DNA of 58,054 bases from an uncultured bacterium (lineage in GTDB: Bacteria > Cyanobacteriota > Vampirovibrionia > Gastranaerophilales > Gastranaerophilaceae). Position 1 is the stretch's first letter; every line of letters begins with the position of its first letter. Under the pieces are notes generated by a model. It saw only the letters and a program-made list of their open reading frames with translations, did not search any database and was not told the DNA's origin. The DNA lies in the NCBI GenBank assembly GCA_949298805.1, contig CASFXY010000010.1:1-58054 (forward strand). Direction: 5' to 3'. Shown piece by piece: positions 1-58,054 of this stretch. A program made the position numbers and the translations under genes.

Positions 1-80
1 GCATCTCTTGGCTTTTTTGCCAAATATTTTTTAATCTTTTGAATATCTTCTATCTTTTTTATAGGTTGTACTACATTCAT
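1..80 (-). CDS. Tyrosine recombinase/integrase, N-terminal fragment cut by window edge
   Basis: Reading leftwards from an ATG at 80 gives 26 full codons (start MNVVQPIKKIEDIQKIKKYL, then AKKPRD) that run off the window. The pattern V-x-P-I-(K/R)...I..IK.YL resembles the opening of phage-type tyrosine recombinases, which cut and rejoin DNA at attachment sites. The catalytic region lies outside the window, so this rests on the N-terminus alone. An in-frame TAG lies 12 bases upstream, which fixes the ATG. A strong GGAAGGAG lies about 30 bases upstream, too far to be a normal ribosome site. The gene diverges from hipBA and fits an integrated accessory element. Identity is moderately sure. Confidence 0.5.
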   Translation of the reverse strand, partial: MNVVQPIKKIEDIQKIKKYLAKKPRD

Positions 81-149
81 TTTTAAACTCGTCTAATCAC
101 AGATGATGATTGCTCCTTCCTCATAAAAAGTAAATTCTAATGACACAAA

Positions 150-190
150 ATTTAAACACTATTTAAACGCTGTTTAAATAGTGTTTAAAT
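150..190. repeat. Perfect 19-bp inverted repeat
   Basis: The left arm at 150-168 (ATTTAAACACTATTTAAAC) and the right arm at 172-190 are exact reverse complements, separated by GCT. The arms themselves contain repeated TTTAAA. The element sits between the divergent recombinase and hipB. It has no T-tract, so it is more likely a protein-binding site, perhaps for the recombinase or an excision factor, than a terminator. Function is not known. Confidence 0.8.
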
Positions 191-251
191 AGCATTCAAA
201 AACTACCACCTGCAAAAATCCATTTACCCCTACCTGCACATACACTTACAA

Positions 252-286
252 AAAAATACAACACAACTTCATTTTGTTGTATTTTT
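252..286. terminator. Hairpin with A/T tails, terminator-like
   Basis: Arms AAAAATACAACA (252-263) and TGTTGTATTTTT (275-286) pair perfectly around an 11-base loop. With A-runs on one side and T-runs on the other it could terminate in either direction. It lies between the recombinase and hipBA promoters, so it may insulate them or may be part of an attachment region. Confidence 0.5.
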
Positions 287-304
287 CGCTTTTATTAAAT
301 GCTG

Positions 305-357
305 GATAATATATTATCTAAATATTGACTTTTTAATAAAAATAGTATAATATATTA
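305..357 (+). promoter_or_regulatory. hipBA promoter with two operator-like repeats
   Basis: The 11-mer ATAATATATTA occurs at 306-316 and again at 347-357, 41 bases apart, about four helical turns. The first copy sits in a 14-base palindrome, GATAATATATTATC (305-318). The second overlaps the -10 hexamer TATAAT (346-351), and TTGACT (325-330) is a possible -35 with a short 15-base spacer. This fits autorepression by the HipB-like protein encoded from 361. The ATG lies 9 bases after the -10, so the mRNA has almost no leader. Confidence 0.6.
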
Positions 358-360
358 GCT

Positions 361-639
361 ATGGATAGTTTTTTCTTTAATCCTAAAACTCCTAATGATA
401 TAGCGCATGAATTGGTTGAGAAAATTAAGCAGCATAGAAAAAAGCTTAAAATTTCTCAAGCTCAACTTGCTTCTAAATCAGGTGTTAGTCTTGGTTCCAT
501 TAAAAGATTTGAATCCAAGCATGAAATTTCTCTGAATTCTTTTATAAAAATCTTAATCGCTCTTAATTTAGAGAGGGATTTGGAAAATTTATTCATGCAA
601 AAAAATTACAACTCAATTGATGAGGTTATAAATGGATAA
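361..639 (+). CDS. hipB: HipB-like HTH antitoxin/transcriptional repressor
   Basis: A 92-residue protein with an Xre/HipB-type helix-turn-helix at about residues 15-65 (KKLKISQAQLASKSGVSLGS followed by IKRFE). HipB proteins bind HipA, neutralise it and repress their own promoter. The stop overlaps the hipA start by 8 bases, the usual antitoxin-first arrangement with translational coupling. The repeated 11-mer upstream is the likely operator. No Shine-Dalgarno sequence is seen before the ATG and the -10 is only 9 bases away. The family is clear from the HTH and the HipA partner; specific binding is inferred. Confidence 0.85.
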   Translation: MDSFFFNPKTPNDIAHELVEKIKQHRKKLKISQAQLASKSGVSLGSIKRFESKHEISLNSFIKILIALNLERDLENLFMQKNYNSIDEVING

Positions 640-1738
640 CTATAAATATTTAAAAGTTTTTTATAATGATATTTTAGTTGGCACTCTTGCAAAAACGCAA
701 GAAAGAGTTGTTGCTTTTGAATATGACTCAGATTGGTTAAATAATGGATTTAGTATTTCACCTTTTAGTTTGCCGCTTATCAAGAAAGTTTTTATCCCAA
801 AATACGATCCGTTTGGAGGTTTATTCGGAGTTTTTAACGACAGTTTGCCTGATGGTTGGGGGCGATTGCTTGTTGATAGGTTATTTTTGAAAAACAAAAT
901 TAATCCTGCTGAAATTGATAATCTCAATCGTCTTGCTGTTGTCCAAGAAAGCGGGATGGGGGCTTTGACTTATAAGCCGGAACATAGATTTGAAGCAGAA
1001 AATAGTATCGCAGATTACGATATTCTTGCGCAAGAGTGTTCAAAAATATTTGAATCGCAAAATTCGGATAATTTGGATGAACTTTTTATCTTAGGCGGCT
1101 CATCAGGTGGGGCAAGACCAAAGATTTTGACATCTGTTGGCAATGAGGACTGGATTATCAAGTTTCCTTCTTCATCTGATCCTAAAAATATCGGGGAAAA
1201 AGAGTATCAATATTCCTTATGTGCAAAAGATTGCGGAATAAATATGACAGAAACAAGACTTTTCCCATCCAAAATTTGTTCAGGATATTTTGGGATAAAA
1301 AGGTTTGACCGCAAAAACGGTAAAAAAGTTCATATGGTATCCGCAAGCGGTCTGTTAGAGACAAGTCACAGACTTCCTAACCTTGATTACAATACATTGA
1401 TGAAATTAACACTTGAATTAACAAGAAATTATCAGGACATTGAGCAATTATTCAAGCTAATGTGCTTTAATGTGTTTGCACACAATAGAGATGACCATTC
1501 AAAGAATTTTTCTTTTCTTTATGATGATACAAAAAAAGAATGGTATTTATCTCCTGCGTATGATTTAACTTACAGTTATTCATTTAATGGGGAACACGCA
1601 ACAACAATTAATGGAGAAGGAAAAAATCCTGATTTAGATGATATTTTAGCGGTTGCAAAAAATATAGGGCTTAAGGGAAAGACTGCCAAAGATATTGCCT
1701 TAGATATTCAAGATAAATGCTTAAAGTTATTTGATTAA
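632..1738 (+). CDS. hipA: HipA-family serine/threonine kinase toxin
   Basis: A 368-residue protein in the HipA kinase fold. The N-terminal subdomain (about 1-110, including VGTLAKTQERVVAFEY) is followed by a glycine-rich loop, GGSSGGARPK (155-164), the catalytic loop HNRDDHSKN (284-292; Asp287 as base, Asn292 for Mg) and SPAYDL (307-312; Asp311 for metal). HipA of E. coli phosphorylates GltX and stops translation, giving persistence; the target here is unknown. The protein is about 70 residues shorter than E. coli HipA but has all key residues, so it is probably active. GAGG just upstream serves as ribosome site, and the start lies inside hipB. It may act as island maintenance, phage defence or both. 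Confidence 0.88.
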   Translation: MDNYKYLKVFYNDILVGTLAKTQERVVAFEYDSDWLNNGFSISPFSLPLIKKVFIPKYDPFGGLFGVFNDSLPDGWGRLLVDRLFLKNKINPAEIDNLNRLAVVQESGMGALTYKPEHRFEAENSIADYDILAQECSKIFESQNSDNLDELFILGGSSGGARPKILTSVGNEDWIIKFPSSSDPKNIGEKEYQYSLCAKDCGINMTETRLFPSKICSGYFGIKRFDRKNGKKVHMVSASGLLETSHRLPNLDYNTLMKLTLELTRNYQDIEQLFKLMCFNVFAHNRDDHSKNFSFLYDDTKKEWYLSPAYDLTYSYSFNGEHATTINGEGKNPDLDDILAVAKNIGLKGKTAKDIALDIQDKCLKLFD

Positions 1739-2148
1739 TTTTATCTTATTGTGTTTTAAATATTATTATGATAGTTTATTTATACTCAGCTTCCCGACAC
1801 CTTACGGGCTTGCTCATCAAGCCTCGCATCGCCCTACCGAAAATCCGCTTTCTTGAACTCTTTTGCACTGGATGAAAATAAGCTTTGTAATGATAGCAGA
1901 CCCTGAAACAAGTTCAGGGTGACAGAATTTTAGTGCAAAAAGTGCAATTTTATTTTTGCTTACAAATTGAGATACCCCAAATTATCAATAGGATTTTGAT
2001 ACTAACTAAAAATTTAAAAATTACTATTTTATTTCCAAATAGCTTTAAGTGTTTATGGTAGAATTTCTTATATTTAAAGTAATATATAAAAGGCTAGGGA
2101 CAACTAATCTTTTCTTGGAAACAAATATATGGGATAAAAATTGATACA
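1739..2148. other. Intergenic region between hipA and the restriction cassette
   Basis: There is no convincing gene in this 410-base gap. Bases about 1788-1925 are visibly richer in G+C than the surroundings and contain short inverted repeats: ACCCTGAA (1900-1907) with TTCAGGGT (1913-1920), and GCTTG around 1811. The patch looks like a decayed or dispersed repeat rather than a promoter. From about 1980 to 2148 the sequence is AT-rich and probably carries the promoter for the gene at 2149, but no clean -35/-10 pair is obvious. Confidence 0.5.
1900..1920. repeat. Short palindromic repeat with CCCTGAA arms
   Basis: ACCCTGAA and TTCAGGGT pair around ACAAG. The following GTGACA is typical of small dispersed REP-like sequences in many genomes. 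There is only one copy in the window, so its repetitive nature is inferred. Confidence 0.4.
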
Positions 2149-3210
2149 ATGGAATTAAACAGGGAAAATATTTTTGAAATATTTTTAAAAAATTTTCAAT
2201 TTAAAATTATTGACACAATTGTTGGAAAAGCTATTGTTATGCCACCAATAGAAGCCTTTTTATTCTGTAATGTAACAGGCGCAGGATATTTGGATGACCC
2301 ACATTACCCATTTACCCCCAAGGGAACCACCAAAATATTAAGAGAAGCATTTCAATATAATTTTGTAACAGGAATCTTTGATAGGCACAATCTTTATTAT
2401 TCTCCCTGCGAATTAAAAGATTTAAAATCATATTTATTTAATGGTGATAAGTATGTATTGCTTTGCGAATGCAATAACGAAAAAGATTTTAATAGCGAAA
2501 TAGAAAAGATTTATCGTATACTTACTGAAAACGAATTGACACCGACAGATTTTATTATTTTTAGAATAGAAGGTTGGAAAAAAGGAAAAGGGATGGAATG
2601 TTTTCTTGAATATTTAGCTTGCGAATTTTTTAAAAAACGAGGTTATATTGTTGAAAATCAAATTCCATTAATGCATTCAATAGGAACACCCGATTTTGGA
2701 GGTTATAAAAATTCCGGTAACAAAGGATTTCATCTTATTGAACTGGCATTGCTGAAAATCACGGGAAATTATTTAATTACAGATAACCTGAATATTGAAA
2801 ATATTATTGTTGGCGAAGCAAAGACAGCAACCACAATAATGGCTTCTCAGCTAGAAAAATATTTAAAAACAGGATTGTTTTGTAAAGGATACGAGATACA
2901 CCCAAGTAAACCTTATCCGACTAAAGACTATTTTGGAATGTTTAACATTGACGAAAATTTTATAGTTACCTTAAAAGAACCCAAAAAGGTTTATAAAAGC
3001 AGTAAAACAAGGTTTAATCATGCGAAATATATAAACTGGTTTACCAATTATTTAAAATTATATATCTTATCAAACTTTAAAAACGAAAAGTTAGCTGATT
3101 TTATCAATAAGATTGAACCTAAAGGTAAATATAACCAAGAGAAAATAATAAAAGTTGCAAATAATTTATCTATAAAAGAGATTATTTCTGCAATAAAGGA
3201 GTGTGATTAA
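2149..3210 (+). CDS. PD-(D/E)XK nuclease-like protein, probable restriction endonuclease subunit
   Basis: A 353-residue protein not matched to a named enzyme. The C-terminal half has a PD-(D/E)XK signature: Glu154 in a helix (CFLEYLACEFF), GTPDF with Asp182, then VGEAK with Glu223 and Lys225 on the next strand. The N-terminal 140 residues show no recognised fold and may recognise DNA. A gene with two bases of spacing follows, then two DNA methyltransferases on the same strand, which points to the cleaving part of a restriction-modification system. No Shine-Dalgarno sequence is seen at the ATG. The nuclease class is fairly sure; the restriction role is inferred from context. Confidence 0.65.
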   Translation: MELNRENIFEIFLKNFQFKIIDTIVGKAIVMPPIEAFLFCNVTGAGYLDDPHYPFTPKGTTKILREAFQYNFVTGIFDRHNLYYSPCELKDLKSYLFNGDKYVLLCECNNEKDFNSEIEKIYRILTENELTPTDFIIFRIEGWKKGKGMECFLEYLACEFFKKRGYIVENQIPLMHSIGTPDFGGYKNSGNKGFHLIELALLKITGNYLITDNLNIENIIVGEAKTATTIMASQLEKYLKTGLFCKGYEIHPSKPYPTKDYFGMFNIDENFIVTLKEPKKVYKSSKTRFNHAKYINWFTNYLKLYILSNFKNEKLADFINKIEPKGKYNQEKIIKVANNLSIKEIISAIKECD

Positions 3211-3212
3211 AA

Positions 3213-4235
3213 ATGTCTTCAGGAATGTCCAGTGATCAAATTATAAAAAATGAAATTAAAGATAAAATCAAAAGATTTGAGGGTATCACTATAAGAATAT
3301 TTCCGGATAGCAGTAATGAAGATCAAAGACTGGTTGAAGAAGGCGGACTTACTTTTTCATATAATGGTGTTAATTATGGCTCTTGTGATGCCTGTTGGCT
3401 TGAGAAAAAGGAAGTTAACGGTAATATTGTTGAAATACCGCTAATAGGTCTTGAAGGAACCGATGCATTAAATAGAGGCAGTACAGGAAATGCGCAATAT
3501 CAAAGATTTCACCATGCATTAGGTGCAGTAAAAAATGGTTATATTGGAATATATTATTTAAGAAAAGGTAATAGCATTATTCAGCCTGATTTATATGAAA
3601 TGGCCTATAATGCAACTATACGTGAATCAAAAGATGGTGCATATTTAATTACCCAAGATTTAAATATTGTCAATGATATTCTGGAACTTATTGTAAAATA
3701 TGGTCGTACTTCAGAGCAGGTTAATAAATATCTAAGAAATTATACAGAAGAAATGCATAATTTTTGGTATGAAAATAAGTTTAAACAATATAAATATAAT
3801 TGGGATATATTTGCAGATAAGCGTTCGACGATATTAAAAGATAATTATATTATTAAATATACGGGAAGAATGAAGCGCAATTACACAGAAGGTTCTCAAA
3901 GAGCAGGACACATTGCTGTAGGGGAAATGTACTTATCTAAATATTTATTTTATGGCAAGAAAGTTTATTACTTGTGTCCCAGAATGAATTCAGACGAAGT
4001 CGCTTATCTTGATAAACATAAAACCAATGATAAAGAATGGCATTTATTAAGGCATGAGGATAATGTCTTTTATGTAACTCGTGATGATTTAGAAAACGTC
4101 CCTCCGGAAGTTATAGAAAAATTAGTTTCAATTTCAGATTTACCAATGAAAGGAAAAGTTTCGACAATTTTCAAAGAATGCATGAATATCATAAAAAGCG
4201 GTTTAATTAATGGGAGTATTAAATTAAAAATATAA
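3213..4235 (+). CDS. Putative second restriction endonuclease subunit
   Basis: A 340-residue protein, not recognised with certainty. Residues 56-110 have the look of a nuclease core: Asp59 in GSCDACWL, a strand ending LIGLEGTD (Glu81; Thr83 sits where a Lys is usual), then a basic, polar helix (GNAQYQRFHHALGAVKNG). This could be a divergent PD-(D/E)XK site. AAAGGAG lies about 12 bases before the ATG. It starts two bases after the upstream nuclease gene and precedes two methyltransferase genes. Two nuclease genes with two methylases recall heterodimeric enzymes cutting asymmetric sites. It could instead be a DNA-recognition or accessory subunit. Confidence 0.5.
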   Translation: MSSGMSSDQIIKNEIKDKIKRFEGITIRIFPDSSNEDQRLVEEGGLTFSYNGVNYGSCDACWLEKKEVNGNIVEIPLIGLEGTDALNRGSTGNAQYQRFHHALGAVKNGYIGIYYLRKGNSIIQPDLYEMAYNATIRESKDGAYLITQDLNIVNDILELIVKYGRTSEQVNKYLRNYTEEMHNFWYENKFKQYKYNWDIFADKRSTILKDNYIIKYTGRMKRNYTEGSQRAGHIAVGEMYLSKYLFYGKKVYYLCPRMNSDEVAYLDKHKTNDKEWHLLRHEDNVFYVTRDDLENVPPEVIEKLVSISDLPMKGKVSTIFKECMNIIKSGLINGSIKLKI

Positions 4236-4354
4236 TGCGATTACAGGCATAAATCATCAAATATAAACCATGGCAGCAAAAGTTAAATGAAGATATTTCA
4301 ATAACTTGCTATGTTTCTAGTGTAATGCTAGACTACAAATACAAAGGAGAATTG

Positions 4355-5389
4355 ATGTCAGAGCAGCAATATTTTTATTATAAAGATACTTCCAGAAAAA
4401 TTATGCCGCATCCGGATAAAAATAAACAAAAGAAGGCAAAAGAAATTTTAAACAACATTTATATGACAAGTATTGATAAAATTCCTAAGCTATATAAAGA
4501 AAATTGGCAAGAGGTAAAATTGTATCAGCCTGCCGGACTTGTAGAAAAAGCTCAAGCAATTATCCTTAACGCAAATGACGGGGCTTACGATTTAAGAAAT
4601 AAAATAAATGATTTGACAGGAAAAGAATGGACAAAGTTTACTTGCAGTTGGTTTATTTTTAATGCATTGCATAGTGATTTACAAGAAGAACGCGCGGTTA
4701 CAAAAGATACCCAAACTCATCCGGCTACATTTTCTCCTACTATGATTTCAGATTTTGTAAAATATTTTACAAAAGAGGGAGATACCGTTTTAGACCCGTT
4801 TGCCGGCATCGGAAGTACTTTGGTTGCTTGCAAACGTACCAAAAGAATTGGGTATGGCATTGAATTAAACAAAAAATACTTTGATATTATTATTAAAAGA
4901 ACACCTGAATTTAAAAATAATATATTTAATGATGATTGTAGAAATATTGATAAAATAAAACTTCCGGTTATTAATTATTCAATATCATCTCCTCCATATT
5001 GGAATGTTTTAAATAGAAGTACTGACGGTTTTAAAAAAGAACGAGAAGAAAAAGGCTTGGATGTTTATTATTCTAATGCAGAATCCGATTTAGGAAATAT
5101 TGATAATTATGAAGTATTCCTTAAAGAAGTCTGTTCAGTTTATTTCAAACTTTATGATATTCTTGCGGATGGATCTTACATTACCATTATCGTAAAAAAT
5201 GTTAAGAAGGGCGGAAAAATGTACCCATTGGCTTGGGATATGGCAAAAATTCTCGGAGAAAAATATGTATTAAAGGATGAAAAAATATGGATTCAAGATA
5301 AAATTGGTTTATCACCATACGGATATCCGAATTCATGGGCAAGCAATATCTTGCACCATTATTGCCTTATCTTAAGGAAAGAACAATGA
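4355..5389 (+). CDS. DNA methyltransferase, SPPYW type (N4-cytosine or N6-adenine)
   Basis: A 344-residue amino-methyltransferase that protects host DNA using S-adenosylmethionine. Motif I is DPFAGIGST (147-155), an acidic IELNKKYFD follows (motif II region), and motif IV is SSPPYW (211-216). The SPPY form is commoner in N4-cytosine enzymes, but the modified base is not certain. The start at 4355 is chosen because AAAGGAGA (4343-4350) precedes it; the ATG at 4325 has no such site. The frame is open back to about 4253 without a start. The end overlaps the next methylase gene by ATGA, so the two are translationally coupled. Confidence 0.85.
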   Translation: MSEQQYFYYKDTSRKIMPHPDKNKQKKAKEILNNIYMTSIDKIPKLYKENWQEVKLYQPAGLVEKAQAIILNANDGAYDLRNKINDLTGKEWTKFTCSWFIFNALHSDLQEERAVTKDTQTHPATFSPTMISDFVKYFTKEGDTVLDPFAGIGSTLVACKRTKRIGYGIELNKKYFDIIIKRTPEFKNNIFNDDCRNIDKIKLPVINYSISSPPYWNVLNRSTDGFKKEREEKGLDVYYSNAESDLGNIDNYEVFLKEVCSVYFKLYDILADGSYITIIVKNVKKGGKMYPLAWDMAKILGEKYVLKDEKIWIQDKIGLSPYGYPNSWASNILHHYCLILRKEQ

Positions 5390-6990
5390 AGGAAATACTG
5401 GATAAAATAATAAATGGTTTATATTCTGATGAAAATTATCAGAAAGAGTACTCACAAATATACAAAATCCATAAATATTGGGCAAGAAAACCATGGTATA
5501 TTGTAGAAAAATATATCAACGAATATTCAAATATAGACGATACTGTAATGGATCCTTTTTGTGGTAGCGGTTGTACCGGATTAGAAGCAGTAATCAACAA
5601 TAGAAACTTTATCGGGCGCGACCTTAATCCGGCTGCAATACAAATTTCAAAGGGCACATTATTAAATAATATTGATTTTGAAAATCTTGCAAAAGATTTA
5701 GAAAAAATAACCTGCACTTGCAAAGAAAAAATTATGAATTTGTATCTTACCAAATATCTTTGTCCGGAGTGTGGTCATTATTTATACTATAAATACATTA
5801 ATATAGGCCCCAAATTTAAAAATCAATACTCAGGAATGTTATATTGTGATAATTGTAAATCAAAAGGTATAAAGCATAAATTGACAAAGGAGGAAGCACA
5901 AGATTTACAAAATTATAACGCACTAAATATAGAAAAATGGGTTCCAAACAAAAGTTTTCCAAAAAAGTTTTATAAAGATAGATTTAGTTATAAAGGCATA
6001 TCTTTAATAACCGATATGTACACCAAGAGAAATTTATATGCATTATCCGTATTATATGATGAAATACAAAAATTAAAGGGTAAAAATAAAGAATTATTTT
6101 TACTTGCCTTTACAAATACTGTCTTGCATGTAAGCAAACTAAAAAGTGAAAATGTAAGACCCTTGGGCGTAAATAACTATTGGGTGCCTGATGATTATAT
6201 TGAAGAAAATGTATGGTTCAGATTTGAAGATAGAATTAAAAATATAATAAAAGCAAAAAAACAACAATTAAAGAGGGAACTGGAAAAAAAAGCACATGAC
6301 ATAAATTATGGCTCTTGGTCTATTAATAACGTGTCAGCTTTAGATAATATTGAAGAAAACAGCATTGATTATTTCTTTACAGACCCTCCTTATGGTGATG
6401 CAATTCAATATTCAGAGCTTTCATATATTTGGAATGCATGGATAAATAAATCCTACGATACAAAGGAAGAAATTATAATAAATCCAGTGCAAAATAAAGG
6501 TATACAAGAGTTTAATGAATTGTTGTCTAAATCTCTTGAAAATATATATAATGCACTAAAACCAAATAAATATTTTACTTTATGTTTCCAAAATAAAAAT
6601 TCGGAAATATGGAAAGCTGTTATATTAAAATGCAGAGATTTAGGATTTAAACTAATAGATACAAGCATTTATAACACCTATGGAAGCCCTTTTAATAAAA
6701 GTTGGGCAAATTTTTCTCCAAAATCAGATATATATGTAACATTTCAGAAATCAGATATTGGGAAAAATAATTTTTACAGTAAAAAAGAAACCGTTGAAGA
6801 TATTATATATAAAATTCGATTATACATGAAAGAGAAAAATATAAGTGAAAATAATAATCGTCTTTACGACTTAACAATGTCATATTTAATATGGACTCTA
6901 TATTACAATAAACAAGATATTACGGTAAATAAATTTAATATAAAAAGCTTTTCTGCATTAGTGCAGAATGACATTTCTCAAAAACACTAA
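5386..6990 (+). CDS. DNA methyltransferase with zinc-ribbon insertion, DPPY type
   Basis: A 534-residue methyltransferase. HKYWARKPW (29-37) is typical of large DPPY DNA methylases related to DUF1156 proteins. Motif I is DPFCGSGCTG (56-65) and motif IV is TDPPYGD (332-338). In between lies a long insertion with CPEC (126-129) and CDNC (154-157), a likely zinc ribbon, then a basic segment for target recognition. TDPPY suggests N6-adenine methylation. The start at 5386 overlaps the upstream stop as ATGA and follows AAGGAAAG; the ATG at 5335 has no ribosome site. With the SPPYW enzyme it could methylate the two strands of an asymmetric site. Confidence 0.85.
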   Translation: MKEILDKIINGLYSDENYQKEYSQIYKIHKYWARKPWYIVEKYINEYSNIDDTVMDPFCGSGCTGLEAVINNRNFIGRDLNPAAIQISKGTLLNNIDFENLAKDLEKITCTCKEKIMNLYLTKYLCPECGHYLYYKYINIGPKFKNQYSGMLYCDNCKSKGIKHKLTKEEAQDLQNYNALNIEKWVPNKSFPKKFYKDRFSYKGISLITDMYTKRNLYALSVLYDEIQKLKGKNKELFLLAFTNTVLHVSKLKSENVRPLGVNNYWVPDDYIEENVWFRFEDRIKNIIKAKKQQLKRELEKKAHDINYGSWSINNVSALDNIEENSIDYFFTDPPYGDAIQYSELSYIWNAWINKSYDTKEEIIINPVQNKGIQEFNELLSKSLENIYNALKPNKYFTLCFQNKNSEIWKAVILKCRDLGFKLIDTSIYNTYGSPFNKSWANFSPKSDIYVTFQKSDIGKNNFYSKKETVEDIIYKIRLYMKEKNISENNNRLYDLTMSYLIWTLYYNKQDITVNKFNIKSFSALVQNDISQKH

Positions 6991-6997
6991 AAGTGTT
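6983..6997. repeat. Small hairpin over the methyltransferase stop codon
   Basis: AACACT (6983-6988) pairs with AGTGTT (6992-6997) around AAA, spanning the TAA. No T-run follows, so it is at best a weak terminator for the restriction operon. Confidence 0.3.
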
Positions 6998-7201
6998 GCT
7001 TATCAAATATTTTTTAACTTTAAACAAGGGGTAACAGCAAGAACATCTAACTCCTTGCATAAATACAAAAGGTGCTTTCTGTTCCGCCTGAAAAAAGCAA
7101 GACAATGCCTTGTTAAACCCAGACAATTTGCAATAACGGTTTGCACATTAGCAAGGACGGGCATTTTATTTTGAACAAATATTTTATTTGCAACAAATAA
7201 C

Positions 7202-9280
7202 CTACCTTGCCAATTTATCAATTAAATTATAATACCAAGACATAAAACCTTCTTTATGGTCTTTTTGGTATTTTTCAAGTTCTTCCTTGTTCATTTTCTT
7301 AGTCGGCATTGCAGTCATCTGGCGCGAAACAATATCTGTCAAAAGCGTACTTAGCGCAACAATAAGCCCTGCGCCAATCATTGAACCTTGATATTGGCGT
7401 TTAAATAAACTGTTTAATGCGCCTGATATAGCTACCTGCGAAGACATTCTTGCAAATTTATTTAAACCTCTTTTTCTTGCGGCAATTTGTGCCTCTTGTT
7501 TGTTATCACCATTCTTGATAGCAGCATTATATTCATCATTCATGTTAAACCACATGCCTGATAGAGTACCTGTGGTTTGCGCGATTATGGCAATTTTTGA
7601 ATTATCGACTTTTGAAACTGTTTTATTATTTAAAGAGGCAAGTCGCATTTTGTTCACATATTTACCAAATTCTTCATTTAGTTTTTCCGGATTAGCGCCA
7701 TATTTGCTTTTATATTGTTTATATCTTAAATATAAATTTTTAATACCATAAGGATCGCTGAGCAGTTCTTTTAATTCAGAACTTTTGATAGGCTTGGTAA
7801 TTTTAATATCTTCAACAAAATTAACTGACTTCATCTTTTTAATACGTTTTATTGCTTCCTGCGGGCTTAACAAATCCGTTTTTTCACCATTTTTTATTAA
7901 ACCTGTCGCACTTGCCAGATTTTTAGCTATTTTATAAGGATATGAAAAAATTTCCTTAAAAATTCTAAAAGGTGCCAAAGGAAGTTTTTTTAGTTCCGAA
8001 ACAGGGACTTCAATTAAACCGAATATTTTGGTTGTTTTTGGAGTTTTACCCAAAAATAAATTATCTTGCAAAGCAAATTTATTCCTTATTTTTTGTGACA
8101 ATTTATTCTCGCCGCAATTAAATAGTATCTTGCTGAGTTCTTCGAGTTCTTCACTTGTTGCAATAACCTTTTGCAACGACTGATTATCAATTTTATTTAT
8201 ATAACCAGTAAACAAATTACTTATTTTCCTGCCTATGTCTGTGTGCAGTTTTAACGCCCTTAAAGTAAAACCTGCCACAATTGAGCCGGCACAAAACAAT
8301 AGAATATTTTTAAGCGAAAGAATTGGCTTTTTGGCTTCTTTATTCATCTCGCTTTGCGTTTTGTATTCCTCATTGTTTTTTACCGATTTTTGGAACTCTT
8401 TTATTGAATACTCAGGTGCATCCATTCTGGTTAATCGCATACCTGAGCTTTTTCTTGAAATTATTCTTGAAACCAAACTTATGGCAGTTCCAAAAAGCGC
8501 AGAAGCCCAGAGATTTGAATTTACAAAACCTGAAAAACAGGAGAGCAGACCAAATTGCATTAAGCCTTCCAGAATATTTTCTTTTACTTCCTGTCCCTGT
8601 TTTAAAAGTTGAGATTTTTTTGCCTCCTCATCAGTTTTGCCTTTTAATTTTGCACTGTTGAAAAAATCATTGCCTAAAAATGCTGCTGCAGTAAAACCTG
8701 ATACAAGTCTTGTAATAAAACGTTCTTTCTTGGTATCATAAGTTGCTTTATCAAAAGCCATGGATTTGTTTAGCAAATCATCAAACTTATCGCCAATATC
8801 ATCGCAAACAGATTTGCAAGCACCATCACAAACACCTTTTTGGGATTTTATTTTTGAAAGCACATTTTCCGGAACTTCGCTAATAAATCTTGCCCCATCT
8901 TCATACAAGCCCTGAAGCGCCTTAAGTTGATTTTCTTTTAAAGCGTGATCTCTATATTTTTGAAGTATCTCAGAATTATAAAATCTTGAATTTGAAAACC
9001 TTGAAGCTAAATCTTCCATTAAATCAAAAGGCAATTCAAATAAATCTCTTATGCCCTCGATTGCATTCCTGAAAAATCCTGTTTTTTTAGGCAGCTCAAG
9101 CCCTTCTACCATTTCAACGGCATCCGGCGCTTTTGCTTTAACCTCTTTGGTTAAATTATCCGCAAGTGCATTAACAGAACAGTTAACAAATTTTTTTATT
9201 TTTTTAAGATGCTCAATATCGGGGGTTTTTCCCCCGAAATTTACATTTGAAAAATTTTGTTGTAATGATGATGTTTTCAT
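7202..9280 (-). CDS. Large membrane protein with N-terminal F-x-G motif, unknown function
   Basis: A 692-residue protein of unknown function. It opens with polar residues and then VNFGG (13-17), an N-terminal tag shared with three other proteins in this window. There is no signal peptide. Hydrophobic stretches occur near FGLLSCFSGFVNSNLWASAL, NILLFCAGSIVAGFTLRAL and MIGAGLIVALSTLLTDIV, with long charged, Lys-rich regions between, so it is probably anchored in or associated with a membrane. It stands alone on the minus strand. TATAAG 8 bases before the ATG suggests a very short leader. A structural or host-interaction role would be pure guesswork. Confidence 0.6.
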   Translation of the reverse strand: MKTSSLQQNFSNVNFGGKTPDIEHLKKIKKFVNCSVNALADNLTKEVKAKAPDAVEMVEGLELPKKTGFFRNAIEGIRDLFELPFDLMEDLASRFSNSRFYNSEILQKYRDHALKENQLKALQGLYEDGARFISEVPENVLSKIKSQKGVCDGACKSVCDDIGDKFDDLLNKSMAFDKATYDTKKERFITRLVSGFTAAAFLGNDFFNSAKLKGKTDEEAKKSQLLKQGQEVKENILEGLMQFGLLSCFSGFVNSNLWASALFGTAISLVSRIISRKSSGMRLTRMDAPEYSIKEFQKSVKNNEEYKTQSEMNKEAKKPILSLKNILLFCAGSIVAGFTLRALKLHTDIGRKISNLFTGYINKIDNQSLQKVIATSEELEELSKILFNCGENKLSQKIRNKFALQDNLFLGKTPKTTKIFGLIEVPVSELKKLPLAPFRIFKEIFSYPYKIAKNLASATGLIKNGEKTDLLSPQEAIKRIKKMKSVNFVEDIKITKPIKSSELKELLSDPYGIKNLYLRYKQYKSKYGANPEKLNEEFGKYVNKMRLASLNNKTVSKVDNSKIAIIAQTTGTLSGMWFNMNDEYNAAIKNGDNKQEAQIAARKRGLNKFARMSSQVAISGALNSLFKRQYQGSMIGAGLIVALSTLLTDIVSRQMTAMPTKKMNKEELEKYQKDHKEGFMSWYYNLIDKLAR

Positions 9281-9387
9281 TGCTATGTCTTATACAAATT
9301 AATTTGCCAAAAACATAAACGCAATGAACATTTAAAATTGCTTAAAAATTTTTAAAACTTAACATAAGGTTACAAAATATTCAAAAC

Positions 9388-9882
9388 TTAGAAAGCAAGG
9401 TCATTCATACATCTGTTCCAGTTTTCAAGTTCTTCACGTTCTCTTTCTTCTTGACGCAATTGAAAACGTAATTCCTCCAATTCAGGAGAAGACACTACTT
9501 CTTCAATTTGTTGAGCTCTGGCAAGTACTTCTCCTAAAGAAGGTTTGCTTGTATCTTCATAATCCATAAGCGTATAAGCGGTGTCTTCAAAGTTACGCAA
9601 TGTTTCTACAGGGTTTTCAAAATTTAATGTTTCATCATTTTTTAGCTTGTGAAGCAAGCGCGGCACTGTTCTTTCAAGTAAAAATTTTTCATCAAGTCTT
9701 ACTTTTAACTTTTGACCTTCCGATGAAAATATAAAAAACTTTGACGAATTCAAAATCGGAAAAGTAAATTCCGAAGGTGCATTTGCTTGTATTATTTCTT
9801 CGGCACCTTTATCTTCAATAATACCGAAACTAATTTGTTTTTGCGGGTTAAAACCGTAATTTGTTAATGGGTTTACTCTCAT
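9388..9882 (-). CDS. Small acidic protein with N-terminal F-x-G motif, unknown function
   Basis: A 164-residue hypothetical protein. MRVNPLTNYGFNPQKQISFG shows the same polar start ending in a S/N-F-G motif (ISFG, 17-20) as its neighbour at 7202-9280. The rest is mostly charged helix, with a Glu-rich C-terminal coil (RQEEREREELENWN) and no signal peptide or membrane segment. It lies 107 bases upstream of the larger tagged gene on the same strand. TAGGT before the ATG is a plausible ribosome site. No domain is recognised. Confidence 0.55.
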   Translation of the reverse strand: MRVNPLTNYGFNPQKQISFGIIEDKGAEEIIQANAPSEFTFPILNSSKFFIFSSEGQKLKVRLDEKFLLERTVPRLLHKLKNDETLNFENPVETLRNFEDTAYTLMDYEDTSKPSLGEVLARAQQIEEVVSSPELEELRFQLRQEEREREELENWNRCMNDLAF

Positions 9883-10030
9883 TTTTACCTAACTTTCTTG
9901 TGATGTTATATTACCTTGGGGAAAATTATTTTATCTCTATTGCTCTCAAGTTTCAAGTAATCTTATATAATATATTTACAATATTAAACATTTCTAAAAA
10001 TATAAGCAAAATAATTGATACACCTTATTT

Positions 10031-10897
10031 TTATCGTAGAAAATTCGTAACAAACCTCTTAATTTTACAAAAAATACAAGAGTCTTTTTTGCGAATTTCT
10101 TTAATTTCCGAAATTGAATATGTTTCAGGCTGAATTATTCTTTGATACTTAACCTTTGGAATGCCGAAAAGCATTACGTATACAGGTTTATAACCCGACG
10201 GAATTTCAAGCATTTCACAAACTTCAGGAAAAAATTTTAAACAAGCCTGAGCAAATCCGCACCAACAGGTACCAAGGCCCAAATGTTGCGCATAAAGTTC
10301 AAAATAACTAAGCGCAATAACAGGGTCGACATTTGCGCATGGTGCACTAATAGGGGAAGAAGCCACAATCATGTGAGGCGCACCTCTAAAAATTACATCT
10401 TCGCCATTTAAAAAAGCGTTTTTATATCTTGAAAACTTATTCATAACAGGGGAGAGCAACTTGTATGACATTGTTTTTAAAACCATTTCATTAACTTTAT
10501 CTCTTATTATATCCATGGCCGCTTTTTTCTCGACAACCGAGAAATGAAGTGAATGATTGTTGCATCCTGTAGGCACATAATTTAGCATTTCTTTTAATTT
10601 TTTTATTGTTTCGCAAGAAACTTCTTCATTTTCATATTGTCTTACGCTTCTTCTTGACTGTATCAGCCCTAAAATATCATCATAGTTTGTCTGTTTAGAA
10701 TTTTGAGGATTCTTATCAGCAAAAGAAAGTGCACCTGTCGGACAGATTGCAAGACAATGCTGACAAGAAATACATCTTTTCTCGTCACTCATTTTGGGAA
10801 AATTTTCATCATCAAAACTTATACATCCCGATACACAATCACTAATACAAAGAGAACAATGTACACATTTACTTTTATCAACAATAATAGATTTCAT
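10031..10897 (-). CDS. Ferredoxin-nitroreductase fusion protein
   Basis: A 288-residue protein. Two 4Fe-4S ferredoxin motifs come first (Cys11/14/17/21 and Cys42/45/48/52), then from about residue 75 an FMN-binding nitroreductase domain starting GLIQSRRSVRQY. Such fusions take electrons from ferredoxin to reduce nitro or quinone compounds in the cytoplasm of anaerobes; the natural substrate is unknown. A few extra Cys residues occur near the C-terminus (CIFCK). It follows the split chromate transporter genes on the same strand with a 54-base gap and may be co-transcribed, so a role in oxidant or metal stress is possible. Confidence 0.85.
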   Translation of the reverse strand: MKSIIVDKSKCVHCSLCISDCVSGCISFDDENFPKMSDEKRCISCQHCLAICPTGALSFADKNPQNSKQTNYDDILGLIQSRRSVRQYENEEVSCETIKKLKEMLNYVPTGCNNHSLHFSVVEKKAAMDIIRDKVNEMVLKTMSYKLLSPVMNKFSRYKNAFLNGEDVIFRGAPHMIVASSPISAPCANVDPVIALSYFELYAQHLGLGTCWCGFAQACLKFFPEVCEMLEIPSGYKPVYVMLFGIPKVKYQRIIQPETYSISEIKEIRKKDSCIFCKIKRFVTNFLR

Positions 10898-10951
10898 AAT
10901 TTCCCATACACCCTATTACACAAGTATATTTTTTTGCAAAAAAAATGTCAA

Positions 10952-11539
10952 TTACGCATGCGGAATAATAAATAAAATATGATTAAAATGCAACAAAAGC
11001 CCTGCAATTGCGCCCAGTGCAAGAAAAATCAACGGGTCTTTTTTGATTTTCAAACTAATTATAAACAAAACAAAAAGCAGCAAAAGTGCCTTTATATCAA
11101 TGTTTTTAAAATAAAAATCCGACAGAGAATGGAATTTTACAACAGATTCAAAAAACAATCTAAATGCAACCGCAGCAAGCATTGCAGCAGTTGCAGGACG
11201 CAGAGCGTACATAACAGAAGTCAATATAGGACTATCTTTGAATTTTTTAAGCATTTTTGAAATAATTACAACAAAGATGAATGATGGCAACATAATTGAC
11301 ATTGTTGCACACAGAGAACCAAGAAAACCTGCAGTCTTAAAGCCTGCAAAAGTCGCCACATTCAAGCCCACAGGTCCGGGGGTAATACTAGAAATTGCAA
11401 GCATTTGAGACAACTCATTAAGTGAAAACCAATTGTAAATCTCGCTCATGTGATACAAAAAGGGCAATGTAGCATATCCCCCACCAAAAGAAAACAGTCC
11501 GATTTTTGCAAATTCAAAACACAAAAGAAGAAAAATCAT
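10952..11539 (-). CDS. chrA: Chromate transporter, C-terminal-type half
   Basis: A 195-residue hydrophobic protein with about six membrane helices. GLFSFGGGYATLPF near the N-terminus and ITPGPVGLN are CHR-family signatures. CHR proteins export chromate or related oxyanions. Full-length ChrA has two such domains; here each is a separate gene, and the two overlap by 4 bases (ATGA), which implies a heterodimer made in equal amounts. The short-chain CHR pair is a known form. The true substrate may not be chromate. Confidence 0.85.
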   Translation of the reverse strand: MIFLLLCFEFAKIGLFSFGGGYATLPFLYHMSEIYNWFSLNELSQMLAISSITPGPVGLNVATFAGFKTAGFLGSLCATMSIMLPSFIFVVIISKMLKKFKDSPILTSVMYALRPATAAMLAAVAFRLFFESVVKFHSLSDFYFKNIDIKALLLLFVLFIISLKIKKDPLIFLALGAIAGLLLHFNHILFIIPHA

Positions 11540-12081
11540 TTTGCGCCTCCTTTTGGCATTTTACTCCGCACAATCCCAAACATAATGGCAAGAACAATTA
11601 TTAATGCCGGAGAAATTCCAAAAATGCACATCAAAAATGCGCTTACAAAAAGCAAAAAAGTTATTTTATCAACAATAGAAACCGACCAGACTTCTTTTAC
11701 GGTAAGAATAATAAGAATAATTATTGCTACATTAACACCCCAAAATATATCATTCATAATAATCGATTGAAGTAAAATTCCAATAAAAGAAGCAAGCGTA
11801 AGTATTGCAAGAAAAGGTGCAAATATAAGACCCAAAAGCGCACAAAATGCGCCTGTTTTGCCCCGCAACTTATAACCTGCCAACATAATTGTATTTGGTG
11901 CTATAATTCCGGGTATACATTGCCCTATTGCATAAAAGTCAATAATTTCTTCTCTTGTAAGCCAATTTCTTTTTTTACTGAATTCATTAACTAAAAGCGG
12001 AACTATTACATAACCTCCGCCCAATAGTAGTGCGCCAATTTTTACACATATCAAAAAAAGTTCGCCAAGTTTTATTTTCAT
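11536..12081 (-). CDS. chrA: Chromate transporter, N-terminal-type half
   Basis: A 181-residue membrane protein, partner of the downstream gene. LLLGGGYVIVPLLVNEF and AIGQCIPGIIAPN match the conserved CHR glycine and proline motifs, and several hydrophobic helices follow. It starts 24 bases after the stop of the F-x-G-tagged gene at 12106-13050 and overlaps the second half by 4 bases. The whole minus-strand run may therefore be read from the promoter near 13080. Function as an oxyanion exporter is by family only. Confidence 0.85.
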   Translation of the reverse strand: MKIKLGELFLICVKIGALLLGGGYVIVPLLVNEFSKKRNWLTREEIIDFYAIGQCIPGIIAPNTIMLAGYKLRGKTGAFCALLGLIFAPFLAILTLASFIGILLQSIIMNDIFWGVNVAIIILIILTVKEVWSVSIVDKITFLLFVSAFLMCIFGISPALIIVLAIMFGIVRSKMPKGGAK

Positions 12082-12105
12082 TACTAAATTTTAACGCAAA
12101 AAATA

Positions 12106-13050
12106 TTAAAAAAGGAAATCCATAAAAGCATCATGCAAAAATTCCATATCAGGCATATTTTCGCGAATTGCTTTTAAAGTACCGTTTTTGTCGACTTTAT
12201 AAAATTCTTCGGCAACTAATTTTGACCCGTTTTTGGTTTGAACAGGGTTATAATTTAAACCTATCGAAGCCAAGCCATTGTTTAAAAAATAAAACCCTTT
12301 TGCAATGTTTGTAGTTTTCCCGTTAGTTTTAATATACTTAAGGAAGGATGATTTTACACCTTTAAAGTCTGCTGCTTTATTAATAAAAATTTTGATTTTA
12401 TTTTTTTCTACATTCAGAAAAATATTTTTAAAAACCATAAAAGTATTATCCGAGTCTGCAATTCCATTGTTTATAAATAAAAAATTAAAAGGCAGTTTTC
12501 TTATTCCTGTTGCAGCGGCATTAACCAAACCGTCTTTAACCTTAATTACATTAAATCCGCCTAATTTTCCCTTATATTCTTTAACGTCAAAATTTTTACA
12601 ATCTAAAAATTTGATTTTTCTTGCAAGTTTGCCATTCGAAGTATACTCCTCCATTACAGAAGGAAGATGGCAACCGTCTTTTACAATAAATCTTCTTACT
12701 AAAATAGAGTTTTCATAAACATCTTGGAAAGAATTTTTTGCACCCTGATTAATAAATCCGGAAATATCATCAGCTTTAATTTGAAAATCATGCAGCAATT
12801 TTTGAGCAGAATTTTGCATGTTATTTAATTTTTTCTTTACAATGCCTGATTCAAGCAATAATCTTTGGCGCTTGGTTGCAAAAAACAAAAAAATAAAACC
12901 TAAAAAACCAAGACCCGCTAAACATCTTTTAAAAATATTTTCTTCGGGGTAATAATTAGCATTACTTACTTTTTGTTTGACATTTTTCTTTTTAATATTT
13001 TCAACACCTTTGAAATTTATATATGACTGTTTAATTGCACCAATTTTCAT
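12106..13050 (-). CDS. F-x-G-tagged protein with one membrane helix, unknown function
   Basis: A 314-residue hypothetical protein. The start at 13050 is chosen because GGGGA lies about 7 bases upstream; a longer frame to 13113 has a poor start. It begins MKIGAIKQSYINFKG, the same N-terminal tag seen in three other proteins here, then a Lys/Asn-rich stretch and one hydrophobic segment (GLGFLGFIFLFFA). The rest is soluble, beta-rich sequence with repeated K-V-D-K and G-K-L patterns. It is divergent from umuDC across a shared palindromic operator, so it may be damage-inducible. Confidence 0.6.
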   Translation of the reverse strand: MKIGAIKQSYINFKGVENIKKKNVKQKVSNANYYPEENIFKRCLAGLGFLGFIFLFFATKRQRLLLESGIVKKKLNNMQNSAQKLLHDFQIKADDISGFINQGAKNSFQDVYENSILVRRFIVKDGCHLPSVMEEYTSNGKLARKIKFLDCKNFDVKEYKGKLGGFNVIKVKDGLVNAAATGIRKLPFNFLFINNGIADSDNTFMVFKNIFLNVEKNKIKIFINKAADFKGVKSSFLKYIKTNGKTTNIAKGFYFLNNGLASIGLNYNPVQTKNGSKLVAEEFYKVDKNGTLKAIRENMPDMEFLHDAFMDFLF

Positions 13051-13095
13051 AAATATTCCCCAAAAAATAAGAAAAATTATAGCACAAAAATTCTC

Positions 13096-13124
13096 TTGAC
13101 AATTTATGTACAATTGTACATAAT
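13096..13124 (+). promoter_or_regulatory. umuD promoter, apparently leaderless
   Basis: TTGACA (13096-13101), a 17-base spacer and CATAAT (13119-13124) make a good sigma-70 promoter. Only 6 bases separate the -10 from the ATG at 13131, and no Shine-Dalgarno sequence is present, so transcription probably starts at or next to the start codon. Confidence 0.65.
13104..13123. promoter_or_regulatory. Perfect 20-bp palindrome, probable LexA-type operator
   Basis: TTATGTACAATTGTACATAA is an exact palindrome between the -35 and -10 of umuD. Its core, GTAC-N4-GTAC, fits the LexA box described for cyanobacteria and is unlike the E. coli CTGT-N8-ACAG box. It also lies upstream of the divergent gene at 13050, which has ATTATA (its -10, reverse strand) at 13076-13081. 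One repressor could control both directions. Confidence 0.7.
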
Positions 13125-13130
13125 ATAATC

Positions 13131-13667
13131 ATGAAGGATTTAACAACAAAACAAAAAGAATTCTTTAATCAATTAAAACAAAACTACGGGGCAGAGGCTC
13201 TGCCCAGCCTTGTTCAATACATAAATGCATTGAAAATTTCTAACCTCCTTGAAGAACGCTCGGGCAGGCTATATATAGCAAACACTGCCCGAGGTGCATT
13301 TCTTTTTGATACAAAAGTGCGCGCAGGTTTTGCAAACGCCCTTGACGACAATGTTGAAAAATTAATTTCTTTTGATGAAGAATTAAATCTAAACAACCCG
13401 TCTGTATTCGTTTTTAAAGTTGCGGGAGATTCCATGGTTGAACTTGGAATTTACGAAGGAGATTATGTAAGTATTAGGAAAACAAGCGAAGCAAGGGACA
13501 AAGACATTGTACTTGCAAATATTGATGACATATTCACTCTTAAAACCTACAGAAAAAAGGGCTCAGAAGTTTGGCTTGAACCTGCAAATTCTTCTTATCA
13601 AAATATTTATCCGAAAAACTCACTCACTATTTTTGGTGTAGCTGTTGGAATAGCGAGGAAATTTTAA
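13131..13667 (+). CDS. umuD: UmuD/LexA-like self-cleaving S24 protease
   Basis: A 178-residue S24-family protein. Catalytic Ser101 (GDSMVELGIYEGD) and Lys138 (FTLKTY) form the usual dyad, and RAGF with Ala65-Gly66 is the likely self-cleavage site. UmuD is cut when RecA filaments form and then supports UmuC. The 65 residues before the cut are longer than in E. coli UmuD and resemble a worn LexA DNA-binding domain (LTTKQKEFF...PSLVQYINALKI). The gene may thus be a LexA/UmuD intermediate that also represses its own promoter. It overlaps umuC by one base (TAATG). The symbol follows from the umuC neighbour. Confidence 0.8.
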   Translation: MKDLTTKQKEFFNQLKQNYGAEALPSLVQYINALKISNLLEERSGRLYIANTARGAFLFDTKVRAGFANALDDNVEKLISFDEELNLNNPSVFVFKVAGDSMVELGIYEGDYVSIRKTSEARDKDIVLANIDDIFTLKTYRKKGSEVWLEPANSSYQNIYPKNSLTIFGVAVGIARKF

Positions 13668-14857
13668 TGCCCAAATATAATATAATAGCTCTTGTCGACT
13701 GTAACAACTTTTTTGCCTCATGCGAAATTCTTTTTAATCCCGAGTTAAAAGGTAAACCTGTTTGCGTACTTTCAAATAATGACGGGTGTATTGTTGCACG
13801 CTCAAATGAAGCAAAAGCATTGGGCATAAAAATGGGAATGCCTTATTTTATGGCAAAAAAACAATTTAAAAACGTGGTTTACCTCTCGGGCAACCACGCA
13901 CGCTACAATGAAATTTCAAAACGCGTAATGACAAAACTTTACGATTACACTCCAAATGTCGAAGTTTATTCAATTGATGAGGCTTTTTTGGATTTAGGCG
14001 GAACAAGAAAATTACACAGGTATTCTTATGAAGAAATAATTGAAAAAATCCGTCTTGAGATAAAAAATGATATAGGAATTGATGTTTCAATAGGGCTTTC
14101 TTATTCAAAAACTCTTGCAAAACTGGCTTGTGAAAAAGCAAAAGAGTTGAACAAAAAAAATCCTGACATCGGCACATATAAAATAGGTTACAAAAAAATT
14201 AAAGATGAGCTTAAAATTACACCCATTCAAGACATTTGGGGTGTTGGCTTTAATACGGCGTCGCTTTTAAGGAAACACTACATTTCAAGTGCGTATAATT
14301 TTACGACTCAAAACGATGCTTGGATTAAAAGGGTTATGGGCAAGGTAGGGCTGGATTTAAAATATGAACTTTTAGGAGAGTGCGTAAGTCCTGTAAACCC
14401 AAATGAAGCATTACCCAAAAGCATTCAAAAAACCGCATCTTTTGCAAATTTTACATCAGACAAAGCTTATATTGTAAATGCCTTAAACTACCACTGTCAC
14501 AGGGTTTGCAAAAAATTAAGACACCATGGGTTAATGTCGGGAGTTATAAGCATTATGTTAAGAACAAAAGACTTTTATGTACTAAGCAGCAAAACAACTC
14601 TTGAAACTCCAACAAATTCCGAATTTGAATTCAATTTAAAAATAAAAGAACTTTTCAATGAAATTTACAACCCAAACATAATTTATCGCTCTTGCGGAGT
14701 TACGGCTCTGAAATTAACTTGCGAAGATTCTTATCAAATGTCGCTTTTTAACTCTGAAAGAATTGAAAAAAATCAAAAATTGTCTGATGTTTGGGATAAA
14801 ATTGAAGAAAAATTCGGTCGTTCAAAATTACACCTTGGAACGAATGGGCTAAATTAA
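13667..14857 (+). CDS. umuC: DNA polymerase V catalytic subunit, Y-family
   Basis: A 396-residue translesion polymerase. Asp11 in ALVDCNNFFASCE and Asp104-Glu105 in YSIDEAFLDL are the metal-binding catalytic residues. The thumb and little-finger regions follow, and QMSLF (357-361) matches the sliding-clamp-binding pentapeptide. It copies past damaged bases and is normally active with cleaved UmuD. Translation is coupled to umuD by a one-base overlap. The length is about 25 residues short of the E. coli enzyme but no key region is missing. Confidence 0.93.
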   Translation: MPKYNIIALVDCNNFFASCEILFNPELKGKPVCVLSNNDGCIVARSNEAKALGIKMGMPYFMAKKQFKNVVYLSGNHARYNEISKRVMTKLYDYTPNVEVYSIDEAFLDLGGTRKLHRYSYEEIIEKIRLEIKNDIGIDVSIGLSYSKTLAKLACEKAKELNKKNPDIGTYKIGYKKIKDELKITPIQDIWGVGFNTASLLRKHYISSAYNFTTQNDAWIKRVMGKVGLDLKYELLGECVSPVNPNEALPKSIQKTASFANFTSDKAYIVNALNYHCHRVCKKLRHHGLMSGVISIMLRTKDFYVLSSKTTLETPTNSEFEFNLKIKELFNEIYNPNIIYRSCGVTALKLTCEDSYQMSLFNSERIEKNQKLSDVWDKIEEKFGRSKLHLGTNGLN

Positions 14858-14877
14858 ATAAAATTTACAATTTAATA

Positions 14878-14906
14878 TTGATGTTATTTTTTGTTTTGTA
14901 TAAAAT
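14878..14906 (+). promoter_or_regulatory. rpsO promoter
   Basis: TTGATG (14878-14883) and TAAAAT (14901-14906) are 17 bases apart, giving a leader of about 45 bases before the rpsO ATG. Within the leader, ATATTTAAC and GTTAGATAT (14920-14937) form a near-perfect inverted repeat with one mismatch, which might serve S15 feedback, though it could be chance in AT-rich sequence. Confidence 0.5.
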
Positions 14907-14957
14907 AAATACACCACCGATATTTAACGTTAGATATTAAAATTAAAAGGATTTAAA

Positions 14958-15227
14958 ATGACAATTAACTTAAAAAACAAACAAGAACTGATTGAAAAAT
15001 TTGGCACAAATGCTAAAGATAGCGGCAGTGTTGAAGTTCAAGTTGCAATGCTTTCTCAAAAAATTGCAGAATTAACCGAACACTTAAAAAATAATGCTAA
15101 AGACTTTCAAGCAAAACGCGGTCTTTTAATGATGGTAGGCAGAAGAAAAAGAATGCTTACATACATTAAAAAATCTGATATTGAAAAATATAGAAAATTA
15201 ATTAAAGAATTAAATATCAGAGGCTAA
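14958..15227 (+). CDS. rpsO: 30S ribosomal protein S15
   Basis: An 89-residue protein of the expected length for S15, which binds 16S rRNA at the central domain. The conserved GSVEVQVAMLSQKIAELTEHL-type helix and the RRKRMLTYIKK segment are clear. AAAGGA lies about 8 bases before the ATG. It has its own promoter and a strong terminator and is not next to pnp, its frequent partner. Confidence 0.97.
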   Translation: MTINLKNKQELIEKFGTNAKDSGSVEVQVAMLSQKIAELTEHLKNNAKDFQAKRGLLMMVGRRKRMLTYIKKSDIEKYRKLIKELNIRG

Positions 15228-15245
15228 TTTAAATATTTTATACTC

Positions 15246-15277
15246 AAAAGGTGCGAATTTCGCGCCTTTTTTGTTTT
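15246..15277 (+). terminator. rpsO rho-independent terminator
   Basis: AAAAGGTGCG (15246-15255) pairs with CGCGCCTTTT (15261-15270) with one G-T pair around AATTT, followed by a T-rich tail. The promoter of the next gene begins only a few bases later. Confidence 0.85.
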
Positions 15278-15281
15278 GATA

Positions 15282-15290
15282 TGCTATAAT
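15282..15290 (+). promoter_or_regulatory. Extended -10 promoter, leaderless
   Basis: TGCTATAAT is a full extended -10. The ATG at 15297 follows after only 6 bases and no Shine-Dalgarno sequence exists, so the transcript should start at the codon. Confidence 0.6.
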
Positions 15291-15296
15291 TTTCTT

Positions 15297-16358
15297 ATGA
15301 GAATATTATTGATAGGAAATTCAAAAAGCACAGAGGTGCTTGCCGATTATTTTACACAAAACCCTGACAACATAGTTTTTTCTACACTAAACAATACATC
15401 GGCAGAATTTATAGATATAGCGACACAAAATACACTGGAATTAAAAGATTTCGCTCTTGCAAACGAAATGTCGCTATCAATTTTATGCGACAAAGAAAGC
15501 ATTTTAAGTCCGATTGCCACAGAATTTCGTGAAGCAGGATTAAACATTTTTGCGCCTGACAATGAGCATAAGATTATAAACTCAAAAATTTGGACAAAAA
15601 AATTCATATACAAAAACAAAATTCCAACCCCAAAATTTCAATTTTTTGAAAAACCGCAAGCGGCAATTGATTGCGTTAGAAAAAATAAATTTCCGGTTGT
15701 AATAAAACCTGACACCTTTGGTGCAATAGGCACAAGGATTTGTGAAACTTTTGGTAGCGCAAAGCTTGCAATAGAAGAATTTTTCGATAATGGGTTTAAA
15801 AAAGTTCTTATGGAAGAATATGCTTGGGGCAAAGAGTTTAGTATTTATACAATTTGCGATGGTTATAATCCATTAATTTTATGTGAAATTTCAAAATACC
15901 AAAATTCATTTGCATCACTTGGTGTTGATTTTTTAAACGACAAGGAAAGGGAAACACTGAAAAATGAAATAATAATACCTTTTGTAAATACTCTAAATAA
16001 GGAAAATGGCGAATATATCGGCATTTTAGGCTTCAACTTTATTAAATCAAGTGAAAAAATAAGCTTACTTGGAATTAATCCGTTTTTTAAAGATATTGAT
16101 GCACAAATTGCAATCAAAGGAGTAAAAGAGGACTGGGTAAAACTTTTTGAAAGCGCAATATCCGGAACAATGTGTTTAGATTTTAAAAAAATTAACGCAG
16201 CTCAAGACTATATTTTAACATACGAATTTTATGAAAACGGTAAAAAAGAAGACATTTGTGCTCAAGCAAAAAGCTTTAACACGGCAAGAAAAATTCTTTA
16301 CGATGAAGGCGCAAATAAAAATGAAGTTGAGGAGGCACTAAAATTTTGGAAATATTAG
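15297..16358 (+). CDS. PurD-like ATP-grasp protein, degenerate
   Basis: A 353-residue protein related to phosphoribosylamine-glycine ligase (PurD). MRILLIGNSKSTEVLADYF matches the PurD N-domain, and FPVVIKPDTFGAIGT and VLMEEYAWGKEFSIY are ATP-grasp segments. The PurD signature with TGGMGAYSP is absent, and the C-terminal EFN of the Mg site is replaced by GIN (SLLGINPFFKDIDAQ). It is about 70 residues shorter than PurD. It is therefore unlikely to make GAR and may have a new substrate or be inactive. The ATG at 15297 is preferred over 15276. The end overlaps the next gene by 13 bases, linking it to a sugar-nucleotide enzyme. Confidence 0.65.
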   Translation: MRILLIGNSKSTEVLADYFTQNPDNIVFSTLNNTSAEFIDIATQNTLELKDFALANEMSLSILCDKESILSPIATEFREAGLNIFAPDNEHKIINSKIWTKKFIYKNKIPTPKFQFFEKPQAAIDCVRKNKFPVVIKPDTFGAIGTRICETFGSAKLAIEEFFDNGFKKVLMEEYAWGKEFSIYTICDGYNPLILCEISKYQNSFASLGVDFLNDKERETLKNEIIIPFVNTLNKENGEYIGILGFNFIKSSEKISLLGINPFFKDIDAQIAIKGVKEDWVKLFESAISGTMCLDFKKINAAQDYILTYEFYENGKKEDICAQAKSFNTARKILYDEGANKNEVEEALKFWKY

Positions 16359-17041
16359 CCATAATCCCTGCCCGCGGGGGTTCAAAAGGGATAAAAAGAA
16401 AAAATTTGCGCCCAATTTGCTCTAAACCGCTTGTCGCATACTCTATTGAAGCAGGGCTAAATTCAAAATATATAACAAAAACTGTTGTTTCAACAGAGGA
16501 TGAAGAAATTGCACAAGTGTCCAAAAACTTTGGCGCGCAAGTAATTAAACGTCCTAATGAACTTGCACAAGACGAAACGAAAACAATTCCCGTTATGATT
16601 CATGCCGCAAAATATTTAGAGGATACAGAAAATTATAAGCCTGATTATGTAGTACTGTTACAACCAACTTGCCCCCTGCGTGATGCAAAATACATAGATA
16701 ATGCTTTTGAATATTACTTTCAAAAAGAAAAAGAGGGGTTTGACAGTTGTTTTAGTGCATTTTCCATAGGTACAACACATGCCAAATGGAGAATTCTACA
16801 TAGCGGAAAGGCTCAAGGGCTTTATGATTACCGCACGCGACCACGCAGACAAGATGAAGATGAACATTACCAAATGGTTTGCGAGAACGGCGCTTTTTAT
16901 GCGCTAAAATACGATACAATGCTTGAACTGAATGATTTTATCGGCTACAATCCTGCAATTTATATAACAAAAAGAGTTATAGACATAGATACTGAGGAAG
17001 ACATTTTATGCATAGAAAAACAATTGATGCAGAAAAGCTAA
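16346..17041 (+). CDS. NeuA-like CMP-sugar (acylneuraminate) cytidylyltransferase
   Basis: A 231-residue nucleotidyltransferase. [15 protein letters not shown] at the N-terminus is the CTP-binding signature of CMP-sialic/legionaminic/pseudaminic acid synthetases, and [12 protein letters not shown] and IDIDTEED are also conserved. It would activate a nonulosonic-type acid for a surface glycan. The start is TTG at 16346, 10 bases after a strong GAGGAGG. No other sugar-acid genes lie nearby, so the sugar cannot be named. It overlaps both neighbours, which suggests one operon with the ATP-grasp gene and yidD. Confidence 0.85.
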
Positions 17042-17253
17042 ATTTAGGGCAAAAAGTTTGTCTAAAATTAATCTCAATTTACAGATTTTTTTCAAAATTT
17101 ACACCCCCAACTTGCAGATTTTACCCGACATGTTCAAAATACACTTATGATGCCATAAAAAAATATGGGGTTTTAAAAGGCTGTTTTTTGGGGTTAAAAA
17201 GAATTTTAAAATGTCACCCGTTTCACCCCGGCGGATACGACCCGCTTCCTTAA
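17008..17253 (+). CDS. yidD: Membrane protein insertion efficiency factor YidD
   Basis: An 81-residue protein. [20 protein letters not shown] and [13 protein letters not shown] are the family hallmarks with conserved Cys and Pro. YidD assists YidC-dependent insertion at the inner membrane. The start lies 34 bases inside the upstream gene, after GAGGAAG. The usual rnpA/yidC neighbours are absent. Its stop overlaps the stop of the convergent carbonic anhydrase gene. Confidence 0.93.
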
Positions 17254-17843
17254 TCTAAAATTTCAACTTCGCCATTTTCAAGAGTAAAATATGCTTTTAC
17301 GATTTTTAATTTATCGCTTTCAAATGCATCTTTGATAATTTTCGACTTAGTAAGCAGCCTATGTTTTGCAAAATCACAATAGTGTTTTGCAAGTTCATTA
17401 AAACAAGCTGTGCCCATTTGCATTTTTACACACTGGGCATGGCAGATAAGATTTTCAAGTTCGTCATTGTACAAAGGTGCATTCATTGCATATTTCATAA
17501 CACCACAATCTTGATGCCCCAAAATAATAAGCAATTTTATTTTTAAATGGCTCACTCCGTACTCAAGTGTTTCAAGTACATTTGGTCCTATTGTGCCGCC
17601 TGCGGTTCTGGCTACAAACAATTCACCAAGCCCTGTATCAAAAATAATCTCAGGGCAAGTCCTTGAATCAGAACAACCTAAAATCATTGCATAAGGTTTT
17701 TGTCCTTCTACAAGTGTGCGTTTCATTTCATTAAAACAATGATTTTTAACGCGTGGTGTATTATTTTTAAAACATCTGTTGCCTTCAAGTAAAATCTCAA
17801 GAAGCTCATCCGCACAAAGATTTTCGCTGTCAACTTTTTTCAT
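17250..17843 (-). CDS. can: Beta-class carbonic anhydrase
   Basis: A 197-residue enzyme interconverting CO2 and bicarbonate. Zinc ligands are Cys57, His110 and Cys113 (LGCSDSR and ILGHQDCG), and Asp59-Arg61 form the catalytic dyad. It is the last gene of the pheT-rluB-serS run; its ATG overlaps the serS stop by one base. Bicarbonate supply for biotin-dependent and other carboxylases is the likely role. All active-site residues are present. Confidence 0.92.
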
Positions 17844-19108
17844 TATATTTTGTCAAACCCTGTGTATTTTCTAAGTACCTCGGGAATTATAATATCTCCG
17901 TCACTTGTTTGATAATTTTCAACTATAGCGGCAAAAGTCCTGCCAACAGCCAGACCTGAACCGTTTATGGTATGAACAAATTGAACTTTTCCGCTTTCTT
18001 TATCACGATAGCGGATATTTGCACGTCTTGCCTGATAATCGCCATAGTTTGAACAACTTGAAATTTCTTTATATGTGCCATAAGATGGCATCCAAACTTC
18101 TAAATCCCAACATTTGTTTGCAGAAAAACCAATATCTGCAGTACATAATGCTTCTCGCCTATATGGCAGCTCAAGCATTTGTAACATTTTTTCCGCATCT
18201 TTTGTAAGTTTATCATGCTCATCAGGACTTGTTTGCGGGGTACAAAGTTTTACCAACTCAACCTTGTTAAACTGATGAACTCTTATTAAACCTCTTGTAT
18301 CTTTTCCTGCAGAACCTGCCTCACGCCTAAAACAAGGAGTATAAGCACACATATACATTGGCAACATATCTTCACTTAAAATTTCACCGGAATATATATT
18401 GGTAACAGGTACTTCTGCTGTAGGTATAAGGTACAAATCTTCATCTTCGCACTTATACATATCTTGTGCAAATTTTGGCAGTTGCCCTGTTCCTGTCATA
18501 GTGGCAGCATTTGCCATAAATGGCGGCAAAATTTCTTCATAGCCCTGTTCTTGAGTATGAATATCAAGGAAAAAATTAATAATAGCACGTTCTAATTTTG
18601 CACCTTTAGCGCGATAAAGAGTAAATCTGCTTTGAGAAAGTTTAACACCGCGTTCAAAATCTACAATATTTTTTTGTTCACATAAATCCCAGTGAGGTTT
18701 AAATTCAAAATCAAACTTTCTTGGTTCGCCCCATTTGTAAACTTCTACGTTATCATCTTCACTTGTGCCGATTGGAGTAGTGGCATCAGGGATATTTGGT
18801 ATATTCAGCAAAAGATTTCTTTGTTTTTCATCAAGCATGCTTTGTTTTTCTTCAAGTTCTTTTATTTCGTCACCGATTTTTTTGACTTCCGCTTGAATTT
18901 CATCAGTATTTTGCCCTGCTTTTTTCATTTCCCCAATTTTTTGAGATTCATTTTTCCTTTTTGCACGCAGTTCATCTGTTGCAAACTGGACTTTTCTTCT
19001 TTCTTCATCAACTTCTAAAACAGCATCAATACTTAGCTCGGGATTTCTGCGCTTTAGCAGTTCATTAACCTTTTCGGGGTTTTCTCTTATTAATTTTATG
19101 TCCAGCAT
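17843..19108 (-). CDS. serS: Seryl-tRNA synthetase
   Basis: A 421-residue class II synthetase charging tRNA-Ser. The N-terminal coiled-coil arm (about 25-100) is followed by the catalytic core: motif 2 [15 protein letters not shown] and motif 3 [13 protein letters not shown]. The length is normal. GAAGGT precedes the ATG, which directly follows the rluB stop. It is part of a translation-related operon. Confidence 0.97.
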
Positions 19109-19840
19109 TTATATACCTTCTTTCTCCTTAATTTTGTCCAAATATGATTTTAATTCTTTTATTTGCCTTGGTTTAATTGGTTTATATTGTCCTTTTTTAA
19201 GTCCGATTAAATCAATTGTAGCATGCCTGATACGTTTCAAGTGTACAACATTATGTCCTATATGTTCAATCATTTTTCTGATTTGACGATTTAATCCCTG
19301 ATAAAGAGTAACTTCAAGCAAAGTTTCATTTTTTGTTCGCTCGATTATTTCGCAGTCGCAATATGCAATTTTCCCTTTTTCTATTTCTATACCCTTTGCA
19401 AGTTTTTCTAAATCTTCAACTTTTAAAAAAGCATCGACTGTCACCCTGTATACTTTTGCAACCTTAACAGATGGATGAGTAAGTTCATAGACAAGGTTTC
19501 CGTCATTTGTTAAAATCAAAAGACCGGAAGAATCCTTATCCAGCCTGCCAACAGGTTTTAAGTGTTTAAGTTCATCAGGCAGAATGTCATAAATTGTTTT
19601 TCTGCCTTTTTCATCATCTGTTGTTGTTATATAGCCTGTCGGTTTATAAAAACGATAATATTCAAGTCTCATAACACGCAAGGTTTTGCCGTCAATTGTA
19701 ACCTTATCTTTTGTTCTGATTTCATAGCCCAAAAGCTTCACCGTTTTATCGTTTACTTGCACACGACCCGCCTCAATAAGCTCATCAGCTTTGCGACGCG
19801 AACAATATCCGCTTGAGGCTATGTATTTATTTATTCTCAT
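19109..19840 (-). CDS. rluB: 23S rRNA pseudouridine synthase, RluB/RsuA family
   Basis: A 243-residue protein. The N-terminal S4 RNA-binding domain (MRINKYIASSGYCSRRKADE) is followed by the catalytic domain, with the key Asp in GRLDKDSSGLLILTNDG. Members convert uridine to pseudouridine in 23S (RluB) or 16S (RsuA) rRNA; RluB is the more likely assignment by similarity, not proof. It is 3 bases downstream of pheT and abuts serS. Confidence 0.88.
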   Translation of the reverse strand: MRINKYIASSGYCSRRKADELIEAGRVQVNDKTVKLLGYEIRTKDKVTIDGKTLRVMRLEYYRFYKPTGYITTTDDEKGRKTIYDILPDELKHLKPVGRLDKDSSGLLILTNDGNLVYELTHPSVKVAKVYRVTVDAFLKVEDLEKLAKGIEIEKGKIAYCDCEIIERTKNETLLEVTLYQGLNRQIRKMIEHIGHNVVHLKRIRHATIDLIGLKKGQYKPIKPRQIKELKSYLDKIKEKEGI

Positions 19841-19843
19841 AAG

Positions 19844-22312
19844 TTACCTTAAAACTAAACCTGAAACAGACTTCACAAGACCTTCTCTGATTTTTGTCAT
19901 TTCTTTATCAATTACTTCATCCGTCAAAGTTTTATTTTCATCTTGCAAGGTAATTCTGTATGCCATAGATTTTTTACCTTGTTCTATGTGTTCACCCTGA
20001 TAAATATCAAAAACTTTTGCGCCTTTGAATATATTTTTATCAGCAATTTTTTTAATTACTTTTAAAATCAAATCATTTGTCACATCTGAATCAACCGCAA
20101 AAGCAATATCACGAGTGACAGGCAAAAATACAGGCAATTTTTTATATTTAATTGCAGTTTGTGAAACAGCATTCAAAATAGTTTCAAGGTTAAGTTCAAA
20201 TACGAACAAATCCTGATTAAATTTCATACTATCTTTTAAAATAGGATGAATTTTGCCAACATAGCCTATTTCAGTAAAGTTTTTACCCATTAAGGAAATT
20301 TTTGCACTTTGCGCAGGATGCATAAATTCAAGTGCTTTGGAATCATTTTCGTCAAATTGCGAAAAAACAATTCTTTTTGAAAGGTTTAATTGTGCAAATA
20401 AATTCTCTAAAACTCCTTTTAGGGTATAAAAATCTGCAGAGCCTTTGTCCCTCCAAAGGCTGTTATTTATATTGCCAAAAATAGCACCAGCAAGCTTTCT
20501 TTGTTCTAAAACTCCGGTATTATCCTCATCAGGCAAGGATTTTACAAAATAAGTTTTACCTGCCTCATAAAATCTAAAGTTTTTTTGACCATTGTCAAAG
20601 TTATATTTTACAACATTTAAAACACTGGGCATAAGTGCTTGTCTTAAAGTTGTACAATCTTCACTTTGAGGATTTTTAACCTTGAGTGAAGTTTTTTCGT
20701 CCAATTGCTGCATATAGGTTTTATACAAAGTTTCACCTACAAGTGACGATGTTACGATTTCATCAAAACCCGAACCCAAAAAAAGTTCATTAATTTTTTT
20801 AAGGGTTGTACTTTCAAAGCTTATATTAGCCCCTTCGCTGATTTGAGGTAATGCGGGTGCAATTTTATCATAACCGTCAATTCTTGAAACCTCCTCAATT
20901 AAATCAATTTCGCGATAAACATCGTTTACCCTGTGACTTGGAACTTTAAATTTTGCTGCTGCCTCATTTTTACCCAAAAGTTTAAAACCAAGATTTTCAA
21001 GAATTTCTATGGAACGAGCTTGTGGAATATCAATGCCTAAAATTCTTTTAATTTCACTGTTTCTCAAAGTTATTTCAATATTTGGCGCATCAGAGGTTCC
21101 GATTTCTACCATACCTTCAATTTGTGCATTTGCATATTTTTGCAACAACTCTGCTGCCCTTAGCTGAGCATAGCGGACAAGTTCGCTATCAACCCCTCTT
21201 TCAAATCTTGCACTTGCTTCCGAACGATAACCTACCGAACGGGCTGACTTTCTGTTTGTATGGGATGTAAAATGAGCAGCTTCTAAGGCAATATTTTTAG
21301 TATTATTATCAATTTCCGAATTAAGCCCCCCAAAAACACCTGCGATACAAACAGGTGTATCTTTTTTTGCAATTACTACACTCTTGTTTGTAAGCTTTCT
21401 TTCTGTTTCATCAATAGTAACAATGCTTTCATCTTCTTTTGCATAACGGACACAAAGATAATTATCAAGTTTGTCGTAATCAAAAGCATGTAAAGGCGTA
21501 CCATATTCCAATAAAATATAGTTTGTAATATCAACAACATTATTTATTGCACGCATTGCGCAGGCTTCAATCCTTCTTTGTATAAAAGCTGGCGAGGGTT
21601 TAATTTCAATATTCTTAAAAACCCCTATTGAATAATATTTGCAAGTTTCATCATCCTTAATTTCAACATTAAAATTATTTGTTTTTGGCAATTCTTTTAA
21701 TTCCTTAGGATTAAAATTCAGTTTTCTGTTGAATAAAGCACTTATTTCACGTGCAATCCCAATAACAGACATTTGATCACCCCTATTTGCCGTAGGCGCA
21801 ACATGAAAAATAATTTCTTCGCTCAAATTCATTATTTTTTCAAGCGGCTCACCCAGGGGAATTGTTTCATAAATCCTGTTTAATATAAAAATGCCGTCTT
21901 CATCCTGCATACCGTCAAGTCCCAGCTCATCGCATGAACACAACATGCCCTGTGATTCAACCCCCCTTATAACTGCAGGAGTAAGTTCAAATAATTCTCC
22001 GGTTTTTCTTGAAAAAACTTTTGAACCCACACTGGCATAAGGAATAATTTGACCTTCTTGAATATTTTGAGCACCACAAACAACTTGTTTTGTTGCAAGC
22101 CCCGTATCAACAGTCACGAGATGCAACTTGTCTGCATTTGGGTGATTATCTATTTTGAGGATTTTTGCCGTTATTATATTTGTAAATTTAGGCTTTTTGT
22201 ATTCAATTTCTTCTACCTCAAGACCGCTCATCGTAAGTTTGTGAGCAATTTCTTTAGGTTCAATTCCGCTTAAATCAACAAATTCGCTTAACCACTCGTA
22301 TGAAACCTGCAT
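19844..22312 (-). CDS. pheT: Phenylalanyl-tRNA synthetase beta chain
   Basis: An 822-residue subunit. The domains in order are an N-terminal tRNA-binding OB fold (about 40-150, NHPNADKLHLVTVDTG), B3/B4 editing, B5, the pseudo-catalytic core and the C-terminal FDX-ACB anticodon-binding domain (from about 730, KLPVFLPVTRDIAFAVD). It pairs with PheS to charge tRNA-Phe. pheS is not next to it in this window, unlike most bacteria. AGAGGA precedes the ATG, directly after a possible leader hairpin. Confidence 0.97.
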   Translation of the reverse strand: MQVSYEWLSEFVDLSGIEPKEIAHKLTMSGLEVEEIEYKKPKFTNIITAKILKIDNHPNADKLHLVTVDTGLATKQVVCGAQNIQEGQIIPYASVGSKVFSRKTGELFELTPAVIRGVESQGMLCSCDELGLDGMQDEDGIFILNRIYETIPLGEPLEKIMNLSEEIIFHVAPTANRGDQMSVIGIAREISALFNRKLNFNPKELKELPKTNNFNVEIKDDETCKYYSIGVFKNIEIKPSPAFIQRRIEACAMRAINNVVDITNYILLEYGTPLHAFDYDKLDNYLCVRYAKEDESIVTIDETERKLTNKSVVIAKKDTPVCIAGVFGGLNSEIDNNTKNIALEAAHFTSHTNRKSARSVGYRSEASARFERGVDSELVRYAQLRAAELLQKYANAQIEGMVEIGTSDAPNIEITLRNSEIKRILGIDIPQARSIEILENLGFKLLGKNEAAAKFKVPSHRVNDVYREIDLIEEVSRIDGYDKIAPALPQISEGANISFESTTLKKINELFLGSGFDEIVTSSLVGETLYKTYMQQLDEKTSLKVKNPQSEDCTTLRQALMPSVLNVVKYNFDNGQKNFRFYEAGKTYFVKSLPDEDNTGVLEQRKLAGAIFGNINNSLWRDKGSADFYTLKGVLENLFAQLNLSKRIVFSQFDENDSKALEFMHPAQSAKISLMGKNFTEIGYVGKIHPILKDSMKFNQDLFVFELNLETILNAVSQTAIKYKKLPVFLPVTRDIAFAVDSDVTNDLILKVIKKIADKNIFKGAKVFDIYQGEHIEQGKKSMAYRITLQDENKTLTDEVIDKEMTKIREGLVKSVSGLVLR

Positions 22313-22324
22313 TTTTAATCCTCT

Positions 22325-22370
22325 TTTTTAACTTTTCAACAAGAATATTTTAGTACAAAAAAGTTAAAAA
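22325..22370 (-). promoter_or_regulatory. 12-bp inverted repeat abutting the pheT ribosome site
   Basis: TTTTTAACTTTT (22325-22336) and AAAAGTTAAAAA (22359-22370) are exact complements. On the minus strand the second arm runs straight into AGAGGA before pheT, so a hairpin could hide the start. TAAAAT-like bases in the loop might instead be the promoter, in which case the RNA hairpin would not form. Confidence 0.35.
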
Positions 22371-22402
22371 TAAAGTAGGGTCAAAGAATTTACACAGCAA
22401 GA

Positions 22403-23188
22403 TTAATGTTTAAACTTAAAAACACTTTTAACGACATTACCCAAAAAACGTGTAAAATTTTTGTATTTTTTTATAAAAGTATTAAAATCCGCGTATATAC
22501 CATATTTATAGAAAATATCGTCAAGATTTTCATTCCATAATTTTAAATCTTCCGCTTGCTCGCCTGCAACAGCGGGAAGCTTATCAAAAAATAAATGCAC
22601 ATTTTTAAAATTACGATTTTTTGGCAGCTTAATTGTGCTCTTATTGTTATGGAAAGCATAAAGAGAGAGTAAATCAAATTTTAAATTCGGGTATAATTTT
22701 TGTATTTCATTTACAAAATCAAGCGATTCGTTCTCCAATAAATCCATAAAATCACAGTTTTTCAATTCATCTTTTGGCGTATCGGTTATTGAACCTTGCT
22801 CACGATAATAAATAAATAAAATTTTACCCTTTTTATTTTCAAACAATTTTAAAAAACGCTCTGTTCTTCTTAAGAAAGCAGCGTAAACCTCGCTGTCATC
22901 CATGATATCATGATGAATAAAAGCAGTATTTGGGTATTCTTTATTGATAACAACCAATATCTTGTTATCAATCCCATAATGTTTTGTCTTTATAAAATTC
23001 CCCCTGCAAGACATTTTTTTAAAACCATCTTTGATGGCATCGGTTACAACAGACAAACCGCTGTCGAGATTCCAAACCCAGTCAAATACATAAGCTTGTT
23101 TTCTAAGTCTGCATCTGTTCAAATTCATGGAAATAAAACAACCCGAACCTAAACTTATCACTTTTTTATATTTCGAAAAAAAATTCAT
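22403..23188 (-). CDS. DUF1796 family putative cysteine peptidase-like protein
   Basis: A 261-residue protein. VISLGSGCFISMNL with Cys17, followed by LRKQAYVFDWVW, is the DUF1796 opening; the family is predicted to have a papain-like fold with Cys as nucleophile. No substrate is known, and members are often near glycan or capsule genes, which are not seen here. There is no signal peptide, so it is cytoplasmic. AAAGGT precedes the ATG. It follows the rqcH gene's direction reversed in order, that is, it is upstream on the minus strand by position but downstream in transcription. Confidence 0.75.
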   Translation of the reverse strand: MNFFSKYKKVISLGSGCFISMNLNRCRLRKQAYVFDWVWNLDSGLSVVTDAIKDGFKKMSCRGNFIKTKHYGIDNKILVVINKEYPNTAFIHHDIMDDSEVYAAFLRRTERFLKLFENKKGKILFIYYREQGSITDTPKDELKNCDFMDLLENESLDFVNEIQKLYPNLKFDLLSLYAFHNNKSTIKLPKNRNFKNVHLFFDKLPAVAGEQAEDLKLWNENLDDIFYKYGIYADFNTFIKKYKNFTRFLGNVVKSVFKFKH

Positions 23189-23217
23189 AAATATACCTTT
23201 AATGATTTTATTTATTA

Positions 23218-24789
23218 TTATATAACAACTTCTTTTTCGTTTTTGTAGATTACATACCCCAAAACCCCTCCGGGAGGCTTTTTCAGGTTCTTTCTTTTTG
23301 TGTATATTATGGAAGCTTTTTTGGAATTTTTCATGGGAGAGTTTTGTTTTACCAGATTTGCAGCAAATTCTATAACGCTTGCAGGAGGGTCATTTTCACC
23401 TTTTTTGACAGAGATTAAGACATGCGAAGATGGGCAATTGTATGCATGTAACCAAATATCCTCTGCAGATGAAATTTTTGAAACAAGATAATCATTTTGC
23501 TTATTATTTTTACCCAAAAATATCTCATAACCTTCAAAATAAAATTTTTCAAGCTCAATTTTTTCTGATTTTCTCGGTTTCTTTTCTTTAATTAAGCCGC
23601 ATATTTCAAGTTCAGAGGCTATTTCATCAAGTTCAACATAACTGTTTGAATTTTCCAAACTAAATAAAATCTCCTCATAATAAGTTTTTTTATTTTTTGC
23701 TTGATTATACTTTTGCTTTTGATAATCATAAGCGCCTTTTGCCTTTGCATATAATTTATAATAATTTTGAGCATTTTGCGAAGGCGTAAGAGTATCATCA
23801 AGCTCAATTTCAATTCCCTCGGGAGAAAAAAATGTTTTATCACCTTGTTTAATTAAATAAATATATTGAAAAATCAAATCACCTTTTTGCTTGTAATAAT
23901 AAGCTTTTGACTCATCAGGCTGATTTGAAATAATTTTTGTACATTTTATAATTTCGTTTTTCAAAAGCTTTCTTAGAGCAGTTAGCTTTTGGGTAAAAAT
24001 ATCTTTAAAAACAACATTTGCAAAATATTCATCCAAAGCAACATTAAAATCATCTCCTTGCCAAAGTTCCAATAATGCCTTTGTGTCTTGCAAGGAAACA
24101 GTTTTTTGCAAATTTTCAAAAAGATTTTCATCATTAAAACTGTTGTTGATTATAATTTTCAAAAGAGGTTCACAAAGCATATAATAATGAGTTGATAAGG
24201 ATTTTGCATCTTTTTGAATTTGACAAAAAGCACCGTAGCTTGTTTTTAAAATGTCCGTTTTAATTTGCTTTGGCGGGTAAACATAAGGTATACCGCCATA
24301 TATTTCTCGTATAGAGCTTTTTTCCGGAGAAATATTATGAGCACTGCCCAAAATATTTTTAGAGCGAAAGTCATACAAAATAATATTTGAATGTTTGCCC
24401 ATAATCTCAACAGCTAAACACAAACTGACAAGCTGCCCTATTTCATCATAAACTTCAAAGTGTAATTCCAAAATTCTTTCATAATCAGGTATTGTTATTT
24501 CTTTAATTCTTGTACCCTCGATGTATTTTCTTAACTGCATACAAAACATTGGCGGGCTTTTTGGTATTTCAAGAGCGCGCATATAAAATGTCTTTTCATT
24601 TATAAAGCAAATATGAGGATACTTTGGGTTTATATTAATATAAAGCTTGCGACTTTCACCATTACTCCTTAAATTTAAAATAATTTCTTTTCTGGATGGT
24701 TGCTGAACCTTCTGAATTGAAGAATTTTTTAAAAAATCATAATTAATTTTTACAAAATTTTTTAAACTTAAAGAATCAAAACTATGCAT
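23218..24789 (-). CDS. rqcH: RqcH/NFACT family ribosome quality control protein (FbpA-like)
   Basis: A 523-residue NFACT protein. The NFACT-N domain comes first (to about residue 200), a long helical coiled coil follows (about 260-390), and the NFACT-R/DUF814 domain is at the C-terminus (DIWLHAYNCPSSHVLI). RqcH binds split 50S subunits carrying stalled peptidyl-tRNA and adds alanine tails for degradation; older names call it a fibronectin-binding protein. It diverges from nadD with 33 bases between the starts. The C-terminus KPPGGVLGYVIY is typical. Confidence 0.9.
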   Translation of the reverse strand: MHSFDSLSLKNFVKINYDFLKNSSIQKVQQPSRKEIILNLRSNGESRKLYININPKYPHICFINEKTFYMRALEIPKSPPMFCMQLRKYIEGTRIKEITIPDYERILELHFEVYDEIGQLVSLCLAVEIMGKHSNIILYDFRSKNILGSAHNISPEKSSIREIYGGIPYVYPPKQIKTDILKTSYGAFCQIQKDAKSLSTHYYMLCEPLLKIIINNSFNDENLFENLQKTVSLQDTKALLELWQGDDFNVALDEYFANVVFKDIFTQKLTALRKLLKNEIIKCTKIISNQPDESKAYYYKQKGDLIFQYIYLIKQGDKTFFSPEGIEIELDDTLTPSQNAQNYYKLYAKAKGAYDYQKQKYNQAKNKKTYYEEILFSLENSNSYVELDEIASELEICGLIKEKKPRKSEKIELEKFYFEGYEIFLGKNNKQNDYLVSKISSAEDIWLHAYNCPSSHVLISVKKGENDPPASVIEFAANLVKQNSPMKNSKKASIIYTKRKNLKKPPGGVLGYVIYKNEKEVVI

Positions 24790-24806
24790 AACAAAAATTA
24801 TTGTAA

Positions 24807-24812
24807 TATAAT
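24807..24812 (+). promoter_or_regulatory. nadD -10 element
   Basis: TATAAT lies 10 bases before the chosen ATG (24823). No Shine-Dalgarno sequence is seen between, so the leader is at most a few bases. Confidence 0.4.
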
Positions 24813-24822
24813 TAAAACAATT

Positions 24823-25419
24823 ATGAAATGTTATTTTTTTGGAACATTTAACCCATTACATAATGCTCATCTTGAAATTGCAAAAAAAATCAAAGAGCAT
24901 TTTAATTTTGATGAAGTTATTTTTATACCCGCATACGCCCCTGTGCATAAAATTCCCGACACAACACCTTCCGACAGGCTTAATATGGCACAACTCGGCG
25001 CCGGAAGAAAAAATGTTGATGATATTGAATATTTTCTGCCAATTCCAAGCTACAGTTACAACACTATCTTAGAGCTGAAAAAAAGAGATAAAACGGAAAA
25101 AATTAATTTTATAATGGGTTATGATTCTTTTATAAAAATTGAAAGCTGGAAAAATCCGCAGATTTTAAGAGAAAATGTTAATTTTATAGTAATACCTCGC
25201 CACTATGAAAATATTTCAAATATTTCATTTGAACATCTAAGGCAAAAAGGTTGGAATTTTAAAATTGCAAATATAGATTTTATGGATATTTCATCCAATA
25301 TGATAAGAGATAAGGTACAAAACGGTGAAAAAATAACAAATTTTGTACCTAAAAAAGTAGAGGAATATATATATGAACATGGATTGTATAAAAGAAAAGC
25401 TCAAAGAGTGCCTAACTGA
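24823..25419 (+). CDS. nadD: Nicotinate-nucleotide adenylyltransferase
   Basis: A 198-residue enzyme joining NaMN and ATP to deamido-NAD. GTFNPLHNAHLEIA holds the H-x-x-H nucleotide-binding motif, IPSYSYNTILELK and IMGYDSFIKIESWK fit the family, and ISSNMIRDKV is the SSTxxR-type motif. The ATG at 24823 starts directly at the first strand; the frame extends to 24784 but would overlap the rqcH start. The end overlaps yqeK by 47 bases, the usual partner. Confidence 0.93.
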   Translation: MKCYFFGTFNPLHNAHLEIAKKIKEHFNFDEVIFIPAYAPVHKIPDTTPSDRLNMAQLGAGRKNVDDIEYFLPIPSYSYNTILELKKRDKTEKINFIMGYDSFIKIESWKNPQILRENVNFIVIPRHYENISNISFEHLRQKGWNFKIANIDFMDISSNMIRDKVQNGEKITNFVPKKVEEYIYEHGLYKRKAQRVPN

Positions 25420-25963
25420 AGAAAGGTACTCTCACACTTTAGGCACCGCACACTGTGCAATAAAATTAGCCCAAAAATACGGGCTTGAAGAACAAAAAGC
25501 ATTTTTGGCCGGACTTTTGCATGATTGTGCAAAATGTAAAACAAATGATGAACTTTTAAAAATTATAAAAGAAGAACTTAAAGATATTGAACAAGGGGAA
25601 CTGCAAAACTATAAGACCTTACATGCACCTGTCGGCGAATATTTTGCAAAAAAAATTTACGGTATAAAAGATAAAGAAATTCTTAATGCAATTCGCTATC
25701 ATACAATAGGCAGAATTAATATGAGTCTTTTTGAAAAAATTATTTTTCTGGCAGATAAAATAGAAGAAAATACAAGGGATAAAAAATACAGCAGCGAAAT
25801 CTGGGAAATCCTTAACGAAAACGAAGGCGAAAAGGGAATTGACATGGCTCTTTTCAGATGTTTTAGCGAAACTATTAAAAGCCTTGTAAACAGAAAGCTT
25901 AAAATTTGCAAGACAACCATTGATGTATATAATGAACTTTTAGACAAAATAAAGAATATATAA
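25373..25963 (+). CDS. yqeK: YqeK-type HD phosphohydrolase, probable symmetrical Ap4A hydrolase
   Basis: A 196-residue HD-domain protein. His21, the HD pair His50-Asp51 (GLLHDCAKC), YHTIG and FLADKIEENT with Asp are the metal ligands. YqeK enzymes split diadenosine tetraphosphate to two ADP. It overlaps nadD as in many Gram-positive and cyanobacterial genomes. GAGGAA precedes the ATG; a second ATG two codons later is also possible. rsfS, the usual third gene, is missing here. Confidence 0.88.
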   Translation: MNMDCIKEKLKECLTEERYSHTLGTAHCAIKLAQKYGLEEQKAFLAGLLHDCAKCKTNDELLKIIKEELKDIEQGELQNYKTLHAPVGEYFAKKIYGIKDKEILNAIRYHTIGRINMSLFEKIIFLADKIEENTRDKKYSSEIWEILNENEGEKGIDMALFRCFSETIKSLVNRKLKICKTTIDVYNELLDKIKNI

Positions 25964-26033
25964 AGAACGAGCAAAAATAAATTTTTATATTAAAATTTTA
26001 TTTAGGCAATTTTTACCTTTAATTGGAGAGTAC

Positions 26034-27341
26034 TTGAAAAATTCCAAGCTGACAACATTTATATTTGCAGCTCTTGCGGCAGGAATACTTTTTGGCTGGC
26101 TTGCACCGTCTTGGGCAGTTAAAATGCAGCCGCTTGCAGATGTTTTTTTAAAAATGGTTAAAATGATTATCGCACCGTTAATCTTTGCAACTCTTGTTGT
26201 GGGAATTGCAGGTCATGGTGATGTTAAAAATCTTGGTAAAATAGGTCTTAAAACAATTATTTATTTTGAAATTGCAACAACTTTTGCACTTATTATAGGT
26301 CTTTTGAGTGCCAATATATTACATCCGGGTGCAGGCTTTAATATAGACTTGAATTCAATATCAATGAGTGCGGTTGAAAATATGGAAAATGTAAAAATTA
26401 ACCATTCATTTTCACAAATGTTGCTGGACTTAGTTCCCACAAGTATTTTTAAGGCATTAGCCGAAGGAAGCTTGTTGCAAATTGTAGTTTTTGCCATATT
26501 TTTTTCGTTAGCAATTTGTGCAGTCGGACAAAAAGCCAGACCTGTTCTGGATTTTATGCAAAGCACCTGCGATATTATGTTTAAATTTACCGAGTATGTT
26601 ATGTATTTTGCACCAATGGGTGTATTTGGCGCAATTTCGGCTACAATAGGGCAAAACGGTATAGGCATACTTGTAAATTACGCTAAATTAATAGGTATAA
26701 CTTATCTTTCACTTATTATATTTGCCATGACAATTTTATTTATTGTCTGCAAAATAGTGAAAATTCCGTTTAGCGGGCTGTTAAATGCAATAAAAGAACC
26801 CTCTATACTTGCGTTTTCAACAGCAAGTTCCGAAGCTGCCTTGCCAAAAGCAATGGAAGCTATGGAAAAATTTGGCGTACCAAAAAACATTGTAAGTTTT
26901 GTAATGCCTACCGGATATACATTTAACCTTGACGGAACCACCTTATATTTAACACTTACTACACTTTTTTGTGCGCAGATTGTAGGTATAAACTTAAATT
27001 TTGAACAGCAAATTTTAATTATGTTAACTCTAATGCTTACATCTAAAGGTGTTGCAGGAGTTCCGAGAGTCTCACTTGTTGTCTTAACAGGCACATTGCA
27101 TACTTTTGGTTTGCCCGTTACCGGTGTTGCAATACTTTTAGGTATTGATCAAATACTCGATATGGGCAGAACGACAATAAATCTTGTCGGAAACTGCATT
27201 GCAACAACCGTTATTGCGCGTTGGGAAGACGAATTTGATTACAATAAAATGAACAACTTTATAAAATCAATAAAGAACAAAAAACAAGAAAAAAGTCTTA
27301 TTCAGCAAAAAAATGTACTAACCGACAAGACTATACACTAA
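26034..27341 (+). CDS. Dicarboxylate/amino acid:cation symporter (DAACS family)
   Basis: A 435-residue membrane transporter with about eight helices and two re-entrant loops. MPTGYTFNLDGTTLYLTL is the hallmark substrate/cation motif, and LAFSTASSEAALPKAMEAME matches the serine-rich loop. It imports glutamate, aspartate or C4-dicarboxylates with Na+ or H+; the exact substrate cannot be read. The start is TTG at 26034, after GGAGAG. The charged C-terminal tail is long. A hairpin follows the stop. Confidence 0.9.
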   Translation: MKNSKLTTFIFAALAAGILFGWLAPSWAVKMQPLADVFLKMVKMIIAPLIFATLVVGIAGHGDVKNLGKIGLKTIIYFEIATTFALIIGLLSANILHPGAGFNIDLNSISMSAVENMENVKINHSFSQMLLDLVPTSIFKALAEGSLLQIVVFAIFFSLAICAVGQKARPVLDFMQSTCDIMFKFTEYVMYFAPMGVFGAISATIGQNGIGILVNYAKLIGITYLSLIIFAMTILFIVCKIVKIPFSGLLNAIKEPSILAFSTASSEAALPKAMEAMEKFGVPKNIVSFVMPTGYTFNLDGTTLYLTLTTLFCAQIVGINLNFEQQILIMLTLMLTSKGVAGVPRVSLVVLTGTLHTFGLPVTGVAILLGIDQILDMGRTTINLVGNCIATTVIARWEDEFDYNKMNNFIKSIKNKKQEKSLIQQKNVLTDKTIH

Positions 27342-27343
27342 GA

Positions 27344-27376
27344 GCATATTTATTTTAAAAAAATAAATTAATATGC
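27344..27376. terminator. AT-rich hairpin after the symporter gene
   Basis: GCATATTTATTTT (27344-27356) pairs with the stretch ending ATATGC (27361-27376), with a small TA bulge. There is no separate T-tract and it abuts the next start, so it may weaken rather than stop read-through. Confidence 0.4.
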
Positions 27377-27380
27377 AATT

Positions 27381-28391
27381 ATGAAAACAGTATTTTTTGA
27401 TGTACAACCGTACGAAAAGAATTTCCTTGAAAAAGCTACAGAAAAAAATTTTGAAGCAATATTTATAAATTCCCCGCTTGATGAGAATTTTGAAATTAGT
27501 AAAAATATTACAGATGCAGAAATTTTAAGCATTTTTATAACATCAACACTAAGCGAAAATGTGCTGAAGAAATTTCCCAAGCTCAAATTTATTCTCACAA
27601 GAAGTGTAGGCTTCAGTCATATTGATATGAAATACTGTAAAGAACGTGAAATTTATGCCTTTAATACACCGCATTACGGGGATTATACGGTTGCAGAATA
27701 CACCTTTGCGATTCTGTTGCATACAACAAGAAAAATAGAAAAAGCCCAAAATGATGTTAAAAGCGGCGAAATAACAATGGACAAATACACAGGCGTTGAA
27801 CTTTTTAACAAAACACTTGGAGTCATTGGTGCAGGTTCCATAGGAAAAAATGTGCTCGATATAGCAAAAGGTTTCAGAATGAATACTCTTGCTTATGATA
27901 TATATCAAAGCGGAGATTATAATTACTGCACACTTGATGAATTATTTAAAAACTCGGATATTATTTCAATAAATGCACCGTTGACAAAAGAGAACTATCA
28001 TTTAATAAACAAAGAAACAATTTCCAAAATGAAAGATGGTGTCATAATAGTAAATGTAGCGCGCGGAGAAATTATTGACACAGAATCATTATACGATGCA
28101 CTTTTAAATAAAAAAGTCGCCTACGCTGCTTTAGATGTTATAGAATGTGAAGAAATATTATGCACAGAAAATCAAAAATGCAGGGGTCTTGAAAACATCA
28201 AAGAAGCTTGTCTTGAAAAATTTTATATTAATCAAAAACTCTTAAAATTGCCAAACGTAACAATAACGCCACATACAGCCTACAATACAAAAGAAGCGAT
28301 AGAAAGAATTTTATACATGACTGAAGAAAATCTTTTAAGTTGCTTAAATTTTAATCCCAAGACTGGCGCAAAAAACCTGATTTTGTTATAA
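27381..28391 (+). CDS. D-isomer-specific 2-hydroxyacid dehydrogenase (D-lactate dehydrogenase-like)
   Basis: A 336-residue NAD-dependent dehydrogenase. The nucleotide-binding GVIGAGSIGKNV, catalytic Arg in VNVARGEIID, and His in ITPHTAYNT are present, with the acidic partner in DVIECEE. Such enzymes interconvert 2-oxo and D-2-hydroxy acids; an insertion before the catalytic His (CTENQKCRGLENIKEACLEK) is like D-lactate dehydrogenases. A fermentative role is reasonable for a non-photosynthetic anaerobe but the substrate is inferred. It is 8 bases before deoC. Confidence 0.85.
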   Translation: MKTVFFDVQPYEKNFLEKATEKNFEAIFINSPLDENFEISKNITDAEILSIFITSTLSENVLKKFPKLKFILTRSVGFSHIDMKYCKEREIYAFNTPHYGDYTVAEYTFAILLHTTRKIEKAQNDVKSGEITMDKYTGVELFNKTLGVIGAGSIGKNVLDIAKGFRMNTLAYDIYQSGDYNYCTLDELFKNSDIISINAPLTKENYHLINKETISKMKDGVIIVNVARGEIIDTESLYDALLNKKVAYAALDVIECEEILCTENQKCRGLENIKEACLEKFYINQKLLKLPNVTITPHTAYNTKEAIERILYMTEENLLSCLNFNPKTGAKNLILL

Positions 28392-28392
28392 T
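28384..28392 (+). promoter_or_regulatory. Extended -10 promoter of deoC, leaderless
   Basis: TGTTATAAT overlaps the end of the upstream gene. The deoC ATG follows 7 bases later without a Shine-Dalgarno sequence. Confidence 0.6.
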
Positions 28393-28399
28393 TTCTTTT

Positions 28400-29056
28400 A
28401 TGGAATTGTCAAAATATATAGAACATACTTTATTAAAACCGACAGCAACCGTTGAAAACATAACAAAATTGGTTGAAGATGCCGTAAAATATGATTTTTT
28501 TGGGGTTTGTATCAATCCTGTTTATGTTAAACATGCAAAAAATATTGCAAGCGGTACAAATTTAAAAATTGTTACCGTGGTAAACTTTCCTCTTGGTGCA
28601 AATGCTACCGATACCACACTTGTACAGGTTCATCAGGCATTATCTGACGGGGCGGATGAAATTGATACGGTAATAAATTTGGGCGCACTTAAAGAAGGTA
28701 ATTATAAAAAAGTAACTGATGACATTAGGGCAACAAAAAATGTATGCCCAAATAATAACTTAAAAGTAATTCTTGAGACAGATTTGCTTACTAATGATGA
28801 AATCAAAAAAGCTTGCCTTGCCTGTATTAGCGGTGGTGCTGATTTTGTTAAAACATCAACAGGTTTTGTTAAAAACGGCTTAGGTGCAAGACCTGATTTT
28901 GTAAGATTAATGGCACAAACCGTAGAAAAAAGAGGGCTTGGAGTTAAAGCAAGCGGCGGAATTACAACAAGATTTCAAGCAAAAGAACTTATTGAAGCAG
29001 GGGCAACAAGGCTTGGTACTTCAAGCGGAGTTGCCATAGTAAATCCCCAAAAGTAA
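28400..29056 (+). CDS. deoC: Deoxyribose-phosphate aldolase
   Basis: A 218-residue class I aldolase that splits deoxyribose 5-phosphate to glyceraldehyde 3-phosphate and acetaldehyde. The Schiff-base lysine is in ADFVKTSTGF, and Lys/Gly in VKASGGITT are also conserved. The length is normal. It is followed after 14 bases by a small protein, an ACT protein and a DUF711 protein in what looks like one transcript. No other nucleoside-salvage gene is near. Confidence 0.94.
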   Translation: MELSKYIEHTLLKPTATVENITKLVEDAVKYDFFGVCINPVYVKHAKNIASGTNLKIVTVVNFPLGANATDTTLVQVHQALSDGADEIDTVINLGALKEGNYKKVTDDIRATKNVCPNNNLKVILETDLLTNDEIKKACLACISGGADFVKTSTGFVKNGLGARPDFVRLMAQTVEKRGLGVKASGGITTRFQAKELIEAGATRLGTSSGVAIVNPQK

Positions 29057-29070
29057 AGAAAGGTTGCAAA

Positions 29071-29256
29071 ATGGACAAAATTACCATTCGTTCGGACAGA
29101 AACACCGATTATTCTTTTTTGTACAAAGGAGAAGAAACAATTTTAAAAGCCGGCAGTGTAATCAGTATAGCAGATGGCTTGGAACATGTTGTTTTGCCGA
29201 CTGTTGCTATGAAAATTATGAACAATCTTATTGTTATTAAGGATGATGTAAAATGA
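29071..29256 (+). CDS. Small conserved-looking protein, unknown function
   Basis: A 61-residue protein with no recognised domain. Polar N-terminus (MDKITIRSDRNTDYSF), then alternating hydrophobic segments compatible with a small beta fold. AAAGAAAGG precedes the ATG, and its stop overlaps the ACT gene by 4 bases (ATGA). The tight fit between deoC and the ACT gene argues that it is real. Confidence 0.6.
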   Translation: MDKITIRSDRNTDYSFLYKGEETILKAGSVISIADGLEHVVLPTVAMKIMNNLIVIKDDVK

Positions 29257-29531
29257 ACAAAGATAAAATTTTAATTACCATATCAGGATTAGATAAAGTA
29301 GGAATAGTCGCGGGAATATCAAATACTCTTGCGCAATTGAATGTTAATATTGAAGATATCAAACAAACAATTATGCAAGATCATTTTGTTATGATGATGT
29401 TATGCGACATGTCAAGTTCCAATAATTCCTTCAAAACAATAAAAGAAGAACTCATCAAATCAGGTGAAGAAATTGGTATGGAAGTATGGGTTCAAAGAAA
29501 AGAAATTTTTGATAAAATGCACACGATTTAA
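29253..29531 (+). CDS. ACT-domain protein, UPF0237 family
   Basis: A 92-residue single ACT domain: ILITISGLDKVGIVAGISNT followed by LNVNIEDIKQ. ACT domains bind amino acids or similar small ligands. Members of this family are usually encoded just before a DUF711/UPF0210 protein, as here (9 bases apart), so it is a probable regulatory partner. The ligand is not known. Confidence 0.88.
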   Translation: MNKDKILITISGLDKVGIVAGISNTLAQLNVNIEDIKQTIMQDHFVMMMLCDMSSSNNSFKTIKEELIKSGEEIGMEVWVQRKEIFDKMHTI

Positions 29532-29540
29532 AAGGTAAAA

Positions 29541-30908
29541 ATGGCTGATTTTAACGAAAAAGATATAATTGAAACAATACAGATGATTAAGGTGCATCAC
29601 CTTGATATAAGAACAACAACGCTTGCACTTTCCCTTCGGGATTGTATAAGCGAAGATATAAAAATTGCAGGTGATAAAATATATAAAAAAATCACAAAAT
29701 ATGCAAAAAATTTAAAAAAATATGCAGATGATTTAGAAAACGAATTTTCAATTCCTATTATCAACAAAAGAATAGCAATCACACCTATATCACTTATAGG
29801 CGAAAGTGCAAAAAATCCTGATTATATTTATCTGGCAAAAATTCTTGACGAAGCTGCAAGCGAAGTTGGAGTTGATTTTATTGGCGGATATTCCGCGCTC
29901 ATTGAAAAAGGATGTACAAAAGGTGACGAGATTTTTCTTGAGTCAATTCCCGAGGCTTTGGCAACAACCTCTAAACTCTGTTCAAGCGTTAATCTTGCAA
30001 CTTCAAAAGCGGGAATTAACATGAAAGGTGTTCTTAAAACAGCAGATATTATAAAAAAATCCGCCCTGCTAACCGCAGATAAAGACGGTCTTGGCGCAGC
30101 AAAATTCGTATGTTTCTGTAATTCCGTATCAGATAATCCTTTTATGGCAGGTGCCTATTGCGGCATAAATGAGCCTGAATGTGCGCTCAATATTGGTGTT
30201 AGCGGGCCCGGTGTCGTGAGATGGGCTATAGAAAACATGCCAAAAGATGCGCCACTTGGCGAAGTTGCCAATACTATTAAAAAAACCGCTTTTAAAATAA
30301 CAACAACAGGTGAATTAATAGGCAGAGAACTTGCCTCACGTCTTAATATTCCTTTTGGAGTAATAGATTTATCTCTTGCACCGACACCCGCGAAAGGTGA
30401 TTCGGTTGCCGGAATTTTTCAGGCAATGGGGTTAGAACAAGCAGGCGCACATGGAACAACTGCAGCACTTGCAATGTTAAATGATGCCGTTAAAAAAGGC
30501 GGTATCATGGCATCTTCATACGTAGGCGGATTATCCGGTGCCTTTATACCAGTATCCGAAGATGCGGGCATGATTAATGCAGCAAGACAAGGAGTGCTTA
30601 CGATAGACAAACTTGAAGCAATGACATCCGTTTGTTCGGTTGGTCTTGATATGATAGCAATACCGGGAGATACGCCTGCAACAACAATTGCCGGCATGAT
30701 AGCGGATGAAATGGCAATAGGTATGATTAATAAAAAAACAACAGCTGTAAGAATTATTCCGGTACCGAATAAAAAAGAAGGCGATTGGGTAAAATTCGGC
30801 GGACTCTTGGGTGAAGCGCCAATTATGGCAATGAATAAACTTGACAGTTCAGTTTTTGTAAACAGAAGCGGAAGAATTCCTGCACCGATACACAGTTTAA
30901 ACAATTAA
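29541..30908 (+). CDS. UPF0210 (DUF711) family protein
   Basis: A 455-residue protein with the DUF711 pattern: [20 protein letters not shown] at the start, [15 protein letters not shown] in the middle and [16 protein letters not shown] near the C-terminus. The fold is related to formate lyase-like enzymes but the reaction is not established. It is paired with the upstream ACT protein, typical of Firmicutes and related anaerobes. AAAGGT precedes the ATG. It ends at a bidirectional terminator. Confidence 0.9.
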
Positions 30909-30911
30909 TTT

Positions 30912-30933
30912 AAAGCCCGCTCAAGCGGGCTTT
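30912..30933. terminator. Bidirectional terminator between convergent genes
   Basis: AAAGCCCGCT (30912-30921) and AGCGGGCTTT (30924-30933) pair perfectly around CA. It is G+C-rich against the AT-rich background and serves both the DUF711 gene and the convergent protease gene. Confidence 0.85.
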
Positions 30934-30935
30934 AA

Positions 30936-32183
30936 CTATTTAACTATAACTTTTATATTATCCTTCTGAAGATTTTCTTTTTTTGCAACCGCTTGACCGT
31001 TTAAAATTTCAATTGCTTTTGCTAACTGCGGATCGCGTTCCTTTTTGACATCTTCTTCAGTCAAGTCAACTTCATAATCAGGGTTGATACCTTTTTTATT
31101 AATATCAGTACCTGAAGGTGTTAAATATTTTTGAATTGTTATATGCATTGCAGAGCCGCCGGGAAGCCTGTTAATCTCCTGCACAAGTCCTTTGCCGAAA
31201 GATTTTTTACCTACAATTACAGCTCTTTTGTTATCCTTTAGTGCACCGCTTAAAATTTCACTTGCAGAAGCCGAACCGCCGTTAATAATAACCACAATAG
31301 GCTGATCTGTCAATGTTCGTTGGTTTGCTCTTGTAGTATCCTTATACCCTTCTCTGTCTACCGTAGAAACTATAACTTTTGAATCCAGCAACATATCCGC
31401 AATATATATTGCATTTGTAAGCAATCCGCCGGGATTAGAGCGTAAATCAATTATTAGTCCGTCTTTATTACAATTTTCAATAAGTGCCTGCTCAAATTCT
31501 GCAGTTGCGTTTCTGCTAATAAAAGAACTTAAACGAATGTAGCCGATATTATCGGGAATTTTTACAAACTCCGGCGCTTTTGTAGAAACAGATTTAATCT
31601 CTATTTTTTCTCTTGTAATTTTGTAAGTTTTTGCAGGCTCTTTTCCTCTTTTTACAAGGAGAGTAACTTGAGTTCCTTCAGGTCCTCTAATTTGTTCTGC
31701 AGCAGCATCAACGGTTATGCCTTTTGTACTTTTGCCGTTAATTTCAAGAATTTCATCTTCGGCTTTTAAACCCGCACGCTCACCCGGAGTATCTTCAATC
31801 GGGGCAATAACCAGTAATTTACCGTCGCGAACACCGATTTGAACACCTATACCCTGCAAAGAGCCCTGAATTGACTCGTTTTCCTCTTTAAAGTCTTTGG
31901 GATTCAAAAATTTAGTATAAACGTCATTTAAGCTTGAAACCATTGTATCTATAGCAACATAGGCATCTTCGTCATCCTTTATAATATTATCATAGCGATG
32001 ACGCCATCTTGACCAGTCTTGTTCATTATTTGTTTGGTCAACGAATTTTGAATTAATAAGTTTCCAAGCTCTGTCATAAAGCGTTTGAGGCGTTTGTGCC
32101 AAAACAGGGTTCATAAAAGAACTTACATAAAAAAGTCCAATCATTAATATAAATATAGATGCTTTTTTTAATATATCTTTCAT
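30936..32183 (-). CDS. ctpA: C-terminal processing protease, S41 family
   Basis: A 415-residue exported serine protease. An N-terminal signal or anchor (about 7-30, ends VLAQ) is followed by a PDZ domain (about 105-190) and the S41 core. The catalytic Ser306, Lys331 and Gln335 (GGSASASEI and GKGLVQ) have the 25- and 4-residue spacing of the family. It trims exported proteins from the C-terminus; the target here is unknown. The Cterm is short. AGGAGAG precedes the ATG. Its stop lies three bases from the terminator. Confidence 0.93.
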   Translation of the reverse strand: MKDILKKASIFILMIGLFYVSSFMNPVLAQTPQTLYDRAWKLINSKFVDQTNNEQDWSRWRHRYDNIIKDDEDAYVAIDTMVSSLNDVYTKFLNPKDFKEENESIQGSLQGIGVQIGVRDGKLLVIAPIEDTPGERAGLKAEDEILEINGKSTKGITVDAAAEQIRGPEGTQVTLLVKRGKEPAKTYKITREKIEIKSVSTKAPEFVKIPDNIGYIRLSSFISRNATAEFEQALIENCNKDGLIIDLRSNPGGLLTNAIYIADMLLDSKVIVSTVDREGYKDTTRANQRTLTDQPIVVIINGGSASASEILSGALKDNKRAVIVGKKSFGKGLVQEINRLPGGSAMHITIQKYLTPSGTDINKKGINPDYEVDLTEEDVKKERDPQLAKAIEILNGQAVAKKENLQKDNIKVIVK

Positions 32184-32289
32184 AATCTCTCCTCTTTAAT
32201 AGATATTATAACAAACTATTTTTTAATTTCCAAAAAATTCTTTATAAATCCCGTATTAATTATGTATTTTATTTTTATACCGGATAAAG

Positions 32290-32295
32290 TACAAT
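32290..32295 (+). promoter_or_regulatory. -10 element of the cyclase gene
   Basis: TACAAT lies 6 bases before the ATG at 32302. No Shine-Dalgarno sequence exists, and no good -35 is seen. Leaderless transcription is likely. Confidence 0.45.
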
Positions 32296-32301
32296 ATTTA
32301 A

Positions 32302-34254
32302 ATGAAAATTTCACAAAAAAAATCATTGCTGCTTCTTGCATTTTCGTCGATATTGATATTTTTTATTGTATATATTATCGGTATAGCAATATTTGAACCG
32401 AAATCCTATAATTTTCTTGTAAAAATGACAACACAAAGTACAAAAGCATCTGACGATATTGTACTTGTTGTAATAGACGATAAATCACTCCACCAATTAG
32501 GGCGTTGGCCTTGGAAAAGAACCCGTTACGGAGAAATATTTGATTACATTGCAAACTACACTCAAGCAAAACAAATAGGCTACGATGCAATAATAGTAGC
32601 ACCAGATCTTGAAAATCCCGAATCTGATAAAGACTTTTTTAATCAGATAGGAAAAATTGACAAATTAAGCGCAGGAGTTGGCTTTGCAAACACACCTTTT
32701 AAAAATATCGATGAAAAATTTTATGAAAAATTACTATTTGAAAAAAATAATATACAAATAGATGACAAAAGAAGCAAAAAATACAAAAAAGAGAGCAATT
32801 ATAAAAGCTTTAGCACATTTCAAAAAGAGTACTTAATAAAAATAAAAAATCTCGGCTCTGTAAATACAAATATGGATAACGACGGCTACATAAGAAAAGT
32901 GGACCAGATTATTAATTATAAAGGAAAATTATATCCTTCTTTGGGACTTTTGATGTACTCAAAACATACGGGAATTAAAAATTTTGTGCTTACCGATAAA
33001 TATTTACTTGCAAAAAACAATGAATATTCCCTCAAAATGCCAATTACAAATAAATACGGCATAGCCTATTCAAATATTTATTTTTATAAAACAGATGACA
33101 ATTTATATTCACATCAAAAAATATCGGCATCAGATGTTATAAAATCTCTGGAAGCAATAAAAAAAGGTGAAAAACCAATATTAGACAGCGATATTTTTAA
33201 AGATAAAATTGTATTTGTCGGCGCAAACGCAAATGCACAGGCACTTCAAGATATTAAAAGAACCCCAATATCTGATACATTTTCAGGAGTAGATATACAA
33301 GCAACAAATCTTGATAACATTATAAATAACGAATTTTACAGAAATACAAGTGATGTCTACAACATATTAAATGTTGCACTGGTATTTATAATAGCGTTTA
33401 CACTTGTTTGCACGCTGCCTATTCCCATAGCCATAATGTCGTGCGCTTGTCTTATGTTTATGTATTTAATTTTTGCATTTTTTATGTATAGCAACAAAAT
33501 TGCAATTAATCTTATATTGCCCGAAATTTTCATACTTTTTGCAATAGGTTGCGCATATCTTTACAGATATCTTGTAGAAGACAGAAAAAAAGAAAAAATT
33601 CAATCTGCAATGAGCAAATATCTTTCTCGCGATGTTATGAAAAATGTTGTCGACAATATTGACTCCGTCAAACTTGGCGGCAAAAGAGCAAATGTAACAG
33701 TGCTTTTTGCAGACATAAGAGGGTTTACCTCAATAAGCGAAAGACTTAGCGCCGAAGAAGTTACAAAAATTTTAAACGAATATTTTACGGCAATTGTACC
33801 AATTATAGAAAAGCATAACGGGATTTTAAATAAATTTATGGGAGATGCAGTTCTTGCGGTATTTGGAGAACCCATTGAAAACAACCATCATGCTCTTGAT
33901 GCGGTAATTTGTGCCGACAGCATGTTAAAAAAGGTAAAACAGTTGCAAGAAAAATGGATTGATGAAGGCAAGCCTAAAATTGAAATAGGAATAGGCATTT
34001 CAACAGGCGAAGCCTTTGTTGGAAATATAGGGTCCGAAGAAAGACTTGAATACACAGTTATTGGAGATACGGTAAATACTGCATCAAGAATAGAAAATTA
34101 CAACAAGGTTTACCGTACAAAATTCCTGATAAGTCAAGAAACTTTCGAACAAGTTCAAAAATATGTTGATGTAATCAAGATACGCGAAGTTTCCATTAGA
34201 GGTAAAGCAAAAAAAATTAACATTTATGAGGTTTTAAGACTTCTTAATGTATAA
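32302..34254 (+). CDS. CHASE2-sensor adenylate/guanylate cyclase, class III
   Basis: A 650-residue membrane signalling protein. One N-terminal helix (about 10-30), an extracytoplasmic CHASE2 domain (about 45-335), two or three helices (about 350-420) and a class III cyclase domain (about 460-640) follow. Metal aspartates are in LFADIRGFTS and MGDAVLAVFG, and EYTVIGDTVNTASRIE fits adenylate cyclase. CHASE2 senses an unknown external cue. The gene lies 8 bases before recG. No cAMP receptor is in the window. Confidence 0.92.
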   Translation: MKISQKKSLLLLAFSSILIFFIVYIIGIAIFEPKSYNFLVKMTTQSTKASDDIVLVVIDDKSLHQLGRWPWKRTRYGEIFDYIANYTQAKQIGYDAIIVAPDLENPESDKDFFNQIGKIDKLSAGVGFANTPFKNIDEKFYEKLLFEKNNIQIDDKRSKKYKKESNYKSFSTFQKEYLIKIKNLGSVNTNMDNDGYIRKVDQIINYKGKLYPSLGLLMYSKHTGIKNFVLTDKYLLAKNNEYSLKMPITNKYGIAYSNIYFYKTDDNLYSHQKISASDVIKSLEAIKKGEKPILDSDIFKDKIVFVGANANAQALQDIKRTPISDTFSGVDIQATNLDNIINNEFYRNTSDVYNILNVALVFIIAFTLVCTLPIPIAIMSCACLMFMYLIFAFFMYSNKIAINLILPEIFILFAIGCAYLYRYLVEDRKKEKIQSAMSKYLSRDVMKNVVDNIDSVKLGGKRANVTVLFADIRGFTSISERLSAEEVTKILNEYFTAIVPIIEKHNGILNKFMGDAVLAVFGEPIENNHHALDAVICADSMLKKVKQLQEKWIDEGKPKIEIGIGISTGEAFVGNIGSEERLEYTVIGDTVNTASRIENYNKVYRTKFLISQETFEQVQKYVDVIKIREVSIRGKAKKINIYEVLRLLNV

Positions 34255-34255
34255 T
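34250..34255 (+). promoter_or_regulatory. -10 element of recG inside the cyclase gene end
   Basis: TATAAT overlaps the last codons and stop of the cyclase gene. The recG ATG follows 7 bases later, without a ribosome site, so recG is probably leaderless. Confidence 0.5.
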
Positions 34256-34262
34256 TGTCTTT

Positions 34263-36692
34263 ATGAATAAGTTTACAAGCTTTGATGAAATTCATAAAAA
34301 AATTATTGCCTCGTGTAAAATAGAAATGGACCACAAATATATTGATTTTGTAGGCAAAAAAACCAATTTTTCCAAATTTATACTCTCGACTCTATACACT
34401 GTATTGAAGAAAATCAATAAAACAGAAAGACATAGGGTTGAAAAACTAATCTCTCATTTTGAACAGTACCATATAGATTCACCATCAGCAAGGGCACATT
34501 CCGTTGAGCTTTTGGCAGAAACATTTGCATATTTTAAAAAACTTATAAAACCACAAGTAAGAATAAAAAAGAAAGAAGATATACCCGAAACCAAAAAGCC
34601 TTACACCGATGACATATCAGAAATTGACGTACAATTTGTAAAAGGTGTCGGTCCAAAAACAGCACCTCTTTTTAATAAGCTTGGCATATATACCGTTAAA
34701 GACCTTCTTGAATACTATCCTAAGCGTTATGTTGATTATCAGGGAAGGGTAAAAATTGCAAATCTTAAAATAGGAGAGCAGGTCACTGTTTTTGCAACAA
34801 TAAAAAAAGTGAGTGCCTATTTAACACTTAAAAAACTAACTGTTTTAAATCTTGTCATAAGCGACGGTAGCGGAGAAATTACTTTAAACTTTTTTTATAA
34901 ACTAAAAAACAGAAGATTACTTGAACGCTATAAAGCACAATATCCTATAGGCTCAAGCGTTTTAATATTTGGTACCGTAAAAAAAGATTCTTATACAAAT
35001 AAGATAACTATTGATAAACCCGAAGTACAAGTTATGACTTGCGATTTTTGCTATGAAGACGACGAACTTATAAGCAGTGGAAAAATTGTACCGGTATATC
35101 CTCTTACTGAAAATTTAAGCTCAAAAACACTCAGTAATGCAATAAATAGCGCCATCGAAAAGCATTGTTCAAAAATTCAGGATTTTATGCCCGAGTATAT
35201 TAAAAAAAAATTTAATCTAATGGAAAAAAAGGAAGCAGTAAGAAAAATTCATTTGCCAAAAACCCGCGAAGAAGCCGACAGAGCCAGATATAGAATAGTA
35301 TTTGACGAACTTTTTACCCTGCAGCTCAATCTCGCATTAATGAGAGAAGAAAACAGAAAAAACACATCAATACAGCTTAAAATCAAACGTGACGGACTTG
35401 TAAGAAAATTTATAGAAAATTTGCCGTTTGAACTAACCGATGCGCAAAAAAAAGCGGTTGAAGAAATTACAAATGACTTAAATTCCAAAGAACCAATGCA
35501 AAGGTTGTTACAAGGAGATGTCGGAAGCGGAAAAACAGTAGTAGCTTGCATTATGCTGTTATGCGCAATTGAAAACGGTTATCAAGGTGCGATTATGGCA
35601 CCAACAGAAATTTTAGCAACTCAACATTATAAAAACTTCACACAATGGCTAACACCGCTAAATTTAAGTGTAGGGCTATTTTTAGGCAAACATGGAAGTA
35701 AAATAAGAAACCAAATGCTGACATCATTAAAAAACGGTCAAATGCACATAGCGGTCGGCACACATGCTTTAATTCAGGAAGGTATAGAATTTTATAATCT
35801 TGGCGCAGTTGTAATAGATGAACAGCATAGGTTCGGAGTAAAACAGCGTTCAAAACTTCTCACAAAAGGAGAGTATCCGCAAATGTTAACAATGACGGCA
35901 ACGCCAATACCCAGAACTCTTGCATTAACCATGCACGGAGATTTAGATATTACAACTATTGATGAATTGCCAAAAGGAAGGCTGCCGGTTATAACTACTC
36001 TTGTAGGTGCTCAAGGACGAAAAGAAGCTTATGGACTTATAAAAGAACAGATAAAAATGGGACATCAAGCCTACATTGTTTATCCGCTAATTGATGAAAG
36101 TGAAACAATAAGCGCCAAAAATGCCACCCAAGAAGCAAAAAAACTTCAAGAGGGTGAATTTAAAGACTATAAAATAGGACTTTTACACGGAAAATTAAAA
36201 GCAGAAGAAAAAGAACAGGTAATGCTTGATTTTAAAGAAAAAAAATACGATATACTTGTATCTACAACAGTTGTAGAAGTAGGGGTAGACGTGCCTAATT
36301 CAACAGTTATGATTATAGAAAATGCGGAAAGATTTGGTCTGTCACAATTACACCAATTAAGAGGACGCGTAGGGCGTAACGATAAACAATCATACTGTAT
36401 ACTTGTCAGCACTTCCGGTTCAAAGCAAGTTAGAAACAGGCTAAAAATAATGACACAAACAAATAACGGCTTTATCATAGCCCAAAAAGACCTTGAATTA
36501 AGAGGTCCGGGAGAATTTTTAGGAACAAGACAAAGCGGAATTCCGGATTTTGGACTTGCGGACATCGTTAATGATATCGAAATACTTGAAAAGGCTCGCG
36601 AATGCGCGCTTGATTTTGTTAAAAATTATAATATAGAAGACTTTAGGGGTTTAAGAGAAGAAGTACTTAAACACAATCTTTTTAGAGGCTGA
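34263..36692 (+). CDS. recG: ATP-dependent DNA helicase RecG
   Basis: An 809-residue helicase that remodels stalled forks and Holliday junctions. An extra N-terminal helical stretch (about 1-120) precedes the wedge/OB domain (about 170-260). Walker A GDVGSGKT and DEQH follow, then the C-terminal helicase motifs (QLRGRVGR) and the TRG end. It is longer than E. coli RecG by about 115 residues because of the N-terminal part, as is common in cyanobacteria and some others. Its stop overlaps the convergent gene by 11 bases. Confidence 0.96.
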   Translation: MNKFTSFDEIHKKIIASCKIEMDHKYIDFVGKKTNFSKFILSTLYTVLKKINKTERHRVEKLISHFEQYHIDSPSARAHSVELLAETFAYFKKLIKPQVRIKKKEDIPETKKPYTDDISEIDVQFVKGVGPKTAPLFNKLGIYTVKDLLEYYPKRYVDYQGRVKIANLKIGEQVTVFATIKKVSAYLTLKKLTVLNLVISDGSGEITLNFFYKLKNRRLLERYKAQYPIGSSVLIFGTVKKDSYTNKITIDKPEVQVMTCDFCYEDDELISSGKIVPVYPLTENLSSKTLSNAINSAIEKHCSKIQDFMPEYIKKKFNLMEKKEAVRKIHLPKTREEADRARYRIVFDELFTLQLNLALMREENRKNTSIQLKIKRDGLVRKFIENLPFELTDAQKKAVEEITNDLNSKEPMQRLLQGDVGSGKTVVACIMLLCAIENGYQGAIMAPTEILATQHYKNFTQWLTPLNLSVGLFLGKHGSKIRNQMLTSLKNGQMHIAVGTHALIQEGIEFYNLGAVVIDEQHRFGVKQRSKLLTKGEYPQMLTMTATPIPRTLALTMHGDLDITTIDELPKGRLPVITTLVGAQGRKEAYGLIKEQIKMGHQAYIVYPLIDESETISAKNATQEAKKLQEGEFKDYKIGLLHGKLKAEEKEQVMLDFKEKKYDILVSTTVVEVGVDVPNSTVMIIENAERFGLSQLHQLRGRVGRNDKQSYCILVSTSGSKQVRNRLKIMTQTNNGFIIAQKDLELRGPGEFLGTRQSGIPDFGLADIVNDIEILEKARECALDFVKNYNIEDFRGLREEVLKHNLFRG

Positions 36693-38196
36693 TTACAAGC
36701 GTTACTTCCAATGGTCGAGAAATAAGTCCATGAGAAGGAGGTTTCATATACTGCAAAGTTTCTGATACGCTTTTTTTAATGATTTCATCAATAGGATCAG
36801 ACCCCGAACTTTGGAGTATTTTCATACCTATAACTTCACCACTGCTGGCAATTCTTATACTTAACCTTATAACATTGTTTTTTGCAAAATCATTTGAAAG
36901 CAATAAATCGTTTTGCAAATTCAATTTAACATTTTTACCTACAAGCTGCAAAAATCTTGTATAATTTGCTTTATTGGCAATGTTTTCCGGAACCTCCCAA
37001 GATATTTTATTTATTGTTGCAACTAAAGGTTCACCTGTTGTTTGTGTTGCAAGAGAATAGTCGGTCGCATTGTTTGTACCATAAACTTCTTGGGGCAAAT
37101 TATGCGAAGATGTAAATTCATTTCTTTGCTGAGCAGAATAACCGGACTCTTGCATATAGTCACTATCAATATCAGAAATGGAAGATATTTTTGAATTAGA
37201 ACTTTTAAACGCAATTAAAATACAAGAAAGTAAAAATATTGACAACACAAGAAATGTAATGAGAATTTTCTTCTTACGTCTACCGACAATTGAAGCAATA
37301 TGAGAAGTTTGTAACTTTTCAACATCCTCAAAAATACCGTCAATTATATTTTGATACTTATCCTTTACAAAATCATCCGCAATATTAGAAGCATTTCCCT
37401 CATTTTGACTATCAGGTTTCTTTTTTGCAGCCATTGATGTCTTTTTAAATGATGCAAGAATTTCATCATCCGTATCATTACAATTTTCAACCGAAACTTT
37501 TTGCATAACATCTGCAATATTTGGTATACCCTTTACCGTCCTGTTAAAATCAATTACATCCGCCAGCTTTTTTGCACATGCAGGACATGTCGCAAGATGT
37601 TGTATTAATAATTTTTTATTGCTTGAGGCCAGTTCTTTATCAATAAACCTTAAAAATAACGACATGCAATCAAGATGTTTTCCGAGGATTTGCTTTGGGG
37701 AAGCCGGTTTTTTAAGTTCTAGGCAAAGAGCTCTTATGCTTTTAATATAAATATCATCAACTTCAACATATTCACCTGAATAATTTATAAATGCAACATC
37801 AGATGCCTTAAAATATCCGAGAATATTTGCCTCCTTGAGCCTTTCGCCAAGGTCAACAACAACATAATAATCGGGCTGACAACCATATTCTTTATGAATT
37901 GAAGGAATTTTAATTTTATCGTCGCGAAATCTGGAAATAACATCTATTCTATAATTATTTATATATATGTCGCTTATTTTAAATTCTTCAAAAATTTCGG
38001 CAATTCTATGTAAGCTTCTTGAGGTATTTACCTTAAATCCGCAACTCTTAAAATAATCAACAACACATGTTATGCCCAGAATATCAATTAACCCCTTGCG
38101 CCTTGTCATAGGTTGTGTCATTCTGGCGCTGATTTTTCTGGCATAATTTGCCTGCTCATCATTAATTTTTAACATTGCATCATTAAATGGCGACAT
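36682..38196 (-). CDS. Zinc-finger, membrane-spanning protein with TonB-like C-terminus
   Basis: A 504-residue multi-part protein with no known whole-length relative recalled. Residues about 1-165 form a globular domain of uncertain type. HLATCPAC (about 206-213) resembles the zinc-binding site of anti-sigma factors. A Gln/Asp-rich linker leads to one membrane helix (about 308-330, ILITFLVLSIFLLSCILIAF). The C-terminal 100 residues (RLSIRIASSGEVIGMKILQ...) look like a TonB C-terminal domain. It may link an envelope signal to cytoplasmic regulation, or transmit force. Cytoplasmic N-side and external TonB-like part are inferred. Confidence 0.55.
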   Translation of the reverse strand: MSPFNDAMLKINDEQANYARKISARMTQPMTRRKGLIDILGITCVVDYFKSCGFKVNTSRSLHRIAEIFEEFKISDIYINNYRIDVISRFRDDKIKIPSIHKEYGCQPDYYVVVDLGERLKEANILGYFKASDVAFINYSGEYVEVDDIYIKSIRALCLELKKPASPKQILGKHLDCMSLFLRFIDKELASSNKKLLIQHLATCPACAKKLADVIDFNRTVKGIPNIADVMQKVSVENCNDTDDEILASFKKTSMAAKKKPDSQNEGNASNIADDFVKDKYQNIIDGIFEDVEKLQTSHIASIVGRRKKKILITFLVLSIFLLSCILIAFKSSNSKISSISDIDSDYMQESGYSAQQRNEFTSSHNLPQEVYGTNNATDYSLATQTTGEPLVATINKISWEVPENIANKANYTRFLQLVGKNVKLNLQNDLLLSNDFAKNNVIRLSIRIASSGEVIGMKILQSSGSDPIDEIIKKSVSETLQYMKPPSHGLISRPLEVTLVISL

Positions 38197-38288
38197 TAAA
38201 ACTTTCCTCTCAATTAATAAAATGACACATAATCGAGATTATTTCAACAATTACAAGTAAGCTATACAAAACTTAATATTTCTTAATC

Positions 38289-38318
38289 TTGCTTTTAGTT
38301 TTTCTTTTGTAATAAAAT
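38289..38318 (+). promoter_or_regulatory. glyS promoter, leaderless
   Basis: TTGCTT (38289-38294), an 18-base spacer and TAAAAT (38313-38318). The ATG at 38325 is 6 bases after the -10 and has no ribosome site. Confidence 0.55.
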
Positions 38319-38324
38319 TAAACT

Positions 38325-40385
38325 ATGAGTGATTTTTTATTAGAAGTATTAGTACAGGAACTACCATATAAATTCATACCAGATGCGCAAAAACAATTAA
38401 AAAATGCGTTCGAAAAACTTTTTGAAGAATACGGTATAGAATACGGAAAACTTGATGTCCAAGCAACACCGCGACGTCTTGCGGTAATGATTTTTGATTT
38501 AACCGATAAACAGAAAGATATTGCCAAAGAAGCAAAAGGACCGATTTTAAATATAGCTCTGGAAAAAAACGGTACATACACTCCTGCAGCATTGGGGTTT
38601 GCAAAGAAAAATAACGTAAGCGAAAAAGATTTATACCAAAAAGACAACTATATTTGGGCAAAAATTGAAATCAAAGGCAAAAGCACAAAAGAAATCTTGA
38701 GTGAAAATATTGAAAATATTATATTTAAACTTCAGGGTCCTCATTTTATGCGTTGGGGAAATCATGACGAAAAATTTTCGCGCCCGATAGAAAATATTGT
38801 TGCACTATACAATAATGAAATTTTACCGCTTAAAGTTCTTGATAAAATTTCTACTAACAAAACTTTAGGTCACAGATTTTCTCAAAACAAAAATGTTACA
38901 ATTACTAATGCAAAAACATACATTGATGATTTAAGAAAAGCAAATGTAATTGTTAACATTGAAGAAAGAAAAAACACTATTGTTCAAAGTGCAACAAATT
39001 GCGCTGCGCAAATTAATACCGTAATTAATTTTGAAAACCTTGACGATTTACTCGAAGAAGTTACATATATTACGGAATATCCAATACCTGTACTTTGCGA
39101 CTTTGACAAAAAATACCTTGAAATACCGGATATAGTATCAACAACTGTTATGTCAAAACATCAAAGGTATTTTCCTTTGTGGCAAAAAGATGGTAAATTA
39201 TCCAATCATTTTATAACAATGGCAAATTTTGTCGGCAGCGATGAAGAATCAATGAATAACATTAAAGCCGGAAATCAAAGAGTTGTAAGTGCAAGACTTG
39301 AAGATGGAATATTTTTCTACAAAGAAGATACAAAAACACCTCTTGAAAATAAGATTGAAGCCCTTAAGGGCATGACTTTCCAAAAAGGTTTAGGTACACT
39401 TTTTGATAAAACCCAAAGAATAATTAAACTTAGCGAAGAAATTACATCCCAGTTAAAAATTGATAACAAGGACATTTTACGAGCAGCAAAACTTTGCAAA
39501 GCCGATTTAAGTACTCAACTTGTATTTGAATTTACGGAACTTCAAGGTTTTATCGGAGAAAATTATGCCTTAAAATCAGGGGAAAAGGAAAACATTGCAC
39601 TTGCAATTAAAGAACACTATTTTCCTTTAAGTGCTTACAGTGAAACTCCTTCAAAAATTGAGGGTCAGGTTATCTCGATTGCAGATAAAATAGATACAAT
39701 TTGCGCATTGTTTATCTCCACACAGGGAAAAATGAAGAAAAAACGTCCGACCGGCTCTAACGATCCCTTGGGCGCAAGACGCGCGGCAATAGGCATATTA
39801 AGAACAGTAATAACCAATGATTTAAAATTAAATTTAAAAACATTAATTGATAATTCGCTTGAAATGTTATCAAAAGAATTTAATATACCTCTTGAAAAGG
39901 AAACGCAAGGTGAAGTTTATGAGTTTATTTTAAACAGATTATACATAATGTATGAAAAAGAATTTTCTCAAAATATTTTGAAAGCAAGCGCCATATCAAA
40001 TCCGCTTGAAAACCTTGACAAATTTCTATCGAGAGCAAAATTCTTAAAAGAAGAAATTCAAAAGGAAAACTTTAAGAAACTTGCAGAGGCTGCAAACAGA
40101 GTTCTTAAAATTACAAAGGATTCAAATATCACACAAATTAATGAAAAACTTTTTGTATTAAATGAAGAAAATGCTCTTTATTTGGCAATTCAAAAACAAA
40201 ATGCGAGCAAAGAAAATATCAAAGAATATACGCAAAATCTTGAAGAATTAATTACACCGATAAACAACTTTTTTGATAAAGTTCTTGTTATGGATAAAGA
40301 CGAAAAAATCAAAAATAACAGAATTGCTCTTTTAAATAAATTGAAAGAAAAATTTTCTAAAGTTTGCGATTTTCAATACCTGTAA
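38325..40385 (+). CDS. glyS: Glycyl-tRNA synthetase beta subunit
   Basis: A 686-residue subunit of the bacterial alpha2-beta2 enzyme. It starts FLLEVLVQELPYKFIPDA, includes the HD-like domain (SLS-type region about 390-470, ending RPTGSNDPLGARRAAIGIL) and ends with the anticodon-binding domain (DKVLVMDKDEKIKNNRIALL). glyQ, the alpha subunit, is not adjacent. It is followed directly by a glycosyltransferase gene (TAAATG). Confidence 0.96.
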   Translation: MSDFLLEVLVQELPYKFIPDAQKQLKNAFEKLFEEYGIEYGKLDVQATPRRLAVMIFDLTDKQKDIAKEAKGPILNIALEKNGTYTPAALGFAKKNNVSEKDLYQKDNYIWAKIEIKGKSTKEILSENIENIIFKLQGPHFMRWGNHDEKFSRPIENIVALYNNEILPLKVLDKISTNKTLGHRFSQNKNVTITNAKTYIDDLRKANVIVNIEERKNTIVQSATNCAAQINTVINFENLDDLLEEVTYITEYPIPVLCDFDKKYLEIPDIVSTTVMSKHQRYFPLWQKDGKLSNHFITMANFVGSDEESMNNIKAGNQRVVSARLEDGIFFYKEDTKTPLENKIEALKGMTFQKGLGTLFDKTQRIIKLSEEITSQLKIDNKDILRAAKLCKADLSTQLVFEFTELQGFIGENYALKSGEKENIALAIKEHYFPLSAYSETPSKIEGQVISIADKIDTICALFISTQGKMKKKRPTGSNDPLGARRAAIGILRTVITNDLKLNLKTLIDNSLEMLSKEFNIPLEKETQGEVYEFILNRLYIMYEKEFSQNILKASAISNPLENLDKFLSRAKFLKEEIQKENFKKLAEAANRVLKITKDSNITQINEKLFVLNEENALYLAIQKQNASKENIKEYTQNLEELITPINNFFDKVLVMDKDEKIKNNRIALLNKLKEKFSKVCDFQYL

Positions 40386-41444
40386 ATGAAAATACTTTTA
40401 ATTACAGATTTATATCCTCTAAAAAACAATCACAAAGGAATACCAAAGGCGATTGAAAATTTTGCAATCGCACTTCAAGATTTAGGTCACAAGATTTATG
40501 TCCTAAGAGCAGATTTAATTATAAACACGCTTTTGCGAGGCAGAAAAACTTTTAAGCAAGGCGAGTACTGTCACAACGGAATTAAAATATATAATCAAAA
40601 TTTTCTTATGCCTTTTTATTTTAATCCGAAAATCCCGAACGACTTTGATGTAATTGTTTCACACATGCCATCAGGCACACTTTGTGCAGCCGGAATTAAA
40701 AATAAATTTAAAAAGCCCCATGTTGCAATTTGCCACTCCAGCGATATAGAAGTGCTTGAAAAATATAAAATTTATTTTTCGAAAGCTCTTAACAATGCAC
40801 TTAAAAATGCTGATGCAATAGGTGCGCGCTCACACTGGATTAAAAATAAACTTCCATTTAAAAATGTTTTCCTTGCACCCTCAGGAATTAAAAAAGAAGA
40901 AATTACAAAAAAAACTTTTAATGAAAAAGAATTAAAAATAATATGCGCTTCATCTCTCATTAAAAGAAAAAACATAAAATCCCTTATTTTGGCAATGAAA
41001 GAATTTGACGATATAAGCCTTGAAATATTCGGCAGCGGAAATGAAGAAAAAAAATTGAAAAAACTTGCCAAAGACATAAATGTCAAATTTATGGGGCAAA
41101 AACCAAGAGAAAATGTTCTTGAAGCATTAGAAGAAGCACGAATTTTTATTTTACCATCAAAAAAAGAAACCTTTGGCTTGAGTTATCTTGAAGCTTTGGC
41201 AAAAGGTTGTATTGTCATCTGCACTAAAAACAGCGGTATGGACGGTTTTATAAAAAATGGATTAAACGGTTTTATAACCGAAAGTAACAGCAAAAATATA
41301 GCAAACACTATAAAAAAAGTTCTCTCGCTTAACAAAGATGAATTAAATAAAATTTCTGATAATGCAAAAAAACTGGCACAACAGTTAGAATATTACGAAT
41401 GCGCAAAAAATTATCTTGAAAATATAAAAAAAGTCTGTAAATAA
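40386..41444 (+). CDS. GT4-family glycosyltransferase
   Basis: A 352-residue GT-B glycosyltransferase. The N-domain begins MKILLITDLYPLKNNHKGIP; the donor site has the E-x7-E pattern in KETFGLSYLEALAKG, after FILPSK. It transfers a sugar from a nucleotide donor to a lipid, glycan or protein; the substrate is not readable. It sits directly behind glyS with no gap, with no other glycan gene near it. Confidence 0.85.
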   Translation: MKILLITDLYPLKNNHKGIPKAIENFAIALQDLGHKIYVLRADLIINTLLRGRKTFKQGEYCHNGIKIYNQNFLMPFYFNPKIPNDFDVIVSHMPSGTLCAAGIKNKFKKPHVAICHSSDIEVLEKYKIYFSKALNNALKNADAIGARSHWIKNKLPFKNVFLAPSGIKKEEITKKTFNEKELKIICASSLIKRKNIKSLILAMKEFDDISLEIFGSGNEEKKLKKLAKDINVKFMGQKPRENVLEALEEARIFILPSKKETFGLSYLEALAKGCIVICTKNSGMDGFIKNGLNGFITESNSKNIANTIKKVLSLNKDELNKISDNAKKLAQQLEYYECAKNYLENIKKVCK

Positions 41445-41457
41445 AAAATTTTTCATC

Positions 41458-41463
41458 TATAAT
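41458..41463 (+). promoter_or_regulatory. -10 element upstream of nusB
   Basis: TATAAT between the glycosyltransferase and nusB genes, about 30 bases before the ATG. No clear -35 exists. GAGGAAAC is the ribosome site. Confidence 0.35.
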
Positions 41464-41494
41464 TAACTTAACAACAATAAAGAGGAAACAAAAT

Positions 41495-42148
41495 ATGCAA
41501 GCAAGACGAGCTTCAAGAGAGCTGGCACTTATATTATTCTCACAACTTGAAAAAAATATGGACAAATATCAAGATTGTGATTTTGAAAAAATAGTTCTAA
41601 AATCAGTCAGAACACTTATAAGTTCATCGCAAGAAGAACTAAATCTTGCAACAAGCGGCTTATATGAAATAGCACAAATTATAGACGAATACGAAAATAA
41701 TCATCCCGATAATTTAAAACGTCCTATTGAGGCAAATAATATACCGGTTCAAATTCCTCTTACCTGCGATATGTCAGGTAGGATTAAAACAATACTTTCG
41801 GTTTGTGATAAAGCACTAAACGCTTTGGAAATAGCGGAATTAAGCACGCTTTCACAAAAAACCGATGTGCGCGATTATATAAACAAAATTGCCCTAACGT
41901 TTAAAGACAAAAAACAAGATATCGATAATATTATTAAAGAGCTTGCATTTGGTTGGGATATAGACAGACTGTTTAAAATAGATAAAGATATTTTAAGAAT
42001 TTCAATAATCGAGCTTGTATTTATGAAAGATGCGCCACATAAAGTAGTAATTGACGAGGCTCTTGAACTTGCAAAAAAATATTCAACAGATGATTCACCT
42101 TCATTTATAAACGGTATCCTTGCAAAAGTGGTTGAAAGATATGTTTAA
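41495..42148 (+). CDS. nusB: Transcription antitermination factor NusB, long form
   Basis: A 217-residue NusB. It begins QARRASRELALILFSQLE, and the C-terminal helices (IDKDILRISIIELVFMKDAP and VVIDEALELAKKYS) are canonical. It has an insertion of about 70 residues after the first helix, like cyanobacterial NusB, against about 140 residues in E. coli. It acts with NusE on boxA of rRNA transcripts. Its end overlaps the ftsY start by 8 bases. Confidence 0.93.
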   Translation: MQARRASRELALILFSQLEKNMDKYQDCDFEKIVLKSVRTLISSSQEELNLATSGLYEIAQIIDEYENNHPDNLKRPIEANNIPVQIPLTCDMSGRIKTILSVCDKALNALEIAELSTLSQKTDVRDYINKIALTFKDKKQDIDNIIKELAFGWDIDRLFKIDKDILRISIIELVFMKDAPHKVVIDEALELAKKYSTDDSPSFINGILAKVVERYV

Positions 42149-43076
42149 TTTCTTCAAAAAAGATAATAAAAACGTAATTTCAAACAGTTTTGAAGCTCTA
42201 AAAACAGCGCTTTCAAAGACCTCAAAAGCACTTATTGAAAATGTTGTTGATATAGCATCAACAAATGAGGATATTGACGAGTTTACCCTTGAAGACATTG
42301 AAACTACGCTAATTAAAGCAGACTTGGGGGTAGATTTAAGTGTTGAAATTGTAGACAAAATTAAATCAAAAAATTTAAAATCTTCAGAGCTGAAAAATTT
42401 CTTAAAAAATGAATTTGAAAATATCCTTGCAAATGCCGGCTCTAATGAACTTGTATACAAAGAAAACCAGCTTAATATATACTTTGTGGCAGGTGTTAAC
42501 GGTGCCGGAAAAACAACACTAATAGGGAAGCTTGCCAAAAAATTTAAAGATTCGGGCAAAAAAGTCTTGCTCGCAGCAGGTGATACATTCCGCGCTGCAG
42601 CAGAAGAACAACTTGACATCTGGTCTAAAAGAGCAGGGGTTGAAATAGTAAGACGTGACAAAGCAGACAGCGCAAGCGTTGTCTACGAAGCAATTGAACG
42701 CGCAAAGAAAGAAAATTTTGACATAATTATAATTGATACTGCAGGCAGATTGCAAAACAAATTTAATCTGATTGAAGAACTAAAGAAAATTAAAAATGTT
42801 ATAGAAAAAAATGCGCCTGAGGCACTTTCGGAATGCATGCTGGTACTTGATGCAAACTTGGGTCAAAACGGTCTTTCTCAAGCAAAAGTTTTCAAGGAAG
42901 CCCTTAATTTAACATCAGTAGCAATAACTAAACTCGACGGCTCGGCAAAGGGCGGCATTATAATTGCTATTGCAAAAGAATTTGCTCTCCCTGCCAAACT
43001 TGTAGGGATTGGTGAAAAAGTTGAAGACCTTAAAACTTTCAATAGAAACGAATTTATTGAGGCAATTTTTTCCTAA
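42141..43076 (+). CDS. ftsY: Signal recognition particle receptor FtsY
   Basis: A 311-residue SRP GTPase docking ribosomes at the membrane. N-helices, then G1 GVNGAGKTTLIGKLAKK, DTAGRLQNK (G3), TKLDGSAKGG (G4) and the C-terminal helix. It lacks the long acidic A domain of E. coli. The ATG at 42141 is preferred to the upstream TTG at 42120. The stop is back-to-back with that of the convergent gene (TAATTA). Confidence 0.95.
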   Translation: MFNFFKKDNKNVISNSFEALKTALSKTSKALIENVVDIASTNEDIDEFTLEDIETTLIKADLGVDLSVEIVDKIKSKNLKSSELKNFLKNEFENILANAGSNELVYKENQLNIYFVAGVNGAGKTTLIGKLAKKFKDSGKKVLLAAGDTFRAAAEEQLDIWSKRAGVEIVRRDKADSASVVYEAIERAKKENFDIIIIDTAGRLQNKFNLIEELKKIKNVIEKNAPEALSECMLVLDANLGQNGLSQAKVFKEALNLTSVAITKLDGSAKGGIIIAIAKEFALPAKLVGIGEKVEDLKTFNRNEFIEAIFS

Positions 43077-43985
43077 TTACCAAGGCATTCCAATCATTTG
43101 ATCAATTGCTTTTTCAAAGTCAGTTCTGTCATCATCGTAAGGATTTCCTTCTTTGAAAATTGGAACACGTTCTCTTGGCAACGTATCCTCATATCTTTGC
43201 CTTATACTTTTTGGCTCGGAGAAAAATCTGTTTTTATTTTGAAGAAGATAGTCAATCATGCATGCCGAACTTGGTTGACTTGCAAGCTCTAAAGCATATT
43301 TACTCATCTCGCCATGTCTAATCTTTGCTTTATTAATTCTTGTAATACGTGGTTTAATCGTCCTTGTGGTCTTGTCGTCATATATTTTCAGGGCAAATTC
43401 TTTAACATCTTCCATAGTTTCAAGAGGCTTGTCGTACTTTTGTTGAGAATACACACTCATAGCACGACCTATATCATCTTTGATAAAGTCATACATATAA
43501 TTCATTCTGCCTCTTTCATCAAGTCTTAAAATTTCGTTTGTCCTGTATTTTTCTACATCTGCCCCTGCCGGTCCTTCACTTTCTGCCCAAAGTGTCTGCA
43601 AAATGTCTACAAATTCTTCTTCATTCGGGTATTTTACAACTCCACCTTTTTGAGTAGCATACACCGATGATGCCGCGCAGCTAAGGAGAAAGAATTTATC
43701 CATACAATCATCAAAATCTTCATGAGAAGGCATTCTATGTTTATTCGCACTGGTACATGGGTTAAGATAAAGCGTTAAACAAGATATTATACCGTCTACG
43801 CCATTTGCTATAACGTCGCGTCTTAGTTCATAGTTAGGATTTGAACCAAATGCCGTAACTGATTTTACAAAAACATCGGACGAACTATTAAATTTCGGAA
43901 CACTTTTTTGTTTTATTGGTGAAAAATTAGGATTAACAAAAGCATTTTTAACGGGTATGCCTGCAGCATTAAAATTAATTCTCAT
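43077..43985 (-). CDS. Hypothetical protein with divergent F-x-G-type N-terminus
   Basis: A 302-residue protein of unknown function. The start MRINFNAAGIPVKNAFVNPN resembles that of the tagged protein at 9388-9882, and VTAFGS (43-48) is a late, looser version of the motif. The rest is charged and helical with no signal peptide or membrane segment. AAAGGATG precedes the ATG. It is isolated between ftsY and recN. Confidence 0.5.
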   Translation of the reverse strand: MRINFNAAGIPVKNAFVNPNFSPIKQKSVPKFNSSSDVFVKSVTAFGSNPNYELRRDVIANGVDGIISCLTLYLNPCTSANKHRMPSHEDFDDCMDKFFLLSCAASSVYATQKGGVVKYPNEEEFVDILQTLWAESEGPAGADVEKYRTNEILRLDERGRMNYMYDFIKDDIGRAMSVYSQQKYDKPLETMEDVKEFALKIYDDKTTRTIKPRITRINKAKIRHGEMSKYALELASQPSSACMIDYLLQNKNRFFSEPKSIRQRYEDTLPRERVPIFKEGNPYDDDRTDFEKAIDQMIGMPW

Positions 43986-44092
43986 CTTGACATCCTTTAA
44001 CTTGTGTTGGGCAATAAATAATTTTTATAAATTTTAACAAAAAATAAAATAATATACAATCGCATTTGTCAAGTTTTTTAACAAAACTTTAA

Positions 44093-45727
44093 TTAAGATT
44101 TTAAAAGTTCCTTTGCAAAAGAAACCGAAATATTACTTACTCCACCTGAGGCAAGAGAGGCAATTGCTTTTAATTTATCCGCCTCTGTTTCCATTTTCTT
44201 AACATGAACTTTTGTAGTTTCATCCTGACTTTTTGTCACAACAAAATGAGCATCGGCTTTTGCTGCAATAATCGGCTGATGCGTTATTGCAAAGACTTGT
44301 ATATTTTTTGACAGGTTTGAAATTGCTTGAGCAACTGCATTAGAGGCTTTTCCTGAAATTCCAGTATCAATTTCATCAAAAATTATTGAAGATACCATAT
44401 CAACGTTTGCAAAAACGGTTTTAATTGCAAGCATAACGCGCGAAATTTCACCACCTGAAGCAACTCGTGCAAGAGGTGCCAATTGAGATGAAACATTTGT
44501 TGTTATAAAAAACTCAACATCATCAATTCCTTTTGAATCAAGTTGCTTTTCTTTTACCTGAATTTCGAACTGGGCTTTTGAAAGTTCTAATTCCCTAAGC
44601 TGATTAACAATAAGTTTCGAAAGCTCTTTTGCGCATTTTTTTCTAACACTGGAAAGTTTTTCACAAAGACTTGCAACATTATCCGAAAGTTCTTTACGTT
44701 TCTGCTCAAGTTCATCAAACGACACAAAATCACCTTCAATTTCATCAAGCTGGCGCGCAAATTTTTCTCTTGCTTCAAAAATATTTCCATACTTACGTTT
44801 TAATTTTAAAATCAACGAAAGCCTTTCATTAACTTCACTCAAACGCTGAGGATTATCCTCAAGATTTTGAGAATACTCACGCAAATAATCACTACAAAAT
44901 TTTAAATTTTCACGCGCATCAATAAAAGAATTTTCTACCTCATCAAGTTTTTTATCATACTTGAGAGCACCAGAAAGTAAAGAATACATCTTGCTCAAAG
45001 CATCATTAACACCGTCATCGCCGCCCAGAGAATAATAAACACTCCAAGTTGTTTCCTTGAGAGTTTGAATATTAGACAAAATCTCAAGTTCTCTGTTTAG
45101 GTCATCTTCTTCATTTTCATATATTTGAGCAGAATCGATTTCATTAAGCTGGAATTTCAAAAAATCAATTTCTTGTTCATTTTTTGAATTATTTTCTTTT
45201 AAAGACAGGAGTTTTTTTGAAACTGCCGTTAATTCCGAATAAAACAGCGCAAAATCACTACGGTTTTTTGAAAAATCACAATCAACACTCGAGCAATAAG
45301 CATCAAGCAATTCTATATGATATTTCGGCATAACGTAAGTATAGCTTTGATTTTGAGAATGTATATCAACCAGATACTCGCGCAAATCCTTAACCGCATC
45401 AAGATTAACAAGCGCCCCGTTAATACGGCATTTTTGTGAACTTGCACCTATTTCTCTTGAAATAACCGTTTCTTCAGACAAGTCGAATTTATTCAAATTT
45501 TTTAAATCATTTTTTGAGTGCAAAAAAGTAAGCTCTATAAGCGCAGGTTTCGCTTTATCAAAAATAACATCCTTTGAAACCCTTGCCCCGAGGGCAACAT
45601 CGATGGCTTTCAGGATTATACTCTTGCCGGCACCGGTTTCGCCGGTCAAAACATTGAAACCGTTCTCAAACTCTAAAAACAGTTCGTCAATTAATATAAA
45701 ATTTTTAATTAATACAGATTTTATCAT
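44093..45727 (-). CDS. recN: DNA repair protein RecN
   Basis: A 544-residue SMC-like ATPase. N-terminal ATP site GETGAGKSIILKAI, two coiled-coil arms (about 150-370), then the signature VASGGEISRVMLAIK and Walker B IIFDEIDTGISGKA. It binds and tethers broken DNA ends. It is the last gene of the run rpsU-yajQ-nadK-recN and overlaps nadK by one base (TAATG). Confidence 0.95.
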   Translation of the reverse strand: MIKSVLIKNFILIDELFLEFENGFNVLTGETGAGKSIILKAIDVALGARVSKDVIFDKAKPALIELTFLHSKNDLKNLNKFDLSEETVISREIGASSQKCRINGALVNLDAVKDLREYLVDIHSQNQSYTYVMPKYHIELLDAYCSSVDCDFSKNRSDFALFYSELTAVSKKLLSLKENNSKNEQEIDFLKFQLNEIDSAQIYENEEDDLNRELEILSNIQTLKETTWSVYYSLGGDDGVNDALSKMYSLLSGALKYDKKLDEVENSFIDARENLKFCSDYLREYSQNLEDNPQRLSEVNERLSLILKLKRKYGNIFEAREKFARQLDEIEGDFVSFDELEQKRKELSDNVASLCEKLSSVRKKCAKELSKLIVNQLRELELSKAQFEIQVKEKQLDSKGIDDVEFFITTNVSSQLAPLARVASGGEISRVMLAIKTVFANVDMVSSIIFDEIDTGISGKASNAVAQAISNLSKNIQVFAITHQPIIAAKADAHFVVTKSQDETTKVHVKKMETEADKLKAIASLASGGVSNISVSFAKELLKS

Positions 45728-46530
45728 TATTTATTCGGCGCCATACCCCAGTGCAATTTTTCACGCAAAACGTCGTAAAAATGAGAACCATCACTGTTTA
45801 ATAATAATAATTTTGCATATTTATTATTTTTTTCTACACAAATTTCATTTTTAATAATTTTTGCATCTTGCCCATCAGCCGTAATTTGGAAATCTTTTGG
45901 CGCATCTGGCGTTGTTATTTTAATATATTCATCCGAAGGTATAACTATAGGTCTTGCGTTTAATGTATGCGGGCAAATAGGAACAATCACGAAAGATTCA
46001 ATATTTGGTGAAATAATTGGACCGCCCGCAGAGAGCGCATAAGCCGTAGAACCTGTAGGTGTAGATATTATAAGTCCGTCAGCAAGATATGAGCACAATT
46101 TAATACCGTTTATATATAAATTCAATGTAGATGTACGAGAAAAAGTTGCACCTCTTATTACCATATCATTCAGGGCAACCGCACCTGTAGTTGCACATCT
46201 TAGCATTATTCTATTTTCAATTCTAAAATCGCCGGACTTGATTTTATTTACTACCATATCAATTTCATTTGGCATGGCCTGTGCCAAAAAGCCAAGTCTA
46301 CCCATGTTAAATCCAAAAATGGGGACATCTTGCAAGCTATATTTTCTTGCACATTTTAAAAGCGTGCCATCTCCACCGACAACTATTACAAAACTTGCGT
46401 TGTCCGGCATTTTATCAAGAGGATAAAATGCCGCATTATCAAATTTTTGCGCGATGACCTTTGCTAAATGGCAGGCACCTTCAATATCCGAATTATAAAT
46501 TACGGCTGTTTTATTTAAACTTAATTCCAT
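45727..46530 (-). CDS. nadK: NAD kinase
   Basis: A 267-residue kinase making NADP from NAD. VVVGGDGTLLKCAR is the signature, and GFNMGRLGFLAQ and TPTGSTAYALSAGGP follow. The length is normal. It is one base from yajQ and overlaps recN, a common cyanobacterial and Gram-positive arrangement. Confidence 0.96.
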   Translation of the reverse strand: MELSLNKTAVIYNSDIEGACHLAKVIAQKFDNAAFYPLDKMPDNASFVIVVGGDGTLLKCARKYSLQDVPIFGFNMGRLGFLAQAMPNEIDMVVNKIKSGDFRIENRIMLRCATTGAVALNDMVIRGATFSRTSTLNLYINGIKLCSYLADGLIISTPTGSTAYALSAGGPIISPNIESFVIVPICPHTLNARPIVIPSDEYIKITTPDAPKDFQITADGQDAKIIKNEICVEKNNKYAKLLLLNSDGSHFYDVLREKLHWGMAPNK

Positions 46531-46531
46531 A

Positions 46532-47032
46532 TTACCTATAGTTTGTAAACTGCAACGGTATATTAAAACTTTCTTCTTTTTCTTTTAAAAGCTTGATAAC
46601 ATCTTGTAAATCGTCTTTGCTTTTACCACTGACACGAACCTGCTCGCCTTGAATTGAAGCTTGAACTTTTAGTTTTGAATCTTTAATTGCAGCTGTAATT
46701 TTTTTTGCAAGCTCTTGCGAAAGACCTTTTTTAAGATTAAATACCTGCCTGATATTGCCACCCAAAGCAGACTCAGGAGTTTGCGGATCAAGGATTTTTA
46801 TACTGAGATTTCTTTTAACCATTTTACTTTGCAAAATATCCAAAATGTTTCTGAGTTTTAAATCATCTGCAGTAGTAATTGTGATTGATTTATCAGAATC
46901 AATTACAACATCAGAGTTTGAACCCTTTAAATCAAACCGCGAATTTATTTCACGTTTTGTTTGGTCAACCGCGTTTACAAGTTCTTGTCTGTCAAATTCG
47001 GATACAACATCAAAACTGCAATCTTTTGCCAT
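46532..47032 (-). CDS. yajQ: YajQ family nucleotide-binding protein
   Basis: A 166-residue protein of UPF0234. It opens AKDCSFDVVSEFDRQELVNA and keeps SRFDLKGS and VSGKSKDDLQDVI. YajQ proteins have two ferredoxin-like domains; some bind cyclic di-GMP, and others are linked to RNA binding. Its ribosome site AAGGGGTG lies in the tail of the rpsU terminator. Confidence 0.93.
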   Translation of the reverse strand: MAKDCSFDVVSEFDRQELVNAVDQTKREINSRFDLKGSNSDVVIDSDKSITITTADDLKLRNILDILQSKMVKRNLSIKILDPQTPESALGGNIRQVFNLKKGLSQELAKKITAAIKDSKLKVQASIQGEQVRVSGKSKDDLQDVIKLLKEKEESFNIPLQFTNYR

Positions 47033-47042
47033 TTTACACCCC

Positions 47043-47070
47043 TTTTTAAAAAGGGGGAAATTAATCCCCC
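47043..47070 (-). terminator. rpsU terminator overlapping the yajQ ribosome site region
   Basis: GGGGGA and TCCCCC (47053-47070, read on the minus strand) form a stem with TTAATT loop, followed by a T-run (47048-47052). It would end rpsU transcripts, while read-through would supply yajQ. Confidence 0.8.
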
Positions 47071-47076
47071 AAAAAA

Positions 47077-47250
47077 TTAAACTCTTCTTTTGCGCGCAGC
47101 TTCAGATTTACGCTTTCTTTTAACCGAAGGTTTTTCATACCTTTCTCTGCGTTTGATTTCAGATAAAATTCCTGCTTTTTGAATTTTTTTCTTAAATCTT
47201 TTAAGAGCGCTTTCAATACTTTCATTCTCGCGAACTCTTACTTCAGGCAT
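47077..47250 (-). CDS. rpsU: 30S ribosomal protein S21
   Basis: A 57-residue protein beginning [20 protein letters not shown] and ending with the basic [13 protein letters not shown] tail. It binds 16S rRNA near the anti-Shine-Dalgarno. The ATG at 47250 follows a perfect GGAGGTGA; a longer frame to 47334 lacks a ribosome site. It is 84 bases downstream of rseP and followed by its own terminator. Confidence 0.96.
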
Positions 47251-47334
47251 ATTTTCACCTCCTTTTCGACTTAAAATCAGATTATGGCTTAAATGATAAC
47301 ACGCACAATAATACTCGTCAAGTGTAAATAGCAA

Positions 47335-48708
47335 CTACAGCTGTTTTGTCACAAGAGCAAAAATATCGTTAAAGACAACATAAATCATAAGGAGGATTAA
47401 AAGCATAAAGAATACTCTTGAAATACCTTCCACGATTTTTTCATCCAATTCTCTGCCTACAAGCTTTTCTAATGCAAGAAACATTAAATGCCCACCATCG
47501 AGCGCAGGGATTGGCAAAAGATTTATAATTGCAAGATCAATACTTATAATTGCACTGAGCAAAAGACCTTTCAGCATTCCGGAATTTTCAATTATATCAC
47601 CGCCTACTTTTGTAATTGCAACTATTCCATGCATATCGCTAAGCGGGATTTTTCCGCTAACAAGTTGCCATAAGCCTAAAAGCATTAGCTTTGTATTTAC
47701 AACAAGATAATCCCAAGAGTGAGTAATAACATCCAGAGGAGTTTTTACCGGAACAAAAATTTCGCTGACTTCAAGTTTAACACCCAAAAGCCCATCTTTT
47801 GAGGTTTTTAAATTATTAAAGACAAGTTTTTTATTATCCCTTAAAACAGTAATACTAATCGGCTTATAGCTATCAGACAATGCGTATGCAATATCCCTTA
47901 ATTCATAATTTTTATCAGCAATAAAAGAGTTCTTACCCTCAAGTGTGCGAGATAAATTTTTTTGTTCCTTTGTCAATTCAATTTCGTTGGTTTTATATTT
48001 CTCAATCCCCAATAGAACATTATCGGAAACTTTCAGTTGTGCCTCAGGTGTCATTTTCGGAAGCATAACTCTATCGCCAGTTTTTACAACATCTGAAATA
48101 TTAGGATTAAGTTTTTTTAAATCATTAATTTTTTTCTGCGCAATATCTTCACTTATAAAACCGTCAAAGAATTTACTTTTTTGAACAAGAAAAATAAATT
48201 GATATGAATTAATAATGTCCGAACCGTTTACATTTAAAATTCTATCACCTTTTTTAAGTCCGGAGTCTGCAACATTTGATTTAACTTCCGGCGCAAAATC
48301 ATTAACATAAACATCATATTTGCTGCTTGGCAATTTGTGGTAATATGCCGCACAGAACATTACAAGGAAAAGAGCAAAAACAACATTTGCAAATACACCT
48401 GCAGATACCACAACAGCTTTTTGCCAAGGTTTTTTATTTTTAAACCTTTTTGGCGAGTCAAGCGGCAAGTCTTTTACATCTTCATTATCCTCATCATCAT
48501 CAGGAAAAGAAACATAGCCGCCCAACAGAAAAGCATGAATTGTAATTTTTGTATCGCCACACTTTGTTTCATACAAAACAGGACCAATCGGCAAGCCAAT
48601 ACCAAAATGCGAAACTTGAATACCAAATGCTCTTGCCGCAAGGTAATGACCTAATTCATGTACCAACACAAGTAAACTTATTAAGATGAGCATTATTATA
48701 ATATTCAT
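47335..48708 (-). CDS. rseP: RseP-type site-2 protease (M50)
   Basis: A 457-residue intramembrane zinc protease. HELGH (17-21) and LDGGH (403-407) form the active site; helices lie at the N-terminus, about 98-120 and near the C-terminus. The PDZ domain (about 133-320) is split by an insertion of about 100 residues (180-280) with a piece like half a LysM domain, LKKLNPNISDVVKTGDRVML. Relatives have no such insertion. It would cleave anti-sigma factors or other single-span proteins. It starts 6 bases after the upstream coiled-coil gene. Confidence 0.9.
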   Translation of the reverse strand: MNIIIMLILISLLVLVHELGHYLAARAFGIQVSHFGIGLPIGPVLYETKCGDTKITIHAFLLGGYVSFPDDDEDNEDVKDLPLDSPKRFKNKKPWQKAVVVSAGVFANVVFALFLVMFCAAYYHKLPSSKYDVYVNDFAPEVKSNVADSGLKKGDRILNVNGSDIINSYQFIFLVQKSKFFDGFISEDIAQKKINDLKKLNPNISDVVKTGDRVMLPKMTPEAQLKVSDNVLLGIEKYKTNEIELTKEQKNLSRTLEGKNSFIADKNYELRDIAYALSDSYKPISITVLRDNKKLVFNNLKTSKDGLLGVKLEVSEIFVPVKTPLDVITHSWDYLVVNTKLMLLGLWQLVSGKIPLSDMHGIVAITKVGGDIIENSGMLKGLLLSAIISIDLAIINLLPIPALDGGHLMFLALEKLVGRELDEKIVEGISRVFFMLLILLMIYVVFNDIFALVTKQL

Positions 48709-48714
48709 AGTCTA

Positions 48715-49818
48715 CTATCTTTTCTTGGGCTTCTTTCTCACAAACCTGTAAAAACCGAAAAATGTCGGTTTATATGAATTTAAATTTTTGTTTGATTCAA
48801 CAAGCAAAAGTTTTAATTTCTTATTTTGTTCTTCCATGGCAGCAAGTTTTTGTTCTAAAATTTGAGATTTTTTTTCTGCCTGAATAAGCTTCGTACTGTT
48901 TCTATCCTCGTTTGAAAGCACGGTAGAAACCTGCTTAGCAATTTTTTTAGCAATTGCCCGTGCTATCATATTCAATGTTTTTTCTGAAATATCAAATTTA
49001 AAAGCATTTTCGGATTTTGGCGGAGTAACATCAATATTCTTTTTGGCAAGCTCATTTACAATATAGCTCTGAAATTTTTCTTGCGCCTGGATTGAATCCG
49101 ACAAAAGTCCGATATCATCGAAGTCATCCTCATTATCATCAGCAGAAGACATGACTTTGTTCAATTCATTGTTTATTTCGCCTAATTTAACGTCTTGGGT
49201 TGTTTCAAGATGAATTTCAGTCTGCTTGGCATTACTCTCTGTTGTACCCCAATAGTTTTCCTGCGTTTGAGAAGAAGTGCCATTTATATTATTATCAAAT
49301 TTTAATGTTTCATTAACCTGAGAAACAACATCACTTGTGTGTTTATCCGAATCTGAATCAATTATTTCCAAGTCTTCTTTGTTTTCATCCGATGTCAAAT
49401 CGGCAGAAACATCATCCCAACGATACCATTTAATATTTTCGAGTGACTTTTTTTTGTCATCATTTTCCGTATTGTTTTTAATGCTTTCACCCAAAGGCGT
49501 ATTGTCAACAGAAGAAACATTAGCTTGAGCGGGAATTTGCGAAAGATTATCGGACCCTTTATCAAAATAGCTTTGTTGATGTGGTAAATCAGAAACAGGT
49601 TCTTGCACAGGCGGTGTAACAGGTTGCCTTTTTAAAACATTGCTCACTAATATTTCATAAGCACTTTTGTCAAAAAATTCATTACCGTCATCATCTTCAA
49701 AAATAGCTTCAATTTTATATTTTTCAATAAAAGAATTTAAGGTTAAATAGTCCACAAAAAAACCATCTTGTGCAAGCTTTTGTAATATATCGTTTTTACT
49801 GTAGACTTTCGTTTCCAT
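48715..49818 (-). CDS. Low-complexity protein with N-terminal wHTH-like region and coiled coil
   Basis: A 367-residue protein of unknown function. Residues 1-60 (VYSKNDILQKLAQDGFFVDY...) look like a small helical DNA-binding or MerR-like fold. A long Gln/Asp/Ser-rich disordered stretch (about 65-260) and a C-terminal coiled coil (about 310-345) follow, ending in a basic tail (RKKPKKR). It could bind DNA or act as a scaffold. It is one cluster with rseP on the minus strand. No clear ribosome site exists. Confidence 0.5.
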   Translation of the reverse strand: METKVYSKNDILQKLAQDGFFVDYLTLNSFIEKYKIEAIFEDDDGNEFFDKSAYEILVSNVLKRQPVTPPVQEPVSDLPHQQSYFDKGSDNLSQIPAQANVSSVDNTPLGESIKNNTENDDKKKSLENIKWYRWDDVSADLTSDENKEDLEIIDSDSDKHTSDVVSQVNETLKFDNNINGTSSQTQENYWGTTESNAKQTEIHLETTQDVKLGEINNELNKVMSSADDNEDDFDDIGLLSDSIQAQEKFQSYIVNELAKKNIDVTPPKSENAFKFDISEKTLNMIARAIAKKIAKQVSTVLSNEDRNSTKLIQAEKKSQILEQKLAAMEEQNKKLKLLLVESNKNLNSYKPTFFGFYRFVRKKPKKR

Positions 49819-49883
49819 TTTTAACCGTAATACTAACTCATATATTATATATTAAACCTGTATTCAAGACAACAGGATGTTTT

Positions 49884-49910
49884 TAAAAAAATGCCTCAAT
49901 GTTGCGAGGC
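49884..49910 (-). terminator. Terminator of the AMIN-like gene
   Basis: On the minus strand GCCTC pairs with GAGGC (49893-49910) around GCAACATT, followed by a run of seven T. It lies just after the stop of the gene at 49943. Confidence 0.75.
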
Positions 49911-49942
49911 TATTGGTTGAGTATTATTTTATCAATAAATTT

Positions 49943-51079
49943 CTATACAGCTGTTTTTCTTTTGCTGTTAATTCCTGCTCTTAATCCTTGTGCAAGGTCT
50001 TTCCTTCCGCTTTGTTCATATATTTTCGTAACAGATTCGAGAAATTTTATACTTTCAACACTTGCACTTTGTTTTGGCGCATTAGAAACCGAATTATTTG
50101 CACTCTGCACCCTTGAAACAAAATCAGGCGAAGATTTTTGAGCTCTCTTTTGATACGTAACAGTCTGCACAGGTCTGTTAGGAGTAGATTTTGATACATA
50201 AGGATTTTTTTGTGCATTCTGATAAGCATTAAGCGCATAATTTTGTTTTATAGGATTTTTTTGCATTTGTGTGCGCAGTTTTTGGTTTTGATACGGATTT
50301 TGTGCAAACCTTAAAGAATTAGTCTGGGCACTCCTTGAAACAGAAGTTGTATTTTTTTGCGTTTTGTAGACAATATCAAGACCTTGTTCGTCTGAATATT
50401 CCTTGTCGTTTTTATAAGCAGAACTTAAACCTATAAGAGGTTCTTCCTGCAATTTAACTTTTGCAAAAACTTTTTTGGAAACTAATATGCAAGTTGCAAG
50501 AAGAATTATACATACAACAAGTGTCATATCAGACTTTTCGCCAAAAATTCCAAAGAAGGATGATAATAAGTGTTCAGGGTTAAAAGAATTGTCATCCCAA
50601 TCAATATTCTCATCCGTAATTTCATTAAAATCGTTTGTAGGTCTATATTCTCTAATTGGTCTGTTTAAAACTATTTGATTTGAGGTGTTCGAGCCTGTAA
50701 TTTGCTTTGTTTCAAATACAATTTTCGTATTTGATGTATCTGTACCGTTTACATATATTCTCACTTTGCTGTTTTCAAGCTGTTGAACAATAAGTGCATC
50801 AATACCCGACACATTATCATAAATAGTATCGATATTATCGACAGTTAACGCGTTTTTTAAATCAAAATAAATACTGTCTGATGTTTCTGCTTTTTGCTTG
50901 TACTCGACGGGCTTGTCGGCTTTTATTGTTAATTGATAAGCACCGTTTAAGTCTTTAGGCTTTGAAATTGCAACAGAAGTTATTAAACTTTCTTGCGCAA
51001 CCGAAGCCAAACACAAAAACATAAAAGCACAAATGGTTAAAAATATTTTTTTAATATCGAACACACATGTCCATTGCAT
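49943..51079 (-). CDS. AMIN-like exported or membrane-anchored protein
   Basis: A 378-residue protein. A signal peptide (about 8-28, ends LASVAQE) is followed by a beta-rich domain resembling AMIN (VAISKPKDLNGAYQLTIKAD, then IYFDLKNA), which in other proteins binds envelope glycans. A membrane helix (MTLVVCIILLATCILV) near residue 180 and a long Gln/Asn-rich cytoplasmic tail follow. The start at 51079 is chosen as ATG; a TTG at 51088 closer to GGGAGAG is possible. Function in the envelope is inferred. Confidence 0.55.
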   Translation of the reverse strand: MQWTCVFDIKKIFLTICAFMFLCLASVAQESLITSVAISKPKDLNGAYQLTIKADKPVEYKQKAETSDSIYFDLKNALTVDNIDTIYDNVSGIDALIVQQLENSKVRIYVNGTDTSNTKIVFETKQITGSNTSNQIVLNRPIREYRPTNDFNEITDENIDWDDNSFNPEHLLSSFFGIFGEKSDMTLVVCIILLATCILVSKKVFAKVKLQEEPLIGLSSAYKNDKEYSDEQGLDIVYKTQKNTTSVSRSAQTNSLRFAQNPYQNQKLRTQMQKNPIKQNYALNAYQNAQKNPYVSKSTPNRPVQTVTYQKRAQKSSPDFVSRVQSANNSVSNAPKQSASVESIKFLESVTKIYEQSGRKDLAQGLRAGINSKRKTAV

Positions 51080-51196
51080 AATACTCAAATACTCTCCCTA
51101 ATCAAATGATAAAGTTTATATTAAAACATTAACTTTTTTTCCAAAGAGTATCATCAATCCGCAGATGTAAAATACAACTCAATCTAAAGATTGATT

Positions 51197-51667
51197 TTAT
51201 TTTAAATTCGATATTAAATTTGCCATTTCAATAGCAGCTTTTGCAGCGTCAGCACCCTTGTTGCCCGCTTTTGTTCCTGCTCTTTCAATTGCTTGTTCTA
51301 TATTATCGGTTGTAAGAACCCCGAATATAACCGGTATACCTTCTGAAAGCGAAACAGAAGCAACACCTTTGGATACTTCAGCGCAAACGTAATCGTAATG
51401 AGTAGTAGAACCTTTGATAACAGCACCCAAAGTGACAATTGCGGCATATTTTTTTGTCTGAGCTGCTTTTTTTGCCATCAAGGGAATTTCAAAAGCACCC
51501 GGGACCCATACAACATCAACATTATTTTCATTAGCGCCGAGTCTGACAAAAGAATCAATTGCACCGGAAAGAAGTTTTGAACCGATAAACTCATTAAAAC
51601 GCGATACGATAATACAAAATCTATCTGTTGAACTTGCGTATAAATTACCTTCAATTACATTTGGCAT
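51197..51667 (-). CDS. ribH: 6,7-dimethyl-8-ribityllumazine synthase
   Basis: A 156-residue enzyme for the second-last step of riboflavin synthesis. [26 protein letters not shown] and [15 protein letters not shown] with the catalytic His are typical. It forms a capsid-like or pentameric shell. AAGGGGA precedes the ATG. No other rib gene lies nearby. Confidence 0.95.
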
Positions 51668-51724
51668 AAATATCCCCTTAAATCATTACAGAAGGATATT
51701 AACACAAAAATAAATTAACATAAA

Positions 51725-51751
51725 GAAAAAGGCTTTTGAAATCAAAAGCCT
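51725..51751 (-). terminator. Orphan rho-independent terminator
   Basis: A 10-bp perfect stem with AA loop and a TTTTTC tail on the minus strand, upstream of ribH. Confidence 0.8.
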
Positions 51752-51840
51752 CTCGGAATACTTGTTTTAGTAATTCCTCGTGTGTGAAGTGAAGGTTAGT
51801 GTGTGTTGGTTAGAAAGTATATTTTTTACGTTTGTTATAT
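51725..51840 (-). ncRNA. Candidate small RNA ending in a strong terminator
   Basis: On the minus strand a stem of AGGCTTTTGA with TCAAAAGCCT (51730-51751) and a T-run form a good terminator, yet no gene lies upstream of it on that strand before 52247, whose gene runs the other way. Just before it, GGAATTAC and GTATTCC can pair. The 5' end is not defined. It may instead stop antisense transcription. Confidence 0.35.
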
Positions 51841-52167
51841 CTTAGTTATCACTTACATATATATAAAGTATTTCAAAATTAAAAAATTGCGCGTTTATTT
51901 TTTTTATTTACAAAAATTAATATTTGAAGAAAATCTGCCCCTGCTATATGTTTTTAAAATATAAAAATATTAAGAAATATTAAAAATATTTTATTTTTAA
52001 AAGTTTATCTTAATTTTTCTTAACAAAGGGCTTGTTATTTTTTTAGTCAAGTGATATATTTAGTATATACGTTATATATCGTTAGTGCTTTTTATACGGT
52101 CATTGTTATTAGCGAAACATAATATTCGCAACTTTTGTTATATCTTATAAAATTTTGTTCGCTCGAA

Positions 52168-52183
52168 GTGCCACAAATGGCAC
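52168..52183. repeat. GTGCCA hairpin upstream of the sigma gene
   Basis: GTGCCA (52168-52173) and TGGCAC (52178-52183) pair around CAAA, about 70 bases before the start. It is G+C-richer than its surroundings and might be an operator. Confidence 0.4.
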
Positions 52184-52255
52184 AGCGTGGCTTGGAAAAA
52201 TTACACTGTTAATGTCAAAAATTATGGTTAGAAAATATTTTAGGAGATGTCTTTT

Positions 52256-53155
52256 ATGAAAAATTCGCTTAACAACAAAAATTATTTTAACTGCGCAAAA
52301 ATCATTAATTTTGATGATAGCTTAGGGGATTATGTAAGAAAAATATCCAAATATCCGATTTTAAGCGCAAACGAGGAAAAAGAACTCGCACAAAAAGCAG
52401 CAGAAGGTAATTCTGAAGCAAAGAAAAAACTTGTACAATCAAATTTAAGGCTTGTTTTTAATGTAGCCAAAAAATCCATTCATACAACTACTTTGAGTTT
52501 ATGCGACCTTATACAAGAAGGAAACATGGGGCTTATGGTTGCAGCAGACAAATTTAACTGGAAATTAGGATACAAATTTTCGACTTATGCAACTTGGTGG
52601 ATTAAACAAGCAATGTTTAAAGCAATTTCAGAGCAATCATATTCAATGAAAATTCCTGTCTACATTCAAGAAACATTATCGAGATACAAAAAAGCAAAAA
52701 CAAGCTTGGAACAAAAATACGGTTGCAATGTAAAAAGTTCGCAAGTTGCAGAAAAAATAGGATACAGTGAAGAAAAAATTGACCTGTTTTTAAATGCGTT
52801 CAATAAAGCATTGTCGCTTGAAACAGGATTTGAAGTACAAAATGATTCAAAAGGTGCACGCGAGATGAGCCTAAGTGAAATAATAGAAGATGAAAAACAA
52901 AATGTAGAAAAATATGTTTTGGATGAACAACTAAAGCGAGATATCAATTGTGCGCTCGAGTGTTTAAAAACAAGAGAGAAAGAGGTGCTTACAATGCGCT
53001 TTGGTCTGGGTGAAAGCACAAGAAAAACTCTCGAAGAAATCGGCAATATTTATGGTGTTACAAAGGAATGCATAAGACAAATTGAAAAACGTGCAATATC
53101 AAAAATGCATTCAACTAAAATTTGCAGAGATATATTAATAAGTTACGTTATTTAA
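52256..53155 (+). CDS. Alternative sigma-70 factor (group 2-like)
   Basis: A 299-residue sigma factor that directs RNA polymerase. Region 1.2 (DSLGDYVRKISKYPILSANE), region 2 (DLIQEGNMGLMVAADKF then YKFSTYATWWIKQAM), region 3 and region 4 (TLEEIGNIYGVTKECIRQIE) are all present, but region 1.1 is missing. It is thus probably a non-essential group 2 sigma as in cyanobacteria. The ATG at 52256 is 9 bases from AGGAG; the ATG at 52247 directly abuts it. Its end overlaps bioC by 8 bases. Confidence 0.9.
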   Translation: MKNSLNNKNYFNCAKIINFDDSLGDYVRKISKYPILSANEEKELAQKAAEGNSEAKKKLVQSNLRLVFNVAKKSIHTTTLSLCDLIQEGNMGLMVAADKFNWKLGYKFSTYATWWIKQAMFKAISEQSYSMKIPVYIQETLSRYKKAKTSLEQKYGCNVKSSQVAEKIGYSEEKIDLFLNAFNKALSLETGFEVQNDSKGAREMSLSEIIEDEKQNVEKYVLDEQLKRDINCALECLKTREKEVLTMRFGLGESTRKTLEEIGNIYGVTKECIRQIEKRAISKMHSTKICRDILISYVI

Positions 53156-53858
53156 TTTTAGCAAGGACATAAACAGGATTATAAGTAAGCGCAACCCCGT
53201 TTTCATCCCCAAAAAGCTTAATATATCGAGCTTCAAAGGTTTTAAGGCGTTCTTTTGTCCATTTAAATTTATCATCGACCGCCGCACCTGTCGATTGAAT
53301 ATGCCTTAAAACCTCAATTGGGGAAGAAAAATAAACTGTTTGAATTTCTTTTTCATAAGCAATAATTTCATAACCGCACTCGGGCAAAATTCTCAAATAA
53401 TCATTATAAAAAAGTCCGGTGTTTTCAATACTTTTAAACTGCAGGCAATTATCTTTGCCAAAACTGGAAAAAACAAGTACACCGCCTTTTGAAAAATTGG
53501 ATTTTAGGTTAATTAAAAATTTTTCAATACCCGCTATCCACTGAAAACAAGCACTTGAAATTATTAAATCACAACCCTGCGGAAGGCTGATTTTACTTAC
53601 ATCGCCACGTAAAAAAGGGTATTGAAAACCGGTAAAATTGTCTGTTAAATCATTTAAAATAAGTTCATTATACAAAAAATCCTTTACTATATGCTCTGTT
53701 AAAAATCCTGTCCCACAACCGATTTCAAATATTTTATTATATTTCTTGCCAAAATATTTCCAACACAAAAAAAATAAAGTTTTTGCCATTTGTTTTTGAA
53801 CAATTGCATTTTGCCTGTATGAACTTGCGGCTTTTGAAAAATCTAAAGTTTTGTTCAT
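53148..53858 (-). CDS. bioC: Malonyl-ACP O-methyltransferase
   Basis: A 236-residue SAM-dependent methyltransferase. FSKAASSYRQNAIVQKQMAK at the start and IFEIGCGTGFLTEHI are typical of BioC, which masks malonyl-ACP so that fatty acid synthesis makes pimeloyl-ACP for biotin. SACFQWI is also a BioC feature. It directly follows bioG (1 base). Confidence 0.88.
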   Translation of the reverse strand: MNKTLDFSKAASSYRQNAIVQKQMAKTLFFLCWKYFGKKYNKIFEIGCGTGFLTEHIVKDFLYNELILNDLTDNFTGFQYPFLRGDVSKISLPQGCDLIISSACFQWIAGIEKFLINLKSNFSKGGVLVFSSFGKDNCLQFKSIENTGLFYNDYLRILPECGYEIIAYEKEIQTVYFSSPIEVLRHIQSTGAAVDDKFKWTKERLKTFEARYIKLFGDENGVALTYNPVYVLAKIK

Positions 53859-53859
53859 A

Positions 53860-54522
53860 TTAACCTTCTAGAATTTCATCAAAATCTCTAAATTCAAAAA
53901 ACGGGAAATGACCGCAGTCAAGCTCGAGCTTATTTTTATGAGCCGCCCAGAAATTTGACTGCGAAGAATAAGGAAAAATTTTATCATTTTTAGTTATAAC
54001 AACTTTATCAAAATCAAAATTTTTCTTAAACCAAGTATTTTTTGAAACTATTCTTATATTTAAAAGTTCATCTGCAAGATTTTCTATTTTTCTGTTTGCA
54101 CGCTTAATATTTAACGGCGAAGATGAACCAATCGCCATCTTTTTTTCAAATTTTTCAATAGTATCAGCATTTAGCGAACGCGCCATAAGCTCGAAAACTT
54201 TTTCATTTACGCCATATTGATTATCAACAGGGTAAAAAGTGCCGCATAATGCGCAACTTGATTTTATATCAGGTAATAAGTCCTGATTGTATATATAATT
54301 AAGAGCCCACACGCCATAAGAATATGCAATAACGCTTACTTCCGTATAATTTAAAAAATCAAAATACTCAATAGGGTTGTTTTCCATATCAGAATAATCA
54401 TAGACAAAAAGTAAGTCGTTTTTTCCGTTATCGAATTCAATAAAACAATTTGCATCAGTATAAAACCCGCAGAAAAAAACTATAAGCGAATTTTTATTAT
54501 GAGATATAAATTCAGTTTTCAA
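53860..54522 (-). CDS. bioG: Pimeloyl-ACP methyl ester esterase BioG (DUF452)
   Basis: A 220-residue alpha/beta hydrolase. The nucleophile Ser68 sits in AYSYGVW, and His in DCGHFPFFEF is the triad histidine. BioG removes the methyl group put on by BioC, ending the pimelate branch. The start is TTG at 54522 after GAGGT; the nearby ATG is out of frame with an early stop. No bioF, A, D or B is in the window. Confidence 0.85.
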   Translation of the reverse strand: MKTEFISHNKNSLIVFFCGFYTDANCFIEFDNGKNDLLFVYDYSDMENNPIEYFDFLNYTEVSVIAYSYGVWALNYIYNQDLLPDIKSSCALCGTFYPVDNQYGVNEKVFELMARSLNADTIEKFEKKMAIGSSSPLNIKRANRKIENLADELLNIRIVSKNTWFKKNFDFDKVVITKNDKIFPYSSQSNFWAAHKNKLELDCGHFPFFEFRDFDEILEG

Positions 54523-54645
54523 AACATGACCTCAAATATCTGCCCACAAATAAATAATACCAAAAACAGCGCTTAAGGGTATGAAAAAAATTATCATTGT
54601 ATTATAATCAAGCAAAGAGGCAAGTTTATTGAAAGGTTGCAAAAT

Positions 54646-56805
54646 ATGAAAAAAAAGCTTATTGCAGCATTTGCGGCGATGTTGTTTTTTACAAATTTAA
54701 CTTATGCGCAGCAGCCCACACAAGAAGAAATACAAAAATATAATTTATACTTTAACAATGGTGTTTCTTATCTTAAAAATAAAAGATATTCTTCCGCTAT
54801 TGTTGAATTTAAAAAAGTTCTAAGATTTCAACCTTACGATGCAACGGTAAGACAATCCCTAAGTAGCGCGTATCTTGCCCGTGCGCAATATTATTTGGAT
54901 GAAGAAAAAAATCCCAAAAAGGCAATAAGCGATTTAAAAAGCGCGCTTTTCTATTTAAAATATTGGGAAAACGAACAAAATTCTTCTCAGCTTACTTCAA
55001 TGGCAAATTCGGCACAAAGCAGCCTTTTAACGCTACAAAAAAAATATGAACCGAATTACACCCCTGCACAAAAATTTCAAAATGCAAAAAACTTGAGAGC
55101 TCAGGGTGAATTACCCGCAGCAGCGTATGATTTTTTGACGATTAATAATGCACAATATGCAAAAAGTGCAAACGAACAAGCAGGAGATATATATAAATCC
55201 TTAAATAACAAAGGGGAGGCTATGAACTGTTACAGAGCAGCCATAAAAGCCGACCCTAAAGATGCAAAAATACACTTTAAATACGCGGTTATTTTGGATG
55301 AAGTCAATAATCAGGATGCAGCAGCGGAAGAATATAATCTTGCCTTAAAATATGGAGAAAAAAATCCGGAATTGCTTGATATTTTAGAAAATTTATGGCG
55401 TTCAAGAATTACAAATAACAAAAACGATGCACAAGCATATATTAATTTAGGCACTGTATTCCAAACAAAAGGTGATTTAATTTCAGCCAAAAATCAATAT
55501 TTAAAGGCACTTTCACTTGCCCCTAACGATAGAACCGCGCTTTTGAACTTAGCATCGTTATACAGTGCGCAAAATATGACAACAATGGCAATTGCACAAT
55601 ACGACAAGCTTCTTGCCAAAAATCCGAACGACCTTGAAATAATAAGATATAAAGCTGCTACTTATACGGGACAAAAAGATTATAAAAATGCCCTTGCGCA
55701 ATATAAAGCAATACTTGCAATAAAACCTGATGACAACGATGCCAAAAACTCAATAGCAGACATTGTTGCAAATAAATTCAGTCCGGAAGATAAGTATAAT
55801 TATATGCTGCTTGAAGCAAATTCAAACCCAAATAATTACGATTTACAATATGCCTATGCTTATGAAATGCACAAACAAAAAAATTATGATGAAGCAATTA
55901 ATTATTATAAAAGAGCTATGGCATTAAATCCTAAAAAACAAGAAAATTACATTAATATAGCTCAAATTTACACACTTAAAAATGATTATACAAATGCTCT
56001 TGCAATTTTAAACCAAGGTATTGCGCAAATTCCATACGGTGCAGAACTTTTAGCACAAAAGGATGCACTTGAAAAATCACAAGCCGGACAAGTTTATGAA
56101 AATGCCACAAAATTGTATGAAGCAGGAAATTACCAACAAGCATTGCAAAATTATTTAAAAATACAGCAACAAACTCCTGAGGTTACCCTTGCAATTGCAA
56201 ATTGCTACTATGAATTAAAAAACTATCAGGCTGCAATTCAAAATTATGAAAAAATTCTCCAAAAAGACCCAAAAAATCAAGACGTATTATATGTTTGCGC
56301 TTTATCTTACAATGAATTAAAAAATCAAACAAAAGCCCTTGAACTCTTAAATAAAATTGTTGTTATAAATCCTCAAAATGCAGAAGCGAAGCAAGCTATT
56401 TATGCAATAAAAGAAGGTGAAATAGCGCAAAACCTTGAAAAAGCAATTGAACAATACGAAAAAAAGGATTTCAATACATCACTTTCACTCTTGAATAAAG
56501 TGCTTTCTCAAGATTCTAAAAATACTTATGCACTTTATTACAAGGGCTTAATTTTTGAAGAACAAAAAAACCAAAAAGATGCAAATGAACAATTTAAACT
56601 TGCAATAGCATCAGACCCTAATTTTGCTCTTGCATATTATTCTTATGCCTTAGGATTGGATAATCTTGAAAAATATCAAGAGGCAGTTAATAATTACGAC
56701 AAATTTCTTGAACTTAAGTTAAAAGAAAATACGCAAGATGAATATACAAAATTTGCAAAAGAAAGAGTCGGGCAGTTAAGAGAGTTTTTGAACACTAAAA
56801 AATGA
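54646..56805 (+). CDS. Exported TPR-repeat protein
   Basis: A 719-residue protein. Signal peptide MKKKLIAAFAAMLFFTNLTYA, then more than ten TPR units of about 34 residues (such as NYDEAINYYKRAMALNPKKQ). TPR domains hold proteins together; a role in the periplasm, secretion or envelope assembly is likely. It is Gln/Asn/Lys-rich. The ATG at 54646 is 9 bases from AAAGG; the TTG at 54637 is less likely. The stop overlaps dus by ATGA. Confidence 0.85.
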   Translation: MKKKLIAAFAAMLFFTNLTYAQQPTQEEIQKYNLYFNNGVSYLKNKRYSSAIVEFKKVLRFQPYDATVRQSLSSAYLARAQYYLDEEKNPKKAISDLKSALFYLKYWENEQNSSQLTSMANSAQSSLLTLQKKYEPNYTPAQKFQNAKNLRAQGELPAAAYDFLTINNAQYAKSANEQAGDIYKSLNNKGEAMNCYRAAIKADPKDAKIHFKYAVILDEVNNQDAAAEEYNLALKYGEKNPELLDILENLWRSRITNNKNDAQAYINLGTVFQTKGDLISAKNQYLKALSLAPNDRTALLNLASLYSAQNMTTMAIAQYDKLLAKNPNDLEIIRYKAATYTGQKDYKNALAQYKAILAIKPDDNDAKNSIADIVANKFSPEDKYNYMLLEANSNPNNYDLQYAYAYEMHKQKNYDEAINYYKRAMALNPKKQENYINIAQIYTLKNDYTNALAILNQGIAQIPYGAELLAQKDALEKSQAGQVYENATKLYEAGNYQQALQNYLKIQQQTPEVTLAIANCYYELKNYQAAIQNYEKILQKDPKNQDVLYVCALSYNELKNQTKALELLNKIVVINPQNAEAKQAIYAIKEGEIAQNLEKAIEQYEKKDFNTSLSLLNKVLSQDSKNTYALYYKGLIFEEQKNQKDANEQFKLAIASDPNFALAYYSYALGLDNLEKYQEAVNNYDKFLELKLKENTQDEYTKFAKERVGQLREFLNTKK

Positions 56806-57755
56806 AAAATATAAAAATTATACAAGCGCCTCTTGCGGGAATATCAGATATTGTTTACAGAAAGCTTATAAGAGAAAAATCAAGCCAAACGCTGCTGACA
56901 ACAGAAATGATTTCTTCCGAAGCACTTGTAAATAACCAAAAAACTTTAATTATTGAGTATGACAAACAAGAATACCCGCTTTCTTTCCAATTAAGCGGAC
57001 ATAAGCCTCATATAATGGCGCAAGCTGCAAAATTTTTAAATCAAAGAGCAAGTTCAATAGATATTAATTTTGGCTGTCCCGTAAATAAAGTAGTAAAAGG
57101 AACAGACGGCGCAGCCCTGATGAAAAACCCCAAACTTGCCGCAGATATTGTAAAGGCAGTAAAAGACTCTATTGACGTGCCCTTGAGTGCAAAATTTCGT
57201 TTAGGTTGGAGTTTAGATGAAATAAACTTCGTGGAATTTGCAAAAACCCTTGAAGAAGCAGGAGTTGATTTCATAACAGTGCATGCGCGTACTCGTTCAC
57301 AAATGTATTCAGGCAAGGCGGATTGGGAAAAACTTGCACAATTAAAAAAGGAAATAAACATCCCATATTTTGCAAACGGCGATATAAAAAGCGTTAAAGA
57401 TGCAATAAAATGCCTTGAAATTACCGCTGCAAACGGAATAAGCATAGGTAGGGGGCTTATGGGCAATCCTTTTCTTGCGGGGCATATTGAATATTATTTT
57501 AAAACCGGAGAAATTTTAAAAGAACCTGACCTTGAAGAAAAAATAGAAATCTTAAAAAGACACATTGTAGGCGAGGTAGAGCTGCGCGGAGAAAAAAACG
57601 GTATAAAATTTATGAGAAAATTTTACAATTTTTATATATCCGGCATAAGAGATGCTTCAAAGTACCGACAAGTACTGGTAAGAATAGAAGAACTAAAAGA
57701 AGTTCTAAGGATTTTAGATGAAATATTACGTCTACATTTTGCAAACTCAAGATAA
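56802..57755 (+). CDS. dus: tRNA-dihydrouridine synthase
   Basis: A 317-residue FMN enzyme reducing uridines in the tRNA D-loop. APLAGISDIVYRKL, INFGCPVNKVVKGTDGA with the catalytic Cys, and ITVHARTRSQMYSGKADW are typical; ISIGRGLMGNPFL closes the barrel. Subfamily (DusA, B or C) cannot be set. It overlaps the GIY-YIG gene by 38 bases. Confidence 0.93.
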   Translation: MKNIKIIQAPLAGISDIVYRKLIREKSSQTLLTTEMISSEALVNNQKTLIIEYDKQEYPLSFQLSGHKPHIMAQAAKFLNQRASSIDINFGCPVNKVVKGTDGAALMKNPKLAADIVKAVKDSIDVPLSAKFRLGWSLDEINFVEFAKTLEEAGVDFITVHARTRSQMYSGKADWEKLAQLKKEINIPYFANGDIKSVKDAIKCLEITAANGISIGRGLMGNPFLAGHIEYYFKTGEILKEPDLEEKIEILKRHIVGEVELRGEKNGIKFMRKFYNFYISGIRDASKYRQVLVRIEELKEVLRILDEILRLHFANSR

Positions 57756-57975
57756 CACTTTATATTGCGGCATAGCACGTGATGTTCAAAAGAGGTTTAA
57801 TGAACATGTAAGCGGAAAAGGTGCAAAATACACCCGTATTCACAAACCTGTTGAAATAGTTTATACAAAAGAGTTTGAAAACAGAAGTGAAGCGCAAAAA
57901 GAAGAATATCGAATAAAACGGCTGAACAAAAAAGAAAAATTAAAATTAATAGGGGATAAAAAAAAGGGAGTTTAA
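57718..57975 (+). CDS. GIY-YIG nuclease superfamily protein
   Basis: An 85-residue single-domain protein. YYVYIL and LYCGIARDVQKRFNEH are the two halves of the GIY-YIG motif, with Arg and the later Glu (NRSEAQKEE). YhbQ/UPF0213-type members may act on DNA; the role is unclear. It starts inside the end of dus. Its length is normal for the family. Confidence 0.85.
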   Translation: MKYYVYILQTQDNTLYCGIARDVQKRFNEHVSGKGAKYTRIHKPVEIVYTKEFENRSEAQKEEYRIKRLNKKEKLKLIGDKKKGV

Positions 57976-58054
57976 CAAAACCCCCATTTCCCCATTAAAA
58001 ATCTTTTCCAATTAGTATTGTATCATAAATAAATAATACAACAAGTTTTTGCTA

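What the first reader, a model, noticed from the sequence alone, without database searches (positions are those of the whole stretch)
7202..13050. Shared N-terminal F-x-G tag on otherwise unrelated proteins
Three proteins here (starts at 9280, 9882 and 13050) differ in size, composition and predicted location. All begin with a polar, Asn/Gln-rich stretch of 10-16 residues ending in V/I-N/S-F-G/K-G/I (VNFGG, ISFG, INFKG). None has a signal peptide. This looks like a sorting, secretion or processing signal specific to this lineage, and no known export signal that I recall matches it.
Basis: partly seen in the sequence, partly recalled or inferred. Interest (0 to 1): 0.7.

Follow-up and report, generated by a model that had tools for sequence, protein, structure and literature searches.

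The report
Portable N-terminal tag on gut bacterium proteins
Unrelated proteins of an uncultured gut relative of cyanobacteria share a short two-part address label at their start, which in one enzyme family sits where relatives have a normal secretion signal and in another is added to a spare copy of a glycogen enzyme, and which probably directs them to a particular place, perhaps out of the cell through a flagellum-like machine kept even where flagella are lost.

Summary
The tag is real. About two dozen otherwise unrelated proteins carry it in the half of this genome sampled (Candidatus Gastranaerophilales); it is also enriched, more sparsely, in other genomes of the order, but not in six genomes of other orders. 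It has two parts: hydrophobic residues within positions 2-8 (M-[KRQS]-[IV]-x-x-[IV]) and, after a polar linker, a Phe core ([IV]-[NST]-F-[GKTS]-[GSA]). It behaves as a detachable targeting signal: a GlgX-like enzyme exists untagged and with an extra ~55 residues, and 8 of 8 long copies read have both parts with Phe at 34-36; a GH13 enzyme has a Sec-type start in 13 of 14 close homologues of G030's tagged copy (the fourteenth has neither). All 39 order genomes searched have FlhA and FlhB family proteins; the 7 without flagellin keep only a second, filament-less set. In the GlgX-like tags the layout matches the two-signal start of early flagellar type III substrates, and Chlamydia's T3SS-secreted glycogen enzymes are a precedent. 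I favour export by this second T3SS (0.37). No assay exists, gene proximity is weak, spacing in the finding's own three proteins is shorter than FlgD needs, and intracellular sorting is not excluded.

The parts
7202..9280 (-). 692-aa tagged protein of unknown function; family found in 35 of 39 order genomes searched (own included); membrane-like segments near residues 320 and 633
9230..9244 (-). Phe core VNFGG (residues 13-17) of the 692-aa protein
   Evidence: coordinates computed from start 9280
9388..9882 (-). 164-aa tagged protein, next to the 692-aa gene also in several same-genus genomes
9820..9834 (-). Phe core ISFGI (residues 17-21); residues 2-6 RVNPL hold the hydrophobic element
   Evidence: coordinates computed from start 9882
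12106..13050 (-). 314-aa tagged protein with a membrane segment from residue 39
13006..13020 (-). Phe core INFKG (residues 11-15); residues 2-6 KIGAI hold the hydrophobic element
   Evidence: coordinates computed from start 13050
43077..43985 (-).
43860..43877 (-). second Phe motif DVFVKS (residues 37-42)
   Evidence: coordinates computed from start 43985
43842..43859 (-). Phe core VTAFGS (residues 43-48)
   Evidence: coordinates computed from start 43985

Best explanation
The tag is a portable two-part export signal. Hydrophobic residues within positions 2-8 and the Phe core, held apart by a polar linker, are read in the cytosol by a second, flagellum-derived type III secretion apparatus (T3SS2: FliE, FliF, FliH, FlhA, FlhB, transglycosylase by profile; FliI, FliPQR, rod-like FlgB/C/F/G, FliG-like and short FliK by homology or eye), which is kept also where flagellin is lost. 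By analogy with FlgD the Phe core would dock at the export gate and the hydrophobic element would open it. Tagged proteins, including alpha-glucan enzymes duplicated from housekeeping forms, would be sent out of the cell. Shown: the tag, its two parts, isozyme pairs, the exchange for a Sec-type start, presence of T3SS2 genes. Inferred: that the tag means export, that T3SS2 is the route, and each recognition step.
For: Two parts: the matrix run from residue 8 on ignores the start, yet [IVL] at 3 and at 5 or 6 occurs in 12 of 29 core-positive against 45 of 516 core-negative own proteins (p=7e-6); in other order genomes [KRQNTSE]2-[IV]3 in 4 of 12 against 58 of 651 (p=0.02). GlgX-like pair: tagged L293 aligns from residue 54 with residue 2 of untagged L302, 46% over 719 aa; GlgX and CBM48 profiles start at residues 59 and 63. 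8 of 8 long copies read carry both parts; linker 23-25 residues at 36% identity, against 62% and 76% for the parts and 70% for the enzyme. Exchange: of 14 close homologues (E<1e-100) of tagged GH13 L297, 13 have a Sec-type start. FlhA and FlhB families in 39 of 39 order genomes; second FlhA in 36 of 39, the other three 75-82% complete; 7 of 7 flagellin-less genomes keep it and an FlhB. FlgD has a hydrophobic signal at 2-5 and a Phe motif at 36-40, some export at 19 residues apart, best near 24 (PMC8983047, abstract and passages). Chlamydia glycogen enzymes carry T3SS signals (PMC4829429 passages; PMC9251005 discussion).
Against: No secretion data. The finding's own three proteins have Phe at 15, 19 and 13, closer to the start than FlgD tolerates, and in other tags Phe lies from about 13 to 55; F-x-x-x-hydrophobic is not regular. 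Tagged genes adjoin T3SS genes more often than elsewhere only in the own genome (5 of 26 against 35 of 754, p=0.008; two of the five look false, the other three were in the training set), not in the others (1 of 51 against 23 of 831). T3SS2's probable substrates do not carry the core consistently, and non-substrates FlhA and FliI score as well. The start pattern [IVL]3+[IVL]5/6 is not enriched in other order genomes (1 of 12 against 61 of 651). L295, from the genus of G030, has neither Sec-type start nor tag. Some tags precede a membrane or signal-like segment (window 12106-13050, L014 1150, L273). A GlgC/RmlA-like nucleotidyltransferase is tagged, but Chlamydia GlgC is not secreted. Two FlhA occur in other orders where the tag was not enriched.
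Confidence: 0.37

Rival explanations
1. The tag is an intracellular sorting signal: a cytosolic receptor gathers tagged soluble and membrane proteins at a structure inside the cell, such as a glycogen body or a membrane domain.
For: Several tagged enzymes belong to alpha-glucan metabolism; the nucleotidyltransferase needs cytosolic substrates; several tagged proteins have a membrane segment soon after the tag; the GlgX-like pair would be free and bound isozymes; L295 shows that the GH13 family can also lack any export signal.
Against: In that GH13 family 13 of 14 close homologues of the tagged copy have a Sec-type start; 26 of 30 tagged proteins scanned have no Pfam match over cut-off and no visible link to glucans (one of these, L014 12274, is GH13-like). 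No receptor candidate found.
Confidence: 0.24
2. The tag is an export signal of another, unknown or order-specific machine, or an extension that steers Sec clients.
For: A recognisable consensus is unusual for T3SS signals (recalled); in L273 the tag precedes a hydrophobic segment at about residues 70-90, and in L003 708 a lipoprotein-like stretch by eye (not called by the hydropathy rule); proximity to T3SS genes is weak; spacing is short in the finding's three proteins.
Against: The tagged GlgX-like copies have no Sec-type segment behind the tag, and most tagged proteins listed have none near it. No candidate machine identified.
Confidence: 0.24
3. The tag is a cytosolic interaction or regulatory peptide (docking, turnover or chaperone binding) unrelated to location.
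For: Phe-centred short motifs, sometimes several per protein (three in L069 3589), and a second motif D-[TSIV]-F-x-[KR]-[ST] near the tag look like docking peptides.
Against: Does not explain why it stands where relatives have a Sec-type start or why it defines isozyme pairs.
Confidence: 0.11
4. Coincidence of composition: low-GC, Asn-rich N-termini produce such words.
For: Shuffled own N-termini reach score 11 in 0.44%; some listed hits are plainly false. Two of four held-out order genomes are not enriched alone. Unsupervised search missed it.
Against: 3.1% observed against 0.44% shuffled in the own genome, 9 of 708 against 4 of 2,479 held out; both parts kept across a diverged fixed-length linker, with silent codon changes.
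Confidence: 0.04

Closest known systems
Two-signal N-terminus of early flagellar T3SS substrates (FlgD of Salmonella; PMC8983047, abstract and passages seen)
   Same: Short hydrophobic element at residues 2-5, polar linker, Phe motif at 36-40, best separation about 24; in the GlgX-like tags the elements are residues 2-8 and Phe 34-36 with a 23-25-residue linker.
   Different: F-x-x-x-hydrophobic not regular; a consensus [IV]-[NST]-F-[GKTS]-[GSA] instead; carried by enzymes and membrane proteins, not rod or hook subunits; spacing shorter or longer in other tags, shorter in the finding's three.
Chlamydia glycogen enzymes as T3SS substrates (PMC4829429 passages; PMC9251005 abstract and discussion seen)
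   Same: Housekeeping alpha-glucan enzymes without a Sec signal acquire an N-terminal export signal; GlgX and GlgB kinds in both.
   Different: Here a visible shared tag added as an extra 50-60 residues to a duplicate; secretion not tested; a GlgC-like protein is tagged here whereas Chlamydia GlgC lacks the signal.
N-terminal sorting motifs attached to signal peptides (YSIRK, KxYKxGKxW, ESPR; recalled)
   Same: Lineage-wide N-terminal motif on unrelated proteins.
   Different: Those belong to a Sec signal peptide; most proteins here show none near the tag.
C-terminal sorting tags such as PEP-CTERM (recalled)
   Same: Portable short tag across unrelated proteins in one lineage.
   Different: Other end of the protein, with a membrane helix and a dedicated protease; neither was seen here.

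Membership tests
Early flagellar T3SS substrate signal (hydrophobic element plus gate recognition motif) | Small hydrophobic residues within the first 7 residues | tested here: met
   12 of 29 against 45 of 516 in the own genome, p=7e-6 (tags used for training had been picked by eye); in other order genomes form-dependent, 4 of 12 against 58 of 651 and 1 of 12 against 61 of 651; 8 of 8 GlgX-like tags
Early flagellar T3SS substrate signal (hydrophobic element plus gate recognition motif) | Phe motif F-x-x-x-hydrophobic downstream | tested here: inconclusive
   Phe is there by construction of the search; fourth position after it mixed (E, K, I, Y in the GlgX-like set)
Early flagellar T3SS substrate signal (hydrophobic element plus gate recognition motif) | Separation of at least 19, best about 24 residues | tested here: inconclusive
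   23-25-residue linker in 8 of 8 GlgX-like tags; not met in the finding's three (Phe 15, 19, 13); others vary
Early flagellar T3SS substrate signal (hydrophobic element plus gate recognition motif) | A T3SS export gate in the same cell | tested here: met
   FlhA and FlhB families in 39 of 39 order genomes, own included
Early flagellar T3SS substrate signal (hydrophobic element plus gate recognition motif) | T3SS-dependent export | not testable with these tools
   needs a secretion assay
Sec signal peptide | Hydrophobic stretch at the very N-terminus | tested here: not met
   hydropathy of the finding's three and of the tagged GlgX-like copies; later segments occur in some tagged proteins (L273)
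Order-specific tag | Enriched at N-termini in the order, not in other orders of the class | tested here: met
   9 of 708 against 4 of 2,479, and 2 of 554 against 4 of 2,198; single candidates outside not excluded: G040 L100 12270 and Caenarcanales L145 12640
Flagellum-derived second T3SS | Export apparatus genes kept without flagellin | tested here: met
   7 of 39 genomes lack a flagellin match; all 7 have a full-length second FlhA and an FlhB
Flagellum-derived second T3SS | Assembled and secreting | not testable with these tools
   gene content only

The most novel reading that the evidence does not exclude
A whole bacterial order keeps a filament-less, flagellum-derived T3SS as a general protein exporter and has evolved a portable consensus tag for it, which it fixes in front of duplicated housekeeping enzymes (glycogen debranching, branching and amylase kinds) and can trade against Sec signal peptides, making a 'metabolic secretome'. 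In that case the supposed relic flagellar genes of gut Melainabacteria are a working secretion system.
Probability: 0.3. Interest if true: 0.9.

Novelty: new variant of a known kind. Interest (0 to 1): 0.7.

Why it matters
T3SS signals are generally held to lack a readable consensus (recalled). A lineage in which a signal can be read, counted, aligned across orthologues and compared between tagged and untagged isozymes would make the old question of what such a signal is directly testable. It would also explain why gut Melainabacteria without flagellin keep a conserved set of flagellar genes, discussed earlier as genome reduction (PMC3787301, passages), and would list proteins that these common, uncultured gut bacteria may send into their surroundings. 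Even if the route is another one, a portable order-wide tag found where relatives have a Sec-type start is new to me, and no title or abstract start listed in the searches made (searches list 15 of 17 and 15 of 31) concerns one.

Tried and rejected
Unsupervised motif search on 781 N-termini found only hydrophobic words; hence a supervised matrix, and the regular expressions were chosen after seeing examples. A wide regular expression with a polar-leader filter was too loose to count (280 of 1,913). Tagged proteins coded beside T3SS genes: weak, own genome only (its T3SS set includes flagellar homologues). T3SS2's own substrates sharing the core: inconclusive. Tag for alpha-glucan enzymes only: rejected; 4 of 30 scanned tagged proteins match Pfam over cut-off, and these are an NTP transferase, FliK, TPR and a transglycosylase domain. 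Second motif D-T-F-E-K-[ST] as DNA pattern: 15 of 28 order genomes against 13 of 69 others, but the reversed control pattern also hits 9 of 28 and 14 of 69; in the relatives draw 14 of 39 genomes against 8 of 39 for the control. Of its 19 places there, 12 lie within the first 65 residues of a predicted ORF, 1 at residue 85, 6 could not be placed; the p-value printed for this is not used because the short loci favour N-terminal placing. Proteins were predicted by a longest-ORF rule, so some starts and short ORFs are wrong; for two GlgX-like long copies (L305, L306) an upstream in-frame Met exists and I took the MSLAIN start. The core was located by pattern, so its 76% identity is partly by construction. 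Names below NCBIfam cut-offs: GlgX (330 and 317 of 640.9 bits), FlhA2 (690 of 772.1). No structure was predicted: most homologues came from a source not on that tool's list.

Full report
WHAT WAS CHECKED. The window is contig 10 of a 1.68-Mb genome. Its second FlhA is 90% identical to that of Candidatus Galligastranaerophilus intestinigallinarum and 73-88% identical to those of five records named Candidatus Gastranaerophilales, so this is a gut Gastranaerophilales genome. The three proteins of the finding exist on the minus strand at 7202-9280, 9388-9882 and 12106-13050 and are not homologous. They start MKTSSLQQNFSNVNFGG, MRVNPLTNYGFNPQKQISFGI and MKIGAIKQSYINFKG. A fourth case is at 43077-43985.

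HOW COMMON IT IS. In about half of the own genome (858 kb, 781 ORFs of 80 aa or more), reading the best-scoring N-termini shows about two dozen tagged, mostly unrelated proteins. A 7-column matrix trained on own tags scores at least 11 in 23 of 747 own N-termini, 8 of 2,814 internal windows and 0.44% of shuffled N-termini. On four order genomes not used for training (G034, G020, G026, G028; four families, one of them the own) it gives 9 of 708 against 4 of 2,479 (p=0.0004), and on six genomes of other orders 2 of 554 against 4 of 2,198 (p=0.35). G034 carries most of the held-out signal (5 of 216); G020 and G028 are not enriched on their own; at least two of the nine hits look like ordinary enzyme starts. 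A further held-out set, second-T3SS neighbourhoods of six genomes, gave 1 of 103 against 2 of 342 and was not pooled. Clean short forms elsewhere are MIKGITPAPNFTGN, MIKRVTPLPSFTGK, MVKNVLSPNFAGK (G026), MVAPISFSGK (G028) and MTVSPVNFAGN (G034). The 692-aa family occurs in 35 of 39 order genomes, own included, and in 12 of 60 genomes of a class draw, all 12 of the own family, own included, and 0 of 48 outside the order. Many of its homologues keep a core such as LSFKGFS, ISFGGSF or LAFKGL after leaders of very different length.

ANATOMY. The signal has two parts. With the matrix run only from residue 8 on, proteins with a core also start with hydrophobic residues at positions 3 and 5 or 6: 12 of 29 against 45 of 516 (p=7e-6) in the own genome, where, however, the training tags had been picked by eye. 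In the other order genomes this form is not enriched (1 of 12 against 61 of 651) but [KRQNTSE]2-[IV]3 is (4 of 12 against 58 of 651, p=0.02). The leader is rich in N, Q, S and T and poor in D and E. A second Phe motif, D-[TSIV]-F-x-[KR]-[ST], stands near the core in several tagged proteins; as a DNA pattern it is only weakly commoner in the order than its reversed control. The codons of the core vary at silent positions, so selection acts on the protein.

TWO NATURAL EXPERIMENTS. First, a GlgX-like debranching enzyme. In 12 of 13 own-genus genomes the alpha-amylase profile finds a short frame (710-726 codons) and a long one (734-786); in G011 only the long one. The long copy L293 aligns from residue 54 to residue 2 of the short copy L302 (46% over 719 aa); GlgX and CBM48 profiles begin at residues 59 and 63 of the long and 8 and 11 of the short. 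I read eight long copies (own, G002, G004, G006, G007, G008, G010, G012): all eight carry M-x-[LI]-x-I-x-[PS]-[IVTL] and [IV]-[SN]-F-[TG]-[SA] with Phe at 34-36; the two short copies read (own, G007) have no extension. The linker is 23-25 residues in all eight although only 36% identical, against 62% and 76% in the two parts and 70% in the first 150 residues of the enzyme. In 7 of the 13 genomes the long copy lies within about 6 kb of a GH13 gene with a Sec-type start (coordinates, starts). Second, an exchange of signals: the GH13 protein L297 of G030 begins MSINMNIRKQYYNTAFTGLKKREVKFAGKK; of its 14 close homologues (E<1e-100) among the proteins held, 13 have a Sec-type start and one, L295 from the same genus as G030, has neither that nor a clear tag. 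So the tag stands where most relatives have a Sec signal, but whether it replaced one directly is open. A third case, L273 (G026), has the tag, then a hydrophobic segment at about residues 70-90, then an amylase domain from 128; its homologue L117 (36% over 617 aa), from family f8, in which none of 10 genomes has an FlhA over the cut-off, has a Sec-type start and no tag. L301, a GlgB/TreZ-like GH13 protein, has the core (Phe 49) before its CBM48 (residue 61) and sits beside the T3SS2 transglycosylase gene.

OTHER TAGGED PROTEINS. Of 30 tagged proteins scanned with Pfam, 4 match over cut-off: an NTP transferase (GlgC/RmlA-like), a transglycosylase domain (L068 13568), TPR repeats (L067 13258) and FliK (G034 L079 1349). 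L014 12274 (1,365 aa) is GH13-like. At least five own proteins, the window's 12106-13050 included, have a membrane segment 15-26 residues behind the core Phe.

A SECOND T3SS. The FlhA family is in 39 of 39 order genomes, own included; the own genome has three members: a flagellar-type FlhA (contig 20, beside FlhB), a second full-length FlhA in an operon with transglycosylase, FliE, FliF, FliH (contig 13), and a protein with only the C-terminal cytosolic domain (contig 18). The second full-length FlhA is found in 36 of 39 (missing in G018, G027 and G037, 75-82% complete) and the C-terminal-domain protein in 37 of 39 (not G016, G017). A second FlhB and a short FliK-like protein accompany it; rod-like FlgB/C/F/G, FliI, FliPQR and FliG-like genes are named by eye or homology. 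Flagellin is absent from 7 of 39 (G015, G016, G017, G020, G021, G023, G036); these seven have no full-length flagellar-type FlhA but keep the second one and an FlhB. Di Rienzi et al. [quoted passage not shown]

HOW IT MOST LIKELY WORKS. Bryant et al. show that early flagellar substrates need a hydrophobic element at residues 2-5 and, at 36-40 in FlgD, a gate recognition motif beginning with Phe that docks at FlhB; a little export is seen with 19 residues between them and the best near 24 (PMC8983047, abstract and passages). The GlgX-like tags have this layout. In Chlamydia, GlgP, GlgX, MalQ, GlgA and GlgB are reported with T3SS signals and GlgC without, and a phosphoglucomutase gained one (PMC4829429 passages; PMC9251005 abstract and discussion). 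I therefore favour export by T3SS2, at 0.37. Shown: the tag, its two parts, isozyme pairs, the exchange, the presence of the genes. Inferred: export, the route, docking.

AGAINST. The finding's own three proteins have Phe at 15, 19 and 13, closer than FlgD tolerates. Proximity to T3SS genes is seen only in the own genome (5 of 26 against 35 of 754; two of the five look false and the other three were training tags); elsewhere 1 of 51 against 23 of 831. The operon's own substrates do not carry the core consistently, and non-substrates score as well. The fourth position after Phe is not regularly hydrophobic. Membrane or signal-like segments behind some tags, and a tagged nucleotidyltransferase, fit an intracellular or other signal better.

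KNOWN OR NEW. Searches of the paper library for Gastranaerophilales, Melainabacteria or Vampirovibrionia with motif, flagella, secretion or type III secretion terms listed no title or abstract start on such a tag or on a second T3SS; in two of the listed papers I saw passages, which mention flagella, pili and, in one, a type IV system (PMC5877343, PMC4451040). I rate it a new variant of a known kind: a readable, portable N-terminal targeting signal.

Noticed in passing
L018 14680-16125 (contig 18 of the own genome); also L126 10724, L079 3538: A protein of about 480-500 aa that matches only the C-terminal cytosolic domain of FlhA/SctV (profile positions about 321-656), in 37 of 39 order genomes (not G016, G017). 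Its job as a stand-alone gate domain is unexplained.
   Followed up: partly
L003 708-3473: A 921-aa tagged protein with a lipoprotein-like stretch (LSAC, by eye) after the tag and a very long Asp-Thr dipeptide repeat.
   Followed up: no
L069 3589-5493: A GlgC/RmlA-like nucleotidyltransferase with about 270 extra N-terminal residues holding three copies of the Phe core.
   Followed up: no
L128 1515-3557 (G021): A GH13 enzyme with a Sec-type start lies directly upstream of the second-T3SS operon (FliE at 3690), so alpha-glucan enzymes of both signal types occur beside this operon.
   Followed up: no
L136 (ONVC01000010.1): Record titled uncultured Acinetobacter sp. RUG672 carries an FlhA2 84% identical to the own one and a similar operon, so it is probably a mislabelled Gastranaerophilales genome.
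   Followed up: no
window 361-1738: A small helix-turn-helix-like ORF followed by an ORF that reads like the start of a HipA-type kinase; possible toxin-antitoxin pair, by eye only.
   Followed up: no
window 10952-12081: Two adjacent ORFs with the look of a split chromate-transporter pair, by eye only.
   Followed up: no
window 4325-6990: Two overlapping ORFs with DNA methyltransferase-like motifs (SPPYW, DPPYG), by eye only.
   Followed up: no
L216 11149, 11639, 14828 (G026): A cluster of small tagged proteins with very short leaders, the first two related to each other (33%); perhaps the minimal form of the tag.
   Followed up: partly
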